This document shows, piece by piece, positions 1 through 50,505 of a stretch of 50,505 nt of DNA. Under the pieces are notes generated by a model, which saw nothing but the letters and a program-made list of their open reading frames with translations, was not told the DNA's origin and did no database searches. The DNA comes from a virus, in IMG/VR virus record IMGVR_UViG_3300026116_000012, positions 1 to 50,505 of that record; one strand, 5' to 3'. The position numbers and the translations under genes are program-made. How positions within the stretch are numbered: position 1 is the stretch's first letter; each line of letters begins with the position of its first letter.

Positions 1-99
1 GCCTTGCTCGGTCGAAGGCTGCAAGACAATGGCGACTCGAGTCTCGTCTGTATATGCACGTAAGGGAGGCAAGGCGTACTGCGAGCAGCACTCGGGAGG
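1..99. repeat. Terminal direct repeat (left copy)
   Basis: Bases 1-99 are identical to bases 50407-50505. A perfect 99-nt overlap at both ends is what a short-read assembler leaves on a circular contig, so I read it as an assembly overlap rather than a packaged terminal repeat. The DEAH helicase reading frame continues without a break across the join, which supports a true circle of 50,406 bp. The repeat lies inside the zinc-finger repeat region, so a collapsed repeat copy number remains possible. Confidence 0.9.
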
Positions 100-628
100 A
101 CGATACGCACGTAAGCCGCTGCTTACTTGCAGCGCCGAAGGCTGCAGCGCGCTCGCGACTAGGTCCTCGTCGAACGGCGCTCGTCTCAAGGAAAACAAGG
201 CGTACTGCGAGCAGCACAAGATCGACACTGCGCCTAAACCACCGCTTCCTTGCAGCGCCGAAGGCTGCAGCGCGCTCGCGACTAGGCGCTCGTCGCACAA
301 TGCGAGATCGCTCCGACAGAAGCCGTACTGCGAGCAGCACTCAGGAGGACGAAAAGCGCCTAAACCTCTGCTTCCTTGCGGCGCTGAAGGCTGCAACGCG
401 CTCGCGACGAATCGGGCATCGATAGACGCGCGATGTCGCGGAGGCAAGGCATACTGCGAGCAGCACTCGGGAGGACGAAGGGCACCTAAACCCCTGCTTC
501 CTTGCGGCGTTGAAGGCTGCAACAGATTAGCGACTAAACAGGCATCGGCGCGTTCGCGACATCGCGGAGACAAGGCGTACTGCGAACAGCACAAGGGAGG
601 ACGTATCACGCTTCCGGAAGCTGCCGAA
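1..628 (+). repeat. Tandem 123-126 bp coding repeats (five units)
   Basis: The zinc-finger units also repeat at DNA level. Unit 1 begins at 50402 and runs through the join to about 118; unit 2 is 119-241, unit 3 242-367, unit 4 368-493 and unit 5 494-628. The segment encoding Y-C-E-Q-H is nearly identical in every unit. Such repeats can expand or contract by recombination and can be miscounted in short-read assemblies. Confidence 0.85.
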
Positions 629-631
629 TGA
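2..631 (+). CDS. DEAH-box helicase, C-terminal part (zinc-finger repeats); continues from 49163
   Basis: This is the 3' part of the helicase gene that begins at 49163. On the closed circle the gene is 1,875 nt (624 aa), and the frame agrees exactly at the join. The part seen here is five tandem units of 41-42 residues, each C-x4-C, then an L/M-A-T motif, then about 15 residues and Y-C-x2-H, separated by basic G-G-R-x-A-P-K-P linkers. The C/C/C/H spacing suggests one zinc ion per unit. I do not recognise a named family. The same module occurs once at the end of the next gene, the DNA polymerase. The stop overlaps the polymerase start by 4 nt (ATGA), so the two are translationally coupled. Confidence 0.85.
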   Translation, partial: PCSVEGCKTMATRVSSVYARKGGKAYCEQHSGGRYARKPLLTCSAEGCSALATRSSSNGARLKENKAYCEQHKIDTAPKPPLPCSAEGCSALATRRSSHNARSLRQKPYCEQHSGGRKAPKPLLPCGAEGCNALATNRASIDARCRGGKAYCEQHSGGRRAPKPLLPCGVEGCNRLATKQASARSRHRGDKAYCEQHKGGRITLPEAAE

Positions 632-2964
632 CTGCCCTCGCCTTCGATTACGAAACGGCGCTCATTCGTCCCGCGCTCCTCGCGCCTCCGCCCGCGTGCG
701 TCACGTGGCAGACGCCGGGCAGCGTCCCGCAGATTGCCGACTCCGCGTCGATCCGCCCGCTCGTCGCCGCGTGGCTTTCGGGCACGATGATCCTCGTCGG
801 GCATAACGTCGCCTTCGACCTCGCAGTGACGGGACAGGCGTTCCCCGATCTGCTGCCCGCCATCTTCCGAGCGTACGACGCGGATCGCGTCACCGACACG
901 ATGTTGCGGCAGCAGCTACTCGACATCGCGTCGGGCGTGTACCGCGGTCGGCTCACCCCGTCCGGCTTCTGGATCAAACACGAGTACACCCTCGAAGCGC
1001 TCGCGAAGCGCTGCGCCGGGATCCAGCTTCAGAAGGACGCGTGGCGCCTCTCGTACGGGAACTTCATCGGTGTCCCGCTCGAGCGCTGGCGCGAGCGCGC
1101 CGTCGAGGTGCAGGCCGCGGCACGGCCGCGCATCGCTGCGATAGAAGCCGTGCTCGCGGGGCTCGACGCCGCGCAAGCCGAGGAGACCGACGAAGAGGAC
1201 GACGCGCCGGGCGAGGGCGGTACGGGCGGCGTCGCGGAGCTCCTCGGGCCGGTGCTGCCCCCGACGACCAAGGCCGGGCGCAAGGCGCTCGAGAAAGAGC
1301 TCGACGGCCTGCGGCAGATGGTCGCGAGCGATCCCGATCAGTGCAAGGTGTACCCGCTCGACGACGCGCGGGCGACGCTCGCGGTGTACCTGAAGCAAGA
1401 AGCGCACGCCGCAGCCTTCCTCGCCGACCAGTACCGCCAATCCCGCGCCTCGTTTTGGCTGTACCTCTCGAGCGCGCACGGCGGGCGCACCGACTCGATC
1501 GGCGTCGGCGTGCTGCGCATGGAGACCGAGGCCGCGCTCGACGAGGTGCGCGGAGAGCTGCAGTCGCTCGGGCTCGTGAGGACGAACGGCAAGCGCGACA
1601 CGAAGATCGCGAAGCGGCGCATGATCGACACCTGCCTCCGCGACGGCCTGAAGCTGCGCCGCACGAAGGCGCACACCGAGGGGGACGACCTCTCCGTCGC
1701 GGAGTACACCGCGAAGGGCCGCAAGCCGCGGTGCAAGCTGCTCGACGGCACCCCGCTCGACGACGGGGACGCGCGCTGCGAGGTGCACATCTCGCTCGAC
1801 TCCGACGCGTGCGCCGCGTCCGAAGACCTCGTGCTCGTCGACTATTCCGAGTTCTCGACGCTAAAGAAGGTGCTGTCGAACGACATTCCTGCGCTCGAAG
1901 CCGGAACGATCTGGCCGGTGCATACGCGCTACGGCCTCGCGGAGACCGGCCGCACGACGAGCTCGAAGCCGAACATTCAGAACCTTCGCCGCAAGGCCGG
2001 CATTCGCGAGGCCTTCGTCCCGCGCGCCGGGCGCGTCTTCATCCAAGCCGACTATCCGCAGCTCGAGCTCTACACGCTCGCGCAGTGCTGCAAGACGTGG
2101 TTTGGCTTCTCGAAGCTCGCAGACATCCTGAACGCCGGAATGGATCCGCACCTCGCGGTCGCGGCCGATATCCTCGGCATCTCGTACGAGGTCGCGTTCC
2201 GCGATCGAAAGCAGAAGTACGTCGACGACGCGCGCCAGATCGCGAAGGTCATGAACTTTGGCTTTCCCGGGGGCCTCGGGATCGAGAAGCTGATCATCTT
2301 CGCGCGCAAGGTGTACAACGTCGTCTTTCACCCCGATCCCGACAAGGCGATCGAGCGCGTCAAAGAGCTGAAGGAAAAGTGGAAGCGGACGCTCCCCGAG
2401 ATGCGTCACCACTTCGCGCGCGTCAACGCGCTCTGCGACAACCCGGGAGGGCTTGCCTCCGTCGAGACGCTTTGGACGAAGCGCCAGCGCGGCGGCGCGA
2501 CGTACTGCGCGGCCTGTAACAACGGCTTCCAAGCGCTCGGCGTCGACTGCGCGAAAGAGGCAGGCTGGCGGATCACGCGCGCGATGTACGTCGAGCCCGA
2601 GTCACCGCTCTTCGGCTCGCGCCTGCCGTTCTTCGTACACGACGAGTTCATTGGGGAGAGCGACGAGGCCGTCGCGCACGAGGCCGCGCACGAGCTCGCG
2701 AGGCTGATGGTCGAAGGCGCGAACATCTATCTCCCCGACGTCCCGATCAAGCTCGAGAAGATGGAGCCGCTCACCATGCGTCGATGGTCGAAGAAGGCCG
2801 ACCCGTGCACGAACGAGCACGGCCGACTCGTGCCGTGGGAGGGGAAGCTCTGCTCGGTGCCGGGCTGCGTCTCGGGAGAGCCCGGGAAAGAGAAACCGAC
2901 CATGGCGACTCGCTTGTTCGGCGAGACGTGGTGGTGCGGGAAGCACGCGCCGAAAGCGGCATAG
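628..2964 (+). CDS. Family A DNA polymerase with 3'-5' exonuclease and C-terminal zinc finger
   Basis: Replicative DNA polymerase of the Pol I type, 778 aa. An N-terminal 3'-5' exonuclease is indicated by F-D-Y-E-T (residues 6-10), G-H-N-V-A-F-D (near 60) and Y-P-L-D-D (near 245). An acidic Gly-rich insert lies near 185-200. Polymerase motif A is A-D-Y-P-Q-L-E-L (Asp475), motif B is R-x3-K-x3-F-G with Lys540, and motif C is H-D-E (671-673). No 5'-3' exonuclease domain is present. The last about 40 residues are an extra C-x4-C-x22-C-x2-H finger (Cys742, Cys747, Cys770, His773) preceded by T-M-A-T-R, matching the helicase repeats encoded just upstream. The start overlaps the helicase stop. The function call is firm; the role of the finger is unknown. 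Confidence 0.95.
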   Translation: MTALAFDYETALIRPALLAPPPACVTWQTPGSVPQIADSASIRPLVAAWLSGTMILVGHNVAFDLAVTGQAFPDLLPAIFRAYDADRVTDTMLRQQLLDIASGVYRGRLTPSGFWIKHEYTLEALAKRCAGIQLQKDAWRLSYGNFIGVPLERWRERAVEVQAAARPRIAAIEAVLAGLDAAQAEETDEEDDAPGEGGTGGVAELLGPVLPPTTKAGRKALEKELDGLRQMVASDPDQCKVYPLDDARATLAVYLKQEAHAAAFLADQYRQSRASFWLYLSSAHGGRTDSIGVGVLRMETEAALDEVRGELQSLGLVRTNGKRDTKIAKRRMIDTCLRDGLKLRRTKAHTEGDDLSVAEYTAKGRKPRCKLLDGTPLDDGDARCEVHISLDSDACAASEDLVLVDYSEFSTLKKVLSNDIPALEAGTIWPVHTRYGLAETGRTTSSKPNIQNLRRKAGIREAFVPRAGRVFIQADYPQLELYTLAQCCKTWFGFSKLADILNAGMDPHLAVAADILGISYEVAFRDRKQKYVDDARQIAKVMNFGFPGGLGIEKLIIFARKVYNVVFHPDPDKAIERVKELKEKWKRTLPEMRHHFARVNALCDNPGGLASVETLWTKRQRGGATYCAACNNGFQALGVDCAKEAGWRITRAMYVEPESPLFGSRLPFFVHDEFIGESDEAVAHEAAHELARLMVEGANIYLPDVPIKLEKMEPLTMRRWSKKADPCTNEHGRLVPWEGKLCSVPGCVSGEPGKEKPTMATRLFGETWWCGKHAPKAA

Positions 2965-3033
2965 CACCTAGTCCTCGCTCCTTCGATAGCCCCGACGCCT
3001 GCGGCAAACCGCGGCTCGGGGCTATGGGCGTTC
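2965..3033. promoter_or_regulatory. Strong hairpin between polymerase and next gene
   Basis: The 69-nt gap holds a long inverted repeat. ATAGCCCCGA at 2986-2995 pairs perfectly with TCGGGGCTAT at 3016-3025. Inside it GCC (2997-2999) pairs with GGC (3013-3015) and GCGG (3001-3004) with CCGC (3009-3012) around a CAAA loop, giving about 17 bp with two single-base bulges. There is no T-run after it, so it is not a classic intrinsic terminator. Its right arm ends 8 nt before the ATG at 3034, where it could hide the ribosome binding site. Processing, termination or translational control are all possible. Confidence 0.65.
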
Positions 3034-3498
3034 ATGCCCGACGACATCGATCCGCGCGCCCTCGTCGCTGCGACCTTGTTTGGATACGTCCCCGAGACGC
3101 AACGCGTCCGCTATCCGGTGCTGCCGCCCTTCATTCCGGCCGCACTGCCGCCGCTCGAGAGACGCGTCGATACCTGGACACCCGAACGCCGAGCCGCGCA
3201 GGCGGAACGCCTTGCTCGCGTTCGGGCCGCGCGAACGCCCGAGGAGCGCGCCGCGGAAAACGTCGACCGTAAGTCGGCGTGGACGCTCGAGCGTCGACTG
3301 AAGCAAGCCGAGCAAGCGGCGCTCCGATGGGCCGCAAAGACTCCCGAGGAGCGCGCCGCGCGGGAAGCGAAGCGCCTCGCCTCGCGTGCAGCAAACCAGG
3401 CGCTTCGGACGCCTGCGAAGTCAGGTCGTCCGCGCCGCTCGTATGAGGAGATGAGCGTCGACGAGCGGTTCGACTTCCTCATGGGACGACGGCGCTAG
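3034..3498 (+). CDS. Basic repeat-containing hypothetical protein
   Basis: 154 aa, very rich in Arg, Ala and Glu. The middle consists of imperfect helical repeats around the core A-[RK]-T-P-E-E-R-A-A (near residues 66 and 107), with S/T-W-T-[PL]-E-R-R variants between them, suggesting an extended charged helix. Near the end, S-G-R-P-R-R resembles an AT-hook-like basic patch, so nucleic-acid binding is possible. I do not recognise a family. The start follows the hairpin at 2986-3025 with no good Shine-Dalgarno sequence. It sits between the polymerase and the sigma factor and is followed by a promoter. Confidence 0.7.
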   Translation: MPDDIDPRALVAATLFGYVPETQRVRYPVLPPFIPAALPPLERRVDTWTPERRAAQAERLARVRAARTPEERAAENVDRKSAWTLERRLKQAEQAALRWAAKTPEERAAREAKRLASRAANQALRTPAKSGRPRRSYEEMSVDERFDFLMGRRR

Positions 3499-3530
3499 GC
3501 GACGAGGTCGTACCAATCGCGATCCAGGCA

Positions 3531-3566
3531 ACGGCAAAAGCGACCACCTAATTCGTATATCTCGAC
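3531..3566 (+). promoter_or_regulatory. Phage promoter, leaderless type, for the sigma-factor operon
   Basis: ACGGCAAAAG (3531-3540), 13 nt, then CGTATATC (3554-3561), then 5 nt to the ATG at 3567. The stretch ATTCGTATATCTCG[A/G]CATGA and the upstream ACGGCAAAAGC recur at exactly the same spacing before the gene at 41256, and related copies lie before 38472 and 47619. A -10 box ending 5 nt before the start codon places the transcript start at or next to the ATG, so the mRNA should be leaderless; there is no ribosome binding site here. This promoter would drive the overlapping gene series that follows. Confidence 0.75.
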
Positions 3567-4085
3567 ATGACGAAAACGGAAGAACAGGCACTCATCGCGC
3601 AGCACGAAGCGAGGATCCGCTTTCTTGCGCTTTCGTTCAATCGCATGGGCGTTCCGCTCGACGACCTGCTGCAAGAAGCGCGCATCGCGTTCGTGATCGC
3701 GGTTCGTCACTGGCGGCCCGATGGCGGCGCGTCGCTCATCACGTTCGCTCATCGCTCGATCGTCAACGCGCTGATCTCGCTGACGCGCAAGGCGATGACC
3801 GATATCCCTGTCACGCACGACGGCTCGACGGAGGTGCTTGACGGCGCGCTCAGCGCCGAAGAGCTCGTCGTGCTCGTCGAGCTGCTCGCGCGCCTCACGA
3901 TCCGCGAACGCGTCGTCGTGCTCGAGCACCTCGCGTCGAGCAAGACATACGACGAGCTCGTCGCCGAACTCGGCGTCTCTTTCAAGACGGTCCGTTGGGC
4001 ACACGAGAGCGCGCTCGCGAAGATGCGCGCCGTAGCGGAGGTGGCGCCGCTCGCGACGCTCCAGAGGAAGACCGAGGCCGCGTAA
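3567..4085 (+). CDS. RNA polymerase sigma factor (sigma-70 family, small)
   Basis: 172 aa, close to the size of ECF-type or sporulation-type sigma factors. Residues about 27-68 look like sigma region 2 (D-D-L-L-Q-E-A-R-I-A-F followed by F-A-H-R-S-I-V-N-A-L), and residues about 110-155 like region 4, a helix-turn-helix with L-T-I-R-E-R-x-V-V-L-E-H-L and T-Y-D-E-L-V-A-E-L-G-V-S-F-K-T-V. It should redirect host RNA polymerase, most plausibly to late or other phage promoters. Its start is fixed by the leaderless promoter immediately before it. The stop overlaps the next start by 1 nt (TAATG). Because its own promoter belongs to the recurring phage motif, autoregulation is possible. Confidence 0.85.
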   Translation: MTKTEEQALIAQHEARIRFLALSFNRMGVPLDDLLQEARIAFVIAVRHWRPDGGASLITFAHRSIVNALISLTRKAMTDIPVTHDGSTEVLDGALSAEELVVLVELLARLTIRERVVVLEHLASSKTYDELVAELGVSFKTVRWAHESALAKMRAVAEVAPLATLQRKTEAA

Positions 4086-4636
4086 TGCTCCCCTTCATCG
4101 AAACGCGCACGGGCGGAGAGTTCTGGCCGCTCGATCCCAAGCCGGCCGACGTCGACATCGAAGACATCGCGCACGCGCTCTCGAATCAGTGCCGCTTCAG
4201 CGGACACACCCGCGTGCACTACTCCGTTGCGGAGCACTCGGTGCGTGTCGCCCGGCTGCTCGCGTCGCTGAACCACGGCCCCTTCACGCAGATGTGGGGA
4301 CTGCTGCACGACGCGAGCGAGGCGTACCTCGTCGACCTTCCCTCGCCGCTGAAGCGCGACCCGAGGCTCGCGTTCTACGTCGAAGCGGAGGCCGCTGTCA
4401 TGCGTGCCGTCTGCGCGCGCTTCGAGCTCGCGAGCAGTCCCCCGCCCTGCATCGCGGTCGCAGACGCGACGCTCCTCGCGACCGAGGTGCGGGACCTGAT
4501 GCATCCGAACTCAGGCCATTGGGGGAAGCTCACTGCCGAGCCTCTCCGCGAGCGGATCTACCCGTGGGCGCCGCACACCGCGCGCGCGACTTTCCTGACG
4601 ACCTTCGAGCAGATCCGAAAGGCGATGGGCCGATGA
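4085..4636 (+). CDS. HD-domain phosphohydrolase (YfbR/dNTPase-like)
   Basis: 183 aa HD-superfamily metal-dependent phosphohydrolase. The hallmark elements are I-A-H-A-L-S-x2-C-R-F-x-G-H, Y-S-V-A-E-H-S-V, and L-L-H-D-A-S-E-A-Y with D-L-P-S-P-L-K, the layout of YfbR-like 5'-nucleotidases and phage dNTPases. It probably dephosphorylates deoxynucleotides and so shapes the dNTP pool. It overlaps the next gene, another nucleotide hydrolase, by 4 nt. The DatZ enzymes of 2-aminoadenine (Z-genome) phages belong to this superfamily, but substrate cannot be read from sequence and I see no PurZ here. Confidence 0.88.
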   Translation: MLPFIETRTGGEFWPLDPKPADVDIEDIAHALSNQCRFSGHTRVHYSVAEHSVRVARLLASLNHGPFTQMWGLLHDASEAYLVDLPSPLKRDPRLAFYVEAEAAVMRAVCARFELASSPPPCIAVADATLLATEVRDLMHPNSGHWGKLTAEPLRERIYPWAPHTARATFLTTFEQIRKAMGR

Positions 4637-5115
4637 AAGACACGAATCCCAAAGACGCGCTCGCGGCCGACAAGGTGCCGTTGTCGCTCCTCTCGCCAAT
4701 TGCCGAGGCGCATATGTCCCTCGCCCTGTACGCCGGCTATTGCAAGTACGGCGCTTGGAACTGGCGCTTGTCGGGCGTGCGCGCGTCGGTCTACCTCGGC
4801 GCTGCACGGCGGCACCTCGCCGCGTGGATGTCGGGCGAGGCCGTCGACCCGACCGACGGCACCGATCACCGCGCGAATGTTATGGCGTGCATGGCGATCC
4901 TGCTCGACGCCGAGGCCGCGGGGAAGCTCGTCGACGACCGCCCGCCGAGCGTCGCGGTGCGCGAGACGTACGCGCGGTGCGAGGCGACGATGGCGGCGCT
5001 CCGCGCGAAGTACGCCGACCGCGCGCCGCGCCACTACACGATCGTCGACACCGTAACAGCGGGCGTCGAAGAAGGCATCGATATCGACCTCACCGACGAT
5101 TGCGAGGAAGTCTAA
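4633..5115 (+). CDS. dATP/dGTP diphosphohydrolase-like (DUF5664)
   Basis: 160 aa. The N-terminus N-P-K-D-A-L-A-x2-K-V-P-L-S-L-L, the block K-Y-G-A-W-N-W-R with G-V-R-A-S-V-Y, and R-R-H-L-A-A-W followed by D-H-x-A-N-V-M-A-C are the signature of the DUF5664 family, annotated in phages as dATP/dGTP diphosphohydrolases (all-alpha NTP pyrophosphatase relatives of MazG). It likely turns purine dNTPs into dNMPs. The C-terminal 40 residues are acidic and not part of the core. It overlaps genes on both sides (ATGA and 1 nt), placing it in a nucleotide-pool module with the HD enzyme and the MazG-like protein at 6463. Confidence 0.85.
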   Translation: MKDTNPKDALAADKVPLSLLSPIAEAHMSLALYAGYCKYGAWNWRLSGVRASVYLGAARRHLAAWMSGEAVDPTDGTDHRANVMACMAILLDAEAAGKLVDDRPPSVAVRETYARCEATMAALRAKYADRAPRHYTIVDTVTAGVEEGIDIDLTDDCEEV

Positions 5116-6278
5116 TGGCGCGCTGGACAGAAGAGGATATCGCGAAGGCTCGTCGGATCGTCGACCGCGCGCCGAGCGTCGCAGAGGGGCGCGCCCGCGT
5201 CGCAAAACACTTCGGCGTCTCGACGGGCGCGGTGCGCGGGATCTTCCGCAGGCACGACAGCACGTCGGCGCGCGTCGAGCCCCCGCCCGCGGAGGTCAAG
5301 ACGTTCGCCGAACGCATGGCGACGCGCGCCGAGAACGTCCGGATCAACACGCTCGAGAAGGACATCGACGCGCTTCGGCAGACGGTCGACGTGATGTCGC
5401 AGCTCACGTCGCGCCCGCTCGACCCCGTGCAGCGGTACGAGCTGCGGTCCGGCTTGCGCGAGGCGACGGCCGTTGCGCTGCTCTCCGACGTGCACGCGGA
5501 CGAGCGCGTGCTGAAACACGAGACGCCGCTCGGCAACGTCTACAACGCAGAGGTCGCGGAGCGCAGCCTCGCGCGGTTCTTCCTCGGGTACCGATGGCTG
5601 CTCGATCACCATCGCACGGCCTTTCAGATCACCGACGTCGTGCTTTGGCTCGGCGGCGATCTCATCTCGGGGCAGATCCACGACGAGCTCAAAGAGACGA
5701 CCTCGGGCACGCCGATCGAGGGAATCCTTTGGCTCCGCTCGCGGCTGATCGCCGGGATCGACAAGCTGCTCGAAGATCCGAAGACCGAGCGGCTGCACGT
5801 CGTGTGCTCGTACGGCAACCACGGCCGCGACACGCGCAAGCCGATGCGGGCGCGCGGCGCAGCGCACTCGTACGAATGGGCGCTCTACCAATGGCTCGCC
5901 TCGCACTACGCGAACGAGCCTCGCGTGCGCTTCCTCGCCGACCCCTCGGCGCACCAGTACATGCAAGTCTACGACTGGAATATCCACTTCCACCACGGCG
6001 ACGAGACGAACTACCAAGGCGGCGTTGGCGGGGTCATGATCCCGATCAACAAGTCGGTATCGCAATGGGACATCGTTCGGCGCTGCGACTTCCATAACTT
6101 CGGCCACTGGCACCAATACATCGACACCGGGCGCGTCGCGCTGAACGGCTCGGTGATTGGCTACAACGCGTATGCGATGTCGATCAAGGCGACTCCCGAG
6201 GCGCCGCAGCAGGCCTTCTACCTGCTCGACTCGAAGCGCGGCAAGACGTGCAAGTCGCCGATCTGGGTTCGAGATTGA
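5115..6278 (+). CDS. Calcineurin-like metallophosphoesterase with N-terminal HTH
   Basis: 387 aa. The phosphoesterase has the standard metal motifs: L-S-D-V-H (Asp125, His127), G-G-D (Asp182), Y-G-N-H-G-R-D (Asn235, His236), H-F-H-H-G-D, and G-H-W-H near residue 330. Residues 1-50 look like a small helix-turn-helix (A-R-V-A-K-H-F-G-V-S-T-G-A-V), followed by a coiled segment near 65-95. The fusion suggests the enzyme is directed to DNA. Substrate is unknown; a nuclease, nucleotide phosphatase or protein phosphatase are possible. Similar HTH-phosphoesterase phage proteins are seen, but I cannot name a function. Confidence 0.85.
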   Translation: MARWTEEDIAKARRIVDRAPSVAEGRARVAKHFGVSTGAVRGIFRRHDSTSARVEPPPAEVKTFAERMATRAENVRINTLEKDIDALRQTVDVMSQLTSRPLDPVQRYELRSGLREATAVALLSDVHADERVLKHETPLGNVYNAEVAERSLARFFLGYRWLLDHHRTAFQITDVVLWLGGDLISGQIHDELKETTSGTPIEGILWLRSRLIAGIDKLLEDPKTERLHVVCSYGNHGRDTRKPMRARGAAHSYEWALYQWLASHYANEPRVRFLADPSAHQYMQVYDWNIHFHHGDETNYQGGVGGVMIPINKSVSQWDIVRRCDFHNFGHWHQYIDTGRVALNGSVIGYNAYAMSIKATPEAPQQAFYLLDSKRGKTCKSPIWVRD

Positions 6279-6454
6279 ACGCGCCTCGCTCGTCACGCGG
6301 CCGCTGCGTGGCGTGTCAGCGAATCTCGCAAACGCAAAAGGGTGTTTGCGTCGACGAGGCAGGGTGCCGCGCGGAGCTCGACGCGTCGTCAGCGTTCCGC
6401 GCGGCACTTCAAGAATTCGTCCAGCGGTACGGCGGGATCACGCCGAAGAAGTAG
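6275..6454 (+). CDS. Small zinc-ribbon-like protein
   Basis: 59 aa if it starts at TTG 6275, which overlaps the previous stop (TTGA) as in the coupled series around it. C-V-A-C-Q near residue 13 and two later cysteines (C-x2-C-x11-C-x5-C) suggest a metal-binding knuckle. The coding DNA contains a 7-bp inverted repeat, CGCAAAC (6327-6333) and GTTTGCG (6344-6350). The start is uncertain; no ATG fits well in this frame. Function unknown. Confidence 0.5.
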   Translation: MNAPRSSRGRCVACQRISQTQKGVCVDEAGCRAELDASSAFRAALQEFVQRYGGITPKK

Positions 6455-6462
6455 GTGCAAGC

Positions 6463-6828
6463 ATGCTCCCGATTACGCAATTGCAAAACCATCTCCCGTG
6501 GGGCGAGTACACGTATAGCGCCGAGTTCAATCAGGCGCAGATGCGACACAAGCACTTCGGACACGCGCTTCTGCACGTGCTCAAAGCAGCCGGCAAGCTC
6601 GCGGCTGTCGTCGACAACGCAGAGCACTCGGGAAGCGAGTTCACTCCCGAAGAAGTCGATCGCTTCCTCGCCGATCTAGTTATCTGCGCGGCGCGCATGG
6701 CCAACACGTGCCCCGGCCGGCGCATCGATCTCGACGCCGCGGTGATCTCTCGTTGCGAGGACATCGCAGGGCGACTCGTCGACGGCAACGGCACGACGTG
6801 GGCGACGGTCGACGTTTCCGGCCGATGA
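6463..6828 (+). CDS. MazG-like nucleotide pyrophosphohydrolase
   Basis: 121 aa. An all-alpha protein with H-A-L-L-H-V-L-K-A-A-G-K-L-A, then E-E-V-D-R-F-L-A-D-L-V-I-C-A-A-R-M-A-N, then R-I-D-L-D-A-A-V. This is the helix layout of MazG-like NTP pyrophosphatases, in which acidic residues of the first and second helix pairs bind Mg2+. The canonical E-x2-E motif is weak, so activity is uncertain. It sits in the same coupled operon as the HD and DUF5664 enzymes. The ATG is preceded by a short GTAGGTG sequence. Confidence 0.65.
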   Translation: MLPITQLQNHLPWGEYTYSAEFNQAQMRHKHFGHALLHVLKAAGKLAAVVDNAEHSGSEFTPEEVDRFLADLVICAARMANTCPGRRIDLDAAVISRCEDIAGRLVDGNGTTWATVDVSGR

Positions 6829-7094
6829 GCGTCGAGAACAACCTGCGCAGGCGGCTCGAGTATTGGACACGCGCGCTCGAGTCGCGGCTCGCGCACGAGG
6901 ACGACTTACGCAAGCGGTACGAGTTCGCGCTGAGGAAGATGCAGGCCTCGTGCTTCGGCGAGCTCGTCGACGCGCACGAGGCCGTGATGGCTGCCCGCGA
7001 GCAGTGGCGCGAGGCGACCCCGCGCAGCGACGAGGCACGCAAGGAAGTGGCGCAGCTCCGCGAGGCGCTCGCGCAGAAAGGCTATGCAACGTGA
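6825..7094 (+). CDS. Small coiled-coil hypothetical protein
   Basis: 89 aa, almost wholly helical and charged (R-R-R-L-E-Y-W-T-R-A-L near residue 8, then long Glu/Arg/Ala helices). Its start overlaps the previous stop by 4 nt (ATGA) and its stop overlaps the next GTG start. I do not recognise a family; a structural adaptor or small regulator is possible. Confidence 0.7.
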   Translation: MSVENNLRRRLEYWTRALESRLAHEDDLRKRYEFALRKMQASCFGELVDAHEAVMAAREQWREATPRSDEARKEVAQLREALAQKGYAT

Positions 7095-7453
7095 ACGACA
7101 CCTATCGAACGACCGCGAAGCGCCCGCACCTGATCATGCGCCGCAACGCGCAGGGTGTGCCCTTCGAGCTCGCGGTCGACGCGACCGGACAGCGCGCCCT
7201 CGTCGGCCCCTGCACTGAGGCGCGCGCCGCGCAGCTTCATCGCGACGAGCACGGCTATCCGATGCCGGTCTCGCCGGCCGCGGCGCTCGCGACGCCGACG
7301 CTCCCCTATCGCTCCGCTCCACTGCCCGCGCGGACGGTCGTGCAACGGATCGTCGAGCGCCGGTCAAAGTGGCAGGACCGCGCGCTCTTCGCCCTCGTCG
7401 TGCTCGACCTCGTCGCCCGCTTCGCGCAGCTCCACGCGTGGTGGTCGTCGTGA
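7091..7453 (+). CDS. Hypothetical protein with C-terminal hydrophobic segment
   Basis: 120 aa from GTG 7091, which overlaps the previous stop (GTGA). The first 85 residues are soluble and Arg/Ala/Pro rich. The last 25 include a hydrophobic stretch (A-L-F-A-L-V-V-L-D-L-V-A) that could be a single membrane segment or an amphipathic helix. No family is recognised. It is co-transcribed with small early genes. Confidence 0.65.
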   Translation: MNDTYRTTAKRPHLIMRRNAQGVPFELAVDATGQRALVGPCTEARAAQLHRDEHGYPMPVSPAAALATPTLPYRSAPLPARTVVQRIVERRSKWQDRALFALVVLDLVARFAQLHAWWSS

Positions 7454-7713
7454 GCTACCACGACAACGACGACGGCCCTTGCGTCTGCGGCGTGTGGCAT
7501 CAGCCGAGCGACTTCGCGACGCTGTACCGCGAAGAGCGCGCGCAGGGGAACGAGCTCCTCGCGAGCGCCGCCCGCGAGCGCGACTTCGAGAAGGCACGCG
7601 CCGACAGGCTCGCCCGCACGCTGCGGTCGCTCCTACCGAAAGACGACGACACCCGGCCCGAGGCTGTCGCACGTCGGAAGCTCATCACGGGCGCGCTCGG
7701 GGAGCGGTCGTGA
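7450..7713 (+). CDS. Small hypothetical protein
   Basis: 87 aa from GTG 7450 (GTGA overlap with the upstream stop). The N-terminus has D-G-P-C-V-C-G-V-W-H, a possible half of a metal site, followed by a charged helix (Y-R-E-E-R-A-Q-G-N-E-L-L). No family is recognised. The GTG start is chosen for the overlap and because coding character begins there. Confidence 0.6.
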   Translation: MSYHDNDDGPCVCGVWHQPSDFATLYREERAQGNELLASAARERDFEKARADRLARTLRSLLPKDDDTRPEAVARRKLITGALGERS

Positions 7714-7982
7714 CGGTCTACGTCGACGAGCTTCAGGTGTGGCCGAACGCTAAGCACCGATGCTTCATGAAAGGCTCGGCGCACCTGACGGCCGACTCGC
7801 TAGAGGAGCTGCACGCGTTCGCCGCGCGGCTTGGTCTTCGGCGCGATTGGTTTCAGGATCACCGAGTCGCGGCGCACTACGACCTCTCGCCTGCGAAGCA
7901 TGCGAAGGCGCTCGCTTTGGGCGCTGAGCTCGTTCCGATGCGCGAGCAGATCCGAAGGAAGCGAGGGACTAGCTCGCCATGA
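7710..7982 (+). CDS. DUF4031 family protein
   Basis: 90 aa from GTG 7710. M-T-V-Y-V-D-E-L at the start, H-L-T-A-D-S-L-E-E-L-H-A-F-A-A-R-L-G-L in the middle, W-F-Q-D-H and H-Y-D-L-S near residue 60, and A-L-A-L-G-A-E near 75 match the DUF4031 pattern, common in phages and bacteria and of unknown function. Both ends overlap neighbours by 4 nt. Confidence 0.8.
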   Translation: MTVYVDELQVWPNAKHRCFMKGSAHLTADSLEELHAFAARLGLRRDWFQDHRVAAHYDLSPAKHAKALALGAELVPMREQIRRKRGTSSP

Positions 7983-8185
7983 GCACGCCCGCGCGCAGAC
8001 TCAGTGACCCTGCGGGGAAGCCGAGGCGTCGCTTTCGCGATTACAAGGCGACGCTGAACGACGGCCGAAAGGTGATCTGCTCGGCAGCGTCGCCCGAGGC
8101 CGCGAAGGCATTCCTCGAGAATTGGTTCTTCGGGCGAAAGCACTGGGTCGGCGTCTGGATCGTGAAGCTCGATTGGAACGAGTAG
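7979..8185 (+). CDS. Small basic hypothetical protein
   Basis: 68 aa, with an Arg-rich N-terminus and a compact alpha/beta body (T-L-N-D-G-R-K-V-I-C, then S-P-E-A-A-K-A-F-L-E-N-W). It starts with ATG overlapping the previous stop and is the last gene of this coupled run; a 48-nt gap with operator-like palindromes follows. Function unknown. Confidence 0.65.
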   Translation: MSTPARRLSDPAGKPRRRFRDYKATLNDGRKVICSAASPEAAKAFLENWFFGRKHWVGVWIVKLDWNE

Positions 8186-8233
8186 CGATTATCGCTCCTC
8201 CGATAAAAGTATTGCTGCAGCTATAGAGGCAAC
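8184..8233 (+). promoter_or_regulatory. Operator-like palindromes and leader before 8234
   Basis: AGCGAT-T-ATCGCT (8184-8196) is a perfect 13-bp palindrome, and TTATCG (8189-8194) is mirrored by CGATAA (8201-8206). Together they form an overlapping operator-like array at the end of the gene at 7979. AT-rich CTATAG follows near 8220, and GAGGCAAC gives a ribosome binding site for 8234. A repressor-controlled internal promoter is the simplest reading; it is not proven. Confidence 0.45.
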
Positions 8234-8713
8234 ATGAAAAAGGGCAACAGGGTTCGTTTGCGAGAGGACTCCAAGCGTGGATACTTCCGAGACTGGAGAG
8301 AGTGGGCCGAAGGCGGCGCGCTCGTCTTGGCGCTCGACCCCGACCCCGACAGCTCCTCTATCATCGTCGAGCGCGAAGACGGGACACCATCGCCCGACGG
8401 CGTCAGAGCGCCTCGGGTCACACGCTATTTCTATGAGCTCGCAGAGCGCCCGCCCACGCGCGAGGAGTCGCTCGAGCTTGAGAATCTGCAGCTGAAAGAG
8501 CAGATCGTGCGCGAGCAGGCTGCGAAGGCTGGCATCGACGCGCCTTCGTGCATCGAACACGAGCGCAGGTTGATTACGGCTTGCGAGAAGGAGATCGAGA
8601 AGGCACGCGCAGCGATCGAGCACTTCGAGAAGGATCCTTGGTGCCAGGCAAAGAAGGCCGTCGCCGACTTCGTCGAGAAGCTCCGCGCGGCGGGTGTCGA
8701 GGTGCCGCAATGA
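8234..8713 (+). CDS. Coiled-coil hypothetical protein, paralogue of 8710
   Basis: 159 aa. An N-terminal beta-rich region (residues 1-70, V-R-L-R-E-D, V-E-R-E-D-G-T) is followed by R-P-P-T-R-E-E-S-L-E-L-E (near 73) and a coiled coil to the end, finishing F-V-E-K-L-R-A-A-G-V-E-V-P. The same three elements recur in the next gene, so the two arose by tandem duplication. A ribosome binding site is present. Function unknown. Confidence 0.75.
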   Translation: MKKGNRVRLREDSKRGYFRDWREWAEGGALVLALDPDPDSSSIIVEREDGTPSPDGVRAPRVTRYFYELAERPPTREESLELENLQLKEQIVREQAAKAGIDAPSCIEHERRLITACEKEIEKARAAIEHFEKDPWCQAKKAVADFVEKLRAAGVEVPQ

Positions 8714-9177
8714 CGACGAAGCTCGCGACGTTGAAGGCTGACGCCTATTCACTCGGTAACCTTTGGCAGAAGTGGCTGACAGAAGGTCGCGTACTCGTGG
8801 TCGAAGAGCGAAGTATGGATATTCTCGTAAAACGAGAAGACGGCACTCTTTCGCCATACAACACGGCGCACGAGAGATTCCCTAAGTCGTATCTCGACAT
8901 CGTCGAAGACACGACCCCGCGTCCGCCCACGCGCGAGGAGTCGCTCGAGCTCGAGCTGCTGCGGCTGAAGGCAAAGCACGCGCCTCCGCTCGGGGACGTC
9001 GACGGGAACGAGGCCGAGCTCCGCGGCTGGATGTACCAGCAAGCCGCACGCATCGCTAACGCGCAGCGCGCACTCGAAGATGCGCAGGGTCGACTCGACA
9101 GGCACCTCGCACCGAAGCGCGACCTCGAAGCCTTCGTCGAGAAGCTCCGCGCGGCAGGCGTCGAGGTCCCGGAATGA
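8710..9177 (+). CDS. Coiled-coil hypothetical protein, paralogue of 8234
   Basis: 155 aa. It shares with the preceding protein the V-K/E-R-E-D-G-T strand, the R-P-P-T-R-E-E-S-L-E-L-E block and the ending F-V-E-K-L-R-A-A-G-V-E-V-P; the linking helices differ. The start overlaps the previous stop by 4 nt. The conserved block and tail may form a shared binding or dimerisation surface. Confidence 0.75.
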   Translation: MTTKLATLKADAYSLGNLWQKWLTEGRVLVVEERSMDILVKREDGTLSPYNTAHERFPKSYLDIVEDTTPRPPTREESLELELLRLKAKHAPPLGDVDGNEAELRGWMYQQAARIANAQRALEDAQGRLDRHLAPKRDLEAFVEKLRAAGVEVPE

Positions 9178-9536
9178 GCACGCCCGTCCGCTCGACCGAG
9201 CATGCGGAGGTGCTCGCGATCTGCACGAATCGCGAAGCGGGGCAGTACCTCGCGCTGCCGCAAGGCTTCGACCGTTGGGCGATCGAGCAGCTCCGCGCGT
9301 ACGTCGCTCGAGTCGAACGAGCCGAGGCGAGCGATGCGTGGCACCGCGCATTGCACGAGGCCGTCCGCGAGCAGCGCAATCAGGCCGAAGCGTCGCTCTC
9401 TAAGCTGCGCGCGACGTTCCAAGACGCTCGCATGATGGTGCGCGCGATCCAGATACTTGCGCAGCCTCCGATCTGGGCGGCCGACGTCGTCGAGGCCTCG
9501 CAGGCGCTCCACGACATGCTCGAAAAGGCGCTGTGA
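9174..9536 (+). CDS. Helical hypothetical protein
   Basis: 120 aa, mostly alpha-helical, with A-I-E-Q-L-R-A-Y-V-A-R-V-E-R-A-E near residue 35 and a second long helix near 60-85. It begins at an ATG overlapping the upstream stop, and its own stop overlaps the next ATG by 1 nt. No family is recognised. Confidence 0.65.
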   Translation: MSTPVRSTEHAEVLAICTNREAGQYLALPQGFDRWAIEQLRAYVARVERAEASDAWHRALHEAVREQRNQAEASLSKLRATFQDARMMVRAIQILAQPPIWAADVVEASQALHDMLEKAL

Positions 9537-9901
9537 TGAGCGAGCCTGCATTCGACGCGTCCGCGGTCGTGCTCGACTTCGACGAGGCGATCAAGAACGC
9601 CCGCGCGTCGTTCACGAAGCTCACGAAAGAGAACGAGCGCCTCGAAGAGCGGGTCGACGAGCTCGAGAGCGAGCTCGACGAAGAGCGCGCCGACTCCGAC
9701 GCGGTGACCGAGCGCGCGGACGCAGCCGAGAGCACGCTCGAGCAGGTGTTGCTCGACCTCTTCGGCCCGACGACGAACCTCGCGCACGTCGAGCACGTGA
9801 TCAGGCTGCGGCCCGCCGAGGTGCCCGACCTTTACCGCGAGCTCGCTGCGACCGTCGAGCGCGCTCGGGACACGATCCGGAAGACGCTGAAGGGCGCATA
9901 G
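9536..9901 (+). CDS. Acidic coiled-coil protein
   Basis: 121 aa from ATG 9536 (a GTG one codon earlier is also possible). Residues about 28-65 are a strongly acidic coiled coil (E-N-E-R-L-E-E-R-V-D-E-L-E-S-E-L), followed by a shorter helical domain. Coiled-coil early phage proteins often act as adaptors or inhibitors, but nothing here fixes the role. Confidence 0.65.
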   Translation: MSEPAFDASAVVLDFDEAIKNARASFTKLTKENERLEERVDELESELDEERADSDAVTERADAAESTLEQVLLDLFGPTTNLAHVEHVIRLRPAEVPDLYRELAATVERARDTIRKTLKGA

Positions 9902-9912
9902 CGGAGGCAACG

Positions 9913-10350
9913 ATGAAGCTCACGACGACGCAGAGGAAGGTGCTCCGCGAGTTACGCATGCTCGCGAACACCGGAAGCTCGGGAGCGGTGCGTGTCGGGA
10001 CGCGCATGGCGACACTGCGTCGCCTGATCTCGCTCGGCTTGGTGACCACGGTCAAAGTGCACATCAGCAGCTCGCGCAGCTCGACTGGCTTCTTCCTCAC
10101 CGACGCGGGCCGCAAAGAAGCCGGGCGCTCGATCCCGATCTTCCACGTCGAGTCGCCTCGCGTGATCGATCAGCTCCGCGGCAAGCATGGCGGGCGCTGG
10201 CGATACGACGTGCTCGATCGCAAGTGGTCGAACGGCACGCGCACCGTACGTGCCTATTCCGTTCTCGCGCCGCAACACGACTGCGACGACCAGACCACGC
10301 GCACCGAGTACCGCTTCGACGACGGCGATCGAGAGCTCGCACTGCCGTGA
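9913..10350 (+). CDS. Winged-helix DNA-binding protein
   Basis: 145 aa. The first 75 residues look like a winged helix: T-T-T-Q-R-K-V-L-R-E-L, then T-R-M-A-T-L-R-R-L-I-S-L-G-L-V as recognition helix and wing, then F-L-T-D-A-G-R-K-E-A-G, the ending typical of MarR/PadR-type domains. The C-terminal half is beta-rich and unassigned. A clear GGAGG lies 5 nt before the ATG. It lies just upstream of the excisionase and integrase and may help control the lysis-lysogeny switch. Confidence 0.65.
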   Translation: MKLTTTQRKVLRELRMLANTGSSGAVRVGTRMATLRRLISLGLVTTVKVHISSSRSSTGFFLTDAGRKEAGRSIPIFHVESPRVIDQLRGKHGGRWRYDVLDRKWSNGTRTVRAYSVLAPQHDCDDQTTRTEYRFDDGDRELALP

Positions 10351-10493
10351 GTGTCGTCTGCGCAAGCTCCTCGGCCCGTTGCGAGGCGCGCTACCACCGC
10401 AACGCGTGGCTGAAGGGCTACTGCGACCCTCGCTCGCACCTCGTTTACGACTCGTACGGCATGCCTTGGCATCGCTGCAATCCCGGACCCTAG
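10347..10493 (+). CDS. Small cysteine-containing protein
   Basis: 48 aa from GTG 10347 (GTGA overlap with the upstream stop). Four cysteines (residues 5, 12, 26 and 44) and several His/Tyr residues suggest a metal-binding or disulphide mini-protein. Coding support is the overlap and the lack of any better use of this stretch. Function unknown. Confidence 0.45.
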   Translation: MSVVCASSSARCEARYHRNAWLKGYCDPRSHLVYDSYGMPWHRCNPGP

Positions 10494-10503
10494 CGAGGAA
10501 ACG

Positions 10504-10719
10504 ATGAGCACCGATCTCCCCGAGCTGCTGACGATCGCCGACGCCGCGGAGCTCCTTCGTACGAGCGAGAAGGGCGCGCGGCACATGGTCGACCGCGGGA
10601 CCATGCCGGGCGTCGTGCGGATCGGCCGGCGCGTCTTGATCCGGCGCGACGACTTGCGCCGACACCTCGGCTTGCTACCGTCCGCGTCGACGAAGATTGC
10701 GCCGACCCCTCGGGGTTAG
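10504..10719 (+). CDS. Excisionase-like helix-turn-helix protein
   Basis: 71 aa. L-L-T-I-A-D-A-A-E-L-L-R-T-S-E-K-G-A-R-H is the MerR/excisionase-type helix-turn-helix, followed by P-G-V-V-R-I-G-R-R-V-L-I-R-R-D-D-L, the wing typical of the helix_turn_helix_17/Xis family. It lies 3 nt before the integrase gene, the usual place for a directionality factor. GAGG 5 nt before the ATG supports the start. Confidence 0.85.
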   Translation: MSTDLPELLTIADAAELLRTSEKGARHMVDRGTMPGVVRIGRRVLIRRDDLRRHLGLLPSASTKIAPTPRG

Positions 10720-10722
10720 CCC

Positions 10723-11871
10723 ATGGTGACGATACGACCGCGCGGGGCACACTGGCAGTACGATATCCTTTTCAAGTGGCCTGACGGCGCGCGCTTTCGT
10801 GAACGTGCGAACGCTCCGGTCTCGAGCAAGTCGGCCGCGCAGCGCTGGGCAGAGGCACGAGAGCGCGAGCTCCTCGCCGCAGGGCGCGCCGCGCACGAGG
10901 CCTCGAAGGCGCCTCCGCCCGCAGCCGTCGAGGGACCGCCAACGCTCGCCTCGTTCTGGCCTCGCGTCGTCAGCGACCACTACCGCGCGAACCGAAAGAA
11001 GCCGTCCACCATCGACGCCGCGGAGAGCATCGCGCGCCTGTACCTGCTGCCCGCCTTCGGCGACACGACGATCGACCGGATCACGACGGCCGACGTCGCG
11101 AAACTCAAAGGCCGACTTGCGACGCGGAGCCCGAAGACCGTCAACAACGTCTTGACGGTGCTCTCGCGCGCGCTCCATTGCGCGGTCGAATGGGGGCTGC
11201 TGCGCGAGATGCCGTGCGCCGTCGGCTTCTTCAAGGCCGCGGCGCCGGAGATGCAGTGGTACGAGCGCGACGCCTATCGCAGGCTCGTCGAGGCCTCGGC
11301 GCGCACGTCGACGCGCGTCTTGATCCTGCTCGCTGGCGACGCCGGCCTTCGGCGCGGAGAGATCCGGGCGCTGAAGTGGGCCGATCTCGATCTCGAGCGC
11401 CGCATCATTCACGTCAGCCGCGGCATGTGGCGCGCGCACGAGGCGACGCCGAAGGGCAACCGCGGGCGGGACGTCCCCATGACCGAGGCGCTGCGCGCGG
11501 CGCTCGGGGCGCACCGGCACCTCGTCGGCGAGCGCGTGCTGTACGGGGACAACGGGCGCGAGCTCTCGAATCGAACCGTGCGCAATTGGCTCGCGGGCGC
11601 GCAGCGTCGCGCCGGGCTCGAGCCGAACGGCGCGATCCACATGCTCCGTCACACCTTCTGCTCGCACCTCGCCGCGGCCGGCGTTCCTGCCAACGCGATC
11701 AAAGAGCTCGCGGGGCACGCCGACATCGGAACGACGCAACGATACATGCACCTCTCGCCTGCGAATCGCTCGTCGGCGATGGATGCACTCGCCGCGTACC
11801 ACGCCGAAGAGGCCGTGGTACCGGCGCGGAACGGCTCCCTTGCGCGTTCCGCGCGCCCTGCTATTCGCTAG
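10723..11871 (+). CDS. int: Tyrosine integrase
   Basis: 382 aa phage integrase. The N-terminal arm-binding and core-binding domains are followed by the catalytic domain with Arg210 (G-L-R-R-G-E), the beta-hairpin Lys region (P-K-G-N-R-G-R-D-V-P), H-M-L-R-H (His306, Arg309), G-H-A (His332) and nucleophile Tyr341 (Q-R-Y-M-H-L). All catalytic residues are present. It catalyses site-specific integration and, with the HTH protein upstream, excision. The attP region with tRNA/tmRNA-like core and arm repeats starts just after its stop. The last 40 residues are a non-conserved tail. Confidence 0.95.
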   Translation: MVTIRPRGAHWQYDILFKWPDGARFRERANAPVSSKSAAQRWAEARERELLAAGRAAHEASKAPPPAAVEGPPTLASFWPRVVSDHYRANRKKPSTIDAAESIARLYLLPAFGDTTIDRITTADVAKLKGRLATRSPKTVNNVLTVLSRALHCAVEWGLLREMPCAVGFFKAAAPEMQWYERDAYRRLVEASARTSTRVLILLAGDAGLRRGEIRALKWADLDLERRIIHVSRGMWRAHEATPKGNRGRDVPMTEALRAALGAHRHLVGERVLYGDNGRELSNRTVRNWLAGAQRRAGLEPNGAIHMLRHTFCSHLAAAGVPANAIKELAGHADIGTTQRYMHLSPANRSSAMDALAAYHAEEAVVPARNGSLARSARPAIR

Positions 11872-11874
11872 TCC

Positions 11875-11990
11875 TCTCGCGGAGATAAGTCAGTGGAGGC
11901 GCCGGGAATCGAACCCTCATTCAGGGTCGCGCAATCATTCGTCTTTTTGCTAACGAGCCCGGCGTAACCTGCTAACGAATCTCCGCGAGA
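11875..11990. repeat. Inverted repeat flanking the att core
   Basis: TCTCGCGGAGAT at 11875-11886 is mirrored exactly by ATCTCCGCGAGA at 11979-11990. The 92 nt between contain the tRNA-like att core and two copies of TGCTAACGA. The symmetry around the core suggests paired binding sites or DNA folding in the attP complex; a terminator role after int is less likely given the large spacing. Confidence 0.55.
11894..11916 (-). other. attP core (3' end of a tRNA or tmRNA gene)
   Basis: On the minus strand this reads GGGTTCGATTCCCGG then CGCCTCCA: a T-loop (TTCGATT), the 3' half of the T-stem and a 7-nt acceptor strand with discriminator A. The 5' side of the T-stem pairs only in part (three G:C pairs), and no D-arm or anticodon arm is present upstream, so this is only the 3' segment, as expected when a phage attP carries the end of its target gene. 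The C-G-C-C-T-C-C-A ending suits tmRNA (ssrA) well. Position right after int supports the call. Confidence 0.75.
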
Positions 11991-12057
11991 CCTCCCCACA
12001 CCCCTACCATTCCCCTCCGTCGTGGTACCGCCGTGGTACCGCGCCGCCTGCTAACGA
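11948..12057. repeat. Candidate integrase arm-type sites
   Basis: TGCTAACGA occurs three times in the same orientation (11948-11956, 11970-11978, 12049-12057). CGTGGTACCGC occurs twice in tandem (12021-12031, 12032-12042), with variants at 11814-11824 and, inverted, at 11794-11803 in the end of int. Such short repeats beside an att core are typical of arm-type integrase or excisionase sites. The remainder of 11872-12141 has no gene that I can support. Confidence 0.6.
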
Positions 12058-12141
12058 CCTCGGGCGACAAGCTGCTACGAATCGACGTCGCGCCGAGGAT
12101 CGCCAGCGTGAACGGCGCTCGAGCGGCGTCCAAACTGCAAC

Positions 12142-12777
12142 ATGCGCAAGCCTCTCGCCTTGATCGTGTCGCTGATGCTCGGATGCTCGGGCGGAGCGTC
12201 GAGCGCGCCCGAACCGATCGCGGCCGATCCCGAGGGCGCGCCGCGCGCTGCCGTCGACGCGGGAACGCCTGCGGTGCCTGCGGGCCCGTCGACCGAAGAC
12301 GCGGGCGAGCCTGACGCCCCGGTGCTCTCGTCGAAGGGTGACCAGAACGGCTCGCGCCTGAAAGCGCTCGCGTGGGTCGGCGAGGACGGCGCGCGGCAAA
12401 CGATCGCAGGCGTCTTCCGTGACGTGCAGCTCGGCACCGATTGCACGTTCAGCTTCGCGGTCGACGGCTCGCGTCGTTGCCTGCCTATCGCACCCTTCGG
12501 CTACCCCGCCGCGCGGCTGGACGACACGCTCTTCGCAGACGCGTCGTGCTCGGTGCAGGCCGTGGTGATCTCGAAGGGCAGCACGCCCGGCAAGTTCTTC
12601 TCGAGCAGCCGAGGGATCTTCACGGTGACCGGCGCGCTCGTCGGCGACCACTGGCGACGCAACGGGAACGAGTGCAAGATCGGCATTCCGAGCGACCTGT
12701 CGGGCGACGCGTACGTGCTCGGCGCCGAGGTGCCGTTCTCATCGTTCGTCGCAGGCCGCGTCGAGGTCTCGCCCTAA
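12142..12777 (+). CDS. Predicted lipoprotein, possible lysogenic-conversion gene
   Basis: 211 aa. A 14-residue signal peptide ends in L-M-L-G with lipidated Cys15, followed by a low-complexity Pro/Ala/Asp linker with D-A-G repeats and a C-terminal domain of about 135 residues with paired cysteines (D-C-T-F-S-F-A-V-D-G-S-R-R-C-L-P, and later S-C and E-C). The A-W-x-G-E-D-G-x-R-Q ... C-x-F layout resembles lipoproteins of myxobacterial genomes. It is alone on the plus strand between attP and the convergent late operon, sharing 4 nt with its end, which fits a moron expressed from the prophage. A distinct promoter was not identified. Confidence 0.8.
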   Translation: MRKPLALIVSLMLGCSGGASSAPEPIAADPEGAPRAAVDAGTPAVPAGPSTEDAGEPDAPVLSSKGDQNGSRLKALAWVGEDGARQTIAGVFRDVQLGTDCTFSFAVDGSRRCLPIAPFGYPAARLDDTLFADASCSVQAVVISKGSTPGKFFSSSRGIFTVTGALVGDHWRRNGNECKIGIPSDLSGDAYVLGAEVPFSSFVAGRVEVSP

Positions 12778-13412
12778 GCGCGCAGTCGCTCGACGATAGC
12801 CGCGGGCTGCACATTCTCGACGTACTCACGCGGCGGCTGCGCCGATTCCCCGAGCACCTCCGCGAGCGACGCGAGGGCGAGATCGTAGCGCGCGCGGCAG
12901 CGAGGGACGGACACCGTCTCGAGCGCGGTCGTGAGCTCGTCGCACGTGATCAGGCCGTCGTGATCGAGGTCGAGCCACCTGTTCGCGCGGTACTGCGGGC
13001 CGCTCTCGAGCTCCCCGTACACGACACCGTCGACGCGAGCGAGGTGCGCGGGCGCGAGGTTCGCGGCCCAAAGGTGGCCGGCGCTCCTCCAGCGCTCGAA
13101 GCCGAAGAGCTTCCGCTTCGCGGCGAAGTACCGCGCGGTGTACTCGATCTGCACCTCGGGCGCGGCCTTGCAGAACGCACCGCGCGTCGCCTGATCCCAA
13201 CCAAGCGAGCGGAGCTCCGACGAGCCGATCTGCGTCAGGCCCTGGTACCCGTGCGCGTTGGGGCGCTCCATCAGGATCAGGTCGCACTCGCCTGCGATGA
13301 GCGTGATCATGGCGCGGGGCGACCACGCGCCTTCGTCCCCGAGGCGAACGAGCGACTCGAAGAACGGACGCGCACGGGGCAGCGTGAGCCATTCCCCGCC
13401 CGGGGGAATCAT
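12774..13412 (-). CDS. Lytic transglycosylase-like endolysin with EF-hand
   Basis: 212 aa. L-I-A-G-E-C-D-L-I (Glu42 as likely catalytic acid) and H-G-Y-Q-G-L-T-Q-I (near residue 55) match the E-S and G-L-M-Q-I signatures of SLT-type lysozyme folds. Residues 148-159, D-L-D-H-D-G-L-I-T-C-D-E, form a textbook 12-residue EF-hand calcium loop, unusual in a phage lytic enzyme. No signal peptide is seen, so release through a holin is expected. ATGA overlap with the upstream gene; last gene of the late operon, with no clear terminator between it and the convergent lipoprotein gene. Confidence 0.75.
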   Translation of the reverse strand: MIPPGGEWLTLPRARPFFESLVRLGDEGAWSPRAMITLIAGECDLILMERPNAHGYQGLTQIGSSELRSLGWDQATRGAFCKAAPEVQIEYTARYFAAKRKLFGFERWRSAGHLWAANLAPAHLARVDGVVYGELESGPQYRANRWLDLDHDGLITCDELTTALETVSVPRCRARYDLALASLAEVLGESAQPPREYVENVQPAAIVERLRA

Positions 13413-13693
13413 CGCAGGCACCGCACGCGCTCCGCGCCGCTCGTCGAGACGTAGTGCTCGCAGCGCGTGCACGGGTCGTACACCTCTCGCTGCCGCGCGA
13501 GCTCGCACATGGGGACGCACTGCCCCGCGACGCGCGGATCCGGATCGAGGCACCCCGCGGCAGCGCGCGACGCGCAGTCGGCCTCGCAGGTGCGCCGGCC
13601 TCCGTCGCCCGAGTCGGCCTCGGGCGCGGTCGGGTGCGGGGAAGGGACGCACGCGACGAGCAGCGCGGAGAGGACGACGGCGCGTGCGATCAT
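13409..13693 (-). CDS. Cysteine-rich small lipoprotein
   Basis: 94 aa. The signal peptide ends L-L-V-A with Cys15, followed by a Ser/Asp/Gly linker and a compact domain with eight further cysteines (patterns T-C-E-A-D-C, Q-C-V-P-M-C, D-P-C-T-R-C). Likely anchored to the inner or outer membrane and disulphide-bonded. It lies in the lysis cassette, overlapping genes on both sides by 4 nt. It may be an outer-membrane spanin partner or a surface-exclusion protein; neither is shown. Confidence 0.75.
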   Translation of the reverse strand: MIARAVVLSALLVACVPSPHPTAPEADSGDGGRRTCEADCASRAAAGCLDPDPRVAGQCVPMCELARQREVYDPCTRCEHYVSTSGAERVRCLR

Positions 13694-14451
13694 AGGAGCA
13701 CCTGCGGAGCGAGCTTGACGACGTACTTGTTGCGGCAGCGCGCGAGGAAGTGCCGCCAAGCGATGATCGAGATCCCGTTGCGGCCCCACGTGCGGCCCCA
13801 CGAATTGATAATCAGCAACCCTTCGAGCGTGTAGCCGGCTGCGAATTGCGCGTGTCCGCCTTTGAGCTCGCCCTTGGGGCCCGTCCAGACGCCGCCGTGG
13901 TAATCCTCATACGACGCGTCGACGTCCATCGCGAAGAACACGAAGTGCTTCGCGTTGATCGCCTTCATCACGGCAAGGCGCTGAGCCTCGCCCGTCTCGT
14001 CGATGCGGTAGATCCCCTCGACGACAGAGAGCGATCCGGCTTCGAGCACCTCTTGCCCGAGCGGCTTCGTGATGTCGCTGTCCTCGGGGCAGCGCTCGCG
14101 GTCGACGACGCCGAAGGTGCTGATCCAATCGACGGCCTTCTCGGGGTACGAGCCGCGGTCGGGGAGCGTCCTCGCGTGCGGGAGCTCGAGCTGCAGCGCG
14201 CCCTTGTAGATCGCACGCTGGCTCACCCGGATCTTCACGCCCGCGGCGTCGGCCGTCGCGTCGATCGCGCCGCCGAGCGCGTGCCCGACGCAGCCCTCGT
14301 CTTCCTGATCGACGCGCTCGACCGCGTGCTCGGTGTTGTCGACCTCGGGAGGAAGCGCGCCGCCCGTGCGCATGAAGCCGAGCAGCCCGACGGGCGCGCC
14401 GCGCGGCTCAGCGTTCGGGTCGTACAGCGCGCCGCCTGTGCGAAAGCTCAC
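13690..14451 (-). CDS. Papain-family (C1) cysteine peptidase
   Basis: 253 aa from GTG 14451 (GTGA overlap). The active-site region is Q-E-D-E-G-C-V-G-H-A-L with Cys54 as nucleophile and Gln49 near the oxyanion position. The second half has G-G-H-A-Q-F-A-A-G-Y (His200) and I-I-N-S-W-G-R-T-W-G (Asn216), the diagnostic His and N-S-W-G-x2-W-G motifs of C1 peptidases. No signal peptide or long propeptide is visible. Set among lysis genes, it may cut peptidoglycan peptides, host envelope proteins or virion proteins; the substrate is open. The assignment to the fold is firm. Confidence 0.85.
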   Translation of the reverse strand: MSFRTGGALYDPNAEPRGAPVGLLGFMRTGGALPPEVDNTEHAVERVDQEDEGCVGHALGGAIDATADAAGVKIRVSQRAIYKGALQLELPHARTLPDRGSYPEKAVDWISTFGVVDRERCPEDSDITKPLGQEVLEAGSLSVVEGIYRIDETGEAQRLAVMKAINAKHFVFFAMDVDASYEDYHGGVWTGPKGELKGGHAQFAAGYTLEGLLIINSWGRTWGRNGISIIAWRHFLARCRNKYVVKLAPQVLL

Positions 14452-14675
14452 TTGCGCGCCTTGCGCTTCGCTGCGTCGGCGTCGGCGCCGACGAACTCGC
14501 AGCGCTCGGGAAGCGAACGCGTGCACGCGTAGCCGTCGGTCGGGCAGACCTCGTCTCCGCAGTGCAGGTCGTACGAGGGCGGGCGCGGCTCGAATCGGAA
14601 CGCGGGCGAGTTACACGCGACCGCGAAGAACGCAGACGCGCAGGCGACGAGAGCGAACAGGGGAATCGACTTCAT
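14448..14675 (-). CDS. Small predicted lipoprotein
   Basis: 75 aa. A signal peptide ends F-A-V-A with Cys21, followed by an F-E-P-R-P-P segment and four cysteines (D-L-H-C-G-D-E-V-C, A-C, E-R-C). It overlaps its neighbours by 4 nt on both sides. Small lipoproteins in a lysis cassette are often o-spanins, but those are usually Pro-rich and lack disulphides, so the role is open. Confidence 0.7.
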   Translation of the reverse strand: MKSIPLFALVACASAFFAVACNSPAFRFEPRPPSYDLHCGDEVCPTDGYACTRSLPERCEFVGADADAAKRKARK

Positions 14676-14926
14676 TGGACTACCTCACGACACGAAGCCG
14701 CTCGAGCGCGTCCCGCGGTGCGGGCGTTCTCGGCGGTGGGATGGATCAGGTAAAAGAAGCGCTCGACGATCATCGGGCACTTCTCGACGATCTTGTCGTC
14801 GGGGAGCTCGGCGTGCAGCACGATGCACCCGACGTCGGCCGCGACCTCGGCAGCGTCGGTCGCCTGCCGCGCGGTGCACGAGCTCGTCGCGAGGACGAGC
14901 ACGCAGGCTGCGAGGGCGCGCTTCAC
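14672..14926 (-). CDS. Small predicted lipoprotein (spanin candidate)
   Basis: 84 aa from GTG 14926 (GTGA overlap). The signal peptide V-K-R-A-L-A-A-C-V-L-V-L-A-T-S-S is followed by Cys17 as lipid site. The mature part is short and mixed (E-L-P-D-D-K-I-V-E-K-C, F-F-Y-L-I-H-P). It directly follows the two small membrane proteins, so an Rz1-like role is possible, but there is no sequence signature for it. Confidence 0.6.
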   Translation of the reverse strand: MKRALAACVLVLATSSCTARQATDAAEVAADVGCIVLHAELPDDKIVEKCPMIVERFFYLIHPTAENARTAGRARAASCREVVQ

Positions 14927-15144
14927 GACTTGCCTTTGCGCATGCCAGCCGCGGTCTTCGCCGCGTCCTCGTCGCCGATGGCTGCGATGAGCTTCCATGC
15001 GATGGCAACGATCGACGCCGCGCCGGTCTGGCGCTCGACGATCGTGCCCGGCATGCAACAGAGCACCACGACCGCGCCGATGATCGAGGTGAACGCCACG
15101 ATCGCTTTGCGCGACTTGTACAATTCCGCGATTGCGTCCTTCAT
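14923..15144 (-). CDS. Small membrane protein, holin candidate
   Basis: 73 aa. One clear hydrophobic segment (A-I-V-A-F-T-S-I-I-G-A-V-V-V-L-C-C near residues 14-30) and a second weaker one (A-S-I-V-A-I-A-W-K-L-I-A-A near 44-56), with a basic C-terminus. The size, two segments and place before the lytic genes fit a class II-like holin. Overlaps neighbours by 4 nt at each end. Confidence 0.6.
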   Translation of the reverse strand: MKDAIAELYKSRKAIVAFTSIIGAVVVLCCMPGTIVERQTGAASIVAIAWKLIAAIGDEDAAKTAAGMRKGKS

Positions 15145-15383
15145 TCGGCGGTCGCTCCCTCGCGCTCGACGCGCGCTGTCTCGTGCCACGCGTGGTGGCG
15201 TTCCAATTGCGCTTCGACGTGCTCGACGCGCTTCTCGAGGTGCTCGACGCGCATCTCTTGCCCGCGCATATAGCGCCCGACCTCGAACGCCTTCGAGACC
15301 ACGACGACCGCTGCGCCGATGACAGCAGCCGAGGCCGTCCCGACCATGCCGATCAGCGCGACGATGGGGACGTCGAGCGTCAC
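15141..15383 (-). CDS. Membrane-anchored coiled-coil protein (holin or i-spanin candidate)
   Basis: 80 aa from GTG 15383. Residues 6-30 form a membrane segment (I-V-A-L-I-G-M-V-G-T-A-S-A-A-V), followed by a charged coiled coil (M-R-V-E-H-L-E-K-R-V-E-H-V-E-A-Q-L). One N-terminal membrane helix plus a coiled coil is the layout of an i-spanin (Rz) or of small phage holin-like proteins. Context in the lysis cassette supports either. Confidence 0.6.
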   Translation of the reverse strand: MTLDVPIVALIGMVGTASAAVIGAAVVVVSKAFEVGRYMRGQEMRVEHLEKRVEHVEAQLERHHAWHETARVEREGATAE

Positions 15384-15670
15384 AACATCTCCGTTGCGTA
15401 AAGCTTCTCGAGAAGCGCTTTGAGCTGCCCTTGCTCTGCTGCCGAGAAGGCCGTCGAGTCGACGACGCGCTTTTCGACGACGGCCTCGCCTTCGGTGATT
15501 CGGAAGCGCGGTCCCTTCGGCGTGGTTGCCGCGTCCCCGGGGAAGAATGAGATCATTGCGTTGGCGAAAGACACGTCGCGCGTCACCGCAGGAACAACGA
15601 CCTTCGCTTTGGTGCCTGTCGTGACGAGCGCTGTAATCTCCGCGGTCGTCTTTCCGTTTACGTCTGCCAT
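15380..15670 (-). CDS. Hypothetical protein before the lysis cassette
   Basis: 96 aa, soluble, with a beta-rich start (T-T-G-T-K-A-K-V-V-V-P-A-V-T) and a helical end. Gap of 12 nt to the fibre gene upstream; overlap with the next gene (GTGA). GGAGCACG precedes the ATG at 15670. No family is recognised; a small tail or fibre accessory protein is possible. Confidence 0.6.
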   Translation of the reverse strand: MADVNGKTTAEITALVTTGTKAKVVVPAVTRDVSFANAMISFFPGDAATTPKGPRFRITEGEAVVEKRVVDSTAFSAAEQGQLKALLEKLYATEML

Positions 15671-15682
15671 GGTCGTGCTCCT

Positions 15683-17626
15683 TCAGGGCGGTCCAATCGT
15701 GGTGACTGTTCCGGACGTGCCGCGGTACTTCAGCGCGCCGGCCTCGACGTACAGGATCCCGCCGCTAACCGGATTCGCTGTCGGGGCAGTCGCTGCGTTA
15801 CCGATGTAGATGACGAGGTCGCCGGTGTTCGTCGGCATCTCCGTCGTGGTGATCGCGGAGGGACGAACGAGCGAGAGCACGCGCGACGCAGCGGTGCCGC
15901 TCGCCTGCACGTCGCAGGCCTCGACCATGTTCTCCGAGGTCGAAGCGTTGAGTTGCAAGCGCACCGCGCCGCGCTTGCCGGTCGTGCCCTGTCGCGCACC
16001 GCCCTGAAGTTGCAGAGCCCCGCCGGAGACGTTCGTCGAGGCCGAGGCGAAGGCGCTCTGGGCTTGCACCGTGAGCGCGTTCGTCGCCGCGTCGCTACCT
16101 TTCGTCCCCTGGTTGATCGAGGGCGACGCCGCGTTTGGATCGAATTGAACATTCGGAGCGAGCAGCGAAGCCGTCGCCGAGTTCAGATTCAGGTAGGTCG
16201 TTGTCCCGATCTGGAGACGGACGCTCGCCGAACCGCGCAGTAGCAAGTTTCCGCTGTTCGTCCCGTCGCCGACGATAGTTTGATTGCTCGAGTCGACCGT
16301 GAGGAACGACACGTCGGCGCTGTTCGCTGCGTTGCGAGCCCCAAACGTGAACGCATTCGGCAAGCGAACCGTGCCAGCGCTCGCGCGCGGCGTAGCGCCG
16401 AGGAGCGCCGCGCCGGTCGTCGTGAGGTTCTGCGATCCGAAGTCGGTACCCCACGCGGGATTCGCGCCCGTGCCGCCCGTGACAAGCGCCTGCCCGCTCG
16501 TTCCCGCGCCGAGGCGCACGTACGCGCTCGAGCCGCGGTAGACGATGTCCCCCTGCGCGTCCGACCCCATCGTCAGGCCGGTGACGGTCGGAGAGCTCGC
16601 AGTGCCGCCGAGGTTCCCCGTCAGGCGCACGATCCCGTTCGTGCTCCCCGTCGCGTCGGGGAGGTTCGCGACCGGCACTGTCGCGGTGTCGACGAGCAAT
16701 CCGCCCGTCGAAGTCGTGACGACGCGCGAGGTCGTGAAGCCAGGAATCGTGACGCCCGACGAGTCGAGCTTCACCTTCTCGAGCGAATTGACTTGGAAGC
16801 TGAGATTGCCTGCCGACGCGGTGCCGAAGATCAGGCCGGCGTTCAGCGTCCCGCCGTACGTGATCTGATCGCTGGCGTTCGTCGACGCGATGTTGAGGTT
16901 TCCCGACCCCGCGTTGTTCAGCGCGCGGATCGACGAGAGCGAGCCGAGCCTAAGATTGCCCGTGCTCGAGAGCGACGACCCGATTCCGACGTAGCCGGAC
17001 GTCGTGACGTTGTTCGCGCCGAAGTTCGTTCCCCACGCGGGGTCTGCGCCGGTGCCGCCCGTGATGAGCGCTTGCCCTGATGTCCCCGCGGCAAGCCGTG
17101 CATAGGCGCTCGCGCCGCGGTAGGGGACGTCCCCGCGCGCGTCGCTGCCGAAGGTCAAGTTCTGCACCGTCGGCGCGCTGAACGTCCCCGCGAGGTCGCC
17201 AGCGAGGACGATTACCCCCGCATCGGTCGTCGTCGCACGCCGGACGGTCGGCGCTTGGTACGTGCCGCCGAGGTCGTTCGAGAGCGCGACGATCCCTGCA
17301 TCGGTCGTCGACGCACGGCGCACGCTCGGGTTGGGATAGGTGCCGGTGAGGTCTCCGCCCGCCGCGCCGCTCGGTGCACCACCCGCGGGCGCCTGCCACG
17401 TCGCCGACGCGGTGCCGGTCGACGTGACGACCTGCCCGCTCGCGTCCGGCGCGCCGGTGACGTTGACGCCGGGAAGGCCTCCCGAGACCGGGGTGTGGAC
17501 GTAGCCTCCCGCGCCGACACGGCCGTCCGCGTCGCTGACATCGTCGATCGGCGCGACGCAGCCTGTCGCCAGTAGTCCGACGACGGCGAGCCACGCGTAG
17601 AAAAGGATTCGCTTCGTGGCGCTCAT
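15683..17626 (-). CDS. Tail-fibre-like protein with lipoprotein signal peptide
   Basis: 647 aa from ATG 17626 (ATGA overlap). Residues 1-23 form a lipoprotein signal peptide ending G-L-L-A-T-G with Cys23. The rest is Gly/Ser/Thr-rich with fibre repeats: G-G-D-L-T-G-T-Y-P-N-P-S-V and variants of D-L-G-G-T-Y-Q-A-P-T-V, and a longer duplicated unit with G-T-S-G-Q-A-L-[IV]-T-G-G-T-G-A. Such repeats are typical of trimeric tail fibres. A lipidation signal on a virion fibre is odd; the protein may instead be displayed on the infected cell. The start choice matters: a start inside the fibre would remove the signal, but the overlap and signal support 17626. Confidence 0.75.
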   Translation of the reverse strand: MSATKRILFYAWLAVVGLLATGCVAPIDDVSDADGRVGAGGYVHTPVSGGLPGVNVTGAPDASGQVVTSTGTASATWQAPAGGAPSGAAGGDLTGTYPNPSVRRASTTDAGIVALSNDLGGTYQAPTVRRATTTDAGVIVLAGDLAGTFSAPTVQNLTFGSDARGDVPYRGASAYARLAAGTSGQALITGGTGADPAWGTNFGANNVTTSGYVGIGSSLSSTGNLRLGSLSSIRALNNAGSGNLNIASTNASDQITYGGTLNAGLIFGTASAGNLSFQVNSLEKVKLDSSGVTIPGFTTSRVVTTSTGGLLVDTATVPVANLPDATGSTNGIVRLTGNLGGTASSPTVTGLTMGSDAQGDIVYRGSSAYVRLGAGTSGQALVTGGTGANPAWGTDFGSQNLTTTGAALLGATPRASAGTVRLPNAFTFGARNAANSADVSFLTVDSSNQTIVGDGTNSGNLLLRGSASVRLQIGTTTYLNLNSATASLLAPNVQFDPNAASPSINQGTKGSDAATNALTVQAQSAFASASTNVSGGALQLQGGARQGTTGKRGAVRLQLNASTSENMVEACDVQASGTAASRVLSLVRPSAITTTEMPTNTGDLVIYIGNAATAPTANPVSGGILYVEAGALKYRGTSGTVTTIGPP

Positions 17627-17988
17627 CGGACCGTCCTTCCACCCACGCGCACGACCATGGAGCCGGTACCCGACGTGCTCACGTACGCAAGGCGCATCCA
17701 TCGGACGAATTGATCCGTCGTCGAGAGCACGTACGACCCTGCTCCATTGACTGCGAGCGACGCGTCACCGACGTCTGCCCAATTGGAGATGTCCGTCGCG
17801 GCGTGCTCTCCGGCCTCGGGGATTGTTCCCGCGTCGTTCGAGCACTGCAGCTTCAGCTCTCCGATGGGCGAGCCGGTGATCACGCAGTGGAACGAGACGC
17901 CTTGCAGCCTGTCGGCGAGGAGCGGATTCGACGACTTGTCGGCGTCGATCGTGGTCGCGGCCATCAGCTCGTAATTCACGTTTCCCAT
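17623..17988 (-). CDS. Hypothetical beta-rich tail protein
   Basis: 121 aa from ATG 17988 with GAGG 3 nt upstream. Predicted all-beta (V-S-F-H-C-V-I-T-G-S-P-I-G-E-L-K-L-Q-C-S; W-M-R-L-A-Y-V-S-T-S-G-T-G-S), like a small jelly-roll or fibronectin-type domain found at fibre tips. Sits between two fibre genes. Specific family not recognised. Confidence 0.65.
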   Translation of the reverse strand: MGNVNYELMAATTIDADKSSNPLLADRLQGVSFHCVITGSPIGELKLQCSNDAGTIPEAGEHAATDISNWADVGDASLAVNGAGSYVLSTTDQFVRWMRLAYVSTSGTGSMVVRVGGRTVR

Positions 17989-17999
17989 ACGACCTCGAT

Positions 18000-19097
18000 T
18001 CAGCCAATCAGCCACGACCGATAGACGGCACCGGCAAAGAAGGTCGCTTTCGGAAGCAGTGCGACCCCGTACGCGTTGCCTCCGCCCGACAGGAAGTTCC
18101 CATACGCCTCGGTATGCAGGCTCTCGAAGTTCAATCCGTCGGGGCTCCACTCGAAGTGGAGACTCGAGCCGTCGTCGCGAATGCGAAGAAAGAGCTCGGC
18201 GCCGAGCGGCGGCACCCAAGGGACATTCAGGTTTACCGTCGACGATACCGTGGTCGTATTCGACCATCGCGTGATCGAAAGGCCGGTCGTGAAGTCGAGC
18301 TGAAGCGATATGTACTTCCCGCTGCCGTCCGTGACGCATATGCCTTCGCGAGCGCCGCTCGTTTGCGGCTGGCTTAGCGAGTAGATCGCGACAGTGAGCG
18401 ACTGCCCGCTCGACTTCGCCAGCGTTCCGCCGGCAAGCCGCGCCGAGCCGGCGTTCGCGCTCGCCTCGACTGCACCCTTCGCGCCGCCGAGACTGACGCT
18501 CGTTCCGAACGGCGTGAAGGACGACGTGTCGACGGAGGTGCCGACGATCGGGCCGCGCCCGACGAGCGGCCTCCACGTCGAGCCGTCGTCGATCCAATCC
18601 CCGTAGCCGTCCGTCGGCGTGTAGCGCCGGCCGGCGTTCCCTGCGGAGGGCCGCGACGCGTACGCGCCGATTCCGTTGTCGACGCCGTCCGCGCCCGCGA
18701 GACCGCCAGGCGAGACCTTGCTGAGCGCCGCGACGCTCGTCGTCGGCGAGGCGTTCCCGTCGTAGCCGAGGTTCGTCAGCGTTGCGTGCGTGGCGTTCGT
18801 GATCGCAGACACGCGGTAGTACCCGCCCGTGGCGACGTAGACGATCTGCCCGACGGACATCCACGTCGTGCTCGAGAGCGAGATGGCGACGGTCGCCGAC
18901 ACCGCAGGCTGCGTGAACGCGGCGCGCGTCGTGCTGAACGCGGGCCCGTTCGCGAGCGCGACTTCGGTCCTGCCGGTCTCTTCGTTGTCGTTCACGATGA
19001 AGTCGGCGCTAAACGCGAGCGCGTTACGCGCGACGAGCTCGACGCCCGCAGCGAAGATGGTGCGAATCCCGTAGATCAATTCGTCGAGACCACTCAT
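18000..19097 (-). CDS. Putative tail fibre / receptor-binding protein
   Basis: 365 aa. The N-terminus (M-S-G-L-D-E-L-I-Y-G-I-R-T-I-F) is helical, then a block S-V-G-Q-I-V-Y-V-A-T-G-G-Y-Y-R-V often found in phage fibres, a T-D-G-Y-G-D-W-I-D-D-G-S-T-W linker, and a C-terminal lectin-like beta-sandwich (F-L-R-I-R-D-D-G-S-S-L-H-F-E-W-S near residue 305). Likely binds the host surface. Gap of 11 nt to the next gene. Confidence 0.7.
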   Translation of the reverse strand: MSGLDELIYGIRTIFAAGVELVARNALAFSADFIVNDNEETGRTEVALANGPAFSTTRAAFTQPAVSATVAISLSSTTWMSVGQIVYVATGGYYRVSAITNATHATLTNLGYDGNASPTTSVAALSKVSPGGLAGADGVDNGIGAYASRPSAGNAGRRYTPTDGYGDWIDDGSTWRPLVGRGPIVGTSVDTSSFTPFGTSVSLGGAKGAVEASANAGSARLAGGTLAKSSGQSLTVAIYSLSQPQTSGAREGICVTDGSGKYISLQLDFTTGLSITRWSNTTTVSSTVNLNVPWVPPLGAELFLRIRDDGSSLHFEWSPDGLNFESLHTEAYGNFLSGGGNAYGVALLPKATFFAGAVYRSWLIG

Positions 19098-19104
19098 TGC
19101 GTCC

Positions 19105-19929
19105 TCACGGTCGGATCAGGCGGGCGCGAATTGAGCGAGCGCGAACATAGGAGTCGGTGCCCCCGCCACCCGTGCGGCCTTGCACTTGGATCGTCACGCT
19201 CCCCGTGCCGTAGTCGTCGCTGGTGACGACGTACTGAGCGATCAGCGTGTACGGGATCGAGGCGATCTCGTTCGACGTCGCAATGCTGAGATCTGCCGTC
19301 GGATAGGTTGCGGAGGCAAAGCCCACGACCGCACGGGCGCGGTACTGCACCGTGCTCGACAGGCTCGTTTCGACGATTCCAGAGATCTCGTACTCGATTA
19401 TGTCGCCCTCTTGGACGTCCGGGATCACGAGGGTCGCGGTCGGGATGTCGATGTACGATCCGGAGTCGTTCGTGACAGAGGCCGTCCCCTCGACGAGCTC
19501 GGAAAAGTACGTGCCGATTATCGCGTTCGGGATTCGGATGATTGGCACGCGCGCGTCTGCGTCGAGCCTCGGAATACCCTTCGCGACGTCGAGGGTGTCG
19601 AGTGCGACGTTGAACCACGCGCCCGTATTCCCGTCGTCTCGGGCGACGAACGGCAGATCGTCCGCGGTGCCGTCCGCGAGCTTGAAGACGAACAGGCCTT
19701 TCCGACGAACAGTGGCGAGCGCGCCGTCGCTCGGTGCCGCGACAGCAGTCATTGCGGCAACGTCGGCGTACACGACGACGCGGCGCTTCTTCAGCCACAC
19801 CGTGCGATCGGCGAGGGCCTCGAAGCCGACGTTCACGTCGACCGCGTTGATCCCGGGGCCATCTCCGTCCGCGGGGACGTCGAAGCTCGTCGGGAAGTTG
19901 TCCTCGTCTCCGTCGACCGTGTCACTCAC
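19105..19929 (-). CDS. Putative tail fibre protein
   Basis: 274 aa from GTG 19929 (GTGA overlap with the baseplate gene). The first 100 residues contain a domain seen near baseplate-attached fibres (P-G-I-N-A-V-D-V-N-V-G-F-E-A-L-A-D-R-T). The middle ends with R-L-D-A-D-A-R-V-P, like a fibre collar repeat, and the C-terminal 130 residues are a beta-rich domain. Immediately follows the tail protein I gene, the usual place for fibres. Confidence 0.7.
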   Translation of the reverse strand: MSDTVDGDEDNFPTSFDVPADGDGPGINAVDVNVGFEALADRTVWLKKRRVVVYADVAAMTAVAAPSDGALATVRRKGLFVFKLADGTADDLPFVARDDGNTGAWFNVALDTLDVAKGIPRLDADARVPIIRIPNAIIGTYFSELVEGTASVTNDSGSYIDIPTATLVIPDVQEGDIIEYEISGIVETSLSSTVQYRARAVVGFASATYPTADLSIATSNEIASIPYTLIAQYVVTSDDYGTGSVTIQVQGRTGGGGTDSYVRARSIRARLIRP

Positions 19930-20741
19930 GATGTGCCCTTCCAATAACGAGCGGTGGCGAGTCTTGCGGGTACCTGCACCCCTCCGACGTTCTTCGACCA
20001 ACGGCCCCAGAGGCCATCAGGCAGGCCGGGCGAAAGCGCCGCAGCCTCGGGGTCGAAGCTCGCGGGGTCGAACGCGATCACGATGTTGACGCAGCGAGTG
20101 CCTGCGGGTTTCCAGTCAGCGACGAGCGCCCGAATCGTCTGCACTTGATCGCGCGTAGCGGTCGAGCCCCAAGTGCCTTCACCACCGCCCCAATCGGGGC
20201 CGCTCGAATCGCCCCAATCCCAAGCGCGCTCGGTCCAAAGAGAAGCAGGCGGATGGATGATTACCCAAAAGCGCGACCACTTTTCAGCGTAACCATCCCA
20301 ATCCCAATTGCCATGTTTCAAAGAGAAACTTCGCGTCCCGTCGGCGGCGCGCACGAACCAATTCCCGCGATTGTCGACCGTCTTGAAGACGCAACCCGCG
20401 CCGGTGTACTCCGCGAGCTTCTGCATCAGCGTGAACGGGTTGCCGGCCGTCTTGCGATCGTCGAGCCATGCGATCAGTCGCAGCGCGTACGACGCGGCCG
20501 ACTCATCGATCCCGCGCACTACGCGCCGATCGCGGCCGATCGCTGCGAGTGCGTCAGGCGGCGCAAGCTCCCCGTTCGGGCCGTTCTGCGGGAAGCGCGC
20601 GAGAAGCCCGAGGAGCGCACGACGCACGTACGCGTCTTTCACGAGGTCGAGCGAGTAGCCGACCTTCCCGCCCTCCCCGTCGGTGAGCCAACGCGGCGCG
20701 AGGAATTGACGAATGCGACGAAACGACTGCGAGACGGACAT
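19926..20741 (-). CDS. Baseplate wedge / tail protein I-like (Mu gp48-like)
   Basis: 271 aa from ATG 20741 with GAGGTAG upstream. The N-terminal part (D-L-V-K-D-A-Y-V-R-R-A-L-L-G-L-L-A-R-F-P) and a later W-D-W-G-D-S-S-G-P-D-W-G-G-G segment are seen in tail protein I/gp48-like proteins. Position right after the J-like wedge gene supports the call. It likely links wedge to fibre. Confidence 0.7.
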   Translation of the reverse strand: MSVSQSFRRIRQFLAPRWLTDGEGGKVGYSLDLVKDAYVRRALLGLLARFPQNGPNGELAPPDALAAIGRDRRVVRGIDESAASYALRLIAWLDDRKTAGNPFTLMQKLAEYTGAGCVFKTVDNRGNWFVRAADGTRSFSLKHGNWDWDGYAEKWSRFWVIIHPPASLWTERAWDWGDSSGPDWGGGEGTWGSTATRDQVQTIRALVADWKPAGTRCVNIVIAFDPASFDPEAAALSPGLPDGLWGRWSKNVGGVQVPARLATARYWKGTS

Positions 20742-20748
20742 GACTACC

Positions 20749-21900
20749 TCACGGATCGTCGACGAGGTGCACCGTGGGCGTGACGACACCGAGCGAAGCG
20801 ACCTGCCCGCGCGTAAGGGACGTGTCGCTCGCGGGCGCGGTGACGGTGACGCGAAACGCCTGCGGGAAGACGCCGCGAATCGTGCTCTCGATCAGCGACT
20901 TATAGAGCTTGCCCGACGTGTCCGGCGGAATGATGTCTCCACCGATCGGCCGCGTGGAGAACATCGTCCCGAGCGCTGTTTCGATCGCGGCTTCGACCTC
21001 GGCTGTCGTCTTGTTCGACGATCGGTAGAGCCAAAGCTCGTAAGTCACGGCGACAACGACGGCGCTCGCGGTGTCGACCGTCGGCGTGATGCAGAGCGGG
21101 GTCGCATACGTCGTGATCGCTGCGTCGACGTCGTCGACGTCGTCGCCCGAGACCGCGCCCGACGCGCCCGCGACGTACACGAGCACCTCGCCCGTGTCGC
21201 TGTCGGGGTAGACGCGCACCCTCGTGATCGCATTCGTTCCCGTCAGCGCCGCGTTCCGAGCGACGTAGCTGTACGCGTCGCGCGGGCCGTTCGGGCTGAG
21301 CGATCCGAGCTTGTCGCGGCACTGCTGCTTCGTCGTGTCGTCGGATTGCTTGTCGGTGCCGACGGCCGCGCTCGCGTTGGAGCACGTGACGCCGAGCAGC
21401 GTCGTGACGAGCGAGTCGATCTCGCCCGCGCCCGCGGAGCTCCCCGACCCTGCCTCGTCGGCCTCGACGTCGACGACGAGCGTCGTCGCGGGGCCCGACG
21501 TGAGGGTGCCGCCCGACGTGTTGTGATACGTCTTGCCGTTCGTCGTCGACTTGAAGGTGAGATCGCCTGCCTCGATTACGTAAACGCCCCCGCCGTTGTT
21601 CGTGAGGGTCACCGACGTCGCTGCGAAGGACGCTGCGGGGACGTCGACGTTGAACACCTGCTTAGCGAGGATCTCGAGCCAATCCTCCGACGCGTAATCG
21701 AGGAAGCCGCTCGAGATGAAGCCTGCGACCATCTTCTCGAGCGTCGAGAGCTCCTCGGCTTCGACGTGATAGAGGCTGCGCGTCGGGTCGCCCGCAAGCC
21801 ATGACGACGTGTCGACGCCGACCGACGCCGCGACCCGAAGTGCGAGCGCGTAGATCTGCTCTTTCGTCTGCGTGCTGATGAGCGAGGAAAGGGAAAGCAC
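20749..21900 (-). CDS. Baseplate J-like wedge protein (Mu gp47-like)
   Basis: 383 aa from GTG 21900. Typical baseplate J features: an N-terminal helical part with E-A-E-E-L-S-T-L-E-K-M-V-A-G, F-A-S/A-A-T-S-V-T-L-T-N, a V-E-A-D-E-A-G-S-G-S-S-A-G-A-G-E-I region, and the C-terminal G-G-D-I-I-P-P-D-T-S-G-K-L-Y-K-S-L-I. Forms the wedge scaffold of a contractile-tail baseplate, with the gp25/W-like protein encoded 1 nt upstream. Confidence 0.9.
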   Translation of the reverse strand: MLSLSSLISTQTKEQIYALALRVAASVGVDTSSWLAGDPTRSLYHVEAEELSTLEKMVAGFISSGFLDYASEDWLEILAKQVFNVDVPAASFAATSVTLTNNGGGVYVIEAGDLTFKSTTNGKTYHNTSGGTLTSGPATTLVVDVEADEAGSGSSAGAGEIDSLVTTLLGVTCSNASAAVGTDKQSDDTTKQQCRDKLGSLSPNGPRDAYSYVARNAALTGTNAITRVRVYPDSDTGEVLVYVAGASGAVSGDDVDDVDAAITTYATPLCITPTVDTASAVVVAVTYELWLYRSSNKTTAEVEAAIETALGTMFSTRPIGGDIIPPDTSGKLYKSLIESTIRGVFPQAFRVTVTAPASDTSLTRGQVASLGVVTPTVHLVDDP

Positions 21901-21901
21901 G

Positions 21902-22309
21902 TCAGGCCTCCGTCACGATGTCGAGAAGGTCGACGGACAATTCGCCGACCGCGAGTACGAGCGTGAATGGTCCCTCGCGCGTGACAGCTTCGATTGTGAC
22001 GTCGAGCATCGAGCTCGGGCCGTTCGTCATGACCACGACCTCGACGTTGACCGTCTCGATCCGCTCGTCCTTCAGCAGCTCGTTCCGGATGCGCCCGCCG
22101 ATCGACGCAGCTTGCGACTTCGTCGTGACGCTGCCGATCGTCTCGAGCAAGTCGAATCCGTAGTTCGCCTCGTCTTCGCCTCCGCGAAGCATGCCGCGCG
22201 GGGTCGTGAGCCTGCGATACGCGGCCTCCGCGACGAGGCGCACGCCCGACACGCGCTGCCCCGGGCGAAGCGCGTTCGTGCACGAGGTGTCGACGCCGAA
22301 GGACGTCAC
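21902..22309 (-). CDS. Baseplate wedge protein, gpW/gp25-like (Mu gp46-like)
   Basis: 135 aa from GTG 22309 (GTGA overlap). The block R-L-T-T-P-R-G-M-L-R-G-G-E-D-E-A-N-Y-G-F-D-L matches the conserved centre of the gp25/lysozyme-like wedge family (gpW, Mu gp46), followed by I-G-G-R-I-R-N-E-L-L-K-D-E-R-I. Acts in the inner baseplate with J. Confidence 0.85.
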   Translation of the reverse strand: MTSFGVDTSCTNALRPGQRVSGVRLVAEAAYRRLTTPRGMLRGGEDEANYGFDLLETIGSVTTKSQAASIGGRIRNELLKDERIETVNVEVVVMTNGPSSMLDVTIEAVTREGPFTLVLAVGELSVDLLDIVTEA

Positions 22310-22521
22310 GTGACGCTCCCCGTTCCCGTCACCGGCGATCCGGGCGACGCCGAAACGAGCGCCGTCGGCAGCACGACGGCGTGTCCGGTGATCTCGTTCA
22401 GGATCGACGACACGATAGCGTGACAGAGCTGCGTCAACTCGGGGCCCGCGTGCGCGTTCAGCGGGGGATTCGTGAGTGCACTTGCCATAACGGCAGCGGC
22501 GCGATCGATGTCGAGTGCCAT
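22306..22521 (-). CDS. Small hypothetical tail protein
   Basis: 71 aa. N-terminal helix (I-D-R-A-A-A-V-M-A-S-A-L), central helix (L-T-Q-L-C-H-A-I-V-S-S-I-L), Ser/Pro/Gly end (S-A-S-P-G-S-P-V-T-G-T-G). Overlaps the hub gene stop (TAATG) and the wedge gene start. A small protein at this point of a tail operon may be a PAAR-like or spike accessory protein, but no signature is seen. Confidence 0.6.
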   Translation of the reverse strand: MALDIDRAAAVMASALTNPPLNAHAGPELTQLCHAIVSSILNEITGHAVVLPTALVSASPGSPVTGTGSVT

Positions 22522-23606
22522 TATGCTTTCACCTTCGATTGCGTCGTTCCGACAGCGAAGATCCCGCCTGCAAGGTCGCCCGCGCGGGCGACGGGCAGCG
22601 CGCCCTCGCCGAGCTTCACGAACGTCTGCGCGTCGATCTCAGTGACGACGGGCCGGAAGCCTTCCCCGTCCGCATCCTCGAAGGCGACGACCTCGGGCCG
22701 CGCGGGGTCGGCATTGACCCACGTGACGAGCACGCGCGAGCCGAGCGCGAGCTGCGACTTCGCGCCGCTGAGCCCCGGGCGCACCGGCACGCGCTGAAGG
22801 TCGGGCATGCCCGTCGAAACGAGCACCGGCTGCAGATTGGCGCGATTCCCGTCGAGCGTCACAACGCGGTACTCGAAGGTTCCGCGGAACGTGCGATCGG
22901 GGTCGAGCTGATCGAGTAGTGCGCGGTATGCGTCGAGAATGCGCGAGCTCGTCGCGACGCCGCGCCCGTAGATCGTGGTGCGAAGGCCGGTCTCTGCGTC
23001 GAGAGAGTGCATCACGTCGATCGCTTCGATCCCGTCGACGACCGCGCCGGGGACTAGCGGCGCGAGCTGCTCGGCAGCGAGCACGAGACGCCTGCCTGCG
23101 CGGTCGATCTGCGAGACGCGGACGGCCTTGCCGGTGTACTGCGAGACCGCGCGCCGACCGAGGCGCGTCACGCCGTCTTCGCCAATGTACCACGCCGACG
23201 GTGCTATCTGCTCGAGCACGCGGCGCGCGGGGCCCTCGGGGCGTGTCCACGCAGGACCGAGCCTCTCCGTCGACGACGACTCGAAGACTTCGCCTGCCTC
23301 GCGCGCAGCGTCGCCGACGACGGTCGCTAGCTTCACGCCGAATCGCTCGTTTTCGTATGAGCGTTTCGGGAGAGGCTTGCCCCAACCGCCTTTGCCTCCG
23401 ACGATCCGATAGTCGGAGCGACCGAACGCTGCGCCCCCCGCGAGCACCGTCCCTTGAAAGGAGACGTCGGCGAGCGCGAGCGTCACCGCGCCTGTGAGGG
23501 TGTGCTCTCCGTCGAGCGAGAGATCGGCGTACCACGCGCCCCACGCGTGCAGATACACCCGCGCGCGCAGCACGCGCTTGTCTGCGAGGGTCGCGATCAG
23601 CCCCAT
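22521..23606 (-). CDS. Baseplate hub/spike protein
   Basis: 361 aa. The N-terminal two thirds are a mixed beta domain suited to a gp27/gpD-like hub. Near residue 310, L-G-S-R-V-L-V-T-W-V-N-A-D-P-A-R-P-E-V-V resembles the OB-fold of spike proteins such as gpV/Mu gp45. Hub and OB-fold spike thus seem fused. It follows the tape measure and its partner and precedes the wedge genes, the expected place. Confidence 0.7.
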   Translation of the reverse strand: MGLIATLADKRVLRARVYLHAWGAWYADLSLDGEHTLTGAVTLALADVSFQGTVLAGGAAFGRSDYRIVGGKGGWGKPLPKRSYENERFGVKLATVVGDAAREAGEVFESSSTERLGPAWTRPEGPARRVLEQIAPSAWYIGEDGVTRLGRRAVSQYTGKAVRVSQIDRAGRRLVLAAEQLAPLVPGAVVDGIEAIDVMHSLDAETGLRTTIYGRGVATSSRILDAYRALLDQLDPDRTFRGTFEYRVVTLDGNRANLQPVLVSTGMPDLQRVPVRPGLSGAKSQLALGSRVLVTWVNADPARPEVVAFEDADGEGFRPVVTEIDAQTFVKLGEGALPVARAGDLAGGIFAVGTTQSKVKA

Positions 23607-24151
23607 GGCGTGGCTCGGTACTGATTCGTAAGCCGGTCGATCTCCGACAGCGCGGCCGCTTCAGGGTCGGCTTTCGCCTTTGCCTTCGCGCCCGTCGGCG
23701 TGCCGCCTGCAGGCTTCGGCGCGCGGTACTCTTGGAACTTCACCGCGACCGTCTGCCCGCCTTTGCCGTCGTGGATGACACCCGCGACGGCTGCTTTGCA
23801 GACGCTCGTGATCGGCGGTGTCTGCGACGCGAGGTCGGGGTGATAGATGTCGAGCGCCTTCGGCTTAGGTCCCGAGACGGTCGACTCGATCACGCGCAGG
23901 AACGCTTCCCAATCCTCGAAGTCGTCGATGCCAAGCGAGTCGTCACGCACGAGGTAGAAGCTCGCGGTGAACTCGATCGGCGGAACCTCTTTCATGGTCG
24001 TCGTCGCGCCCGTGAGCCCGGGGCCCTTCTTGACGTCCCACGTGATCTTCCGGTCGTGACCCGAGAGCGTGACCTTCCCGGGCGAGACGACTCCGCCGAG
24101 CTCGATTGCGTTGAAGAGCTCCTCATGATCGATCGGGTTGGGCGCGCTCAC
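23597..24151 (-). CDS. Tail protein between tape measure and hub
   Basis: 184 aa. The body has V-S-P-G-K-V-T-L-S-G-H-D-R-K-I-T-W-D-V-K-K-G and A-L-D-I-Y-H-P-D-L-A (near residue 100), then V-A-V-K-F-Q-E-Y-R. Proteins with this layout sit between tape measure and hub in many myoviruses, sometimes called gp53-like or tail/DNA circularisation proteins. Ends in an Ala/Lys-rich linker and helix. Overlaps both neighbours. Confidence 0.6.
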   Translation of the reverse strand: MSAPNPIDHEELFNAIELGGVVSPGKVTLSGHDRKITWDVKKGPGLTGATTTMKEVPPIEFTASFYLVRDDSLGIDDFEDWEAFLRVIESTVSGPKPKALDIYHPDLASQTPPITSVCKAAVAGVIHDGKGGQTVAVKFQEYRAPKPAGGTPTGAKAKAKADPEAAALSEIDRLTNQYRATPWG

Positions 24152-26079
24152 GTCGGCACCACTGCGCCGAGTTGCACTGCTGCGCCTTCGGTGAGATCGA
24201 TCAGCACCTGGCGGACCTTCTCTGCGATGTCCTCCGCGGTGCCGCCCGCGGCCTGGATCGTGATCTGGTACGTAATCGCGCCGGCTGCGCTTCCGCTGTC
24301 CTTCCCCGACGGCGCGGACGCGCTCGGCTCGGGCGGCGCGACGAGGTCTGTCATCGCGGCTTCGACACTGCCGCTCGAGCCCTCGATCCCTTGCGTCATG
24401 CCCTGCGCGGTGAACGCGCCGATCTCCGCGAAGACCTTGCTAGGGCTAGCGATCCCGAGCGCGTTCTTCGCGGCAGTGACGACCCCGTCGGCGACGTTCG
24501 ACACCGCTGCGAAAGCAGCACTCGCGCCCGACGTGATGCCTCCGACGAGGCCGTCGATGATCCGCGCGCCGACGTCGACGAGCGAGATCGTCGAGAAGAT
24601 GTCAACGAGGGTCGACGCGAAGATCGTGAGGCTCGTCCACGCCGATTGGACGCCGGTGACGACGCTCGTTACGAGGTTCGACCCGAACTCGTAGATCTTC
24701 GCGCCTGCGTACGCCGCGCCCGCCGCGATGGCTGCGAAGAGCGCGATCGGCACGACGATGGCTGCGGCAACCTGCGCGAGCACCACGACCACGGCAGCGA
24801 CGCCCGCGGCGAAGACAGCGAGACCGATTGCCGCGACGACCGCGAAGGCCTCGCCGACCTTGACGATCGTCGAGCCGAACGGCTTGATCGCGATCAGCGC
24901 CTTCAGGGTGAGGATCTCGAATTGCAGGAACGCGTGACGCAGCACGGGGACGAGCCCCGTCGCGCCATCGACGACCGGCTGAAAGAACGACTCGAAGACG
25001 ACCTTGATCGCGCGGCCGCTCGCGGCGCTCTCGTCGAACGTCCCGACGAGCACCGAGAGCTGCTCGAGCAACGCGTCGATCTTGAGCCCCGAGAAAAGGC
25101 TCGTGAGGCCGCTCTTCAGGCGCTTTTGCGACTGCTCGAGCGAAGTCATCTGCGATTGCCATTCGGGCCCGAACTTCAGCTTCGCGGCCGCGACCGCGTT
25201 GCGCTCGAGCGTGTCGCTCAGCTCCTTCCCTCGAAGGCCGCTCTTCGCGAGCTCGCTTGCCATCGAAGTGAGCTCGTCGGTCGTCTGCGGGACGCGCTTC
25301 GCGAGCGACGTGATCGCGGAGTCGAGCTCGCGCCCGCCCTCGACCGAGTGCGCGATTCCCGCGGCGAGCAGCCCCTGCGTGCGCGCGGCGTCCGCGAGGC
25401 CGACGGCCCATGCAGCGACATGCACGACGGCAGCGGCCGCCGCGACAGCGACGGCTGCGACGGCGGTCGCGATTGCGACGACCGCGACCGCGATTGCAGC
25501 GTACGGGCCGGCCGCGCCGAGCGCGCGGCTCATCTTATCCCACGCGCCTTTCAGCTCGAAGGCCTTCTGCCCCGCGGCGCCGAGCGGCCCGCCGAGCTTC
25601 CCGAGGCTCGACGCGAGGAGCTCGTTCGCCGCGTATCCCTCGGCTTGGCTTTTCTTCTGCGCGTCGGTCGCCTTCTTCGCGGAGGCCTGCGCGGCCGTCA
25701 ACGCTTCGACTTGCTTGTCTGCCGACGCCGCGGAGTCGCGGAGCTTGTCGAGCGCCGTCGCTTCCCCGTCGAGTGCGAGCTTCGCGGCCGAGACGGCCTT
25801 CGAGGCCTCGCCTTGCCGCGCGATCAAGTTCTCGAGCTTCTTCCCGCTCGCGCTCTCCATGGCGACGTTGATCCGCTCGAGCGCCTTCGACGCGCGGTCG
25901 TATGCAGTCTCGGCTTGCTTGTAAGCGACCTCGCCCGCCTGCACCGACTTCGCCGCGTCGATCGCGGTCTTGCTCGCGGTGTCGAGTCGCTGCGCGAAGC
26001 GGTCGAGCAGATCCGCGGCCGACTGGACGCCTTCGGCCTTTACGGCAAGGTCGATATCGAAGGTCGTTCCGTCGGCCAT
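24148..26079 (-). CDS. Tape measure protein
   Basis: 643 aa. Residues 1-160 form a long coiled coil; two strongly hydrophobic stretches follow (near 190-230 and 415-460, Ala/Val-rich) and the C-terminal motif G-I-A-S-P-S-K-V-F-A-E-I-G-A-F-T-A-Q-G-M is the usual tape-measure ending. It sets tail length and helps DNA entry. It starts 4 nt after the stop of the frameshifted chaperone, the standard order. Confidence 0.92.
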   Translation of the reverse strand: MADGTTFDIDLAVKAEGVQSAADLLDRFAQRLDTASKTAIDAAKSVQAGEVAYKQAETAYDRASKALERINVAMESASGKKLENLIARQGEASKAVSAAKLALDGEATALDKLRDSAASADKQVEALTAAQASAKKATDAQKKSQAEGYAANELLASSLGKLGGPLGAAGQKAFELKGAWDKMSRALGAAGPYAAIAVAVVAIATAVAAVAVAAAAAVVHVAAWAVGLADAARTQGLLAAGIAHSVEGGRELDSAITSLAKRVPQTTDELTSMASELAKSGLRGKELSDTLERNAVAAAKLKFGPEWQSQMTSLEQSQKRLKSGLTSLFSGLKIDALLEQLSVLVGTFDESAASGRAIKVVFESFFQPVVDGATGLVPVLRHAFLQFEILTLKALIAIKPFGSTIVKVGEAFAVVAAIGLAVFAAGVAAVVVVLAQVAAAIVVPIALFAAIAAGAAYAGAKIYEFGSNLVTSVVTGVQSAWTSLTIFASTLVDIFSTISLVDVGARIIDGLVGGITSGASAAFAAVSNVADGVVTAAKNALGIASPSKVFAEIGAFTAQGMTQGIEGSSGSVEAAMTDLVAPPEPSASAPSGKDSGSAAGAITYQITIQAAGGTAEDIAEKVRQVLIDLTEGAAVQLGAVVPT

Positions 26080-26083
26080 GGTG

Positions 26084-26673
26084 CTACTTGCTCAATTGCT
26101 TTCGGATGAGACACAACACGTCGGCGACAACGAAAGCCGCGGCCTTCGCGTCGGTCTCTTCCTCGCCTCGCGCCCAAGACAGCAAGCATTCGGCAAGCGC
26201 GCCGGGCGAGCGCTTCGCGGCGTCGACGCGCTCGCTTAGTCTTTTCCCTCTTCGACCTCGTTCGCCTCGACGAGCTTGGCGGCGCGGATCGCGACGGAAA
26301 GCAGCAGGCCTGGAAACTCTTCGAGCATCGCCTTCCGCGCGTCGGGCTCGGGGTAGACCCAGCACGTTTCCCCGAGCTCGTTCTCGGCGTCGCGCCGCGC
26401 CTTCGGATCGTTCGCCTTCGACGCGCGCGAGACGCGGTCGCAAAAGCGCTTGTACTGCACCGCGGACGGCGTGCGCAGCACGATGAAGGTCGGGTGCGGC
26501 GGCACGAAGCGCTCGACGTCGAGGCGCGCGACGCGCCCGTCGCCATGCTCGCTCTCGAGCGCGTCGAGCGCTTCGAGGTCGACTGCGAATTGCGCCTCGC
26601 GCGCTGCCGCGATTGCGACCTTGCGGGCCGCACGCTTCTCTTCGATCTCCGCGATCTTTGCCTTGGCATCCAT
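26084..26673 (-). CDS. Tail assembly chaperone, long form (-1 frameshift product)
   Basis: After codon 144 (Lys) the ribosome can slip back one base at G-GGA-AAA and read 52 more codons in the -1 frame, starting R-L-S-E-R-V-D-A-A-K and ending L-I-R-K-Q-L-S-K at 26084, for about 196 aa. The extension is open right up to 4 nt before the tape measure start, and the region has no other gene. This matches the G/GT arrangement of lambda and Mu-like tails. Confidence 0.82.
26236..26673 (-). CDS. Tail assembly chaperone, short form
   Basis: 145 aa, zero-frame product. Helical, acidic at the end (E-A-N-E-V-E-E-G-K-D). Starts at an ATG overlapping the tail tube stop by 1 nt. The final codons carry a slippery heptamer and lead into an extended -1 product. 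Works with the long form to keep the tape measure soluble while the tube polymerises. Confidence 0.85.
   Translation of the reverse strand: MDAKAKIAEIEEKRAARKVAIAAAREAQFAVDLEALDALESEHGDGRVARLDVERFVPPHPTFIVLRTPSAVQYKRFCDRVSRASKANDPKARRDAENELGETCWVYPEPDARKAMLEEFPGLLLSVAIRAAKLVEANEVEEGKD
26242..26248 (-). other. -1 ribosomal slippery site GGGAAAA
   Basis: Minus-strand G GGA AAA fits the X-XXY-YYZ rule in the zero frame, two codons before the TAA stop of the short chaperone. Lambda uses GGGAAAG at the same place. Confidence 0.85.
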
Positions 26674-27167
26674 CACACGAGCACCACTTCTTTCCCGTCG
26701 ATGATCTGCGCGACCTGAATCGGATTCAGGGTTACTTCGATCTTGTCGGCGTCGGGACCTTCCTTCATGTCGTCCGCGTCGCCGAGGTACCTGCACCCCG
26801 TGATCTTCGTCGTGTAGATCTCGGTCTCCCCGATCGGGGTGTGCTGAATGAGAATGTCGAACGCGACGACTCCGATGATCACCTGATTGCCGCGCGTCGG
26901 GGCGTTCTTCATCAGCGACTTGATCAGCTTCCGAAGGCCGCTTCGGTAGAACGTCGCCGACGCTTCCTGCGAGCCTTGCCCCGCCGTGCGCTTCATCGTG
27001 CGCCCGCCGGTGCCTTTCTGCTCGCCGACGTCGACCTTACGGCCCCACTTGATCGCGGCGATATCCGTCATCTCGACGAGGTCGCCTCCGTCGACGGTCG
27101 CAGTGACTTCGATGTCGGCCCACGACGGCGCGAAGTCGTTGATCGACGGGTATGCCTGATTCGTCAT
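26673..27167 (-). CDS. Tail tube protein
   Basis: 164 aa. T-N-Q-A-Y-P-S-I-N-D-F-A-P-S-W-A-D-I near the start, the loop V-G-E-Q-K-G-T-G-G-R-T-M-K-R-T-A-G-Q-G, and F-D-I-L-I-Q-H-T-P with Y-T-T-K-I-T-G-C-R match Mu gpM-like tube proteins. Lies between sheath and chaperone, as expected in contractile tails. Spacing of 13 nt to the sheath stop. Confidence 0.85.
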   Translation of the reverse strand: MTNQAYPSINDFAPSWADIEVTATVDGGDLVEMTDIAAIKWGRKVDVGEQKGTGGRTMKRTAGQGSQEASATFYRSGLRKLIKSLMKNAPTRGNQVIIGVVAFDILIQHTPIGETEIYTTKITGCRYLGDADDMKEGPDADKIEVTLNPIQVAQIIDGKEVVLV

Positions 27168-27180
27168 GGTGATCCTGCTT

Positions 27181-29133
27181 TCAGCCGCCCGTTGCGACGC
27201 GGACGCGAGTCGTGATCTTCTCGAGGGTGCCGTTCAATTCGAGGAACAGCGTTCCCGTGAGCTCGGCTGCGGGGACGTTCAACACGTCGGTTTTGCTGGC
27301 GACCCAAACCGCTTTGCTCGCGCGCGGTCCCTCGGCGCCATTCTTCAGCAGGTTATTCTGAAGCTGCGTGTTCACGCGCTCTTCGATCTTCTGCAGCGAC
27401 GCCGACGAGCCGGTGCCGTCGTCGTTCAGGATCAGCACCTGCCCGATCGCGTTCTCGGTCTCGGCTTGCGTCACCGAGCACGCGAGGTTCGCGACCGCCA
27501 TGTTGTGCGTGCGCGAGAGCAGCGAACCCTCGGTCGCGCGCGTCAGCGACAGCGCGACGAAAGCGCCGTTCGGGCCGTTGCTGTACGTGCGAAGGCACGT
27601 GAAGCGGGCCGCGAGCGCGCCGCCGTCGTTCAGCTCGTCGAACTCGACGACACGTCCCGCGCCGTCGGTGAGATCCCATCCGTCGAGCGGGCCGTCCGAC
27701 TTGCGCCAGCACGGGATCTGCAGGTCGTGCTCGTACTCGCGCACCGACGCGCCCCACGCAGCCGGGCGACGGAACATCCACCCCGTGATCGGGGAGAGCT
27801 TCCGCGCACGCCCGAGCGAGAGGTCGATCCGCGACTGCGCGTCGACGGACGAGAACGCGGTGTCCATCGCTGCGACGTAGGCTGCGACCGTCTCGCCCGC
27901 GGTCGCGGTGACTGCGTCGCTGCGGATTGCCTCCGCGGCGAGGTCGGTCGTGCCGAACGTCAGCACCGTCGCGCTGAGCGACGCAATCGCGCCTGTGACG
28001 TTGTTCGACGAGGTGCCTGCGAAGGTCACGACATCGCCAACCGCGAAGCCGTCGGCGAGCCACGATCCCGAGGAGCGCGTTACGGTGTCGCCCGTCCCTC
28101 CGACCTCGGCAAAGGTGAGGGTCGGCGAGGCCGTGACGGTGCAGTCGGAGACCGGCCCCTCTGCGGCGAGATCGGTCGTTCCGAGCGTGATCACGGTCGC
28201 GCTGAGCGACGCAATCGCACCGGTGACGTTGTTCGACGAGCTCCCTGCGACCGTGATCGTGTCGCCGACCGCGAAGCCGTCCGTGATCCACGACCCCGAG
28301 GAGCGCGTGATCGTGTCGCCCGTCCCTCCGACCTCCGCAAACGTGAGGGTCGGCGTGCCGGTCATGCGCTTGGTGATCCGGCTCATCTCCGCGAGGGGAA
28401 GCCGGTCGCGGACGCTCGAGCGCGCGAACACGTAACGGTCGCTCGACGAGGCGTATGCGTTCGCCTCCGTCGTCACGTATCCCGCGAAGGTGCTGTTCGG
28501 GAGATCGCCGGCGATGAGCCACGAACGCGCGGCCTTCTGCTGCACGGCAAGCGCGGCGCGCGCCGCGGCGAGGCCTGTCCCATCCCACATCGGCGCGGAC
28601 GTCGTGAAGGCATACGTGTCGCCCACGACGAGCGTGCCTGCACCGAACGAGATGACGATCCCGACGTACGGGACGGTGTAGCTCGACGCGGTGCCGAGCC
28701 GGACGCGCTTCGTCGTGCGCTGGCCGTCGAGCGAGAGGTCGAACGTGATCCCGGTCGTCCCGATCGTCCCGCCGTTGACGACGACGATCGACGCGTCGGT
28801 CTCTTCGAGAAAGCCGGCCGCGCCGGCCGCGACCGAGATCGCGCTCGTCCCCGAAACGCCGGTCGAGTCGACGCGCCCGAGCACGCCCGCCGTCGCGGTC
28901 GGCAGGCCGATGAAGATCACCGGCTTCTTCGTCTTCTCGACGTGAAGCGCGACGTAATCCGCGCCTTGGCAATAGCCGTGCTGCGAGAGCACGCCCTTCG
29001 CGGACGCGTACACGCGCGGCGTGACGTCTGCGTTCTGCGCGACGCACGACATCACGACGACGTATCCCGTATTGCCCGCGAACGAGCCTGCCTCGTCGTC
29101 GATTACGACTGTCGCGCTCGGAAGATCTGCCAT
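27181..29133 (-). CDS. Contractile tail sheath protein
   Basis: 650 aa from ATG 29133, preceded by AAGGAAAGAG. N-terminal I-D-D-E-A-G-S-F-A-G-N-T-G-Y and G-L-P-T-A-T-A-G-V-L region, C-terminal E-N-A-I-G-Q-V-L-I-L-N-D-D-G and E-E-R-V-N-T-Q-L-Q-N-N-L-L-K domains typical of DUF2586-type sheaths. A central insertion of two about 70-residue beta repeats makes it longer than usual. Forms the outer contractile layer around the tube. Confidence 0.88.
   Translation of the reverse strand: MADLPSATVVIDDEAGSFAGNTGYVVVMSCVAQNADVTPRVYASAKGVLSQHGYCQGADYVALHVEKTKKPVIFIGLPTATAGVLGRVDSTGVSGTSAISVAAGAAGFLEETDASIVVVNGGTIGTTGITFDLSLDGQRTTKRVRLGTASSYTVPYVGIVISFGAGTLVVGDTYAFTTSAPMWDGTGLAAARAALAVQQKAARSWLIAGDLPNSTFAGYVTTEANAYASSSDRYVFARSSVRDRLPLAEMSRITKRMTGTPTLTFAEVGGTGDTITRSSGSWITDGFAVGDTITVAGSSSNNVTGAIASLSATVITLGTTDLAAEGPVSDCTVTASPTLTFAEVGGTGDTVTRSSGSWLADGFAVGDVVTFAGTSSNNVTGAIASLSATVLTFGTTDLAAEAIRSDAVTATAGETVAAYVAAMDTAFSSVDAQSRIDLSLGRARKLSPITGWMFRRPAAWGASVREYEHDLQIPCWRKSDGPLDGWDLTDGAGRVVEFDELNDGGALAARFTCLRTYSNGPNGAFVALSLTRATEGSLLSRTHNMAVANLACSVTQAETENAIGQVLILNDDGTGSSASLQKIEERVNTQLQNNLLKNGAEGPRASKAVWVASKTDVLNVPAAELTGTLFLELNGTLEKITTRVRVATGG
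27908..28360 (-). repeat. Internal duplication in the sheath gene
   Basis: Two tandem units of about 225 bp (roughly 28135-28360 and 27908-28134) encode near-identical domains with P-T-L-T-F-A-E-V-G-G-T-G-D-T, S-S-N-N-V-T-G-A-I-A-S-L-S-A and G-T-T-D-L-A-A-E. They are probably surface-exposed decoration domains on the sheath. Confidence 0.8.
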
Positions 29134-29146
29134 AGCTCTTTCCTTC

Positions 29147-29710
29147 TCAGCAGGCCGTTTCGGGCACTTGGTCCGACGGACCATGTGCGAGGGTGATTCG
29201 GTCGGAGCCGGTGATCGGAATACCCGACACCGAGGGACGGATATCTCCGTTCCACTTTTGCTCGAAGACGCCGCGCTCGACCGCGAACGAGAGCTCGTAA
29301 ACCGCGCCGCCTGCGATCTCGCTCTTCGAGAGGTCTGCGAGCGGCACGAAGCGCCCGCCGGTGACCGACCACCCGTTTTTGCGGAGGCTGATCACCTTGT
29401 CGAGCGCGACGAGCACGAGGTCGAGCACGTGCTCGGCGCGGCGTCGATGCTCCCAATCGGTCGCGCTGAGCGCCGGGCTCTTTGCGTAGATCGTGACCTT
29501 CGCTGCGATGTTGCGGACGAATCGGTGCTTCGGATTGACGTGCTGCGAGCGCGGAGCGCGCACGAACGAGTCTCCGTCGTCGTGCTGGATGACGACGCGT
29601 TCCGGAAGAAACGAGGCAGGCTGCGTCGGCTCGGGGCCGTCGACGACGGGGAACGGACACCCCTGCGCGCCGAGCGCCGCGGCGAGTTCGACGCCGATCT
29701 CGTGAAGCAT
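29147..29710 (-). CDS. Tail terminator / Mu gp37-like protein (putative)
   Basis: 187 aa. Starts at ATG 29710, overlapping the gpG-like stop by 1 nt. Features include R-V-V-I-Q-H-D-D-G-D, N-I-A-A-K-V-T-I-Y-A-K-S-P-A and L-V-A-L-D-K-V-I near residue 115, plus Y-E-L-S-F-A-V-E-R-G-V-F, the strand order of neck or tail-terminator proteins encoded just before sheath genes. Assignment is mostly by position. Confidence 0.6.
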   Translation of the reverse strand: MLHEIGVELAAALGAQGCPFPVVDGPEPTQPASFLPERVVIQHDDGDSFVRAPRSQHVNPKHRFVRNIAAKVTIYAKSPALSATDWEHRRRAEHVLDLVLVALDKVISLRKNGWSVTGGRFVPLADLSKSEIAGGAVYELSFAVERGVFEQKWNGDIRPSVSGIPITGSDRITLAHGPSDQVPETAC

Positions 29711-30114
29711 TACTGCCCCCTTTCGAGATGGTCGCGCGCCGTCGAGCTCGCGAGCTGCCGAAGCGCGTCCGAATACTGCTTCGGCAGCAGGTCGCGGCGC
29801 GGGTAGATCAGGCGCTTGCCGATCTGGTACTTGGCATACTTCACGCCGAGCGAGACTCGAATCTTGGTCCCGATCGCGACGTAGTGCACGAAGCGCTCGA
29901 GCGCGCCGGTCTTGCGCAGGGTGATCGTCTGGCCGTTCACGCCGGGCGCCCAAGGCGCGCCGTAGGGGTCGCGGCTCGCGTCGAACGATTCCTTCGCAAA
30001 CGCCGAGATCTTCGGCGCGGCGCGCTCCGCGATATCCTGCGCGAGCACGCGCGGCAGCGCGCGCAGCCTCGCAGTGATCTTCGTCAGCGATGAGAGGTCG
30101 AGCGGGCGACTCAT
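29710..30114 (-). CDS. Virion morphogenesis protein, Mu gpG-like
   Basis: 134 aa. A-P-K-I-S-A-F-A-K-E-S-F-D-A-S-R-D-P-Y-G followed by W-A-P and L-R-K-T-G-A-L is the hallmark of phage virion morphogenesis (gpG/HK97 gp10-like) proteins, then I-G-T-K-I-R-V-S-L-G-V-K-Y-A. Joins head and tail. ATGA overlap with the connector gene. Confidence 0.85.
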   Translation of the reverse strand: MSRPLDLSSLTKITARLRALPRVLAQDIAERAAPKISAFAKESFDASRDPYGAPWAPGVNGQTITLRKTGALERFVHYVAIGTKIRVSLGVKYAKYQIGKRLIYPRRDLLPKQYSDALRQLASSTARDHLERGQ

Positions 30115-30758
30115 GGAAGCGTCCTTGACCCCCAACCGCGAGGATCTGCGCCAGCGACGGAGATCGACGAGGCGACCGCCTTGTTCGTGGGCGCGGTCGC
30201 GTTTGCGTCGCGCACGGGAATACCCTTCGACCATCGCTCGAGCTGCGCCTTCGCTGCTAGCTCGGCCTCGTTCACGGAAGCCGAGGTGTGTCCCGCGAGC
30301 TGCAGCAGCTTCTTTGCCGAGAGCTCCGCGACGATCGCCTTCACCACGACAGGCACGGGATCGACGAACGGCACCGCGTTCGCAGGCACGCAGCCGTCGA
30401 CCCAACGGCTGTAGAACTCGATCACGTCGTCGAACGGCAGCGCCGTCGCGACGATCATGGAGACGCCGTTCGTCGTCAGATCGAGCGCCGCGCCGCCGTC
30501 GGTCGCGGCCACTTGAAACGTGGAATCGCTGAGCCGAATTGCGTAGTACGTCGTACCCGCGACGAGCGGCGAAGAGAGCGTGCCGCCCTCGGTCGCGCGA
30601 AACGCCACTTCGTTGCCGGTGTCGAAGCCGTGCGCGTCGAGCGTGATCACGTCGGTCGACGCGAGGGACGATTCGACCACGCGACCGGCGACACCGAGCG
30701 CGCCGCGGGTCAACCCGAAGCGGTACAGGTCTCCTCGCGTGCAGTAGAGATCGGCCAC
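30111..30758 (-). CDS. Head-tail connector, Mu gp36-like (DUF1320) with inserted domain
   Basis: 215 aa, longer than the usual about 140. Residues 1-20 (Y-C-T-R-G-D-L-Y-R-F-G-L) and about 100-175 (D-D-V-I-E-F-Y-S-R-W-V-D-G, V-V-V-K-A-I-V-A-E-L-S-A-K-K-L) form the gp36-type adaptor. Between them lies a beta-rich insert of about 65 residues (H-G-F-D-T-G-N-E-V-A-F; Y-Y-A-I-R-L-S-D-S-T-F) known from phage surface proteins. The insert probably projects outward at the neck. Confidence 0.75.
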   Translation of the reverse strand: MADLYCTRGDLYRFGLTRGALGVAGRVVESSLASTDVITLDAHGFDTGNEVAFRATEGGTLSSPLVAGTTYYAIRLSDSTFQVAATDGGAALDLTTNGVSMIVATALPFDDVIEFYSRWVDGCVPANAVPFVDPVPVVVKAIVAELSAKKLLQLAGHTSASVNEAELAAKAQLERWSKGIPVRDANATAPTNKAVASSISVAGADPRGWGSRTLP

Positions 30759-30823
30759 ACCGCGAAAGGCCGGCGCTCGCGGTTTTCCGCGAAGCAGCCG
30801 GCCGATTGCAGCGGAGCGCTAGA

Positions 30824-31828
30824 TCAGGCGCCCTTGATCTTGCGGATCGCGTGCGGGAAGCCGAGGCAGAAGCCGTAGTGGATGTGCGAGGACACCTTGA
30901 TCCGGCCCGTATCCTTGAAGAAGTCGCTCGACGTATCCCACTTTCGGAGCTGCAACGCAGCGTCCGGCGCGGTGTACCGCGCGGAGATCCACGGAGGCAG
31001 GCCGCTCGACGCGCGGAGCTTCGAGTCGACGAGATACCAATCGTTCGGATCGGTGAGCTCGGGGACGTGGATCACGTTGAAGCGACCCTTGAAGATATTG
31101 TTCGTCGCAGCGAACGAGCCGCTGTCCGTCTCGAGGATCATGTCCTTCGCGAGCTTGTTCTTCAGCTTCTCGGCCTTCTGCGTCGGCACGAGGATCGTGT
31201 CGGGCTCGATGTCGAGCTTCTCGCCGTTCTCGTCGAGAACGCCTTGCATGCTGACGACCTCGGCTTCGAGGAGATCGAAGTCGAGCACGTCGATCCCGCT
31301 CGACTGGTAATTGCTCCACGTCGTGGAGGCCGGGTTGTTGAAGTCGGAGAGGTGCGTTGCAGAGAAGAAGTACGCGCCGTCGATCCCGTTCGTATTGTCC
31401 GCGGTCGCGCCCCACTTCGTGCCGCTCTCGCCGCCTTCGAGAAGGGTCGCGATCTTCCGATTACGGAAGCGCGCCTCGCCCTTCATCATGCGCTCGGGGC
31501 CCTTCTGCCAATTGCGGTAGGCGAAGACCTTCGTGAGGAGATCGAGATACTCGGCTTCGAGACCGGCCTGATACTCTGCGGTGCGAAGATCGAAGCTCTT
31601 CGCGAGCAGCGTCTTCATGCGCGGCTCGCCGCGGAACTCGGTGTACTTCATCGCGAGCGACCCGATCGGGAAGGTCGTCAGCGGCGCGTTCGTCGGGATC
31701 AGGTCGCCGAAGTCGGACCACGACGGCGGTTGATCGGCGCCGATCGACGCGATGTACCGATCGTCGAACTCGCGAAGCGCGGCTTGGTCGTCTGCGGGGA
31801 GCTTCGTATCGTCGAACAGAATCGGCAT
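30824..31828 (-). CDS. Major capsid protein, Mu gpT-like
   Basis: 334 aa. F-D-D-R-Y-I-A-S-I-G near residue 21, M-K-Y-T-E-F-R-G-E-P-R, G-I-D-G-A-Y-F-F-S-A-T-H and L-D-I-E-P-D-T-I-L-V-P-T match Mu-like major head subunits (HK97 fold). GGACG precedes the ATG. A 65-nt gap to the connector gene contains no gene. Confidence 0.9.
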   Translation of the reverse strand: MPILFDDTKLPADDQAALREFDDRYIASIGADQPPSWSDFGDLIPTNAPLTTFPIGSLAMKYTEFRGEPRMKTLLAKSFDLRTAEYQAGLEAEYLDLLTKVFAYRNWQKGPERMMKGEARFRNRKIATLLEGGESGTKWGATADNTNGIDGAYFFSATHLSDFNNPASTTWSNYQSSGIDVLDFDLLEAEVVSMQGVLDENGEKLDIEPDTILVPTQKAEKLKNKLAKDMILETDSGSFAATNNIFKGRFNVIHVPELTDPNDWYLVDSKLRASSGLPPWISARYTAPDAALQLRKWDTSSDFFKDTGRIKVSSHIHYGFCLGFPHAIRKIKGA

Positions 31829-31874
31829 GGCGTGCGTCCTTCGGCTTTCAGATCAGGTCGAGTGCGCGGGCGAT

Positions 31875-32543
31875 TCAGCTCGCGAGGCCGGCTGCGACGA
31901 GGATCGAGCGGAGCTCGTTCACCTTCGAGGCGAGGTCGGCGAAGTTGTCTCGGATCGGCGGGATGAGCGTCGCGACGAGGTCGTCGCGAAGCGCGTCTGC
32001 GGACGCGGGCGTGTCCGTCGGATTGGGGACGGCTGCGAGCGTGTTATTCGCGGTCCCTGCGACCGCAGTGAACGTCAGCACCGTCACCGCGGTTGCCGTC
32101 GCGCCGACTCCGAAGGCCGTGATGAAGACGCGAACGCGGCCGTCTTCCTCCATGCCTGCGAAGTACCCCGCGCGCTTCAGCGTGCCGCTCGCGTCGTTGT
32201 CGTAGACGGTGTGATCGTCCGCGGCGTACACCGGCGCGCCGACGAGCGTCGCGTCGCTGCACGCGTCTGTCGAGGTGCCGTTCGCGAAGCAAAAGATCTG
32301 ATCGGTGCGCACGTCGCAGTAGACGTCCGCGTCGCTGCCGCCCGAATTGTCGATGTCGTGCACCGCGACACCGATCGTCGGTCCCGCGCCGGAGGTCGTC
32401 GCAGGGACGAGCATGCCGGTGCTCACGAGCTGAGCGACCTGCGTCCCCTTGTAAATCGTCGTCCCGCCGTCGACGGGGAGATAGATATTCCGCCCGCCCT
32501 TGCCGTATGCCTCGATGACAAGGCTCGTCGTTGCGTTGCTCAT
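31875..32543 (-). CDS. Capsid decoration-like protein
   Basis: 222 aa from ATG 32543, GGAGTGAC upstream. Beta-rich N-terminal two thirds with G-T-Q-V-A-Q-L-V-S-T-G-M-L-V-P and V-A-V-H-D-I-D-N-S-G-G, a layout of DUF2190/DUF4043-type capsid fibre or decoration proteins found between protease/scaffold and capsid. The C-terminal 50 residues are a helix, perhaps for docking. Confidence 0.65.
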   Translation of the reverse strand: MSNATTSLVIEAYGKGGRNIYLPVDGGTTIYKGTQVAQLVSTGMLVPATTSGAGPTIGVAVHDIDNSGGSDADVYCDVRTDQIFCFANGTSTDACSDATLVGAPVYAADDHTVYDNDASGTLKRAGYFAGMEEDGRVRVFITAFGVGATATAVTVLTFTAVAGTANNTLAAVPNPTDTPASADALRDDLVATLIPPIRDNFADLASKVNELRSILVAAGLAS

Positions 32544-32547
32544 GTCG

Positions 32548-33729
32548 TCACTCCTTCGAGGCTCGGCGCGCGAGCTGCGCCGCGAACTTTTCCGGCTTGC
32601 AATTCGTCTCCGCACAGATTGCGAGCTGCGCGGCGCTGAGCGTGATGTGCTTCTCTCCGACGACGAACGTCGCCGAACCGTCGCCCGACCCCGCGGGCGG
32701 CTTCGCGCCTGTCCCTGCAGCCGGCTTCGCGCCGCGCGCGGTGCGCTGCTCGGTGACGCTCGCGCGGAGCTCTTCGAGAGGCATCTTGGCCCATCGCGGC
32801 TTCAGCGCGGTCGCCTTGTCGTCGGTCCACACCGTAGCGGGGAACTCGGCGCCGAGCTTGATCAGGTCGGTGCAGAGGCGCTTTCGCTCTGCGGAGTCGA
32901 GCGCCTCGCGCTCGGCTGCGAGCTTCGCAGTCGCCTTCTCGTTCTCGACGTACGCCGCGCGCCACACCTCGACTTCGGCGAGGCCTTCCGCGAGCGTCGG
33001 CTTCCCCGTCAATCGAGCGAGCTTCGCTGACGCAGCGACTTCGCCCTTCTTCTCGGCGTCGGGCGGCGCGTCGCCTTTCGCGGCGGGCGGCACGGCCGAC
33101 TCTTCGACGGGCGCGCCGGATGCGGGCGCAGCGTCCTCGGCGCTCGAGCCCGACGCGGCCGCGGCGATCATCGCTTTGAGGATCTCGCCGCACTTCGCGG
33201 CGTCGCCCGCTTCGATTGCGTCGAGTGCGGCCTTTACTTGGGTGAGATCCATTCCTGATCCTTTGGACGCCGCGACGAGGGCGGGCGCGTTGCGCGTGGC
33301 TGGCATCGACACGAGTGCCGCGTTCAGCACTTCGGTAATTCGCATTGTCTCGGGGTCGAACAGCGCCGCGGGACTGATGTATCGCTGTCGCTTCTGAAGG
33401 AGCCGCGCCTCGCCATCAGCGGTCCAGCGAACATCGACGGCCCAAAGCGAGCCGTCGGGCCGTAGCTCGAGCCTGAACCAACCGCGCGCGTCGCGGGCGG
33501 TCGGGTCGGCGCAAGCGCCGTCGAGCATCTGATGCTCGAGATCGATCGCGTAATCGACACCCCAGCGCGCCGCGTTCTCCATTACGGATTGCGCAGCTTG
33601 CTCGTCGAACAGAAACGTCCCTTTCTCGGTGTCATTCAACCCGTGCACGAACAGGCGGAACTCCCGAGGGAGTGCGCCTGTCGCGCCGAGCGACAATGCG
33701 ATCGGCCTCGTCGTAAAACGAGTGCTCAT
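32548..33729 (-). CDS. Head maturation protease/scaffold, Mu gpI-like
   Basis: 393 aa. The N-terminal 175 residues are a Mu I-type protease (D-Y-A-I-D-L-E-H-Q-M-L-D-G, A-A-G/D-W-F-x-L-E-L-R, R-Y-I-S-P-A-A-L-F-D). The C-terminal 200 are Ala/Glu/Lys-rich and helical, the scaffold part. First gene of the 21-kb leftward late operon. A CATAAT box lies 6 nt before the ATG (33736-33741), so this mRNA may also be leaderless. Confidence 0.85.
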   Translation of the reverse strand: MSTRFTTRPIALSLGATGALPREFRLFVHGLNDTEKGTFLFDEQAAQSVMENAARWGVDYAIDLEHQMLDGACADPTARDARGWFRLELRPDGSLWAVDVRWTADGEARLLQKRQRYISPAALFDPETMRITEVLNAALVSMPATRNAPALVAASKGSGMDLTQVKAALDAIEAGDAAKCGEILKAMIAAAASGSSAEDAAPASGAPVEESAVPPAAKGDAPPDAEKKGEVAASAKLARLTGKPTLAEGLAEVEVWRAAYVENEKATAKLAAEREALDSAERKRLCTDLIKLGAEFPATVWTDDKATALKPRWAKMPLEELRASVTEQRTARGAKPAAGTGAKPPAGSGDGSATFVVGEKHITLSAAQLAICAETNCKPEKFAAQLARRASKE

Positions 33730-33827
33730 GTGAGCATTATGGTAGGCACGCGAATCCCGATTCGTAATTCAAAGAATCGCGTCGGCGCACATTACATGTC
33801 TGCGCGCGAGTGCTTACGTTGCGAGGG
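33730..33827. promoter_or_regulatory. Divergent late promoter region between portal and protease genes
   Basis: 98 nt. On the minus strand CATAAT (33741-33736) lies 6 nt before the protease ATG. CGAATCCCGATTCG (33751-33764) is a palindrome with a 2-nt centre, flanked by GCGAATC and GAATCGCG half-sites. No ACGGCAAAAG motif occurs, so this is a different promoter class and could be the target of the phage sigma factor. No clear portal promoter is seen. Confidence 0.45.
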
Positions 33828-35219
33828 ATGGGAGCACCTTCTAAGCGCGCGAAGCGCGTCCGCACGGCCTCTGAGTTCGACGCCGCCCGCCTCGTCGCGG
33901 CGCTCCCTAAACCGCGAGACGGCAGCGGCACGATCAACGCGTGGTCGCTGCAGCGCATCTTTCAGGCGCGCGAGGCGCAGATGCGCGGGAACTTCGTCTT
34001 CCCTGCGCGAATGGCCGAACAGATGCGCACCGATGATGCGCTGTTCGTCGCCTATCAGAATCGACTCGCGCCGCAGAAGGTGATCGAGACCGAGATCGTC
34101 GCTGCGCCCGGTGCGCGTGCTGCGAGCGTCGCCCTCGAAGCCGACGCGCTCTTTGGACCGAACGGCTTCGCGCTTCAGCCCGATACGCGCGTCGACATTC
34201 ACGGGTGTCTCGTGAACCACGGGATCGCGTTCGCGACTATGCGCGCGCTCCCACGCGAGGACGGCTCGCGCGTCGACGCCGAGATCAATTACTGGCCGAT
34301 CGAATACGTCCGATGGGACGACTTCTATCGCTGCTTCTTCGCGCGCGTCGACCTCGCGGAGACCGATCCGACGCTGCTGGCGAACTCTGCGATTGGTGGC
34401 GAGGTGCCGATCGTGCATGGGGACGGCCGATGGCTCGTTTTCCAAGGAAGCGAGGTGCTTCCGTTCCGGCACAACGCGACGATCCTCGCGGCCGCGCTCG
34501 TATGGGCGCGGCACGCGTTCGCCAATCGCGATTGGGCGAAAGGCTCGGTCGCGCACGGCAACGCGAAAGTGGTCGGTGAGCTCGCGGAAGGCGTGTCGCT
34601 TCAAAACCCGGACGGCTCGCTCAGCTCGGAGGCCTCGGCGTTTCTCGAGCTGCTGAAAGCCATCGCTTCCGAGGACATGCCTGCAGGCATTCGACCCGCA
34701 GGATCGAAGGTCGACTACCTGACGAACAACTCCAACGCGTGGCAGGTGTGGACCGAGCTCGTCAAGAACGCCGAGAAGGCCGCGGCGCGCATCTACCTCG
34801 GCACCGACGGCGTGCTCGGCGCGGCAGGCGGCGCGCCCGGCGTCGACATCACGGCGCTCTTCGGCGTCGCGTCGACCATCGTGCGCGGAGATCTCGGCAC
34901 GATGTCTCGCGCGTTTACGACCGGCGCGATTCAGCCGTGGTGCGCGTGGAACTTCGGCGATTCGACGCTCGCGCCCACGCACCGATACAAGGTGCCCGAC
35001 GAAGACGCCGAGGCCGTCGACGCTGCGACCGCCAAGCGCCGCGAGGCCTTCTTCGCCGACATCGCAGCGGCGCGCGAGAACGGCTTCGAGATCACGCAGG
35101 CTTACGTCGACGAGGTCGCTGCGACGTACAGGATCAAGGCGCCCACGCTGAAGGTCGCGCCCGCGCCTGTTGCTGCGCCGCCCGGCGCGCCGCCTGCGCC
35201 GCCCGCGACAGGCGCCTAG
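33828..35219 (+). CDS. Portal protein, DUF935 / Mu gp29-like
   Basis: 463 aa from ATG 33828 (GTG 33810 is in frame and possible; GAGGG abuts the ATG). I-N-A-W-S-L-Q-R-I-F-Q-A-R-E-A-Q-M-R-G near residue 40, Y-W-P-I-E-Y-V-R-W-D-D-F near 150, and the C-terminal A-R-I-Y-L-G-T-D-G region match DUF935 portals. Ends in an Ala/Pro tail. Oddly it is on the plus strand alone, divergent from the rest of the head genes and ending 4 nt into the convergent TerL stop. Confidence 0.85.
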   Translation: MGAPSKRAKRVRTASEFDAARLVAALPKPRDGSGTINAWSLQRIFQAREAQMRGNFVFPARMAEQMRTDDALFVAYQNRLAPQKVIETEIVAAPGARAASVALEADALFGPNGFALQPDTRVDIHGCLVNHGIAFATMRALPREDGSRVDAEINYWPIEYVRWDDFYRCFFARVDLAETDPTLLANSAIGGEVPIVHGDGRWLVFQGSEVLPFRHNATILAAALVWARHAFANRDWAKGSVAHGNAKVVGELAEGVSLQNPDGSLSSEASAFLELLKAIASEDMPAGIRPAGSKVDYLTNNSNAWQVWTELVKNAEKAAARIYLGTDGVLGAAGGAPGVDITALFGVASTIVRGDLGTMSRAFTTGAIQPWCAWNFGDSTLAPTHRYKVPDEDAEAVDAATAKRREAFFADIAAARENGFEITQAYVDEVAATYRIKAPTLKVAPAPVAAPPGAPPAPPATGA

Positions 35220-36751
35220 ATCTTCGAGCCTCCCAAGGCGCCCCCGAGCATCGACGAGATCGACTGCAGCATGCGCCCCGCGCCGCCCGCGCCTGCGAGC
35301 ACCTTCTGCGCGGCCTGCGCGGCCTGCATCTCGTCTCCGCGCTTCTTCCTCTCGACCGTCAAGCCGAGCAGCTCGACGATCGTGAACGTCAGCGCGTCGA
35401 GGTCGTCGGGCGAGCGGTTGCCTGCGGCTGTTGTGGTGCCGGGCTCCCACGTCGTCAGCGTCTCTTCGATGCTCGCGAGGTCTGCGCCGAGCACGTGCGA
35501 GATGCGGCCGGCCTCGTAGGCTGTTGCGACAGGCTGCGCCCGCTCCTCCTTCGCGCCGCGTGAGAAGAGCGGCTTCACGTTGATCACGCCGAGCTGCCGA
35601 CGCGGCACTTCCTGCAAGCCGAGCTCGACGATTCGTCGGTTGCGCTTCTCGGCTGCGGCGCGAAGGTTCTGCACGACGAGATCACCACCCTTGTTCGTCT
35701 CGACGAGGATCACGTCGCACTCTTCTTCGTCGTACACGTCGAGCAGGATCTTCGCCCACGCGTGCGGCTTGTGCCTGTCGCTCATGTTCCGCAGCACGTA
35801 GGCCTGCCCGTCGACACCGAGGCCTGAGAGGATCAACCCCGAGAGGTCGCTTCCTGCCTTCGACGTCACCGCGACGTCCGCGCCGAGTACGCGCCGCACG
35901 AGCTTGTCGGGGCGCACGCGCCGCGCGACGTCGATCCATTCCTGTTTTGCGGTCGCGTTGTCGGCGTCTTCGAGCATCTCGCCGCCGAGCTCCTCGCGAC
36001 CCTTCGACGTGCCGCCATACAGGCGCGTCAGATCTTCGATATAGCCTTCGGCGAGGTTCTTTGCGTTCTCGTGAGTCGTCCCGCGCACCGCTACGTAGCT
36101 ATCAGGGTCGTATTCGGCCTCTGCGAGTAGCGACTTCAACACGGGGTGCTTCTTCTTCGGCGTCGAATCCCATATCACGCGAGCGTTTCCTAGCCGCGTC
36201 GACAGCAGCACGTTCGACCACGCCTCGTCGCGCGACGCTGAAGGCCACGACTGCAGCTCGCTTGCCCACGTCATGTGGTATTCGAGACCGCGGATCTTCC
36301 CAGGCACCTCGGGCGTGCGCACGTACGCCCGCGCGCCGTTCGGCCATATGAGCTGCAGCTCGCTCGCGACCCATTCCGGCTTGTTCCAAGGCGGCGCGGT
36401 CGCGATGAGTCCCGACGGACCTTTGATCTGGATGTCGATTGCGCTCTGTTCGTCTTGCGCGATCACGCAGATCAGCGTCGCGTCGCCTTTCTCGACGTCG
36501 TCGTTTATCTCCTTCGAGATCGCTATCGTCTTTCCGAAGCCGCGGCCCGTTAGGAAGCCCCATCGTCGCCACTTGCTCGCAGGCGGCAGCTGCTTCGGAC
36601 GCGCCCACGTGCGCCAGCGCGACGCGAGCGCTGCGAGCTCGATCGGTTTGAAGGCTCGCAGCACGTCGTCGAAGAGCTGCGCGGCCGCTTCGATCCCGAG
36701 CTCGGCTGCGGCCTCGTCGAAGAGCACGTCGAAAGGCGACCGATCATCCAT
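35216..36751 (-). CDS. terL: Terminase large subunit
   Basis: 511 aa. Walker A G-R-G-F-G-K-T (Lys74), the ATPase coupling region W-A-S-E-L-Q-S-W near residue 170, then an RNase H-like nuclease with L-G-A-D-V-A-V-T (first Asp), V-I-L-V-E-T-N-K-G and S-P-D-D-L-D-A-L-T. Translocates and cuts DNA at packaging. Overlaps TerS by 8 nt and shares its stop with the convergent portal gene. Confidence 0.92.
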   Translation of the reverse strand: MDDRSPFDVLFDEAAAELGIEAAAQLFDDVLRAFKPIELAALASRWRTWARPKQLPPASKWRRWGFLTGRGFGKTIAISKEINDDVEKGDATLICVIAQDEQSAIDIQIKGPSGLIATAPPWNKPEWVASELQLIWPNGARAYVRTPEVPGKIRGLEYHMTWASELQSWPSASRDEAWSNVLLSTRLGNARVIWDSTPKKKHPVLKSLLAEAEYDPDSYVAVRGTTHENAKNLAEGYIEDLTRLYGGTSKGREELGGEMLEDADNATAKQEWIDVARRVRPDKLVRRVLGADVAVTSKAGSDLSGLILSGLGVDGQAYVLRNMSDRHKPHAWAKILLDVYDEEECDVILVETNKGGDLVVQNLRAAAEKRNRRIVELGLQEVPRRQLGVINVKPLFSRGAKEERAQPVATAYEAGRISHVLGADLASIEETLTTWEPGTTTAAGNRSPDDLDALTFTIVELLGLTVERKKRGDEMQAAQAAQKVLAGAGGAGRMLQSISSMLGGALGGSKI

Positions 36752-37340
36752 TGCGAGCCTTCAATCTGCTTTTTACCGTCGACCGCAGGCGCTCCCATAC
36801 CTGTTCGCCCAAAGCGATCATGTCGGGATTCTCGTTCGGGTCGGGCTTTGGGACGGGCGACACCTTTCGACGGTGCTCGAGCAGCGACACGAGCTTGCTC
36901 GTCAACGTGCCGAAGAGCTGCATCTCGCCCGCGCCTTGCGCGATCTCGGCTTCTTCCTCGATCTTCTTGATCCACTTGTCGACCTTCGCGAGTTCGTCGC
37001 TCGCCGACATCGGCGTGTCGGTCGAAGCGGTGTCGCTTATCACCGTGTCGGCTTTCGGCTTGTCGCCTTTGGGGCTGTCGGTCGAAGACGTGTCGCTTAT
37101 CGTCGACGGCGCGGACGGATCGGGATGAGCGATAGGCGACAGCGACACGGCGGTCGCGGGTTGTCGCTTATCGACAGCGACAGCCTCGCGACCAGGTCGC
37201 ACGTACTCGGTGCCGTTCAGCACGTTGTTCACGGTGCCGACGCTGCAGCCGACCATTGCCGCTATCTGCGGCTGCGTTCGCTTGTTCCTAAGCGACAGGA
37301 TTCGTTGTCGTTGTTGGTCGGTTATCCGTACTCCTCTCAT
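36744..37340 (-). CDS. terS: Putative terminase small subunit
   Basis: 198 aa. N-terminal helix-turn-helix (Q-I-A-A-M-V-G-C-S-V-G-T-V-N-N-V-L, residues 25-41), a low-complexity linker with I-S-D-T-[AS]-S-T-D repeats (residues about 80-120), and a C-terminal helical region suited to ring assembly. Directly upstream of TerL and overlapping it. It should recognise the packaging site; repeats in its own gene are candidates for that site. No good Shine-Dalgarno sequence precedes the ATG. A transcription regulator is the alternative. Confidence 0.7.
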   Translation of the reverse strand: MRGVRITDQQRQRILSLRNKRTQPQIAAMVGCSVGTVNNVLNGTEYVRPGREAVAVDKRQPATAVSLSPIAHPDPSAPSTISDTSSTDSPKGDKPKADTVISDTASTDTPMSASDELAKVDKWIKKIEEEAEIAQGAGEMQLFGTLTSKLVSLLEHRRKVSPVPKPDPNENPDMIALGEQVWERLRSTVKSRLKARNG

Positions 37341-37485
37341 TGGTTGCCGTCCGTTCTGATGTAGGTGTCTGTAGGGTTTGAACCGAGGTCGTTTTCAGGA
37401 TATCGCGAATCGAGCGCACTCTTTGCAGGGGGAGGTCGCCCCCAATACGCCCTTGTCGCACCTGTCCCTTATCGTGTCGCTTATC
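37031..37485. repeat. TGTCGCTTATC repeats (pac-site candidate)
   Basis: The 11-mer TGTCGCTTATC occurs exactly at 37031, 37091, 37162 and 37475. Three copies lie in terS, two coding I-S-D-T and one in another frame coding D-K-R-Q, and the fourth is intergenic. Further AGCGACA heptamers lie at 37141, 37176, 37291 and 37631. Conservation across reading frames argues for a DNA-level role. In several pac phages the packaging site lies in or beside the small terminase gene. Confidence 0.6.
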
Positions 37486-37621
37486 TCTTACCTAAGCAGT
37501 CTCTTATACTTACGCACTTCTTCGAGGCCTCTAATGCGGGCGCCTTCAGCATGCCCACGCACTATGACCTTTTTGCGTAGTACGCAAACATGTCCATGAG
37601 CTATGCAAGAAGGTCATAGCC
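37341..37621. other. Intergenic region upstream of terS with inverted repeats
   Basis: 281 nt without a supportable gene. It contains one TGTCGCTTATC, a locally AT-rich stretch (37465-37515), and a nested inverted repeat: CTATGACCTT (37562-37571) with AAGGTCATAG (37610-37619), enclosing TTTGCGTA-G-TACGCAAA (37572-37588). The nested structure follows the stop of the minus-strand gene 37622 and may act as its terminator or as a protein site. The terS promoter was not identified. Confidence 0.5.
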
Positions 37622-38029
37622 CTATCCCTTAGCGACACGCTCCCTTTCGACCCACTCACGAAACCAACGGTCGAGCGCTAGGAAGCAGTCGGCGTGCAGC
37701 TCGACGGCACGCGCCTTGGTCTTCAGGGGCGACTCGTTCAGCGGCCACGCGCGAGGGGCGATGGTCGTCACGAAGGGCGCGATGCTCTGCACCGAGGCAC
37801 CCTTCAGGACAGCCACGATGATCGCCCCCGTGGTGACGCCGTAGTGCTCGCGCGCGAGGGTGCGCACGACCCTCTGCAGGAAGAGCAGATCCTCGACCCT
37901 AGGCTCGGCGCGCTTCAGCGCCGCCACGCACCTGCGCGCCTGCAGCCGCGCCGGCTTGCCCTTCGCCGCGTCGTAGACCTCGGTGAACGCGAGCGCCTCG
38001 CACCCCCTCTCGGTCGGCTTGGCGCTCAT
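37622..38029 (-). CDS. Hypothetical protein
   Basis: 135 aa from ATG 38029 (ATGA overlap with the RuvC-like gene). Helical and basic; A-R-L-Q-A-R-R-C-V-A-A-L-K-R-A near residue 27, F-L-Q-R-V-V-R-T-L-A-R-E-H-Y-G-V near 52, and a Trp-rich end (D-R-W-F-R-E-W-V). No family is recognised. The coupling to a RuvC-like nuclease suggests a DNA-processing partner. Confidence 0.65.
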   Translation of the reverse strand: MSAKPTERGCEALAFTEVYDAAKGKPARLQARRCVAALKRAEPRVEDLLFLQRVVRTLAREHYGVTTGAIIVAVLKGASVQSIAPFVTTIAPRAWPLNESPLKTKARAVELHADCFLALDRWFREWVERERVAKG

Positions 38030-38472
38030 CGTACGCGCCTCCCGACGACGAACAGGCCGATCCCGACCGCGTCGACGATGTTGTGCCCCCGCGCGACCGA
38101 GAACGCCGCGAGCATGGCGTCGAGCATGTGTCGCTCGTCGGGGCGCAGCGCGTCTTTGATCCGCGGCTGATGCTTCTCTTTCGGGACGCCGCTCTTCCAC
38201 CGCACAACGTCGACGAACTCGACGGGGCAGCACGCGCGAAAGACGCCCGTCCATTGTCCGGCGTTCAGCGCGAGCGTGATGATGTCCTCGGGTCGCTTAG
38301 TCGCTCGATTGATCGCCGGTCGCTCGACCGTCACCGACTCGAGCTGTCCGCTTGTCGCTATTGATTGCACGTACGGGTTGCACGACGGATCTCCCAAACC
38401 GCAAGCGACGAGCTTGTCGCTATCGAACAGTGCCCAACCAGTGTCATCGCCCGGATCGATCGAAAGCCTCAT
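38026..38472 (-). CDS. RuvC-like nuclease (Holliday-junction resolvase family)
   Basis: 148 aa. RNase H-fold layout: L-S-I-D-P-G-D-D-T-G-W-A (first Asp, residue 6), V-T-V-E-R-P (Glu), and H-M-L-D-A-M-L-A-A-F with D-A-V-G-I-G near the end. Probably resolves branched DNA before packaging, which fits its place upstream of the terminases. The start codon is fixed by a promoter whose -10 box ends 5 nt before it. Confidence 0.8.
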   Translation of the reverse strand: MRLSIDPGDDTGWALFDSDKLVACGLGDPSCNPYVQSIATSGQLESVTVERPAINRATKRPEDIITLALNAGQWTGVFRACCPVEFVDVVRWKSGVPKEKHQPRIKDALRPDERHMLDAMLAAFSVARGHNIVDAVGIGLFVVGRRVR

Positions 38473-38508
38473 ACGTGGATGTACGAAAAGCGCGCCCGCT
38501 TTTGCCGT
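38473..38508 (-). promoter_or_regulatory. Phage promoter, leaderless type, for the RuvC-like gene
   Basis: Minus strand: ACGGCAAAAG (38508-38499), 13 nt, CGTACATC (38485-38478), 5 nt, ATG 38472. Same elements and spacing as at 3531 and 41220, with one change in the -10 box. Palindromes stand immediately upstream. Confidence 0.72.
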
Positions 38509-38510
38509 TA

Positions 38511-38617
38511 GTCCTGAGCTCAGGACGCGAGCGCCGAGTCCCGCGGCTCAGGACTACGAAACCTGAACAATATCCATGGAGTCCCCGAGTCCTGAGCTCA
38601 GGACTCCATCAGGACTC
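38511..38617. promoter_or_regulatory. Cluster of CTGAGCTCAG-centred palindromes
   Basis: GTCCTGAGCTCAGGAC (38511-38526, 16 bp) and GAGTCCTGAGCTCAGGACTC (38587-38606, 20 bp) are perfect palindromes. Half-sites CTCAGGACT (38547-38555) and TCAGGACTC (38609-38617) lie between and after. The first palindrome is 2 bp upstream of the -35-like box of the promoter at 38473-38508. This looks like an operator/activator array for a dimeric regulator. Confidence 0.7.
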
Positions 38618-38823
38618 CACGCGGACGCGGCGCTATCTATTCGATATCGTTTACGAATCGAGCAAGTTCTAGAAAAAGCACACCTAAAACTTGCCCTCTG
38701 CGGCGGTTTTGATTACGCTAGCGCCTAGCGACGCGTAATCAAACCCTGCAGGGGCCGCGGGACGGAGGAAGAGAGAGGTTCCCGCCTCGCGGTCGACTCG
38801 CAGGCATCCGTCGCGAACATGGA
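38618..38823. other. Non-coding region with AT-rich tract and inverted repeat (origin candidate)
   Basis: No supportable gene. The stretch 38632-38695 is AT-rich for this genome. TTTGATTACGC (38708-38718) is mirrored by GCGTAATCAAA (38733-38743), with GCTAG/CTAGC inside, followed by the palindrome CCCTGCAGGG (38744-38753). An AT-rich tract plus large inverted repeats next to the primase/helicase gene is a plausible replication origin; alternatives are terminator or regulatory sites. Confidence 0.4.
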
Positions 38824-38865
38824 AAGCAAAAGGCCTGACAGGTTCGCCTGCCAGGCCTTTTGCTT
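38824..38865. terminator. Bidirectional intrinsic terminator
   Basis: AAGCAAAAGGCCTG (38824-38837) and CAGGCCTTTTGCTT (38852-38865) form a perfect 14-bp stem, extended inside by CAGG-TTCG-CCTG with a UUCG-type tetraloop. A-rich and T-rich flanks make it work in both directions. It lies 29 nt after the primase/helicase stop. Confidence 0.85.
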
Positions 38866-38871
38866 TGGGCT

Positions 38872-38895
38872 TGTCGCTGTCGCTGTCGCTGTCGC
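38872..38895. repeat. (TGTCGC)x4 microsatellite
   Basis: Four exact tandem TGTCGC units between the terminator and the stop of the primase/helicase gene. The same heptamer TGTCGCT is scattered at 38353, 38415, 39003 and, inverted, 38961 and 38973, and in terS. Non-coding except for one base of the stop codon. Confidence 0.75.
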
Positions 38896-41135
38896 TACTC
38901 GGTCGAGCGCTTGACGACAATAAACGGACCGTCCGGATACGACTCCGCGATGTCGCCATTAGCGACAGCCAAAGCGACAGCGTCTTTATCGACACGTGCC
39001 TCTGTCGCTATTCGAGCAACGGACGTCAGCTTGCCAGGCTCGACCGCTTTGAGAATGCGTGTCCGTCGAGCGTCGTCGGTATCGAGCGCGTACCCGAACG
39101 GTTTCCCGACGCGAATGGCACCGCGCAGTTCGAGCGCCTTGATCTCGTCGGTGAGCTTGCCGCTGCCGACCCCGAGCGCGCGCTCGAGCCGGTGCAGCGT
39201 CTCGACCGGGCCCTTCTCGAGCTCCGCGATGATGCGCTTCTCCATGGCGGCGTATTCGGCCTTGTGATCGACCGCGCTGTCGAGCGAGAGCCCGGTCTCG
39301 GAAAGCGCGATACGGAAGTCGGCCGGCCGCGGCCCGCACGGCTTCACGCACCGGACGAGCATCCGCTTCCTGTCCTCGTCTTGGGGAACGAGCGTGAAGC
39401 ACCAATCGAGGCCGGCGTACAAGGCCCCGTTCCCGCGCACTTGGTCGCGCTCGTCCCCGCCCTCGCCCTTCTTCCCGTGGTGCAGGATGATGATCGTGAC
39501 GCCGAGCTCCTCTGCAATGCGTCCCGCGAGGATGAGCGGATCGGCGGCGCGACGGTCGTTCTCGTCGAGGCCGGGCGTGCCTGCCGCGAACGAGTCGATG
39601 CACACGACCTTGATCCCGCGGGTGTGAATGATGCGCGCGAGCTTTTTCCAGAACTCGATATCGTCGAGCTGCGCGCGCGGGAAGTTCATGTGCCCGAGCT
39701 CGGGGGACGCGAGCTTGCCGAGGAGATGCGCGCGGCGCTGCAGGGTGTGTCGCCCTTCCTCGAAGTCGACGATGAGCGCCTTCCCTTGCTCGACGGGATA
39801 GGCACCGAGCCACGGCAGGCCGTTCGCTACCGCTATCGCCAACGAGAGCAGCATCCACGTTTTGAGCGACGAGCCTTTCGCCACGATCATGCCGACCGTC
39901 CCCGCGGGAATGATCGGCGTGACGAGGTACTTGATCGGCTCGACCTCTTCATCCCACGCGCCCCACGTGAGCTTCAGTGAGGCTTCGAGCTCGTCGGAGG
40001 GCTCGGGCGGCGCGGCTGCGATGGTGTCGGGGAGGAGCGGCGCCGTCTGCGCGGCCTGCGCGGCGCTAGTCTGCGAGAGCACCTCTGCGAACTCGCGCCG
40101 GCCGTCGGCATCGCGGTCGACGAGGCTGCGCGCGGCGGAAACGATCCCGGCGTCGACGTGTCGCTCGAGCGTTGACCAGCCGACGACGTGCGCCTTCGTC
40201 TCCCACGTCGCGGCGATCGTCTGCGCGCGCTTGTCCGGATCCTCGTCGCCCGCGGCTTTGCAGACGTCGCAGAGGAAGCCGAACGCGTCCTCGGGCGTCC
40301 AGCCGTCGCGCCGCAGCGCGCCCGCGAGGGCCATCTGCGCAAGGTGCCGTCCCTTCGCAGGCCAGGACGCGCCGAGGAGCTGCGCGGCCGCGGCACGGCG
40401 CGCGGAGGGGGCAACGTGCGGCGTCGGGACGGTCGGTGCCTCGACAGGCACGACCTCGACGGGAACGAGCGCGTCGAGGCGCGTGCGCGGCCCGGGGATT
40501 ACCTCGAAGCGGTAGCCGGCCGTCCGGATCGGCATGTAGAGCAGCCGCGCGACGTCGAGCGCCTGCGCGTCGTGCTCGCCGACGCTGCGCATGTACGGCT
40601 TGACGCGGCTTTCCCATTCCTCGGGCGTCGCGGCGCGGTCGAGCAGCTCGAAAACGCGCAGGCGCCATGACCCGTCAGGGTTGCGCTCGCTCGGGGTCGT
40701 GTGGATTGCGAGGTAACGATCAGGGAGTGCCGCGACGACGAGCGCGACGGCGTGCTCGAACGACAGCGCGTGCACGTGGTCGAAGTCGTGTCCGATGATC
40801 TGTCGCTCGACGCACTCGCCGATGTTCCGTCGGTCGCCTCGGAAGCGCGCGGGAACGAGCGCCGGGATCCGCTTCTTCGCCGCGGCGCGCGCCTTGTCGT
40901 CGGTCGCGGCTGCGAGCTGCGCGACGAGCTCGGCTTCCGTCGCCTGCCACGCTTCGAGATCCGCGCCAATGAGCCGAGCAACGACCGCGTCGGGGTGCTC
41001 GACGAGCGCTGAGAGGAAGCCTTCGCCGGGCGTCTCGAAAGAGGCGCGCGCGAGCTGCCCTAGGTCGTGCGTGGAGAGGACGGAGATCCAGACAGGTTGG
41101 CTCACGTAGCTACTTTCATAGACACACCTCGCCAT
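38895..41135 (-). CDS. Replicative primase/helicase-like RecA-fold ATPase
   Basis: 746 aa from ATG 41135 (GTG 41105 is a possible alternative). Residues 95-215 resemble an AEP-type primase region (H-D-F-D-H-V-H-A-L-S-F-E-H, V-G-E-H-D-A-Q-A-L-D-V-A-R-L-L). Residues 405-640 are a RepA/DnaB-like ATPase: Walker A V-A-K-G-S-S-L-K-T (418-426), A-L-I-V-D-F-E-E-G, V-V-C-I-D-S-F and I-I-I-L-H-H-G-K-K-G. The C-terminal 100 residues carry winged-helix-like repeats. Likely opens and primes the phage origin. Own divergent promoter upstream, terminator downstream. Confidence 0.82.
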   Translation of the reverse strand: MARCVYESSYVSQPVWISVLSTHDLGQLARASFETPGEGFLSALVEHPDAVVARLIGADLEAWQATEAELVAQLAAATDDKARAAAKKRIPALVPARFRGDRRNIGECVERQIIGHDFDHVHALSFEHAVALVVAALPDRYLAIHTTPSERNPDGSWRLRVFELLDRAATPEEWESRVKPYMRSVGEHDAQALDVARLLYMPIRTAGYRFEVIPGPRTRLDALVPVEVVPVEAPTVPTPHVAPSARRAAAAQLLGASWPAKGRHLAQMALAGALRRDGWTPEDAFGFLCDVCKAAGDEDPDKRAQTIAATWETKAHVVGWSTLERHVDAGIVSAARSLVDRDADGRREFAEVLSQTSAAQAAQTAPLLPDTIAAAPPEPSDELEASLKLTWGAWDEEVEPIKYLVTPIIPAGTVGMIVAKGSSLKTWMLLSLAIAVANGLPWLGAYPVEQGKALIVDFEEGRHTLQRRAHLLGKLASPELGHMNFPRAQLDDIEFWKKLARIIHTRGIKVVCIDSFAAGTPGLDENDRRAADPLILAGRIAEELGVTIIILHHGKKGEGGDERDQVRGNGALYAGLDWCFTLVPQDEDRKRMLVRCVKPCGPRPADFRIALSETGLSLDSAVDHKAEYAAMEKRIIAELEKGPVETLHRLERALGVGSGKLTDEIKALELRGAIRVGKPFGYALDTDDARRTRILKAVEPGKLTSVARIATEARVDKDAVALAVANGDIAESYPDGPFIVVKRSTE

Positions 41136-41166
41136 AGACGCAGCACGAGGCACTGCACCTAGGAGA

Positions 41167-41197
41167 GATATACGCGCGTCGGCTTGGATTATGCCGC
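41167..41197 (-). promoter_or_regulatory. Divergent phage promoter for the primase/helicase (weaker match)
   Basis: Minus strand: GCGGCATAAT (41197-41188; 7 of 10 match to ACGGCAAAAG), 13 nt, CGTATATC (41174-41167; exact). The transcript would start near 41160, leaving a leader of about 25 nt before ATG 41135. Confidence 0.6.
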
Positions 41198-41219
41198 GAG
41201 CCGTTTTCTTTCGAGGCCT

Positions 41220-41255
41220 ACGGCAAAAGCTCGAGCGGCATTCGTATATCTCGGC
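41220..41255 (+). promoter_or_regulatory. Phage promoter, leaderless type, for 41256
   Basis: ACGGCAAAAGC (41220-41230), 9 nt, ATTCGTATATCTCGGC (41240-41255), then ATG 41256. Nearly identical over both boxes to the sigma-factor promoter, with the same spacing. This fixes the start of the gene at 41256 rather than at the upstream in-frame ATG 41184. Confidence 0.78.
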
Positions 41256-41741
41256 ATGAACGACAACGACAACGCGGCCGTCGAGTCGCCCGAGATCGAC
41301 AAGGAAGCGCTTACCCGCGAGGCACTGCGAGCGTTCGGCGAGGCCTGCGAGACGTTCGGCACCATCAGCAAAAAGTTCGGCGACCTCGTCGTGCTGCTCG
41401 GCATCCCTGTCGACTTGGTCGCGGCAGTGGTCGCCTCCCGCGAGATGGTCGGAGCGCCGAGCGAGCTGATCATGTCGCAGAGGGACGCGGAGAGACACGG
41501 GCTGATCGCCCCGCCCGCCGAGGGTTCGAGCGAGGACAGCGGAAGCACCCTCGACGACATGACGATCGCGACCGCGGTGTGCATGGTCGCCGAGGGCAAC
41601 GCGAAAGAGGTCGCGTCGAACGTGCTCCTCGCGTGCAAGCGCCGAGGGCTCATCGCGAGCTCGGGGCGCGGGCGAGGCGTCAAGTACGCGCTGACGGCCG
41701 ACGGAGAGGCCGTGCGCTCGGTCTTCGGCACCGCGCCGTGA
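41256..41741 (+). CDS. Putative DNA-binding protein with C-terminal winged helix
   Basis: 161 aa. The acidic N-terminus leads into a helical region (F-G-E-A-C-E-T-F-G-T-I-S-K-K-F-G). The last 60 residues (M-T-I-A-T-A-V-C-M-V, A-C-K-R-R-G-L-I-A-S-S-G-R-G, Y-A-L-T-A-D-G-E-A-V) fit a winged helix. First gene of the rightward replication operon and expressed from a strong phage promoter, so an early regulator is plausible. Confidence 0.7.
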   Translation: MNDNDNAAVESPEIDKEALTREALRAFGEACETFGTISKKFGDLVVLLGIPVDLVAAVVASREMVGAPSELIMSQRDAERHGLIAPPAEGSSEDSGSTLDDMTIATAVCMVAEGNAKEVASNVLLACKRRGLIASSGRGRGVKYALTADGEAVRSVFGTAP

Positions 41742-41896
41742 CGTACCGCTACGGGGTGCCTGCGCGGCTCGGCGCCGCAGCAATGGCGCTCGGTCTCGTC
41801 GCGCTGCTGATGCCTTTCGGATCGATCTTCGTGCTCGGCGCGATCATAGCGACCGGGCAGGCTCGGCGGAAGCAGGCTCGCGCGGTCGCGAGGTGA
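41738..41896 (+). CDS. Small membrane protein
   Basis: 52 aa from GTG 41738 (GTGA overlap). One membrane segment (A-M-A-L-G-L-V-A-L-L-M-P-F-G-S-I-F-V-L-G) with a basic C-terminus. Function unknown; early small membrane proteins often alter the host envelope or exclude other phages. Confidence 0.6.
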   Translation: MTYRYGVPARLGAAAMALGLVALLMPFGSIFVLGAIIATGQARRKQARAVAR

Positions 41897-43302
41897 GCTG
41901 GGAAGATCTGCTGATCTCGGCAAGCGAGATCTCGGCATTCGAGCAATGTAAACGCCTTTGGGCGTTCGGATACATCGAAGGGATTCGCGGCCCGACCAAG
42001 CCATCGGCAGCGCTCGGCACCGAGGTCGACGACGAGCAGATACAGCCCTATCTGCGAGAAGGGCGACCCTTTGACTTCACGAAGCCGTCGGGCAGCGGAG
42101 AGATCGCCGCGTCGATGGTGCACCTACTCCCGCAACCGGGAACGGTCGAGATCCAGCGGAAGATCCTCATGCCGTCGCCGACGTGGATCGGCGGGAAGCA
42201 TGTCGGCTTCGGCTACTTGGGATTCGCTGACATCTTCGCCGCGGACAGCTCGCTCATTCCCGGCGCACCGGGCGGCGCACCTGGAATAGGCGATACGAAG
42301 ACGTCCGTCGATATCGTCAAGTGGGGAAAGACAGCGAAGTCGCTGCTCGTCGACACGCAGGCGATGCTTTACGCGACGGATGCGATGTTCAAAACGGGGT
42401 CGCGCGTCGTCGACCTCGCGTGGATCTACGGCCAAACGAAGAAGCCGCGCAAAGCGCACACGATCCATGTGCGCGTTGGCGCGGCGCACGTCGCAGAGCA
42501 ATTCGAGAGGATCAACGGGATAGCGCTCGAGATGCTTCCGCTTCGGCGCGAGCTGCTCTCGCGTCCGGACAGCAGCCCGCTCGAACTCGAGCCCTCGCCC
42601 GACGCCTGCGAGAACTTCGGCGGCTGCTTTCACCGCGACACCTGCAACCTGAGTCCAATTCAGATCATGGAGGCTGCGGCCTCCAAAGCACAACGGCGAT
42701 TACCAGTTTTGAAAGAGGAGAAGTTCGATATGTCCAACGACGCAACGAATGCGATGGTCGCGCGGTTGAAGGCACAAGCTGCGGCCCGCGCGGGGGGTGC
42801 ACCGCCCGCCGCGCCTGCGACCCCGCCTGCAACAGGCACGGTGCAGATGCAGCCCCCGCCCGCGCCGCCGTCGCTCGGCTCGCTCTTCGCGCCGCCCGCC
42901 CCTCCGCAGCCCCCGCCCGCGCCGCCTGCAGCGACCGGCCCAATCAACCCGCCCGAGTCGGCGCTGCCCCCCGCGCCGCCCGTCGGCAGCGTGCCGGTCG
43001 CACCGCCTGCGACGCGCGCTGCGGTCGCGATGCCGTCCTCGGCGGGCGGTACCGTGCAGGTCGCACCGCCTCCGCAGACGGTGCGCGTCGTGTGGGGCGA
43101 GGAGAAGTTCTTCCCGATCAAGTTCGACTCGTTCACGGTCGGGCCCTTCGAGGCGACGGGTGTCGTGCAGCCGGGCGAGTCGGTCGCGTCGGCCATGGCG
43201 CGCGTCTACGCCGAGCTCGCTGCGTTCGCCGAAGAGCAGCGGCTGCAGAAGCTCGCGTCGTTCGCGGGCATCCTTCAGCAGCTCCCCGCGGCGAAGTCGT
43301 GA
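41893..43302 (+). CDS. Cas4/RecB-like PD-(D/E)XK nuclease with Fe-S cysteines
   Basis: 469 aa from GTG 41893. Residues 1-265: S-A-S-E-I-S-A-F-E-Q-C (Cys19), G-F-A-D-I-F, G-D-T-K-T-S (Asp and Lys of the PD-(D/E)XK core), L-L-V-D-T-Q-A-M-L-Y, and a three-Cys cluster C-E-N-F-G-G-C-F-H-R-D-T-C near 240. Cys19 plus the cluster is the Cas4/AddB-type 4Fe-4S arrangement. A Pro/Ala linker (about 295-385) leads to an unassigned 80-residue domain. Probably a recombination or end-processing exonuclease. Confidence 0.85.
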   Translation: MSWEDLLISASEISAFEQCKRLWAFGYIEGIRGPTKPSAALGTEVDDEQIQPYLREGRPFDFTKPSGSGEIAASMVHLLPQPGTVEIQRKILMPSPTWIGGKHVGFGYLGFADIFAADSSLIPGAPGGAPGIGDTKTSVDIVKWGKTAKSLLVDTQAMLYATDAMFKTGSRVVDLAWIYGQTKKPRKAHTIHVRVGAAHVAEQFERINGIALEMLPLRRELLSRPDSSPLELEPSPDACENFGGCFHRDTCNLSPIQIMEAAASKAQRRLPVLKEEKFDMSNDATNAMVARLKAQAAARAGGAPPAAPATPPATGTVQMQPPPAPPSLGSLFAPPAPPQPPPAPPAATGPINPPESALPPAPPVGSVPVAPPATRAAVAMPSSAGGTVQVAPPPQTVRVVWGEEKFFPIKFDSFTVGPFEATGVVQPGESVASAMARVYAELAAFAEEQRLQKLASFAGILQQLPAAKS

Positions 43303-43478
43303 TCGCTCGAGCGGTCGAAGAGCGCATGCGCCTCGCGGCGCTCGTCGACGCGCTCGACAACGAAGAGCGGCTGCGCACGACCTCGCTTTCCCGCGAGGAG
43401 CGGGGCAGGCTCGTCGAGGCGCGAGACGGGGTGCGTGCGCGGCCGCAAGCGGCTGCGCGCGAGGGGGCGTTCTCGTGA
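43299..43478 (+). CDS. Small hypothetical protein
   Basis: 59 aa from GTG 43299; overlaps both neighbours by 4 nt (GTGA). Arg/Glu/Ala-rich helix (M-R-L-A-A-L-V-D-A-L-D-N-E-E-R). Function unknown; called mainly from the overlaps. Confidence 0.5.
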   Translation: MIARAVEERMRLAALVDALDNEERLRTTSLSREERGRLVEARDGVRARPQAAAREGAFS

Positions 43479-44755
43479 TCGGGGCGCACGAGATAGCGCA
43501 CGGAGACGTGCTCGCGGTGCTGCGCGAGCTCCCCTCCGACTCGTTCGACGCGCTCCTTTGCGATCCCCCGTACGGCTACCGCTTCATGGGAAAGCGGTGG
43601 GACTACGACGTGCCGAGCGTCGAGGTGTGGCGCGAGGCCTTGCGCGTGCTGAAGCCGGGCGCGCCGCTGCTGTCGTTCGGCGGCGCGCGCACCTTCCACC
43701 GAATCGCGACGGCGATCGAAGATGCAGGCTTCGAGCTGCGCGACGTGCTGATGTGGCTTTACGGGAAAGGCTTTCCTAAGTCGTACGACATCGGGAAAGC
43801 GCTCGACGGGAAAGACGGCCGACTAGGTTGGACTAGCCCAAACGCAGGCAAGTACGGAGGCGCGGGCGGAGGTGTTTACGCTCGAAGCGACGGGGTCTGC
43901 ACCGCGCCCGGCAAGAAGATCGAAGTCGCGCTAGAGAGCGATCTAGCCCGTCAATGGGACGGCTATGGCACCGCGCTGAAGCCTGCATACGAGCCGGTCA
44001 TTCTGGCACGCAAGCCATTGTCCGGAACGATGGTTTCCAATGTCCTCGCGCACGGGGTCGGAGGGCTCGCGATCGACGCGTGCAGGATCGGAGCGGACGG
44101 AGGGGGCACGCACTGCGCGAATAGGGACGAATCAGGCAGATGCCTGGGGCATAAGAACGGTGGCAGAAGCACGTCAGGAGAAACCTTCCACGGTCCGGAT
44201 ACCGATGGAGGCCGTTGGCCTGCCAACCTGATGCTCGACGAGGTCGCCGCAGCCGCACTCGACGAGCACGCGGGCGAGCGCCCCTCGGTGCCCTACCGCG
44301 CGAACAAGGCGACCGGCGCGGTCCTTCCGATGAAGGAGCGCGCCGCGGGGGGATATATGGAAACGGGAGGGCCTTCGCGCTTCTTCTACTGCGCGAAGGT
44401 GTCGACGAAGGAGCGAGAGCTCGGCTGCGAGGAGCTTCCGATGATCAGCGCGGGCGAGATGACCGATCGCGAGGACGGGCAGGCCGGCCTCGACAATCCC
44501 CGCGCCGGTGCGGGGCGCACGGGCGGCGCGCGGAATCATCATCCGACGCTGAAGCCAATCGCGTTGACGAAGTGGCTCGCTACGTTGATCAAGCCACCTA
44601 CGGCCGGCGCGATGCTGCTCGTCCCCTACTCGGGCGCGGGCAGCGAGATCATCGGCGCGCTGCAGGCGGGCTGGCCGGCGGTCCTCGGGATCGAGGGCAG
44701 CGAGGAATACATCGCAATTGCCCACGCGCGTATCGCGGCGTGGTCGAGGAAGTAG
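43475..44755 (+). CDS. DNA adenine/cytosine-N4 methyltransferase
   Basis: 426 aa from GTG 43475. Motif IV L-L-C-D-P-P-Y-G-Y (Asp30-Tyr33) comes first, and the SAM-binding motif V-P-Y-S-G-A-G-S-E near the C-terminus, the order of beta-class N6-adenine or N4-cytosine methyltransferases. P-T-L-K-P-I-A-L (motif X region) is present. The middle 200 residues form the target-recognition part. No partner restriction enzyme is seen, so it probably protects phage DNA from host restriction or marks it. Confidence 0.88.
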   Translation: MIGAHEIAHGDVLAVLRELPSDSFDALLCDPPYGYRFMGKRWDYDVPSVEVWREALRVLKPGAPLLSFGGARTFHRIATAIEDAGFELRDVLMWLYGKGFPKSYDIGKALDGKDGRLGWTSPNAGKYGGAGGGVYARSDGVCTAPGKKIEVALESDLARQWDGYGTALKPAYEPVILARKPLSGTMVSNVLAHGVGGLAIDACRIGADGGGTHCANRDESGRCLGHKNGGRSTSGETFHGPDTDGGRWPANLMLDEVAAAALDEHAGERPSVPYRANKATGAVLPMKERAAGGYMETGGPSRFFYCAKVSTKERELGCEELPMISAGEMTDREDGQAGLDNPRAGAGRTGGARNHHPTLKPIALTKWLATLIKPPTAGAMLLVPYSGAGSEIIGALQAGWPAVLGIEGSEEYIAIAHARIAAWSRK

Positions 44756-44763
44756 GGAATCAC

Positions 44764-45600
44764 ATGACGAACGCAAAGGGAGGGCCCGAGGTGCTTCTTG
44801 CGAAGCCGTGGCCGATTGACCTTGATCCCTCGGGTTGGTGGATGAGCGAGAAGCTCGACGGCGTGCGCGCGTACTGGGACGGCGTGAAGTTCTGGTCACG
44901 GCTCGGAGGGACGTTCGACGCGCCGGAATGGTTCACGCGAGATCTGCCGAAGACCACGCACCTCGACGGGGAGCTATTCCTAGGGCGCGGGAAGTTCCAA
45001 GAGACGGTGAGCGTCGTCCGGACGCAGAAGACGTCGTCGAAGTACGACTACAAGCGATGGCTCGCGCTCCAGTTCCGAGTGTTCGACGCGCCGGAGTATC
45101 TGATCGCATTCGAGGCGCGGCAGACGGTTGTCGAGGCGACCGTTCGCACTTGCAATTACGCGTCGCATCTTCAGCAGCGCCCGTGCCTTGGCTTCGACGA
45201 CCTCCGCGCCGAGCTCGCGCGTGTCGAGACGCTCGGCGGGGAAGGCCTGATGCTTCGACAGCCCGGCTCGCTGTACGAGCGAAAGCGCTCGTCGACGTTG
45301 CTGAAGGTGAAGACGTTCCACGACGCAGAGGCCGTCGTCGTCGGACACGAGCCCGGCAAGGGGAAGCATAAGGGACGGCTCGGCGCGCTCGTCTGCCGCA
45401 CGATCACACGTTCGCCGCACTACCTGCAATTCTCTATGCAGCCGACCGAGGTCGTCTTCTCTGTCGGCACCGGCTTTACGGACGCGCAGCGGGAGGCGCC
45501 GCCCGCGATCGGCTCGACGATCACCTACCGCTATCAGGAATTGACGGACGACGGCGTGCCACGCTTCCCGACGTTCGTGCGCTCGCGCGAGGGGCTGTAA
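44764..45600 (+). CDS. ATP-dependent DNA ligase
   Basis: 278 aa, minimal ligase. Motif I S-E-K-L-D-G-V-R (Lys30 is adenylated), motif III L-D-G-E-L-F-L-G-R, motif IV G-G-E-G-L-M-L-R, motif V L-L-K-V-K-T-F, then an OB-fold with V-V-V-G-H-E-P-G-K-G-K-H-K-G-R-L-G. Seals nicks in replication. Ends TAATG, overlapping the next gene. Confidence 0.92.
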   Translation: MTNAKGGPEVLLAKPWPIDLDPSGWWMSEKLDGVRAYWDGVKFWSRLGGTFDAPEWFTRDLPKTTHLDGELFLGRGKFQETVSVVRTQKTSSKYDYKRWLALQFRVFDAPEYLIAFEARQTVVEATVRTCNYASHLQQRPCLGFDDLRAELARVETLGGEGLMLRQPGSLYERKRSSTLLKVKTFHDAEAVVVGHEPGKGKHKGRLGALVCRTITRSPHYLQFSMQPTEVVFSVGTGFTDAQREAPPAIGSTITYRYQELTDDGVPRFPTFVRSREGL

Positions 45601-45779
45601 TGGATCCGGTCGTCGAGCGCACCTGCAAGCGAAACGCAGAGGAGCGCAAGGCCGCGCGCGAGCGTGCCTCGAAGATCGAGCAAGTAGCCCAGCTCGTGCG
45701 AGGGGAGATCCTCTTGCCACGCCCCCGCACACTCGTTCGCGTGTGGAGTCTTCTGCGCAGCGCGCTCGTCGGACCATAG
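45600..45779 (+). CDS. Small basic hypothetical protein
   Basis: 59 aa from ATG 45600, overlapping the ligase stop by 1 nt and ending 1 nt before the SNF2 helicase start. Basic helix (C-K-R-N-A-E-E-R-K-A-A-R-E-R-A-S-K) and a second helix L-V-R-V-W-S-L-L-R-S-A-L. The exact fit between two genes supports it. Function unknown. Confidence 0.55.
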   Translation: MDPVVERTCKRNAEERKAARERASKIEQVAQLVRGEILLPRPRTLVRVWSLLRSALVGP

Positions 45780-45780
45780 C

Positions 45781-47559
45781 GTGCAAGCCGTCCGCTTCAC
45801 CGAGGAGCTGCGGCGCATCTCCGCGCTGCCGCGGCGCCTGCCCGTCTGCCCGCCCGGCCTCGTCGAGCAGCTCACCGAGGTACTGCGCGCGCCGGGCGGC
45901 ACCATGACGCTGCGACCGACGCAAGCGCTCGCGCTGCACGATATCGGGATCTATGGCGGCGCGTTCTGCGCGCTCGACGTCGGCGAGGGGAAGACGATCA
46001 TCTCCATGCTCGCGGGTTGGGTGCTCGGCGCAAAGCGGCCGCTGCTGATCCTGCCCGCGACGCTGATGGAGAAGACGCTCCGCGACCGCGACGAGCTCGC
46101 GAAGCACTGGCTCATCTCGACGAACCTGCGACTCGTCTCGTACGAGATCCTCGGGCGCGTGCAGTCGGAGGATTATCTCTCGACGTACGAGCCGGATCTC
46201 ATCATCGCAGACGAGTCGCAGAAGCTGAAGAACAGGCGCGCGGCTGTCACGCGCCGCGTGGCGCGCTGGATGCGCAAAGCGCCCGAGACGAAGTTCGTAG
46301 CCGAGACCGGCTCGATCATGAACAAGTCGCTGCTCGACTTCGCGCACGTCTTGCGATGGTGCCTGAAGGACGGCGCGCCCGTGCCGCGCACCTCCGAAGA
46401 AACGGTCGAATGGGCGTCGGCGATCGACGAGGACATGCCGCAGGGCAACGAGCTCGCGAGGCTCGAGCCCGGCGCGCTGCTCTCGCTCTGCACCGCAGAC
46501 GAGCTCGGTCTCGACCCCGTGTCGGCTGCACGCCGCGGCTTCCGTCGACGGCTGAACGAGACGCCCGGCGTGATCGCGACGGTCGCGGCCGGCGCGTCGT
46601 CCGTCGGCATGTCAGCCGAGAAGGTCGACGCCGCGATCAAGGTGCGAGCGATCACGTACGAGATGACGCACGCGACGGACCGCGCCTTTCAGAAGCTCCG
46701 CGCCGAATGGAAGTCGCCCGCGGATGAATGGCCGTTGACGGGCGGCGCGGAGGTTTGGGCCGACGCGAAGGAGCTCGCGCTAGGCCTGACGTACACGTGG
46801 AACCCGCGCCCGCCGGATGCGTGGCTCGAGCCGAGGCGCGATTGGGGATCGTTCGTGCGCGAAGTGATCTCGAGCTCGCGCACGCTCGACAGCGAGCTAC
46901 ACGTCGCGCAGGCGATCGTCTCGGGGAAGATCGACGACGGAGGCAAGCTCGCGCGGTGGATGGCGGTGCGCGACACCTTCGTTCCCAACCCCGTGCCGGT
47001 TTGGTTCGACGAGACGGTGCTGAAGCTCTGCGCCACGTGGGCGCACGCCGCGCCCGGGATCGTCTGGACCGAGCACTCGCACTTCGCAGAGCGCCTCTCG
47101 CGCGAAGCCGGCCTCGCGTACTACGGCGCGAAAGGCCTCGACGCTGCAGGGCGCTTTATCAACGACGCGCCGCCCGGGCGCAGCGTGATCGCGTCGTCCG
47201 ACGCCAACCGCGAAGGGCGCAACCTGCAAGGCCTTTGGAATCGCAACCTGATCACGTCGCCCGCCGAGGGCTCGGGTTGGTGGAATCAGCTTATCGGCCG
47301 CACGCACCGCCCCGGGCAGAAGGCGAGCGAGGTCGTCGTCGACGTGCTGCTCGGCTGCGCGGAGCACGCGAATGCCATGCGCAAGGCGCTCGCGGGCGCG
47401 GGCGCGGTGCGCGACACGACGGGCGCGCCGAACAAGCTGCTTTCGGCGACGTTCGATTGGCCCGACGACTTCACGATCGCTTCGTTCCCCGGGCCGCGTT
47501 GGCGCGAGATGAAGCCGGAACGATTCGACGCCTACGAACGGCAAAAGTGGCGTCGCTAA
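45781..47559 (+). CDS. SNF2-like DEAD/DEAH helicase
   Basis: 592 aa from GTG 45781. Motif I L-D-V-G-E-G-K-T (Lys71), motif II A-D-E-S-Q-K (144-148), motif III-like A-E-T-G-S-I-M-N-K, motif VI Q-L-I-G-R-T-H-R-P-G-Q near 500. The overall order matches SNF2-type double-stranded DNA translocases of phages. Likely remodels protein-DNA complexes or branch-migrates DNA. A phage promoter lies in its last codons. Confidence 0.88.
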   Translation: MQAVRFTEELRRISALPRRLPVCPPGLVEQLTEVLRAPGGTMTLRPTQALALHDIGIYGGAFCALDVGEGKTIISMLAGWVLGAKRPLLILPATLMEKTLRDRDELAKHWLISTNLRLVSYEILGRVQSEDYLSTYEPDLIIADESQKLKNRRAAVTRRVARWMRKAPETKFVAETGSIMNKSLLDFAHVLRWCLKDGAPVPRTSEETVEWASAIDEDMPQGNELARLEPGALLSLCTADELGLDPVSAARRGFRRRLNETPGVIATVAAGASSVGMSAEKVDAAIKVRAITYEMTHATDRAFQKLRAEWKSPADEWPLTGGAEVWADAKELALGLTYTWNPRPPDAWLEPRRDWGSFVREVISSSRTLDSELHVAQAIVSGKIDDGGKLARWMAVRDTFVPNPVPVWFDETVLKLCATWAHAAPGIVWTEHSHFAERLSREAGLAYYGAKGLDAAGRFINDAPPGRSVIASSDANREGRNLQGLWNRNLITSPAEGSGWWNQLIGRTHRPGQKASEVVVDVLLGCAEHANAMRKALAGAGAVRDTTGAPNKLLSATFDWPDDFTIASFPGPRWREMKPERFDAYERQKWRR

Positions 47560-47618
47560 CCGTATATCAAACAGAGCGCGCGATATCGACGCGCACAACC
47601 CCTGCAAAAGGCGAGCAC
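47538..47618 (+). promoter_or_regulatory. Phage promoter with 5' leader for 47619
   Basis: ACGGCAAAAG (47538-47547) in the end of the SNF2 gene, 13 nt, CGTATATC (47561-47568), same spacing as the other copies. Here the transcript has a leader of about 45 nt with AAAAGGCGAG before ATG 47619, so the promoter class is not limited to leaderless genes. Confidence 0.7.
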
Positions 47619-48176
47619 ATGGATATCGATGCGTTGTTCGGCGACATGGCGAAAGCCCCCGTGTACGGCCGCGGCAATCAAGCCGCGGTCGGCGACTACC
47701 TCGTCGAGATCAAGGCGATGAAGGTGAAGGCTTCCGAGAAGAAGAAGGGGCAGGTGAACTTCATCTGCGAGTACGACATCATCCAGGTCTTCTCGACCAA
47801 GGATCCCGAGAAGATGCGCCCCGGCGTCTCGGGCGCGTGGATCGGGAACTTCACGCAGGCGCCGCTCTTCGGAAACATCAAAGAGCTGATGTTCGCGATT
47901 CTCGGGAAGAAGGGCAGCGCCGTCCCCGAGAGCGACGTCAGCGCGCACCGCCTCGTCACGCTAATGGCTACCTCGGCGTGCGACGGGCCGCGCACCTCGC
48001 GAGCGACCGCAGACCTCCGCACCGAGTTCGGGATCGACGACGTGAACGCGATCGTGAAGGGCGCGCGCGTGCTCCTCTCGACCGTCGATATCGAGCTGAA
48101 GGATAAGAGCGAGTTCACGCGGCACACGTGGTCGCCGACGCCCGAGGCCGCAGCGGCCGCGCAGGCCGGCGCGTGA
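47619..48176 (+). CDS. Putative single-stranded DNA-binding protein
   Basis: 185 aa. N-terminal D-I-D-A-L-F-G-D-M, then a beta-rich core (G-D-Y-L-V-E-I-K-A-M-K-V-K, V-N-F-I-C-E-Y-D-I-I, S-G-A-W-I-G-N-F) suited to an OB fold of phage SSB or DUF669-like proteins. It has its own promoter, consistent with high demand. Assignment is tentative. Confidence 0.55.
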   Translation: MDIDALFGDMAKAPVYGRGNQAAVGDYLVEIKAMKVKASEKKKGQVNFICEYDIIQVFSTKDPEKMRPGVSGAWIGNFTQAPLFGNIKELMFAILGKKGSAVPESDVSAHRLVTLMATSACDGPRTSRATADLRTEFGIDDVNAIVKGARVLLSTVDIELKDKSEFTRHTWSPTPEAAAAAQAGA

Positions 48177-48469
48177 ATCCGTTCGTAGACATCTCGCTGC
48201 TGATTCACGCGCCGGGGCTAATCGACCGGCTGCGCGAGATCGTTCGTCGACAGCCGGTCGCTTCGCCGAATGGCGATCTCGTCAGCGAGGAATGGCGCCC
48301 GACGCGTCGGCAATTCGAGCGCTACGCTGCGCGCGAGGTCGAGCTCGCGCGGCGCAACATCGCGCTCGTCCGTGATCGCACCGACGGCTCGGTCGGTGGA
48401 TTGCACGACGCCACGCTGCACTCGAAACGGACGATACGCACGGCCATGAAGGCCGCACGGATCGTGTAG
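48173..48469 (+). CDS. Hypothetical protein
   Basis: 98 aa from GTG 48173 (GTGA overlap). Helical, basic; L-I-D-R-L-R-E-I-V-R-R-Q-P near residue 16, R-R-Q-F-E-R-Y-A-A-R-E-V-E-L-A-R-R-N near 45. Co-transcribed with the putative SSB. Function unknown. Confidence 0.65.
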   Translation: MNPFVDISLLIHAPGLIDRLREIVRRQPVASPNGDLVSEEWRPTRRQFERYAAREVELARRNIALVRDRTDGSVGGLHDATLHSKRTIRTAMKAARIV

Positions 48470-48740
48470 GCGAGACGGGCAGAGACGTGTACGTGGATGC
48501 GTCGGGGTGCCGCGCGGTGCCACGCGGTGCCGGTGGATACCACGTCGGCGTATCCACGCACCAATCGGAATTAGCGCGGTCGAATCCCATCGACCAAAGG
48601 TTCGGCTCGGGGCAAACCTATAAAAGACGGAAGGCCGGGGCGCGCTAACGCCCCGGCCCAATCAACGTCCGCCGCACGCTCCGGGCTGGTATCCCTGAAT
48701 GTGCGACTTCCAAACGCGCTCTCACGCGAAGGCAGTCATC
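48470..48740. other. Intergenic region with inverted repeats
   Basis: Holds three near-repeats of CGGTGCC (48505-48532), the inverted repeat GTGGATAC (48533-48540) / GTATCCAC (48550-48557), a TATAAAAG box (48620-48627) and then the terminator-like stem at 48633-48658. The TATCCAC core is DnaA-box-like but not a consensus box. Confidence 0.5.
48633..48658 (+). terminator. GC-rich terminator-like hairpin
   Basis: GGCCGGGGCG (48633-48642) pairs perfectly with CGCCCCGGCC (48649-48658) around CGCTAA. There is no T-run, so termination may be partial or Rho-assisted. Confidence 0.65.
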
Positions 48741-49046
48741 ATGAATAGCATCCAAGGCGCCAGTGCGTCAGTCGCATCGATCTACTTTTTGATCCTTCAG
48801 TGCGAGGCCTCGCTCGACGAGGTGCTGAAGTATGCGGCAAGCGCAGACCTCGCGAGCCCTGACACCGAGCGCACACCGGGCAGCCGCCCGTCGATTGCCT
48901 TCGAGGCAATGACGGAGATCCCGCCCGGCGCGCTGTCGACGCTGCCCGCGCCGCCCGACGACGAGATGCCGACGATCGTTGCGCCGCGTGATCGGGATAC
49001 GGTCGCGTGCGCCGCGCCGACGCTCCCCTCTCCGTCTTCCCGCTGA
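48741..49046 (+). CDS. Hypothetical protein
   Basis: 101 aa from ATG 48741 with GAAGGCAG upstream (an in-frame ATG at 48699 would give 115 aa). Helical start (V-A-S-I-Y-F-L-I-L-Q-C-E-A-S-L-D-E-V-L-K-Y-A) and a Pro/Ala/Thr-rich, disordered end. Function unknown. Precedes the structured leader of the helicase gene. Confidence 0.55.
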   Translation: MNSIQGASASVASIYFLILQCEASLDEVLKYAASADLASPDTERTPGSRPSIAFEAMTEIPPGALSTLPAPPDDEMPTIVAPRDRDTVACAAPTLPSPSSR

Positions 49047-49053
49047 CGTAATC

Positions 49054-49151
49054 GCCGCGCCCGCGGCAGTGCGCGCACGAATCGCCGTCGAGTGCTCTGT
49101 GGGGGAGCACTTGCCGCTTTGGGTTCGTGCGTGCACTCCCGCGGCTGCGGC
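49054..49151 (+). promoter_or_regulatory. Large RNA stem upstream of the DEAH helicase
   Basis: 49054-49081 pairs with 49124-49151 along 28 positions: 24 Watson-Crick pairs, two G:U pairs and two C:C mismatches. The 42-nt apical region carries a second hairpin, AGTGCTC (49091-49097) with GAGCACT (49105-49111). The helicase ribosome binding site (GGAGG, 49154-49158) begins directly after the stem and the ATG is at 49163. Likely controls translation or transcript processing. Confidence 0.7.
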
Positions 49152-49162
49152 GCGGAGGCAAC

Positions 49163-50505
49163 ATGAGACTTCGTCCGTATCAGCGCCGAGATGCAATTCG
49201 TCTGTTCGACGGCCTGTTTAGCGGCACCCCGCGCAGGCTGCTTTACGTGCTCCCAACGGGCGGTGGGAAGACCGACGTCGCGGTCGCGGTAATTCGCGCG
49301 GCCGTCGAGGGGGAGCGTCGCGTGCTCTTCTTCGCTCATCGTCGCGAACTGATCGCGCAGGCACATGATCGCCTCGCCGCGCGCGGAATGCCGAAGAGCA
49401 AGATCGGGATCCTGCTCGGCGGGGACGAGCGCGTGCGCCCGGACGCGCCCGTGCAAGTCGCGAGCGTGCAGACGTTGAATCGCCGAAAGCTGCCCCGAGC
49501 CGATCTGATCGTGGTCGACGAGGCGCATCACGCGACGTCGGAGAGCTATCAGAAGATCCTCGAATACTACCCGACCGTGCCGGTGCTCGGGCTCACCGCA
49601 ACGCCGTTCCGCCTCGACGGGAAAGGCCTCGGGGACGTCTTCGACGAGCTCGTTCTCGGCCCGACCGTGCGCGAGCTTGCGGCAATGCCCGACGTGCTCG
49701 CCCTGCCGCGCGTGCTGACGGTCGCCGACGCCGACCTTCCCGACATCAGCAAGGTGCGCAAGACGGCGGGCGAGTACAACCGCGCCGACCTCGAAGAAGA
49801 GATGGCGCGCCGCCCGCGCCGTATCGGCAACGCGCGCGGGCACTACGTGAAGCACGCGAACGGTCGCCTCGCGGTGCTCTTCGCGGTGAACGTCGAAGAC
49901 TCGAAGAACGCGTGCGCCGACTTCAACGCGAACGGCATCGCAGCCGAGCACGTCGACGCGAAGACGACGACCGAGGAGCGCGCCGCCATCCTCGCGCGGC
50001 TGCGGTCGGGCGAGACGAAGGTCCTTACCAACGTCGATATCGTCACGGAGGGTTGGGATCTCCCCGAGCTCGGCTGCGTGATCTGCATTCGCCCGACGGC
50101 CTCGCTCGCGCTTTGGCTGCAGATGTGCGGCCGCGCAATGCGCGCGAAGAGCGAGCGCCCGATCGTGCTCGACCACGCAGGCAACGTGCATCGCCTCGGC
50201 GTGCCGCAAGACGAGCGAGAGTATTCGCTCGAAGGCGTAACGACCACAGGCGAGCGCAAAGGCGTCGCGCCGTACAAGCGGTGTCCGGATTGCGAAGAAG
50301 CAGTGCCGACGCTCACTGCGACGTGCGAGGGCTGCGGACACGTCTTCTACACGGGCGAGCCTCCCGCGGAGCTTACGGGCGAACTCGTCGAGGCGAGAGG
50401 TTTGTTGCCTTGCTCGGTCGAAGGCTGCAAGACAATGGCGACTCGAGTCTCGTCTGTATATGCACGTAAGGGAGGCAAGGCGTACTGCGAGCAGCACTCG
50501 GGAGG
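49163..50505 (+). CDS. DEAH-box superfamily 2 helicase, N-terminal part; continues at 2
   Basis: 448 codons here, 624 aa on the circle. Motif I L-P-T-G-G-G-K-T (Lys36), motif II D-E-A-H (119-122), motif III L-T-A-T-P-F-R, motif VI Q-M-C-G-R-A-M-R near residue 325. A zinc ribbon follows (C-P-D-C-x11-C-E-G-C near 375-390), then the five C-x4-C...C-x2-H repeats from codon 414 on. GGAGG 4 nt before the ATG fixes the start. A replication or repair helicase, coupled to the DNA polymerase gene. Confidence 0.93.
   Translation, partial: MRLRPYQRRDAIRLFDGLFSGTPRRLLYVLPTGGGKTDVAVAVIRAAVEGERRVLFFAHRRELIAQAHDRLAARGMPKSKIGILLGGDERVRPDAPVQVASVQTLNRRKLPRADLIVVDEAHHATSESYQKILEYYPTVPVLGLTATPFRLDGKGLGDVFDELVLGPTVRELAAMPDVLALPRVLTVADADLPDISKVRKTAGEYNRADLEEEMARRPRRIGNARGHYVKHANGRLAVLFAVNVEDSKNACADFNANGIAAEHVDAKTTTEERAAILARLRSGETKVLTNVDIVTEGWDLPELGCVICIRPTASLALWLQMCGRAMRAKSERPIVLDHAGNVHRLGVPQDEREYSLEGVTTTGERKGVAPYKRCPDCEEAVPTLTATCEGCGHVFYTGEPPAELTGELVEARGLLPCSVEGCKTMATRVSSVYARKGGKAYCEQHSG
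50407..50505. repeat. Terminal direct repeat (right copy)
   Basis: Identical to 1-99; see the left copy. Removing one copy gives the 50,406-bp circle. Confidence 0.9.

Follow-up and report, generated by a model that had tools for sequence, protein, structure and literature searches.

The stretch of DNA analysed here (the window, 50,505 bases) is a phage contig in which the first 99 bases are exactly the same as the last 99. Identical ends of this kind usually indicate a circular assembly, which would measure 50,406 bases here. The gene for a DEAH helicase starts at an ATG at 49163, continues to 50406, crosses the overlap, and proceeds through bases 1–631 as a single frame of 624 residues. The helicase ends in an array of small, finger-like Cys/His units, and it is followed by the gene for a family A DNA polymerase, which ends in one finger-like unit of its own. 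All features are on the + strand:

49163..50406, continuing at 1–631, +: helicase core with Cys4 ribbon (DEAH, ResIII/Helicase_C; phrog_16), from profile matches
50282..50335, +: Cys4 ribbon of the helicase (C374, C377, C388, C391), invariant in an 11-member family alignment
50407..50505, +: second copy of the 99-bp terminal repeat, at the right contig end and on unit 1; taken to be where the ends of a circular contig overlap in the assembly
1..99, +: the other copy of this repeat, at the left contig end, identical to bases 50407–50505
5..91, +: finger unit 1, C-x4-C-x19-C-x2-H (CSVEGCKTMATR...YCEQH), from the sequence pattern
128..217, +: finger unit 2, C-x4-C-x20-C-x2-H, from the sequence pattern
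251..340, +: finger unit 3, C-x4-C-x20-C-x2-H, from the sequence pattern
377..466, +: finger unit 4, C-x4-C-x20-C-x2-H, from the sequence pattern
503..592, +: finger unit 5, C-x4-C-x20-C-x2-H, from the pattern, with a marginal Pfam EsV_1_7_cys match at noise level (E 0.066)
628..631, +: ATGA overlap between the helicase stop and the polymerase start, from the sequence
628..2964, +: family A DNA polymerase, 778 residues, with an N-terminal 3'-5' exonuclease-like domain (below the Pfam cut-off), from profile matches and a structure model
2851..2946, +: finger-like tail of the polymerase, C-x4-C-x22-C-x2-H, residues 742–773, from the pattern CSVPGC-x22-CGKH; outside bases 1–631

The 4-nt overlap between the two genes that an earlier, sequence-only reading had reported is the ATGA at 628–631, and the predicted RNA fold at this junction is unremarkable (z −0.80). 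The interval given by the same reading, bases 1–631, contains the five-unit array; the helicase core is outside this interval, at 49163–50406, at the opposite end of the contig. Because the terminal repeat sits on unit 1, the number of units is five in the assembly and perhaps a minimum. The Cys4 ribbon and unit 1 are both found on the right contig end, and therefore the fusion of helicase and fingers is independent of the join, while the unit count depends on it. An assembly artefact, in which the contig ends meet via a repeat and unite a helicase and an array from different molecules, is very improbable. Both contig ends do fall within unit 1, and the sole other array found likewise sits at a contig end, but the overlap consists of 99 exact bases, whereas the units differ from one another (pairwise DNA identity of 64–78%). 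In addition, the join preserves one open frame of 624 residues, and the GELVE motif and unit 1 are present on the right-hand end itself, where no join is needed.

The helicase core matches the Pfam families ResIII (3e-27) and Helicase_C (2.6e-14), as well as phrog_16 (1.7e-87). Similar to other phrog_16 phage helicases, the protein is composed of a DEAH/ResIII core with Helicase_C and a Cys4 ribbon that follows the core, the four cysteines of which are invariant in 11 of 11 aligned members. Members of the family are very widespread: among 50,697 phage records, 2229 contain a match at E 1e-5, and in 1134 of these the match spans 80% or more of the query. The survey of relatives' tails covered 93 loci in which a helicase ORF is present (10 from a first set, 80 among the matches listed, and 3 from the phage collection), which gave 85 complete, distinct tails. 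A simple regular expression finds the Cys4 ribbon in 75 of the 85, and a GW-type motif is present in 56 and absent, again by regular expression, in 29. One tail (locus L166) has another metal-like motif, and the C-x4-C...C-x2-H finger is seen in 0/85. The window helicase retains GELVE (within GELVEARGL) between the ribbon and the units but does not have the GW-type C-terminal segment that is common in the family; the finger array is in its place. The main difference between this helicase and its phrog_16 relatives is thus the presence of five fingers where the common C-terminal domain stood. The replaced GW-type domain is common rather than universal or defining, since the 29 relatives noted above also lack the motif.

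Other contents of this C-terminal slot are observed as well. Internal repeats were detected by split-tail blastp in the helicase tails of 5 of 83 relatives (L096, L102, L100, L161, and L146); the procedure recovered the window array as a positive control and used several cut points per tail, which leaves the weaker results soft. The strongest repeats (E 4e-20) belong to the helicase of Rhizobium phage RHph_X2_25 (MW960032.1; L096:3082-5055), in which about four repeats of about 60 residues each can be counted by eye after the same Cys4 ribbon. These repeats have weak HTH-type matches, to YdaS_toxin (3.7e-5) and HTH_23 (3.9e-4), both below the cut-off, and suggest that the C-terminal slot of this helicase family accepts DNA-binding arrays. 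The post-ribbon internal repeats of the other four tails were found at E 2e-8 to 4e-4, and at locus L102 the GW-type segment of the tail appears to be doubled.

In agreement with the sequence-only reading, all five C-x4-C-x19/20-C-x2-H units are present at the end of the helicase, and the putative ligand pattern is kept in 5/5. The A-T-R motif is found in units 1–3, with A-T-N in unit 4 and A-T-K in unit 5. The pattern of units 2–5 has 0 matches in 100 shuffles of the window. Within the window, the looser pattern C-x4-C-x5-30-C-x2-H is found only in the helicase and the polymerase, besides one match in a 676-residue ORF at 27166–29196 that was taken as a wrong-frame ORF. Across 2935 distinct six-frame stop-to-stop ORFs of at least 150 residues from 230 loci (a subset, and many of them not genes), C-x4-C-x15-25-C-x2-H occurs anywhere in 5 and within the last 55 residues in none. 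Spread of the module by duplication, as proposed earlier, finds support in the helicase itself, where the tandem array appears to have grown in this way. Comparison between the window units gives a pN of 0.12 vs a pS of 0.30 for the framework, which suggests that the framework is under purifying selection. For the mid-loop the values are 0.50 vs 0.57, and positive selection in the loop is not shown. A constrained framework combined with an unconstrained loop would be expected of a scaffold with a variable contact surface; neutral drift looks alike. An AlphaFold prediction of two units gave no usable model (pLDDT 47.5) and no Foldseek fold match at E 0.001, and a search for a solved relative of the array yielded nothing better than a structure-database match at E 0.15.

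A homologue of the array was found at the end of a second viral contig, IMGVR_UViG_3300018088_000004 (26.7 kb; L325:11915-12187, − strand), with a blastp E of 5e-26 and 52–62% identity. This array comprises two units with the framework seen in the window and a KPLLPC linker, and its gene runs off the contig end. Taken over both contigs, the framework C-x3-GC-x3-AT-x3-S-x3-R-x3/4-K-x-YCE is kept in 7/7 units. The second (last) unit of this array is without the final His, so that not every unit retains the metal site. No further window ORF matched the second contig at 1e-4. A DNA pattern, C-x3-G-C-x3-A-T-x15-C-x2-H, which, its spacing being fixed, is limited to x20 units that contain G-C and A-T, matched 29 stretches across the viral collection, 16 of which are open in frame. 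The remaining 15 open matches are single; several, two of which resemble endonuclease VII type proteins, look like real fingers of a broad phage class, and some may be chance.

The composition of the array is unlike that of its surroundings. Its GC3 is 0.615, vs 0.828 for the helicase core and 0.894 for the polymerase core, and the ACT codon is used for 6 of 9 Thr residues in the array vs 1 of 39 in the polymerase core. Because of this atypical codon composition and the occurrence of a homologue on an otherwise dissimilar viral contig, the array looks like a portable module. The best interpretation is that it passes from phage to phage and has here replaced the common C-terminal domain of the helicase.

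Wider searches for the array were made in several collections. A tblastn search of 50,697 phage records returned 6 matches at E ≤10, all of them to one Gordonia capsid protease gene (best E 0.7); the best match has no cysteine in the matched stretch and hence no finger (one of the six was translated). Plasmid matches were at E 2 or worse, the first of them partly opposite a ParA gene, and were not used. A single unit gave only two weak matches in phages, at E 7, and the array of the second contig matched 18 phage records, all at E 1 or worse, two of which are annotated as HNH endonucleases. Close-relative scans with the polymerase or the array alone, and scans of viral and genome contigs with an alignment of units, confirmed nothing. 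In 282 Myxococcota genomes, both the unit profile and PF19114 were found in 0/282, a result that shows little since no positive control matched in either search. No report of such tails was found in the literature covered, from which subscription journals were largely absent.

The array is filed in no Pfam family because none of its Pfam matches reaches the cut-off. The best match of the window array is the WRC domain (PF08879; E 4.3e-6), a finger-like plant module with a different spacing. The score of 26.8 bits, summed over the repeats, is below the WRC cut-off of 28.6 bits, and no single stretch passes. For the array of the second contig, the best Pfam match is EsV_1_7_cys (PF19114; E 2.8e-4, 21.1 of 25 bits), which in the window marks unit 5 with 13.5 bits, below the 25-bit cut-off. 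A direct search with the EsV-1-7 model gave E 5.3e-4 (15.6 bits) for the second contig and E 0.092 (9.4 bits) for the window; the latter is at noise level, since 7 of 14 control genomes are also matched at E ≤1. EsV-1-7 repeats, which are found in brown algae and algal viruses, are likewise tandem small C-x4-C...C-x2-H units, but the array scores below their cut-off and has a middle spacing of 19/20 in the window, compared with 16 in EsV-1-7 repeats. The profile phrog_144, of phage HNH endonucleases, matches the window array (E 7e-5) and the array of the second contig (9e-5) near the N terminus of the profile, a stretch that we take to be a finger. Unlike these endonucleases, the window protein has no HNH, and it carries a tandem tail rather than one short stretch. 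The resemblance of the array to EsV-1-7, WRC, WRKY19, and phage HNH fingers is weak throughout. EsV-1-7 genes are described as patchy in eukaryotes, known from several viral genomes, and perhaps spread by horizontal transfer (PMC7457493).

The polymerase that follows the array matches PF00476 over the palm and fingers (E 5.4e-23) and phrog_17 (E 1.4e-46), and its structure model (pLDDT 84) has Pol I structures as its best Foldseek matches (E 3e-18). Similar to other phage family A DNA polymerases, it contains an exonuclease-like domain and a polymerase domain in a confident Pol I-type fold. Unlike them, it continues after the GRLVPW end into a finger-like tail, which is poorly modelled (pLDDT 30–37). 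The sequence-only reading had described this tail as one C-x4-C-x22-C-x2-H unit that keeps A-T-R, and both the unit and the motif are there. It had also called the tail unusual for a family A polymerase, a view that the relatives bear out: C-x4-C...C-x2-H is found in 0/98 distinct C-termini. These came from 136 loci (43/80, 80/80, and 13/40 of three lists of relatives), with L058–L094 (37/80, short matches) and L193–L219 (27/40) left out; 4 of the 136 had no C-terminal match, and 98 distinct C-termini were retained. In 79 of the 98, the protein extends no more than 8 residues beyond the point where the window tail starts, and one has another possible metal tail, C-x2-C-x26-C-x2-H (L022:4911-7103).

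As 0/2935 ORFs end in the pattern, two such tails on adjacent genes are hard to call coincidence. By their pattern, the polymerase tail and the array are of the same finger class, and a functional relation between them is plausible. The earlier claim that they are the same module is not established; the four putative ligands apart, the polymerase tail resembles the array approximately as unrelated phage fingers do. An HMM of the five units scores the tail at 3.8 bits (E 2.4); five chance ORFs of the window score higher, as does the best of 5000 shuffles (9.8). With hhalign the probability is 5.5 and, for that single comparison, the E is 0.007. When the ligands are held fixed, 5–13% of shuffled tails align as well, depending on the statistic, and 44/2000 and 54/2000 are as good with an HMM of seven units and an HMM of all 22 fingers, respectively. 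Aligned to the seven array units, the tail has a mean score of 32.7, compared with 29.6 for 15 other fingers of the class from viral contigs; the array units score 110 among themselves. The best single match of the tail is one of the 15 other fingers (47 vs 42 for the array), a set that was picked by a pattern including G-C and A-T and is somewhat favoured by that choice.

These comparisons bear on an alternative explanation, in which one module was duplicated from the helicase to the polymerase and gives the two proteins a shared binding partner in the replisome or lets them bind one another there. The rarity of both tails, which nevertheless occur on adjacent, overlapping genes, is in its favour, as are a shared TMATR with 11 identical bases of DNA between the polymerase tail and unit 1, and the ACT codon of the tail, a codon that the polymerase core seldom uses and the array often does. 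Also consistent with duplication, only 0.3–1.0% of freely shuffled tails match equally well, and the CSVPGC of the tail recurs in the array of the second contig. However, the unit HMM fails to recognise the tail. The tail is not clearly nearer to the array than to the other fingers in its class, and it is without S-x3-R-x3/4-K-x-Y, the framework that all seven array units keep. In addition, the GC3 of the tail is 0.85, unlike that of the array, and matches of 11 bases also turn up for 10 of 300 random genome segments, although for none of 139 other polymerase segments. Duplication from helicase to polymerase is, on balance, unlikely.

The neighbourhoods of the polymerase relatives differ from that in the window. 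No match to the helicase core was detected in the flanks of the 136 polymerase loci by local blastp (E 1e-8). A helicase search in 43 polymerase-bearing records also gave 0/43, with no positive control, and the local blastp on loci is the better evidence. By this comparison, the coupling of helicase and polymerase is not a trait of the polymerase clade. An SNF2-like helicase gene at 45781–47559 of the window, on the other hand, has relatives in 38 of 43 polymerase loci (L015–L057) and is a conserved neighbour of the clade. Because the SNF2-like gene is conserved near the polymerase and no match to the DEAH helicase was detected there, the helicase with its array looks like a cassette placed between conserved replication genes in the window phage.

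The explanation that we favour, and to which we give somewhat better than an even chance, is that the helicase array is a putative zinc-stapled nucleic-acid tether and that the polymerase finger was separately gained or has much diverged. The helicase belongs to a very common phage DEAH family in which the region C-terminal of the Cys4 ribbon is variable. In this explanation, most of its common C-terminal domain (GEL.E, then the GW-type segment) gave way, a little beyond GEL.E, to an acquired tandem array of small zinc-binding-type fingers, five or more in number. A finger array in this slot would most simply be a multivalent nucleic-acid tether; it would most likely be flexible and hold the helicase on its DNA or at a preferred structure. 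The polymerase would carry one finger of the broad C-x4-C...C-x2-H class, either a separate gain or a product of divergence past recognisable common descent, and this finger probably also contributes to DNA grip or docking.

Alternatively, the array could be a tail for protein docking or oligomerisation rather than for DNA binding, with SSB, a host factor, or some other partner as its target. In line with this possibility, IMM, an EsV-1-7 repeat protein of weak resemblance to the array, is described as of unknown function (PMC7457493). The same slot, however, holds repeats with weak HTH matches in the RHph_X2_25 relative, and an array on a helicase would most simply be DNA-directed; a docking tail is given a small, though real, chance. 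A more ambitious proposal is that the array is a mobile recognition module of several fingers, corresponding in phages to the EsV-1-7 arrays of algae and their viruses, which moves between phages onto replication proteins, its conserved framework and variable mid-loop setting where the helicase, and the polymerase with its single finger, engage DNA. This proposal is considered doubtful.

The helicase with a finger array is a real and rare variant of a known helicase kind, its array looks mobile, and it is probably functional. The fingers observed here and the HTH-like repeats of the Rhizobium phage suggest that, in a very common family of phage helicases, the C-terminal slot can take in tandem modules in place of its usual content; phages may in this way direct their replication enzymes to new targets. 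Should the array truly be related to EsV-1-7 repeats, this small phage protein would offer a tractable system for learning what such repeats bind.

Two further observations concern the phage as a whole. The nearest relatives of the polymerase in the bacterial genome collection are in Labilithrix (Myxococcota) MAGs (L180 and L181), with 55% identity over nearly the full length and 66% over part, and they point to, rather than prove, a myxobacterial host. Elsewhere in the window, at 27930–28355, a 228-bp unit is repeated in tandem (1.9 copies, 85% matches).

Follow-up and report, generated by a model that had tools for sequence, protein, structure and literature searches.

Which RNA polymerase sigma factor reads a promoter-like element that recurs in a phage genome ahead of a sigma gene and of replication genes, and do transcripts from it begin on the start codon itself? 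We address this in the window, the whole 50,505-nt record IMGVR_UViG_3300026116_000012, and call the virus it represents the window phage. Comparison of the window ends showed that the last 99 bases (50407–50505) are an exact copy of the first 99 (1–99), and the record is therefore probably a complete, circularly closed genome, whether circular or permuted; tandem repeats of ~123 bp lie close to the join. Since a tyrosine integrase is encoded at 10723–11871 (PHROG 1, E 7e-64), the window phage is probably temperate. Direct comparison of the window at the DNA level gave no match to known or named phages, and its closest relatives, as judged from alignments, are prophages of soil myxobacteria. 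Near-identical sequences ahead of two adjacent small-gene starts, at 8710 and 9174 (+), suggest a recent tandem duplication.

A recurrent element next to start codons

The initial annotation had described a recurrent, identically spaced motif. Searching both strands of the window for ACGGCAAAAG-N13-CGTATATC with up to three mismatches returned five matches, against a mean of 0.01 in dinucleotide shuffles, none of which reached five; the motif is thus real and far from equally common at random positions. Its spacing, GGCAAA-N17-TATATC, is constant across the five sites. Three copies are exact (3531–3561, 41220–41250 and 47538–47568, all on the plus strand), one on the minus strand carries a single change (38478–38508), and a weak minus-strand copy with three changes (41167–41197) forms the divergent partner of the one at 41220.

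At 3531, 41220 and 38508, the box (CGTATATC/CGTACATC) ends exactly 5 nt before an ATG, so that the −10 box begins 11 nt upstream of it, and the sequence around each site agrees with the annotation on this point. Shine-Dalgarno-like cores precede 23 of 31 structural genes of the window vs none of these three start-proximal genes. Leaderless genes can be recognised by a TA box ~10–12 bp ahead of the start codon, and were predicted on this basis in 8 of 33 delta-proteobacterial genomes (PMC3160421); translation of such mRNAs by a myxobacterial ribosome is therefore plausible. The claim that the element yields leaderless transcripts holds, as a prediction, for these three sites and fails for the other two: the box at 47538 lies 50 nt from the next gene start (47619), with a weak Shine-Dalgarno-like AAAGGCG in between, and that at 41197 lies ~60 nt from the primase GTG (41105), leaving leaders of ~50–60 nt, and these two sites are therefore not leaderless. 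An 18-codon frame (GTG...TGA) at 41102–41158 (−), 3′ of the weak 41197 element, overlaps the primase GTG with its end; translational coupling to the primase is possible, provided that the primase does not start at an in-frame ATG further upstream.

Palindromic iterons (AGTCCTGAGCTCAGGACT and partial copies) occupy 38510–38620, immediately upstream of the 38508 site, and inverted-repeat iterons, each set different, stand at the equivalent place in three other phages of this study (G002, L153 and L276). They are candidates for a replication origin or an operator.

Genes behind the elements

The exact copy at 3531 precedes a gene at 3567–4085 (+) with no alternative start upstream, making it a potential autoregulatory site. 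The predicted 172-aa product contains only sigma regions 2 and 4, and exceeds curated cut-offs for PF04542 (40.2 bits vs 24) and TIGR02937 (57.9 vs 42.9), assigning it by profile to the sigma-70 family of RNA polymerase sigma factors. Region 2 falls at residues 9–76 and region 4 at residues 103–155, the latter with a score below the cut-off; an AlphaFold model (mean pLDDT 74) shows two helical blocks. The protein has neither region 1.1 nor region 3, sharing the two-domain architecture of ECF (group 4) sigmas such as M. tuberculosis sigma H, E. coli sigma E and B. subtilis SigW. Its top Foldseek matches also include ECF members (M. tuberculosis sigma H and sigma L, E. coli sigma E and AlgU), and further likenesses are a −35 that starts with GG and an A-tract and a promoter that, in our proposal, is autoregulated. 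Unlike in ECF systems, no anti-sigma gene was recognised among the annotated neighbours, and a profile built from the phage sigma sequences scored RpoS and SigA best among solved sequences. We therefore describe the modelled protein as ECF-like in build, its descent from ECF groups being only putative.

The sigma gene sits one gene past, and in the same direction as, the DNA polymerase gene (628–2964). The 38508 site lies 5 nt before the ATG of a RuvC-like Holliday junction resolvase gene (38026–38472, −; PHROG 1770, E 6.6e-6), in which the SIDPG motif starting at residue 4 rules out a start codon further downstream. The 41220 site precedes a rightward replication operon encoding exonuclease-like, methylase, ligase, helicase and SSB-like proteins; its first gene (41256–41741, +) encodes a 161-aa protein of unassigned family, and the primase/helicase that the annotation had placed in the regulon lies on the other side of this divergent site (38895–41105, −). 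The window thus ties the primase to the element only through its weakest copy, at 41197. The 47538 site overlaps the end of the helicase gene and is followed by a gene (47619–48176, +) whose product, on the basis of AlphaFold and Foldseek, is probably an OB-fold single-stranded DNA-binding protein. Sigma factor, RuvC-like nuclease and probable SSB, also named by the annotation, are borne out. The operon from 41256 may run on through the genome join into the polymerase and sigma genes, as suggested by the related prophage L141, where the helicase gene is followed by those for the SSB-like protein, polymerase and sigma.

Related phages carry private elements

Single-protein queries with the sigma factor, DNA polymerase and terminase gave no or only distant matches among viral contigs, and relatives were instead recovered with alignments plus conserved motifs. 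A polymerase alignment led to distant viral relatives, to prophages in Labilithrix MAGs (L093 and L094) and to prophage L141 on contig 97 of G125, another genome of the Labilithrix host's order, which we take to be Polyangiales; a helicase alignment added the metagenomic phage L153. Three relatives were compared: the myxobacterial prophages L093 (in genome G002) and L141 (in G125), and L153. Outside L141, an unsupervised gapped-word search mostly picked up GC-rich codon repeats; comparison of upstream regions aligned at the start codon performed better.

Each relative has an element of its own. In L141, the strongest gapped repeat, TTGGCAAA-N18-CTAATAG-N4-RTG, has three copies, preceding the first of two tandem post-polymerase sigma genes, the primase gene and the exonuclease operon, the latter two as a divergent pair. 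The G002 prophage carries four copies of TGGC-N18-GCATATG-N5-RTG (primase, divergent operon head, RuvC and an HD-like gene), and L153 four of TGCCGGTTT-N12-MCGCCTAWTA-N4/5-RTG (RuvC, primase, exonuclease operon and sigma). The private element therefore stands at the primase and the divergent exonuclease operon in 3/3 relatives, at RuvC in 2/3 and at the post-polymerase sigma gene in 2/3; all three have a strong version of the orthologous divergent pair, which makes the place of the primase in the regulon clear there. This layout of divergent primase/operon pair, RuvC and sigma matches that of the window, and none of the four phages carries another's element. Different elements with the same geometry and the same genes in three relatives strongly support the annotation's proposal of a phage-specific bipartite promoter that would also drive the sigma gene.

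A sigma gene immediately follows the polymerase gene in G002, G003, L141, L153 and L013. In G002 and G003 the two genes overlap at the polymerase end, and the sigma gene lacks a leaderless element. Two tandem small sigma genes follow the polymerase gene in L141 (6378–7474, −) and L153 (15595–16658, +), with the private element ahead of the first and a more sigma-70-like region 4 in the second (TRERIRQIE in L153); either of the two may read the element.

Among more distant relatives (L013–L055 and L153–L180), most are without a clear start-proximal pair. Repeated TTGACA-type promoters with the −10 ~6–7 nt before the start codon occur in L024 (12108 and 13292, +) and L041 (976 and 1254, −), where they point to sigma-70-like leaderless genes. 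Weaker shared elements lie at or near the equivalent gene heads in L013 and L276. In L276 (~2240 and 4770–4800), the 13-nt GTCACTACAGGGC stands 4–5 nt before the start codon at the RuvC, primase and divergent gene heads, all three lacking a conserved −35, and is perhaps a one-element version of the start-proximal design.

The elements are largely confined to the phages. In 184 genomes of the Labilithrix host's order, the window element (≤2 mismatches) matched 11 times vs 4 for a reversed control, whereas it matched four times in the 50 kb of the window itself; it is thus near background in the order of the related hosts. The exact L141 element is absent from all 184 genomes outside the prophage, and the exact G002 element from the rest of its 8.2-Mb host genome. 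Across IMG/VR, the exact window motif occurs in two other contigs, both of 50% GC; we attribute these to chance, since neither has any homologous protein. A sigma gene accompanied by a private, repeated promoter-like element that the host genomes tested do not use is the pattern of a phage-sigma regulon of the phiEco32/7-11 type.

Geometry and possible readers of the elements

We measured 14 start-proximal sites in the four phages, leaving aside the weaker elements of L013 and L276. The −35 core lies 22–24 nt from the start of the −10, which in turn lies 10–11 nt from the start codon, a distance fixed in 14 of the 16 sites considered, on both strands. A pyrimidine immediately precedes the start codon at 13 of the 14 sites, compared with 33 of 64 (51.6%) other window genes (P ~0.001 if sites are independent, related sites being counted as such). 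Such a base ahead of the A or G of a start codon makes a favourable initiator, which fits transcription beginning on the start codon. From this spacing, the start-proximal genes are putatively transcribed as leaderless mRNAs; the 5-nt gap after TATATC falls ~1 nt short of a typical discriminator, leaving the precise first nucleotide uncertain.

The same geometry bears on what reads these promoters. The host primary sigma factor might do so with a phage activator bound to GGCAAAA, leaving the phage sigma with targets elsewhere. TATATC shares 4/6 bases with TATAAT, activators that substitute for a −35 are well known, and −10 boxes could differ between phages at activator-dependent promoters, as they do here. 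We consider this unlikely because the −35 core stands at a proper −35 place, 16–18 bp from the −10, in 4/4 phages, both promoter halves differ between phages, and the element lies ahead of the sigma gene in three of them (the window phage, L141 and L153). Short of a systematic search, no activator candidate common to the four phages came to light. Reading by a host alternative (ECF) sigma would suit the ECF-like geometry (GG plus A-tract, ~16 nt, CGTA), and hosts of this group carry many such sigmas; against the prophage-only or near-background distribution in host genomes, and with four related phages requiring four different host sigmas, it is very improbable. That the motif is instead a mobile repeat, or a site bound as an operator or replication iteron, is just as hard to credit, for while repeated operators occur in phages and palindromic iterons adjoin the RuvC site, the element is non-palindromic, always points toward a gene and keeps its start-codon distance.

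Proposed mechanism

We favour, with a probability of roughly 75%, the reading that a two-domain phage sigma acts at a promoter of its own, from which its gene and the replication genes are expressed as leaderless transcripts. The product of 3567–4085 would bind host core RNA polymerase, and the holoenzyme would recognise GGCAAAA as −35 and CGTATATC as −10, with 17 bp between the hexamers. It would transcribe its own gene in positive feedback and turn on the RuvC-like resolvase and the rightward operon from 41256, together with the primase through the weaker copy and the SSB-like gene through the leadered copy. At the three start-proximal sites, RNA would begin at, or at most 1–2 nt from, the A of the AUG, with translation proceeding independently of any Shine-Dalgarno sequence. 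Related phages would follow the same layout, each with a different private promoter, and phage sigma and promoter appear to change together.

The regulon had been annotated as early, which is unlikely, since a self-driven, sigma-dependent regulon needs sigma first. The first sigma could be supplied by read-through from other promoters, the gene lying downstream of the polymerase gene in the same direction, and a middle or delayed early class would therefore fit better.

Discussion

Phage sigma regulons are known as a kind from phiEco32 and 7-11. As described in the available text on phage 7-11, its sigma (SaPh711_gp47) works with host core polymerase, as we propose here, and reads a private bipartite promoter, GTAAtg-16-aCTA, unlike the phiEco32 element at similar genome positions; that promoter positions are kept while sigma and promoter sequence diverge was shown experimentally for this pair (PMC8948821, PMC4331800), and resembles what we see among the relatives. 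According to the same portions of these sources, phages of the 7-11/phiEco32 type differ from the window phage in being enterobacterial and lytic; the 7-11 sites precede late genes, with no element upstream of its own sigma gene, and these passages mention no leaderless placement at replication genes.

Leaderless genes of bacterial hosts (Actinobacteria, Deinococcus-Thermus and some delta-proteobacteria) share the distance from −10 to start codon, but are attributed to host sigma-70-type promoters (PMC3160421), whereas the element described here is private to the phage and includes a conserved −35. In the literature searched, which covered few subscription journals, we found no paper on a phage-encoded sigma with leaderless promoters. 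As far as that literature shows, the fixed leaderless placement and the private, co-diversifying promoters in a temperate, myxobacteria-linked phage family are new.

These phages offer a natural series of small (~160–220 aa) sigmas, each matched with compact promoters, from which the rules by which regions 2 and 4 select −10 and −35 sequences could be learnt; the pairs could also serve as orthogonal expression parts. They further suggest, for bacteria whose phages have been little studied, a phage regulon that fuses transcription and translation signals through a leaderless design. We advance more tentatively, at somewhat less than even odds, the broader idea of a temperate myxobacterial phage lineage that runs replication through an autoregulated sigma whose main promoters are leaderless by design, sigma and promoter co-diversifying fast enough to give each phage its own, mutually exclusive transcription code. 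Such private promoter codes possibly insulate co-resident prophages from one another, and both this insulation and the time at which prophage sigma regulons act become directly testable.
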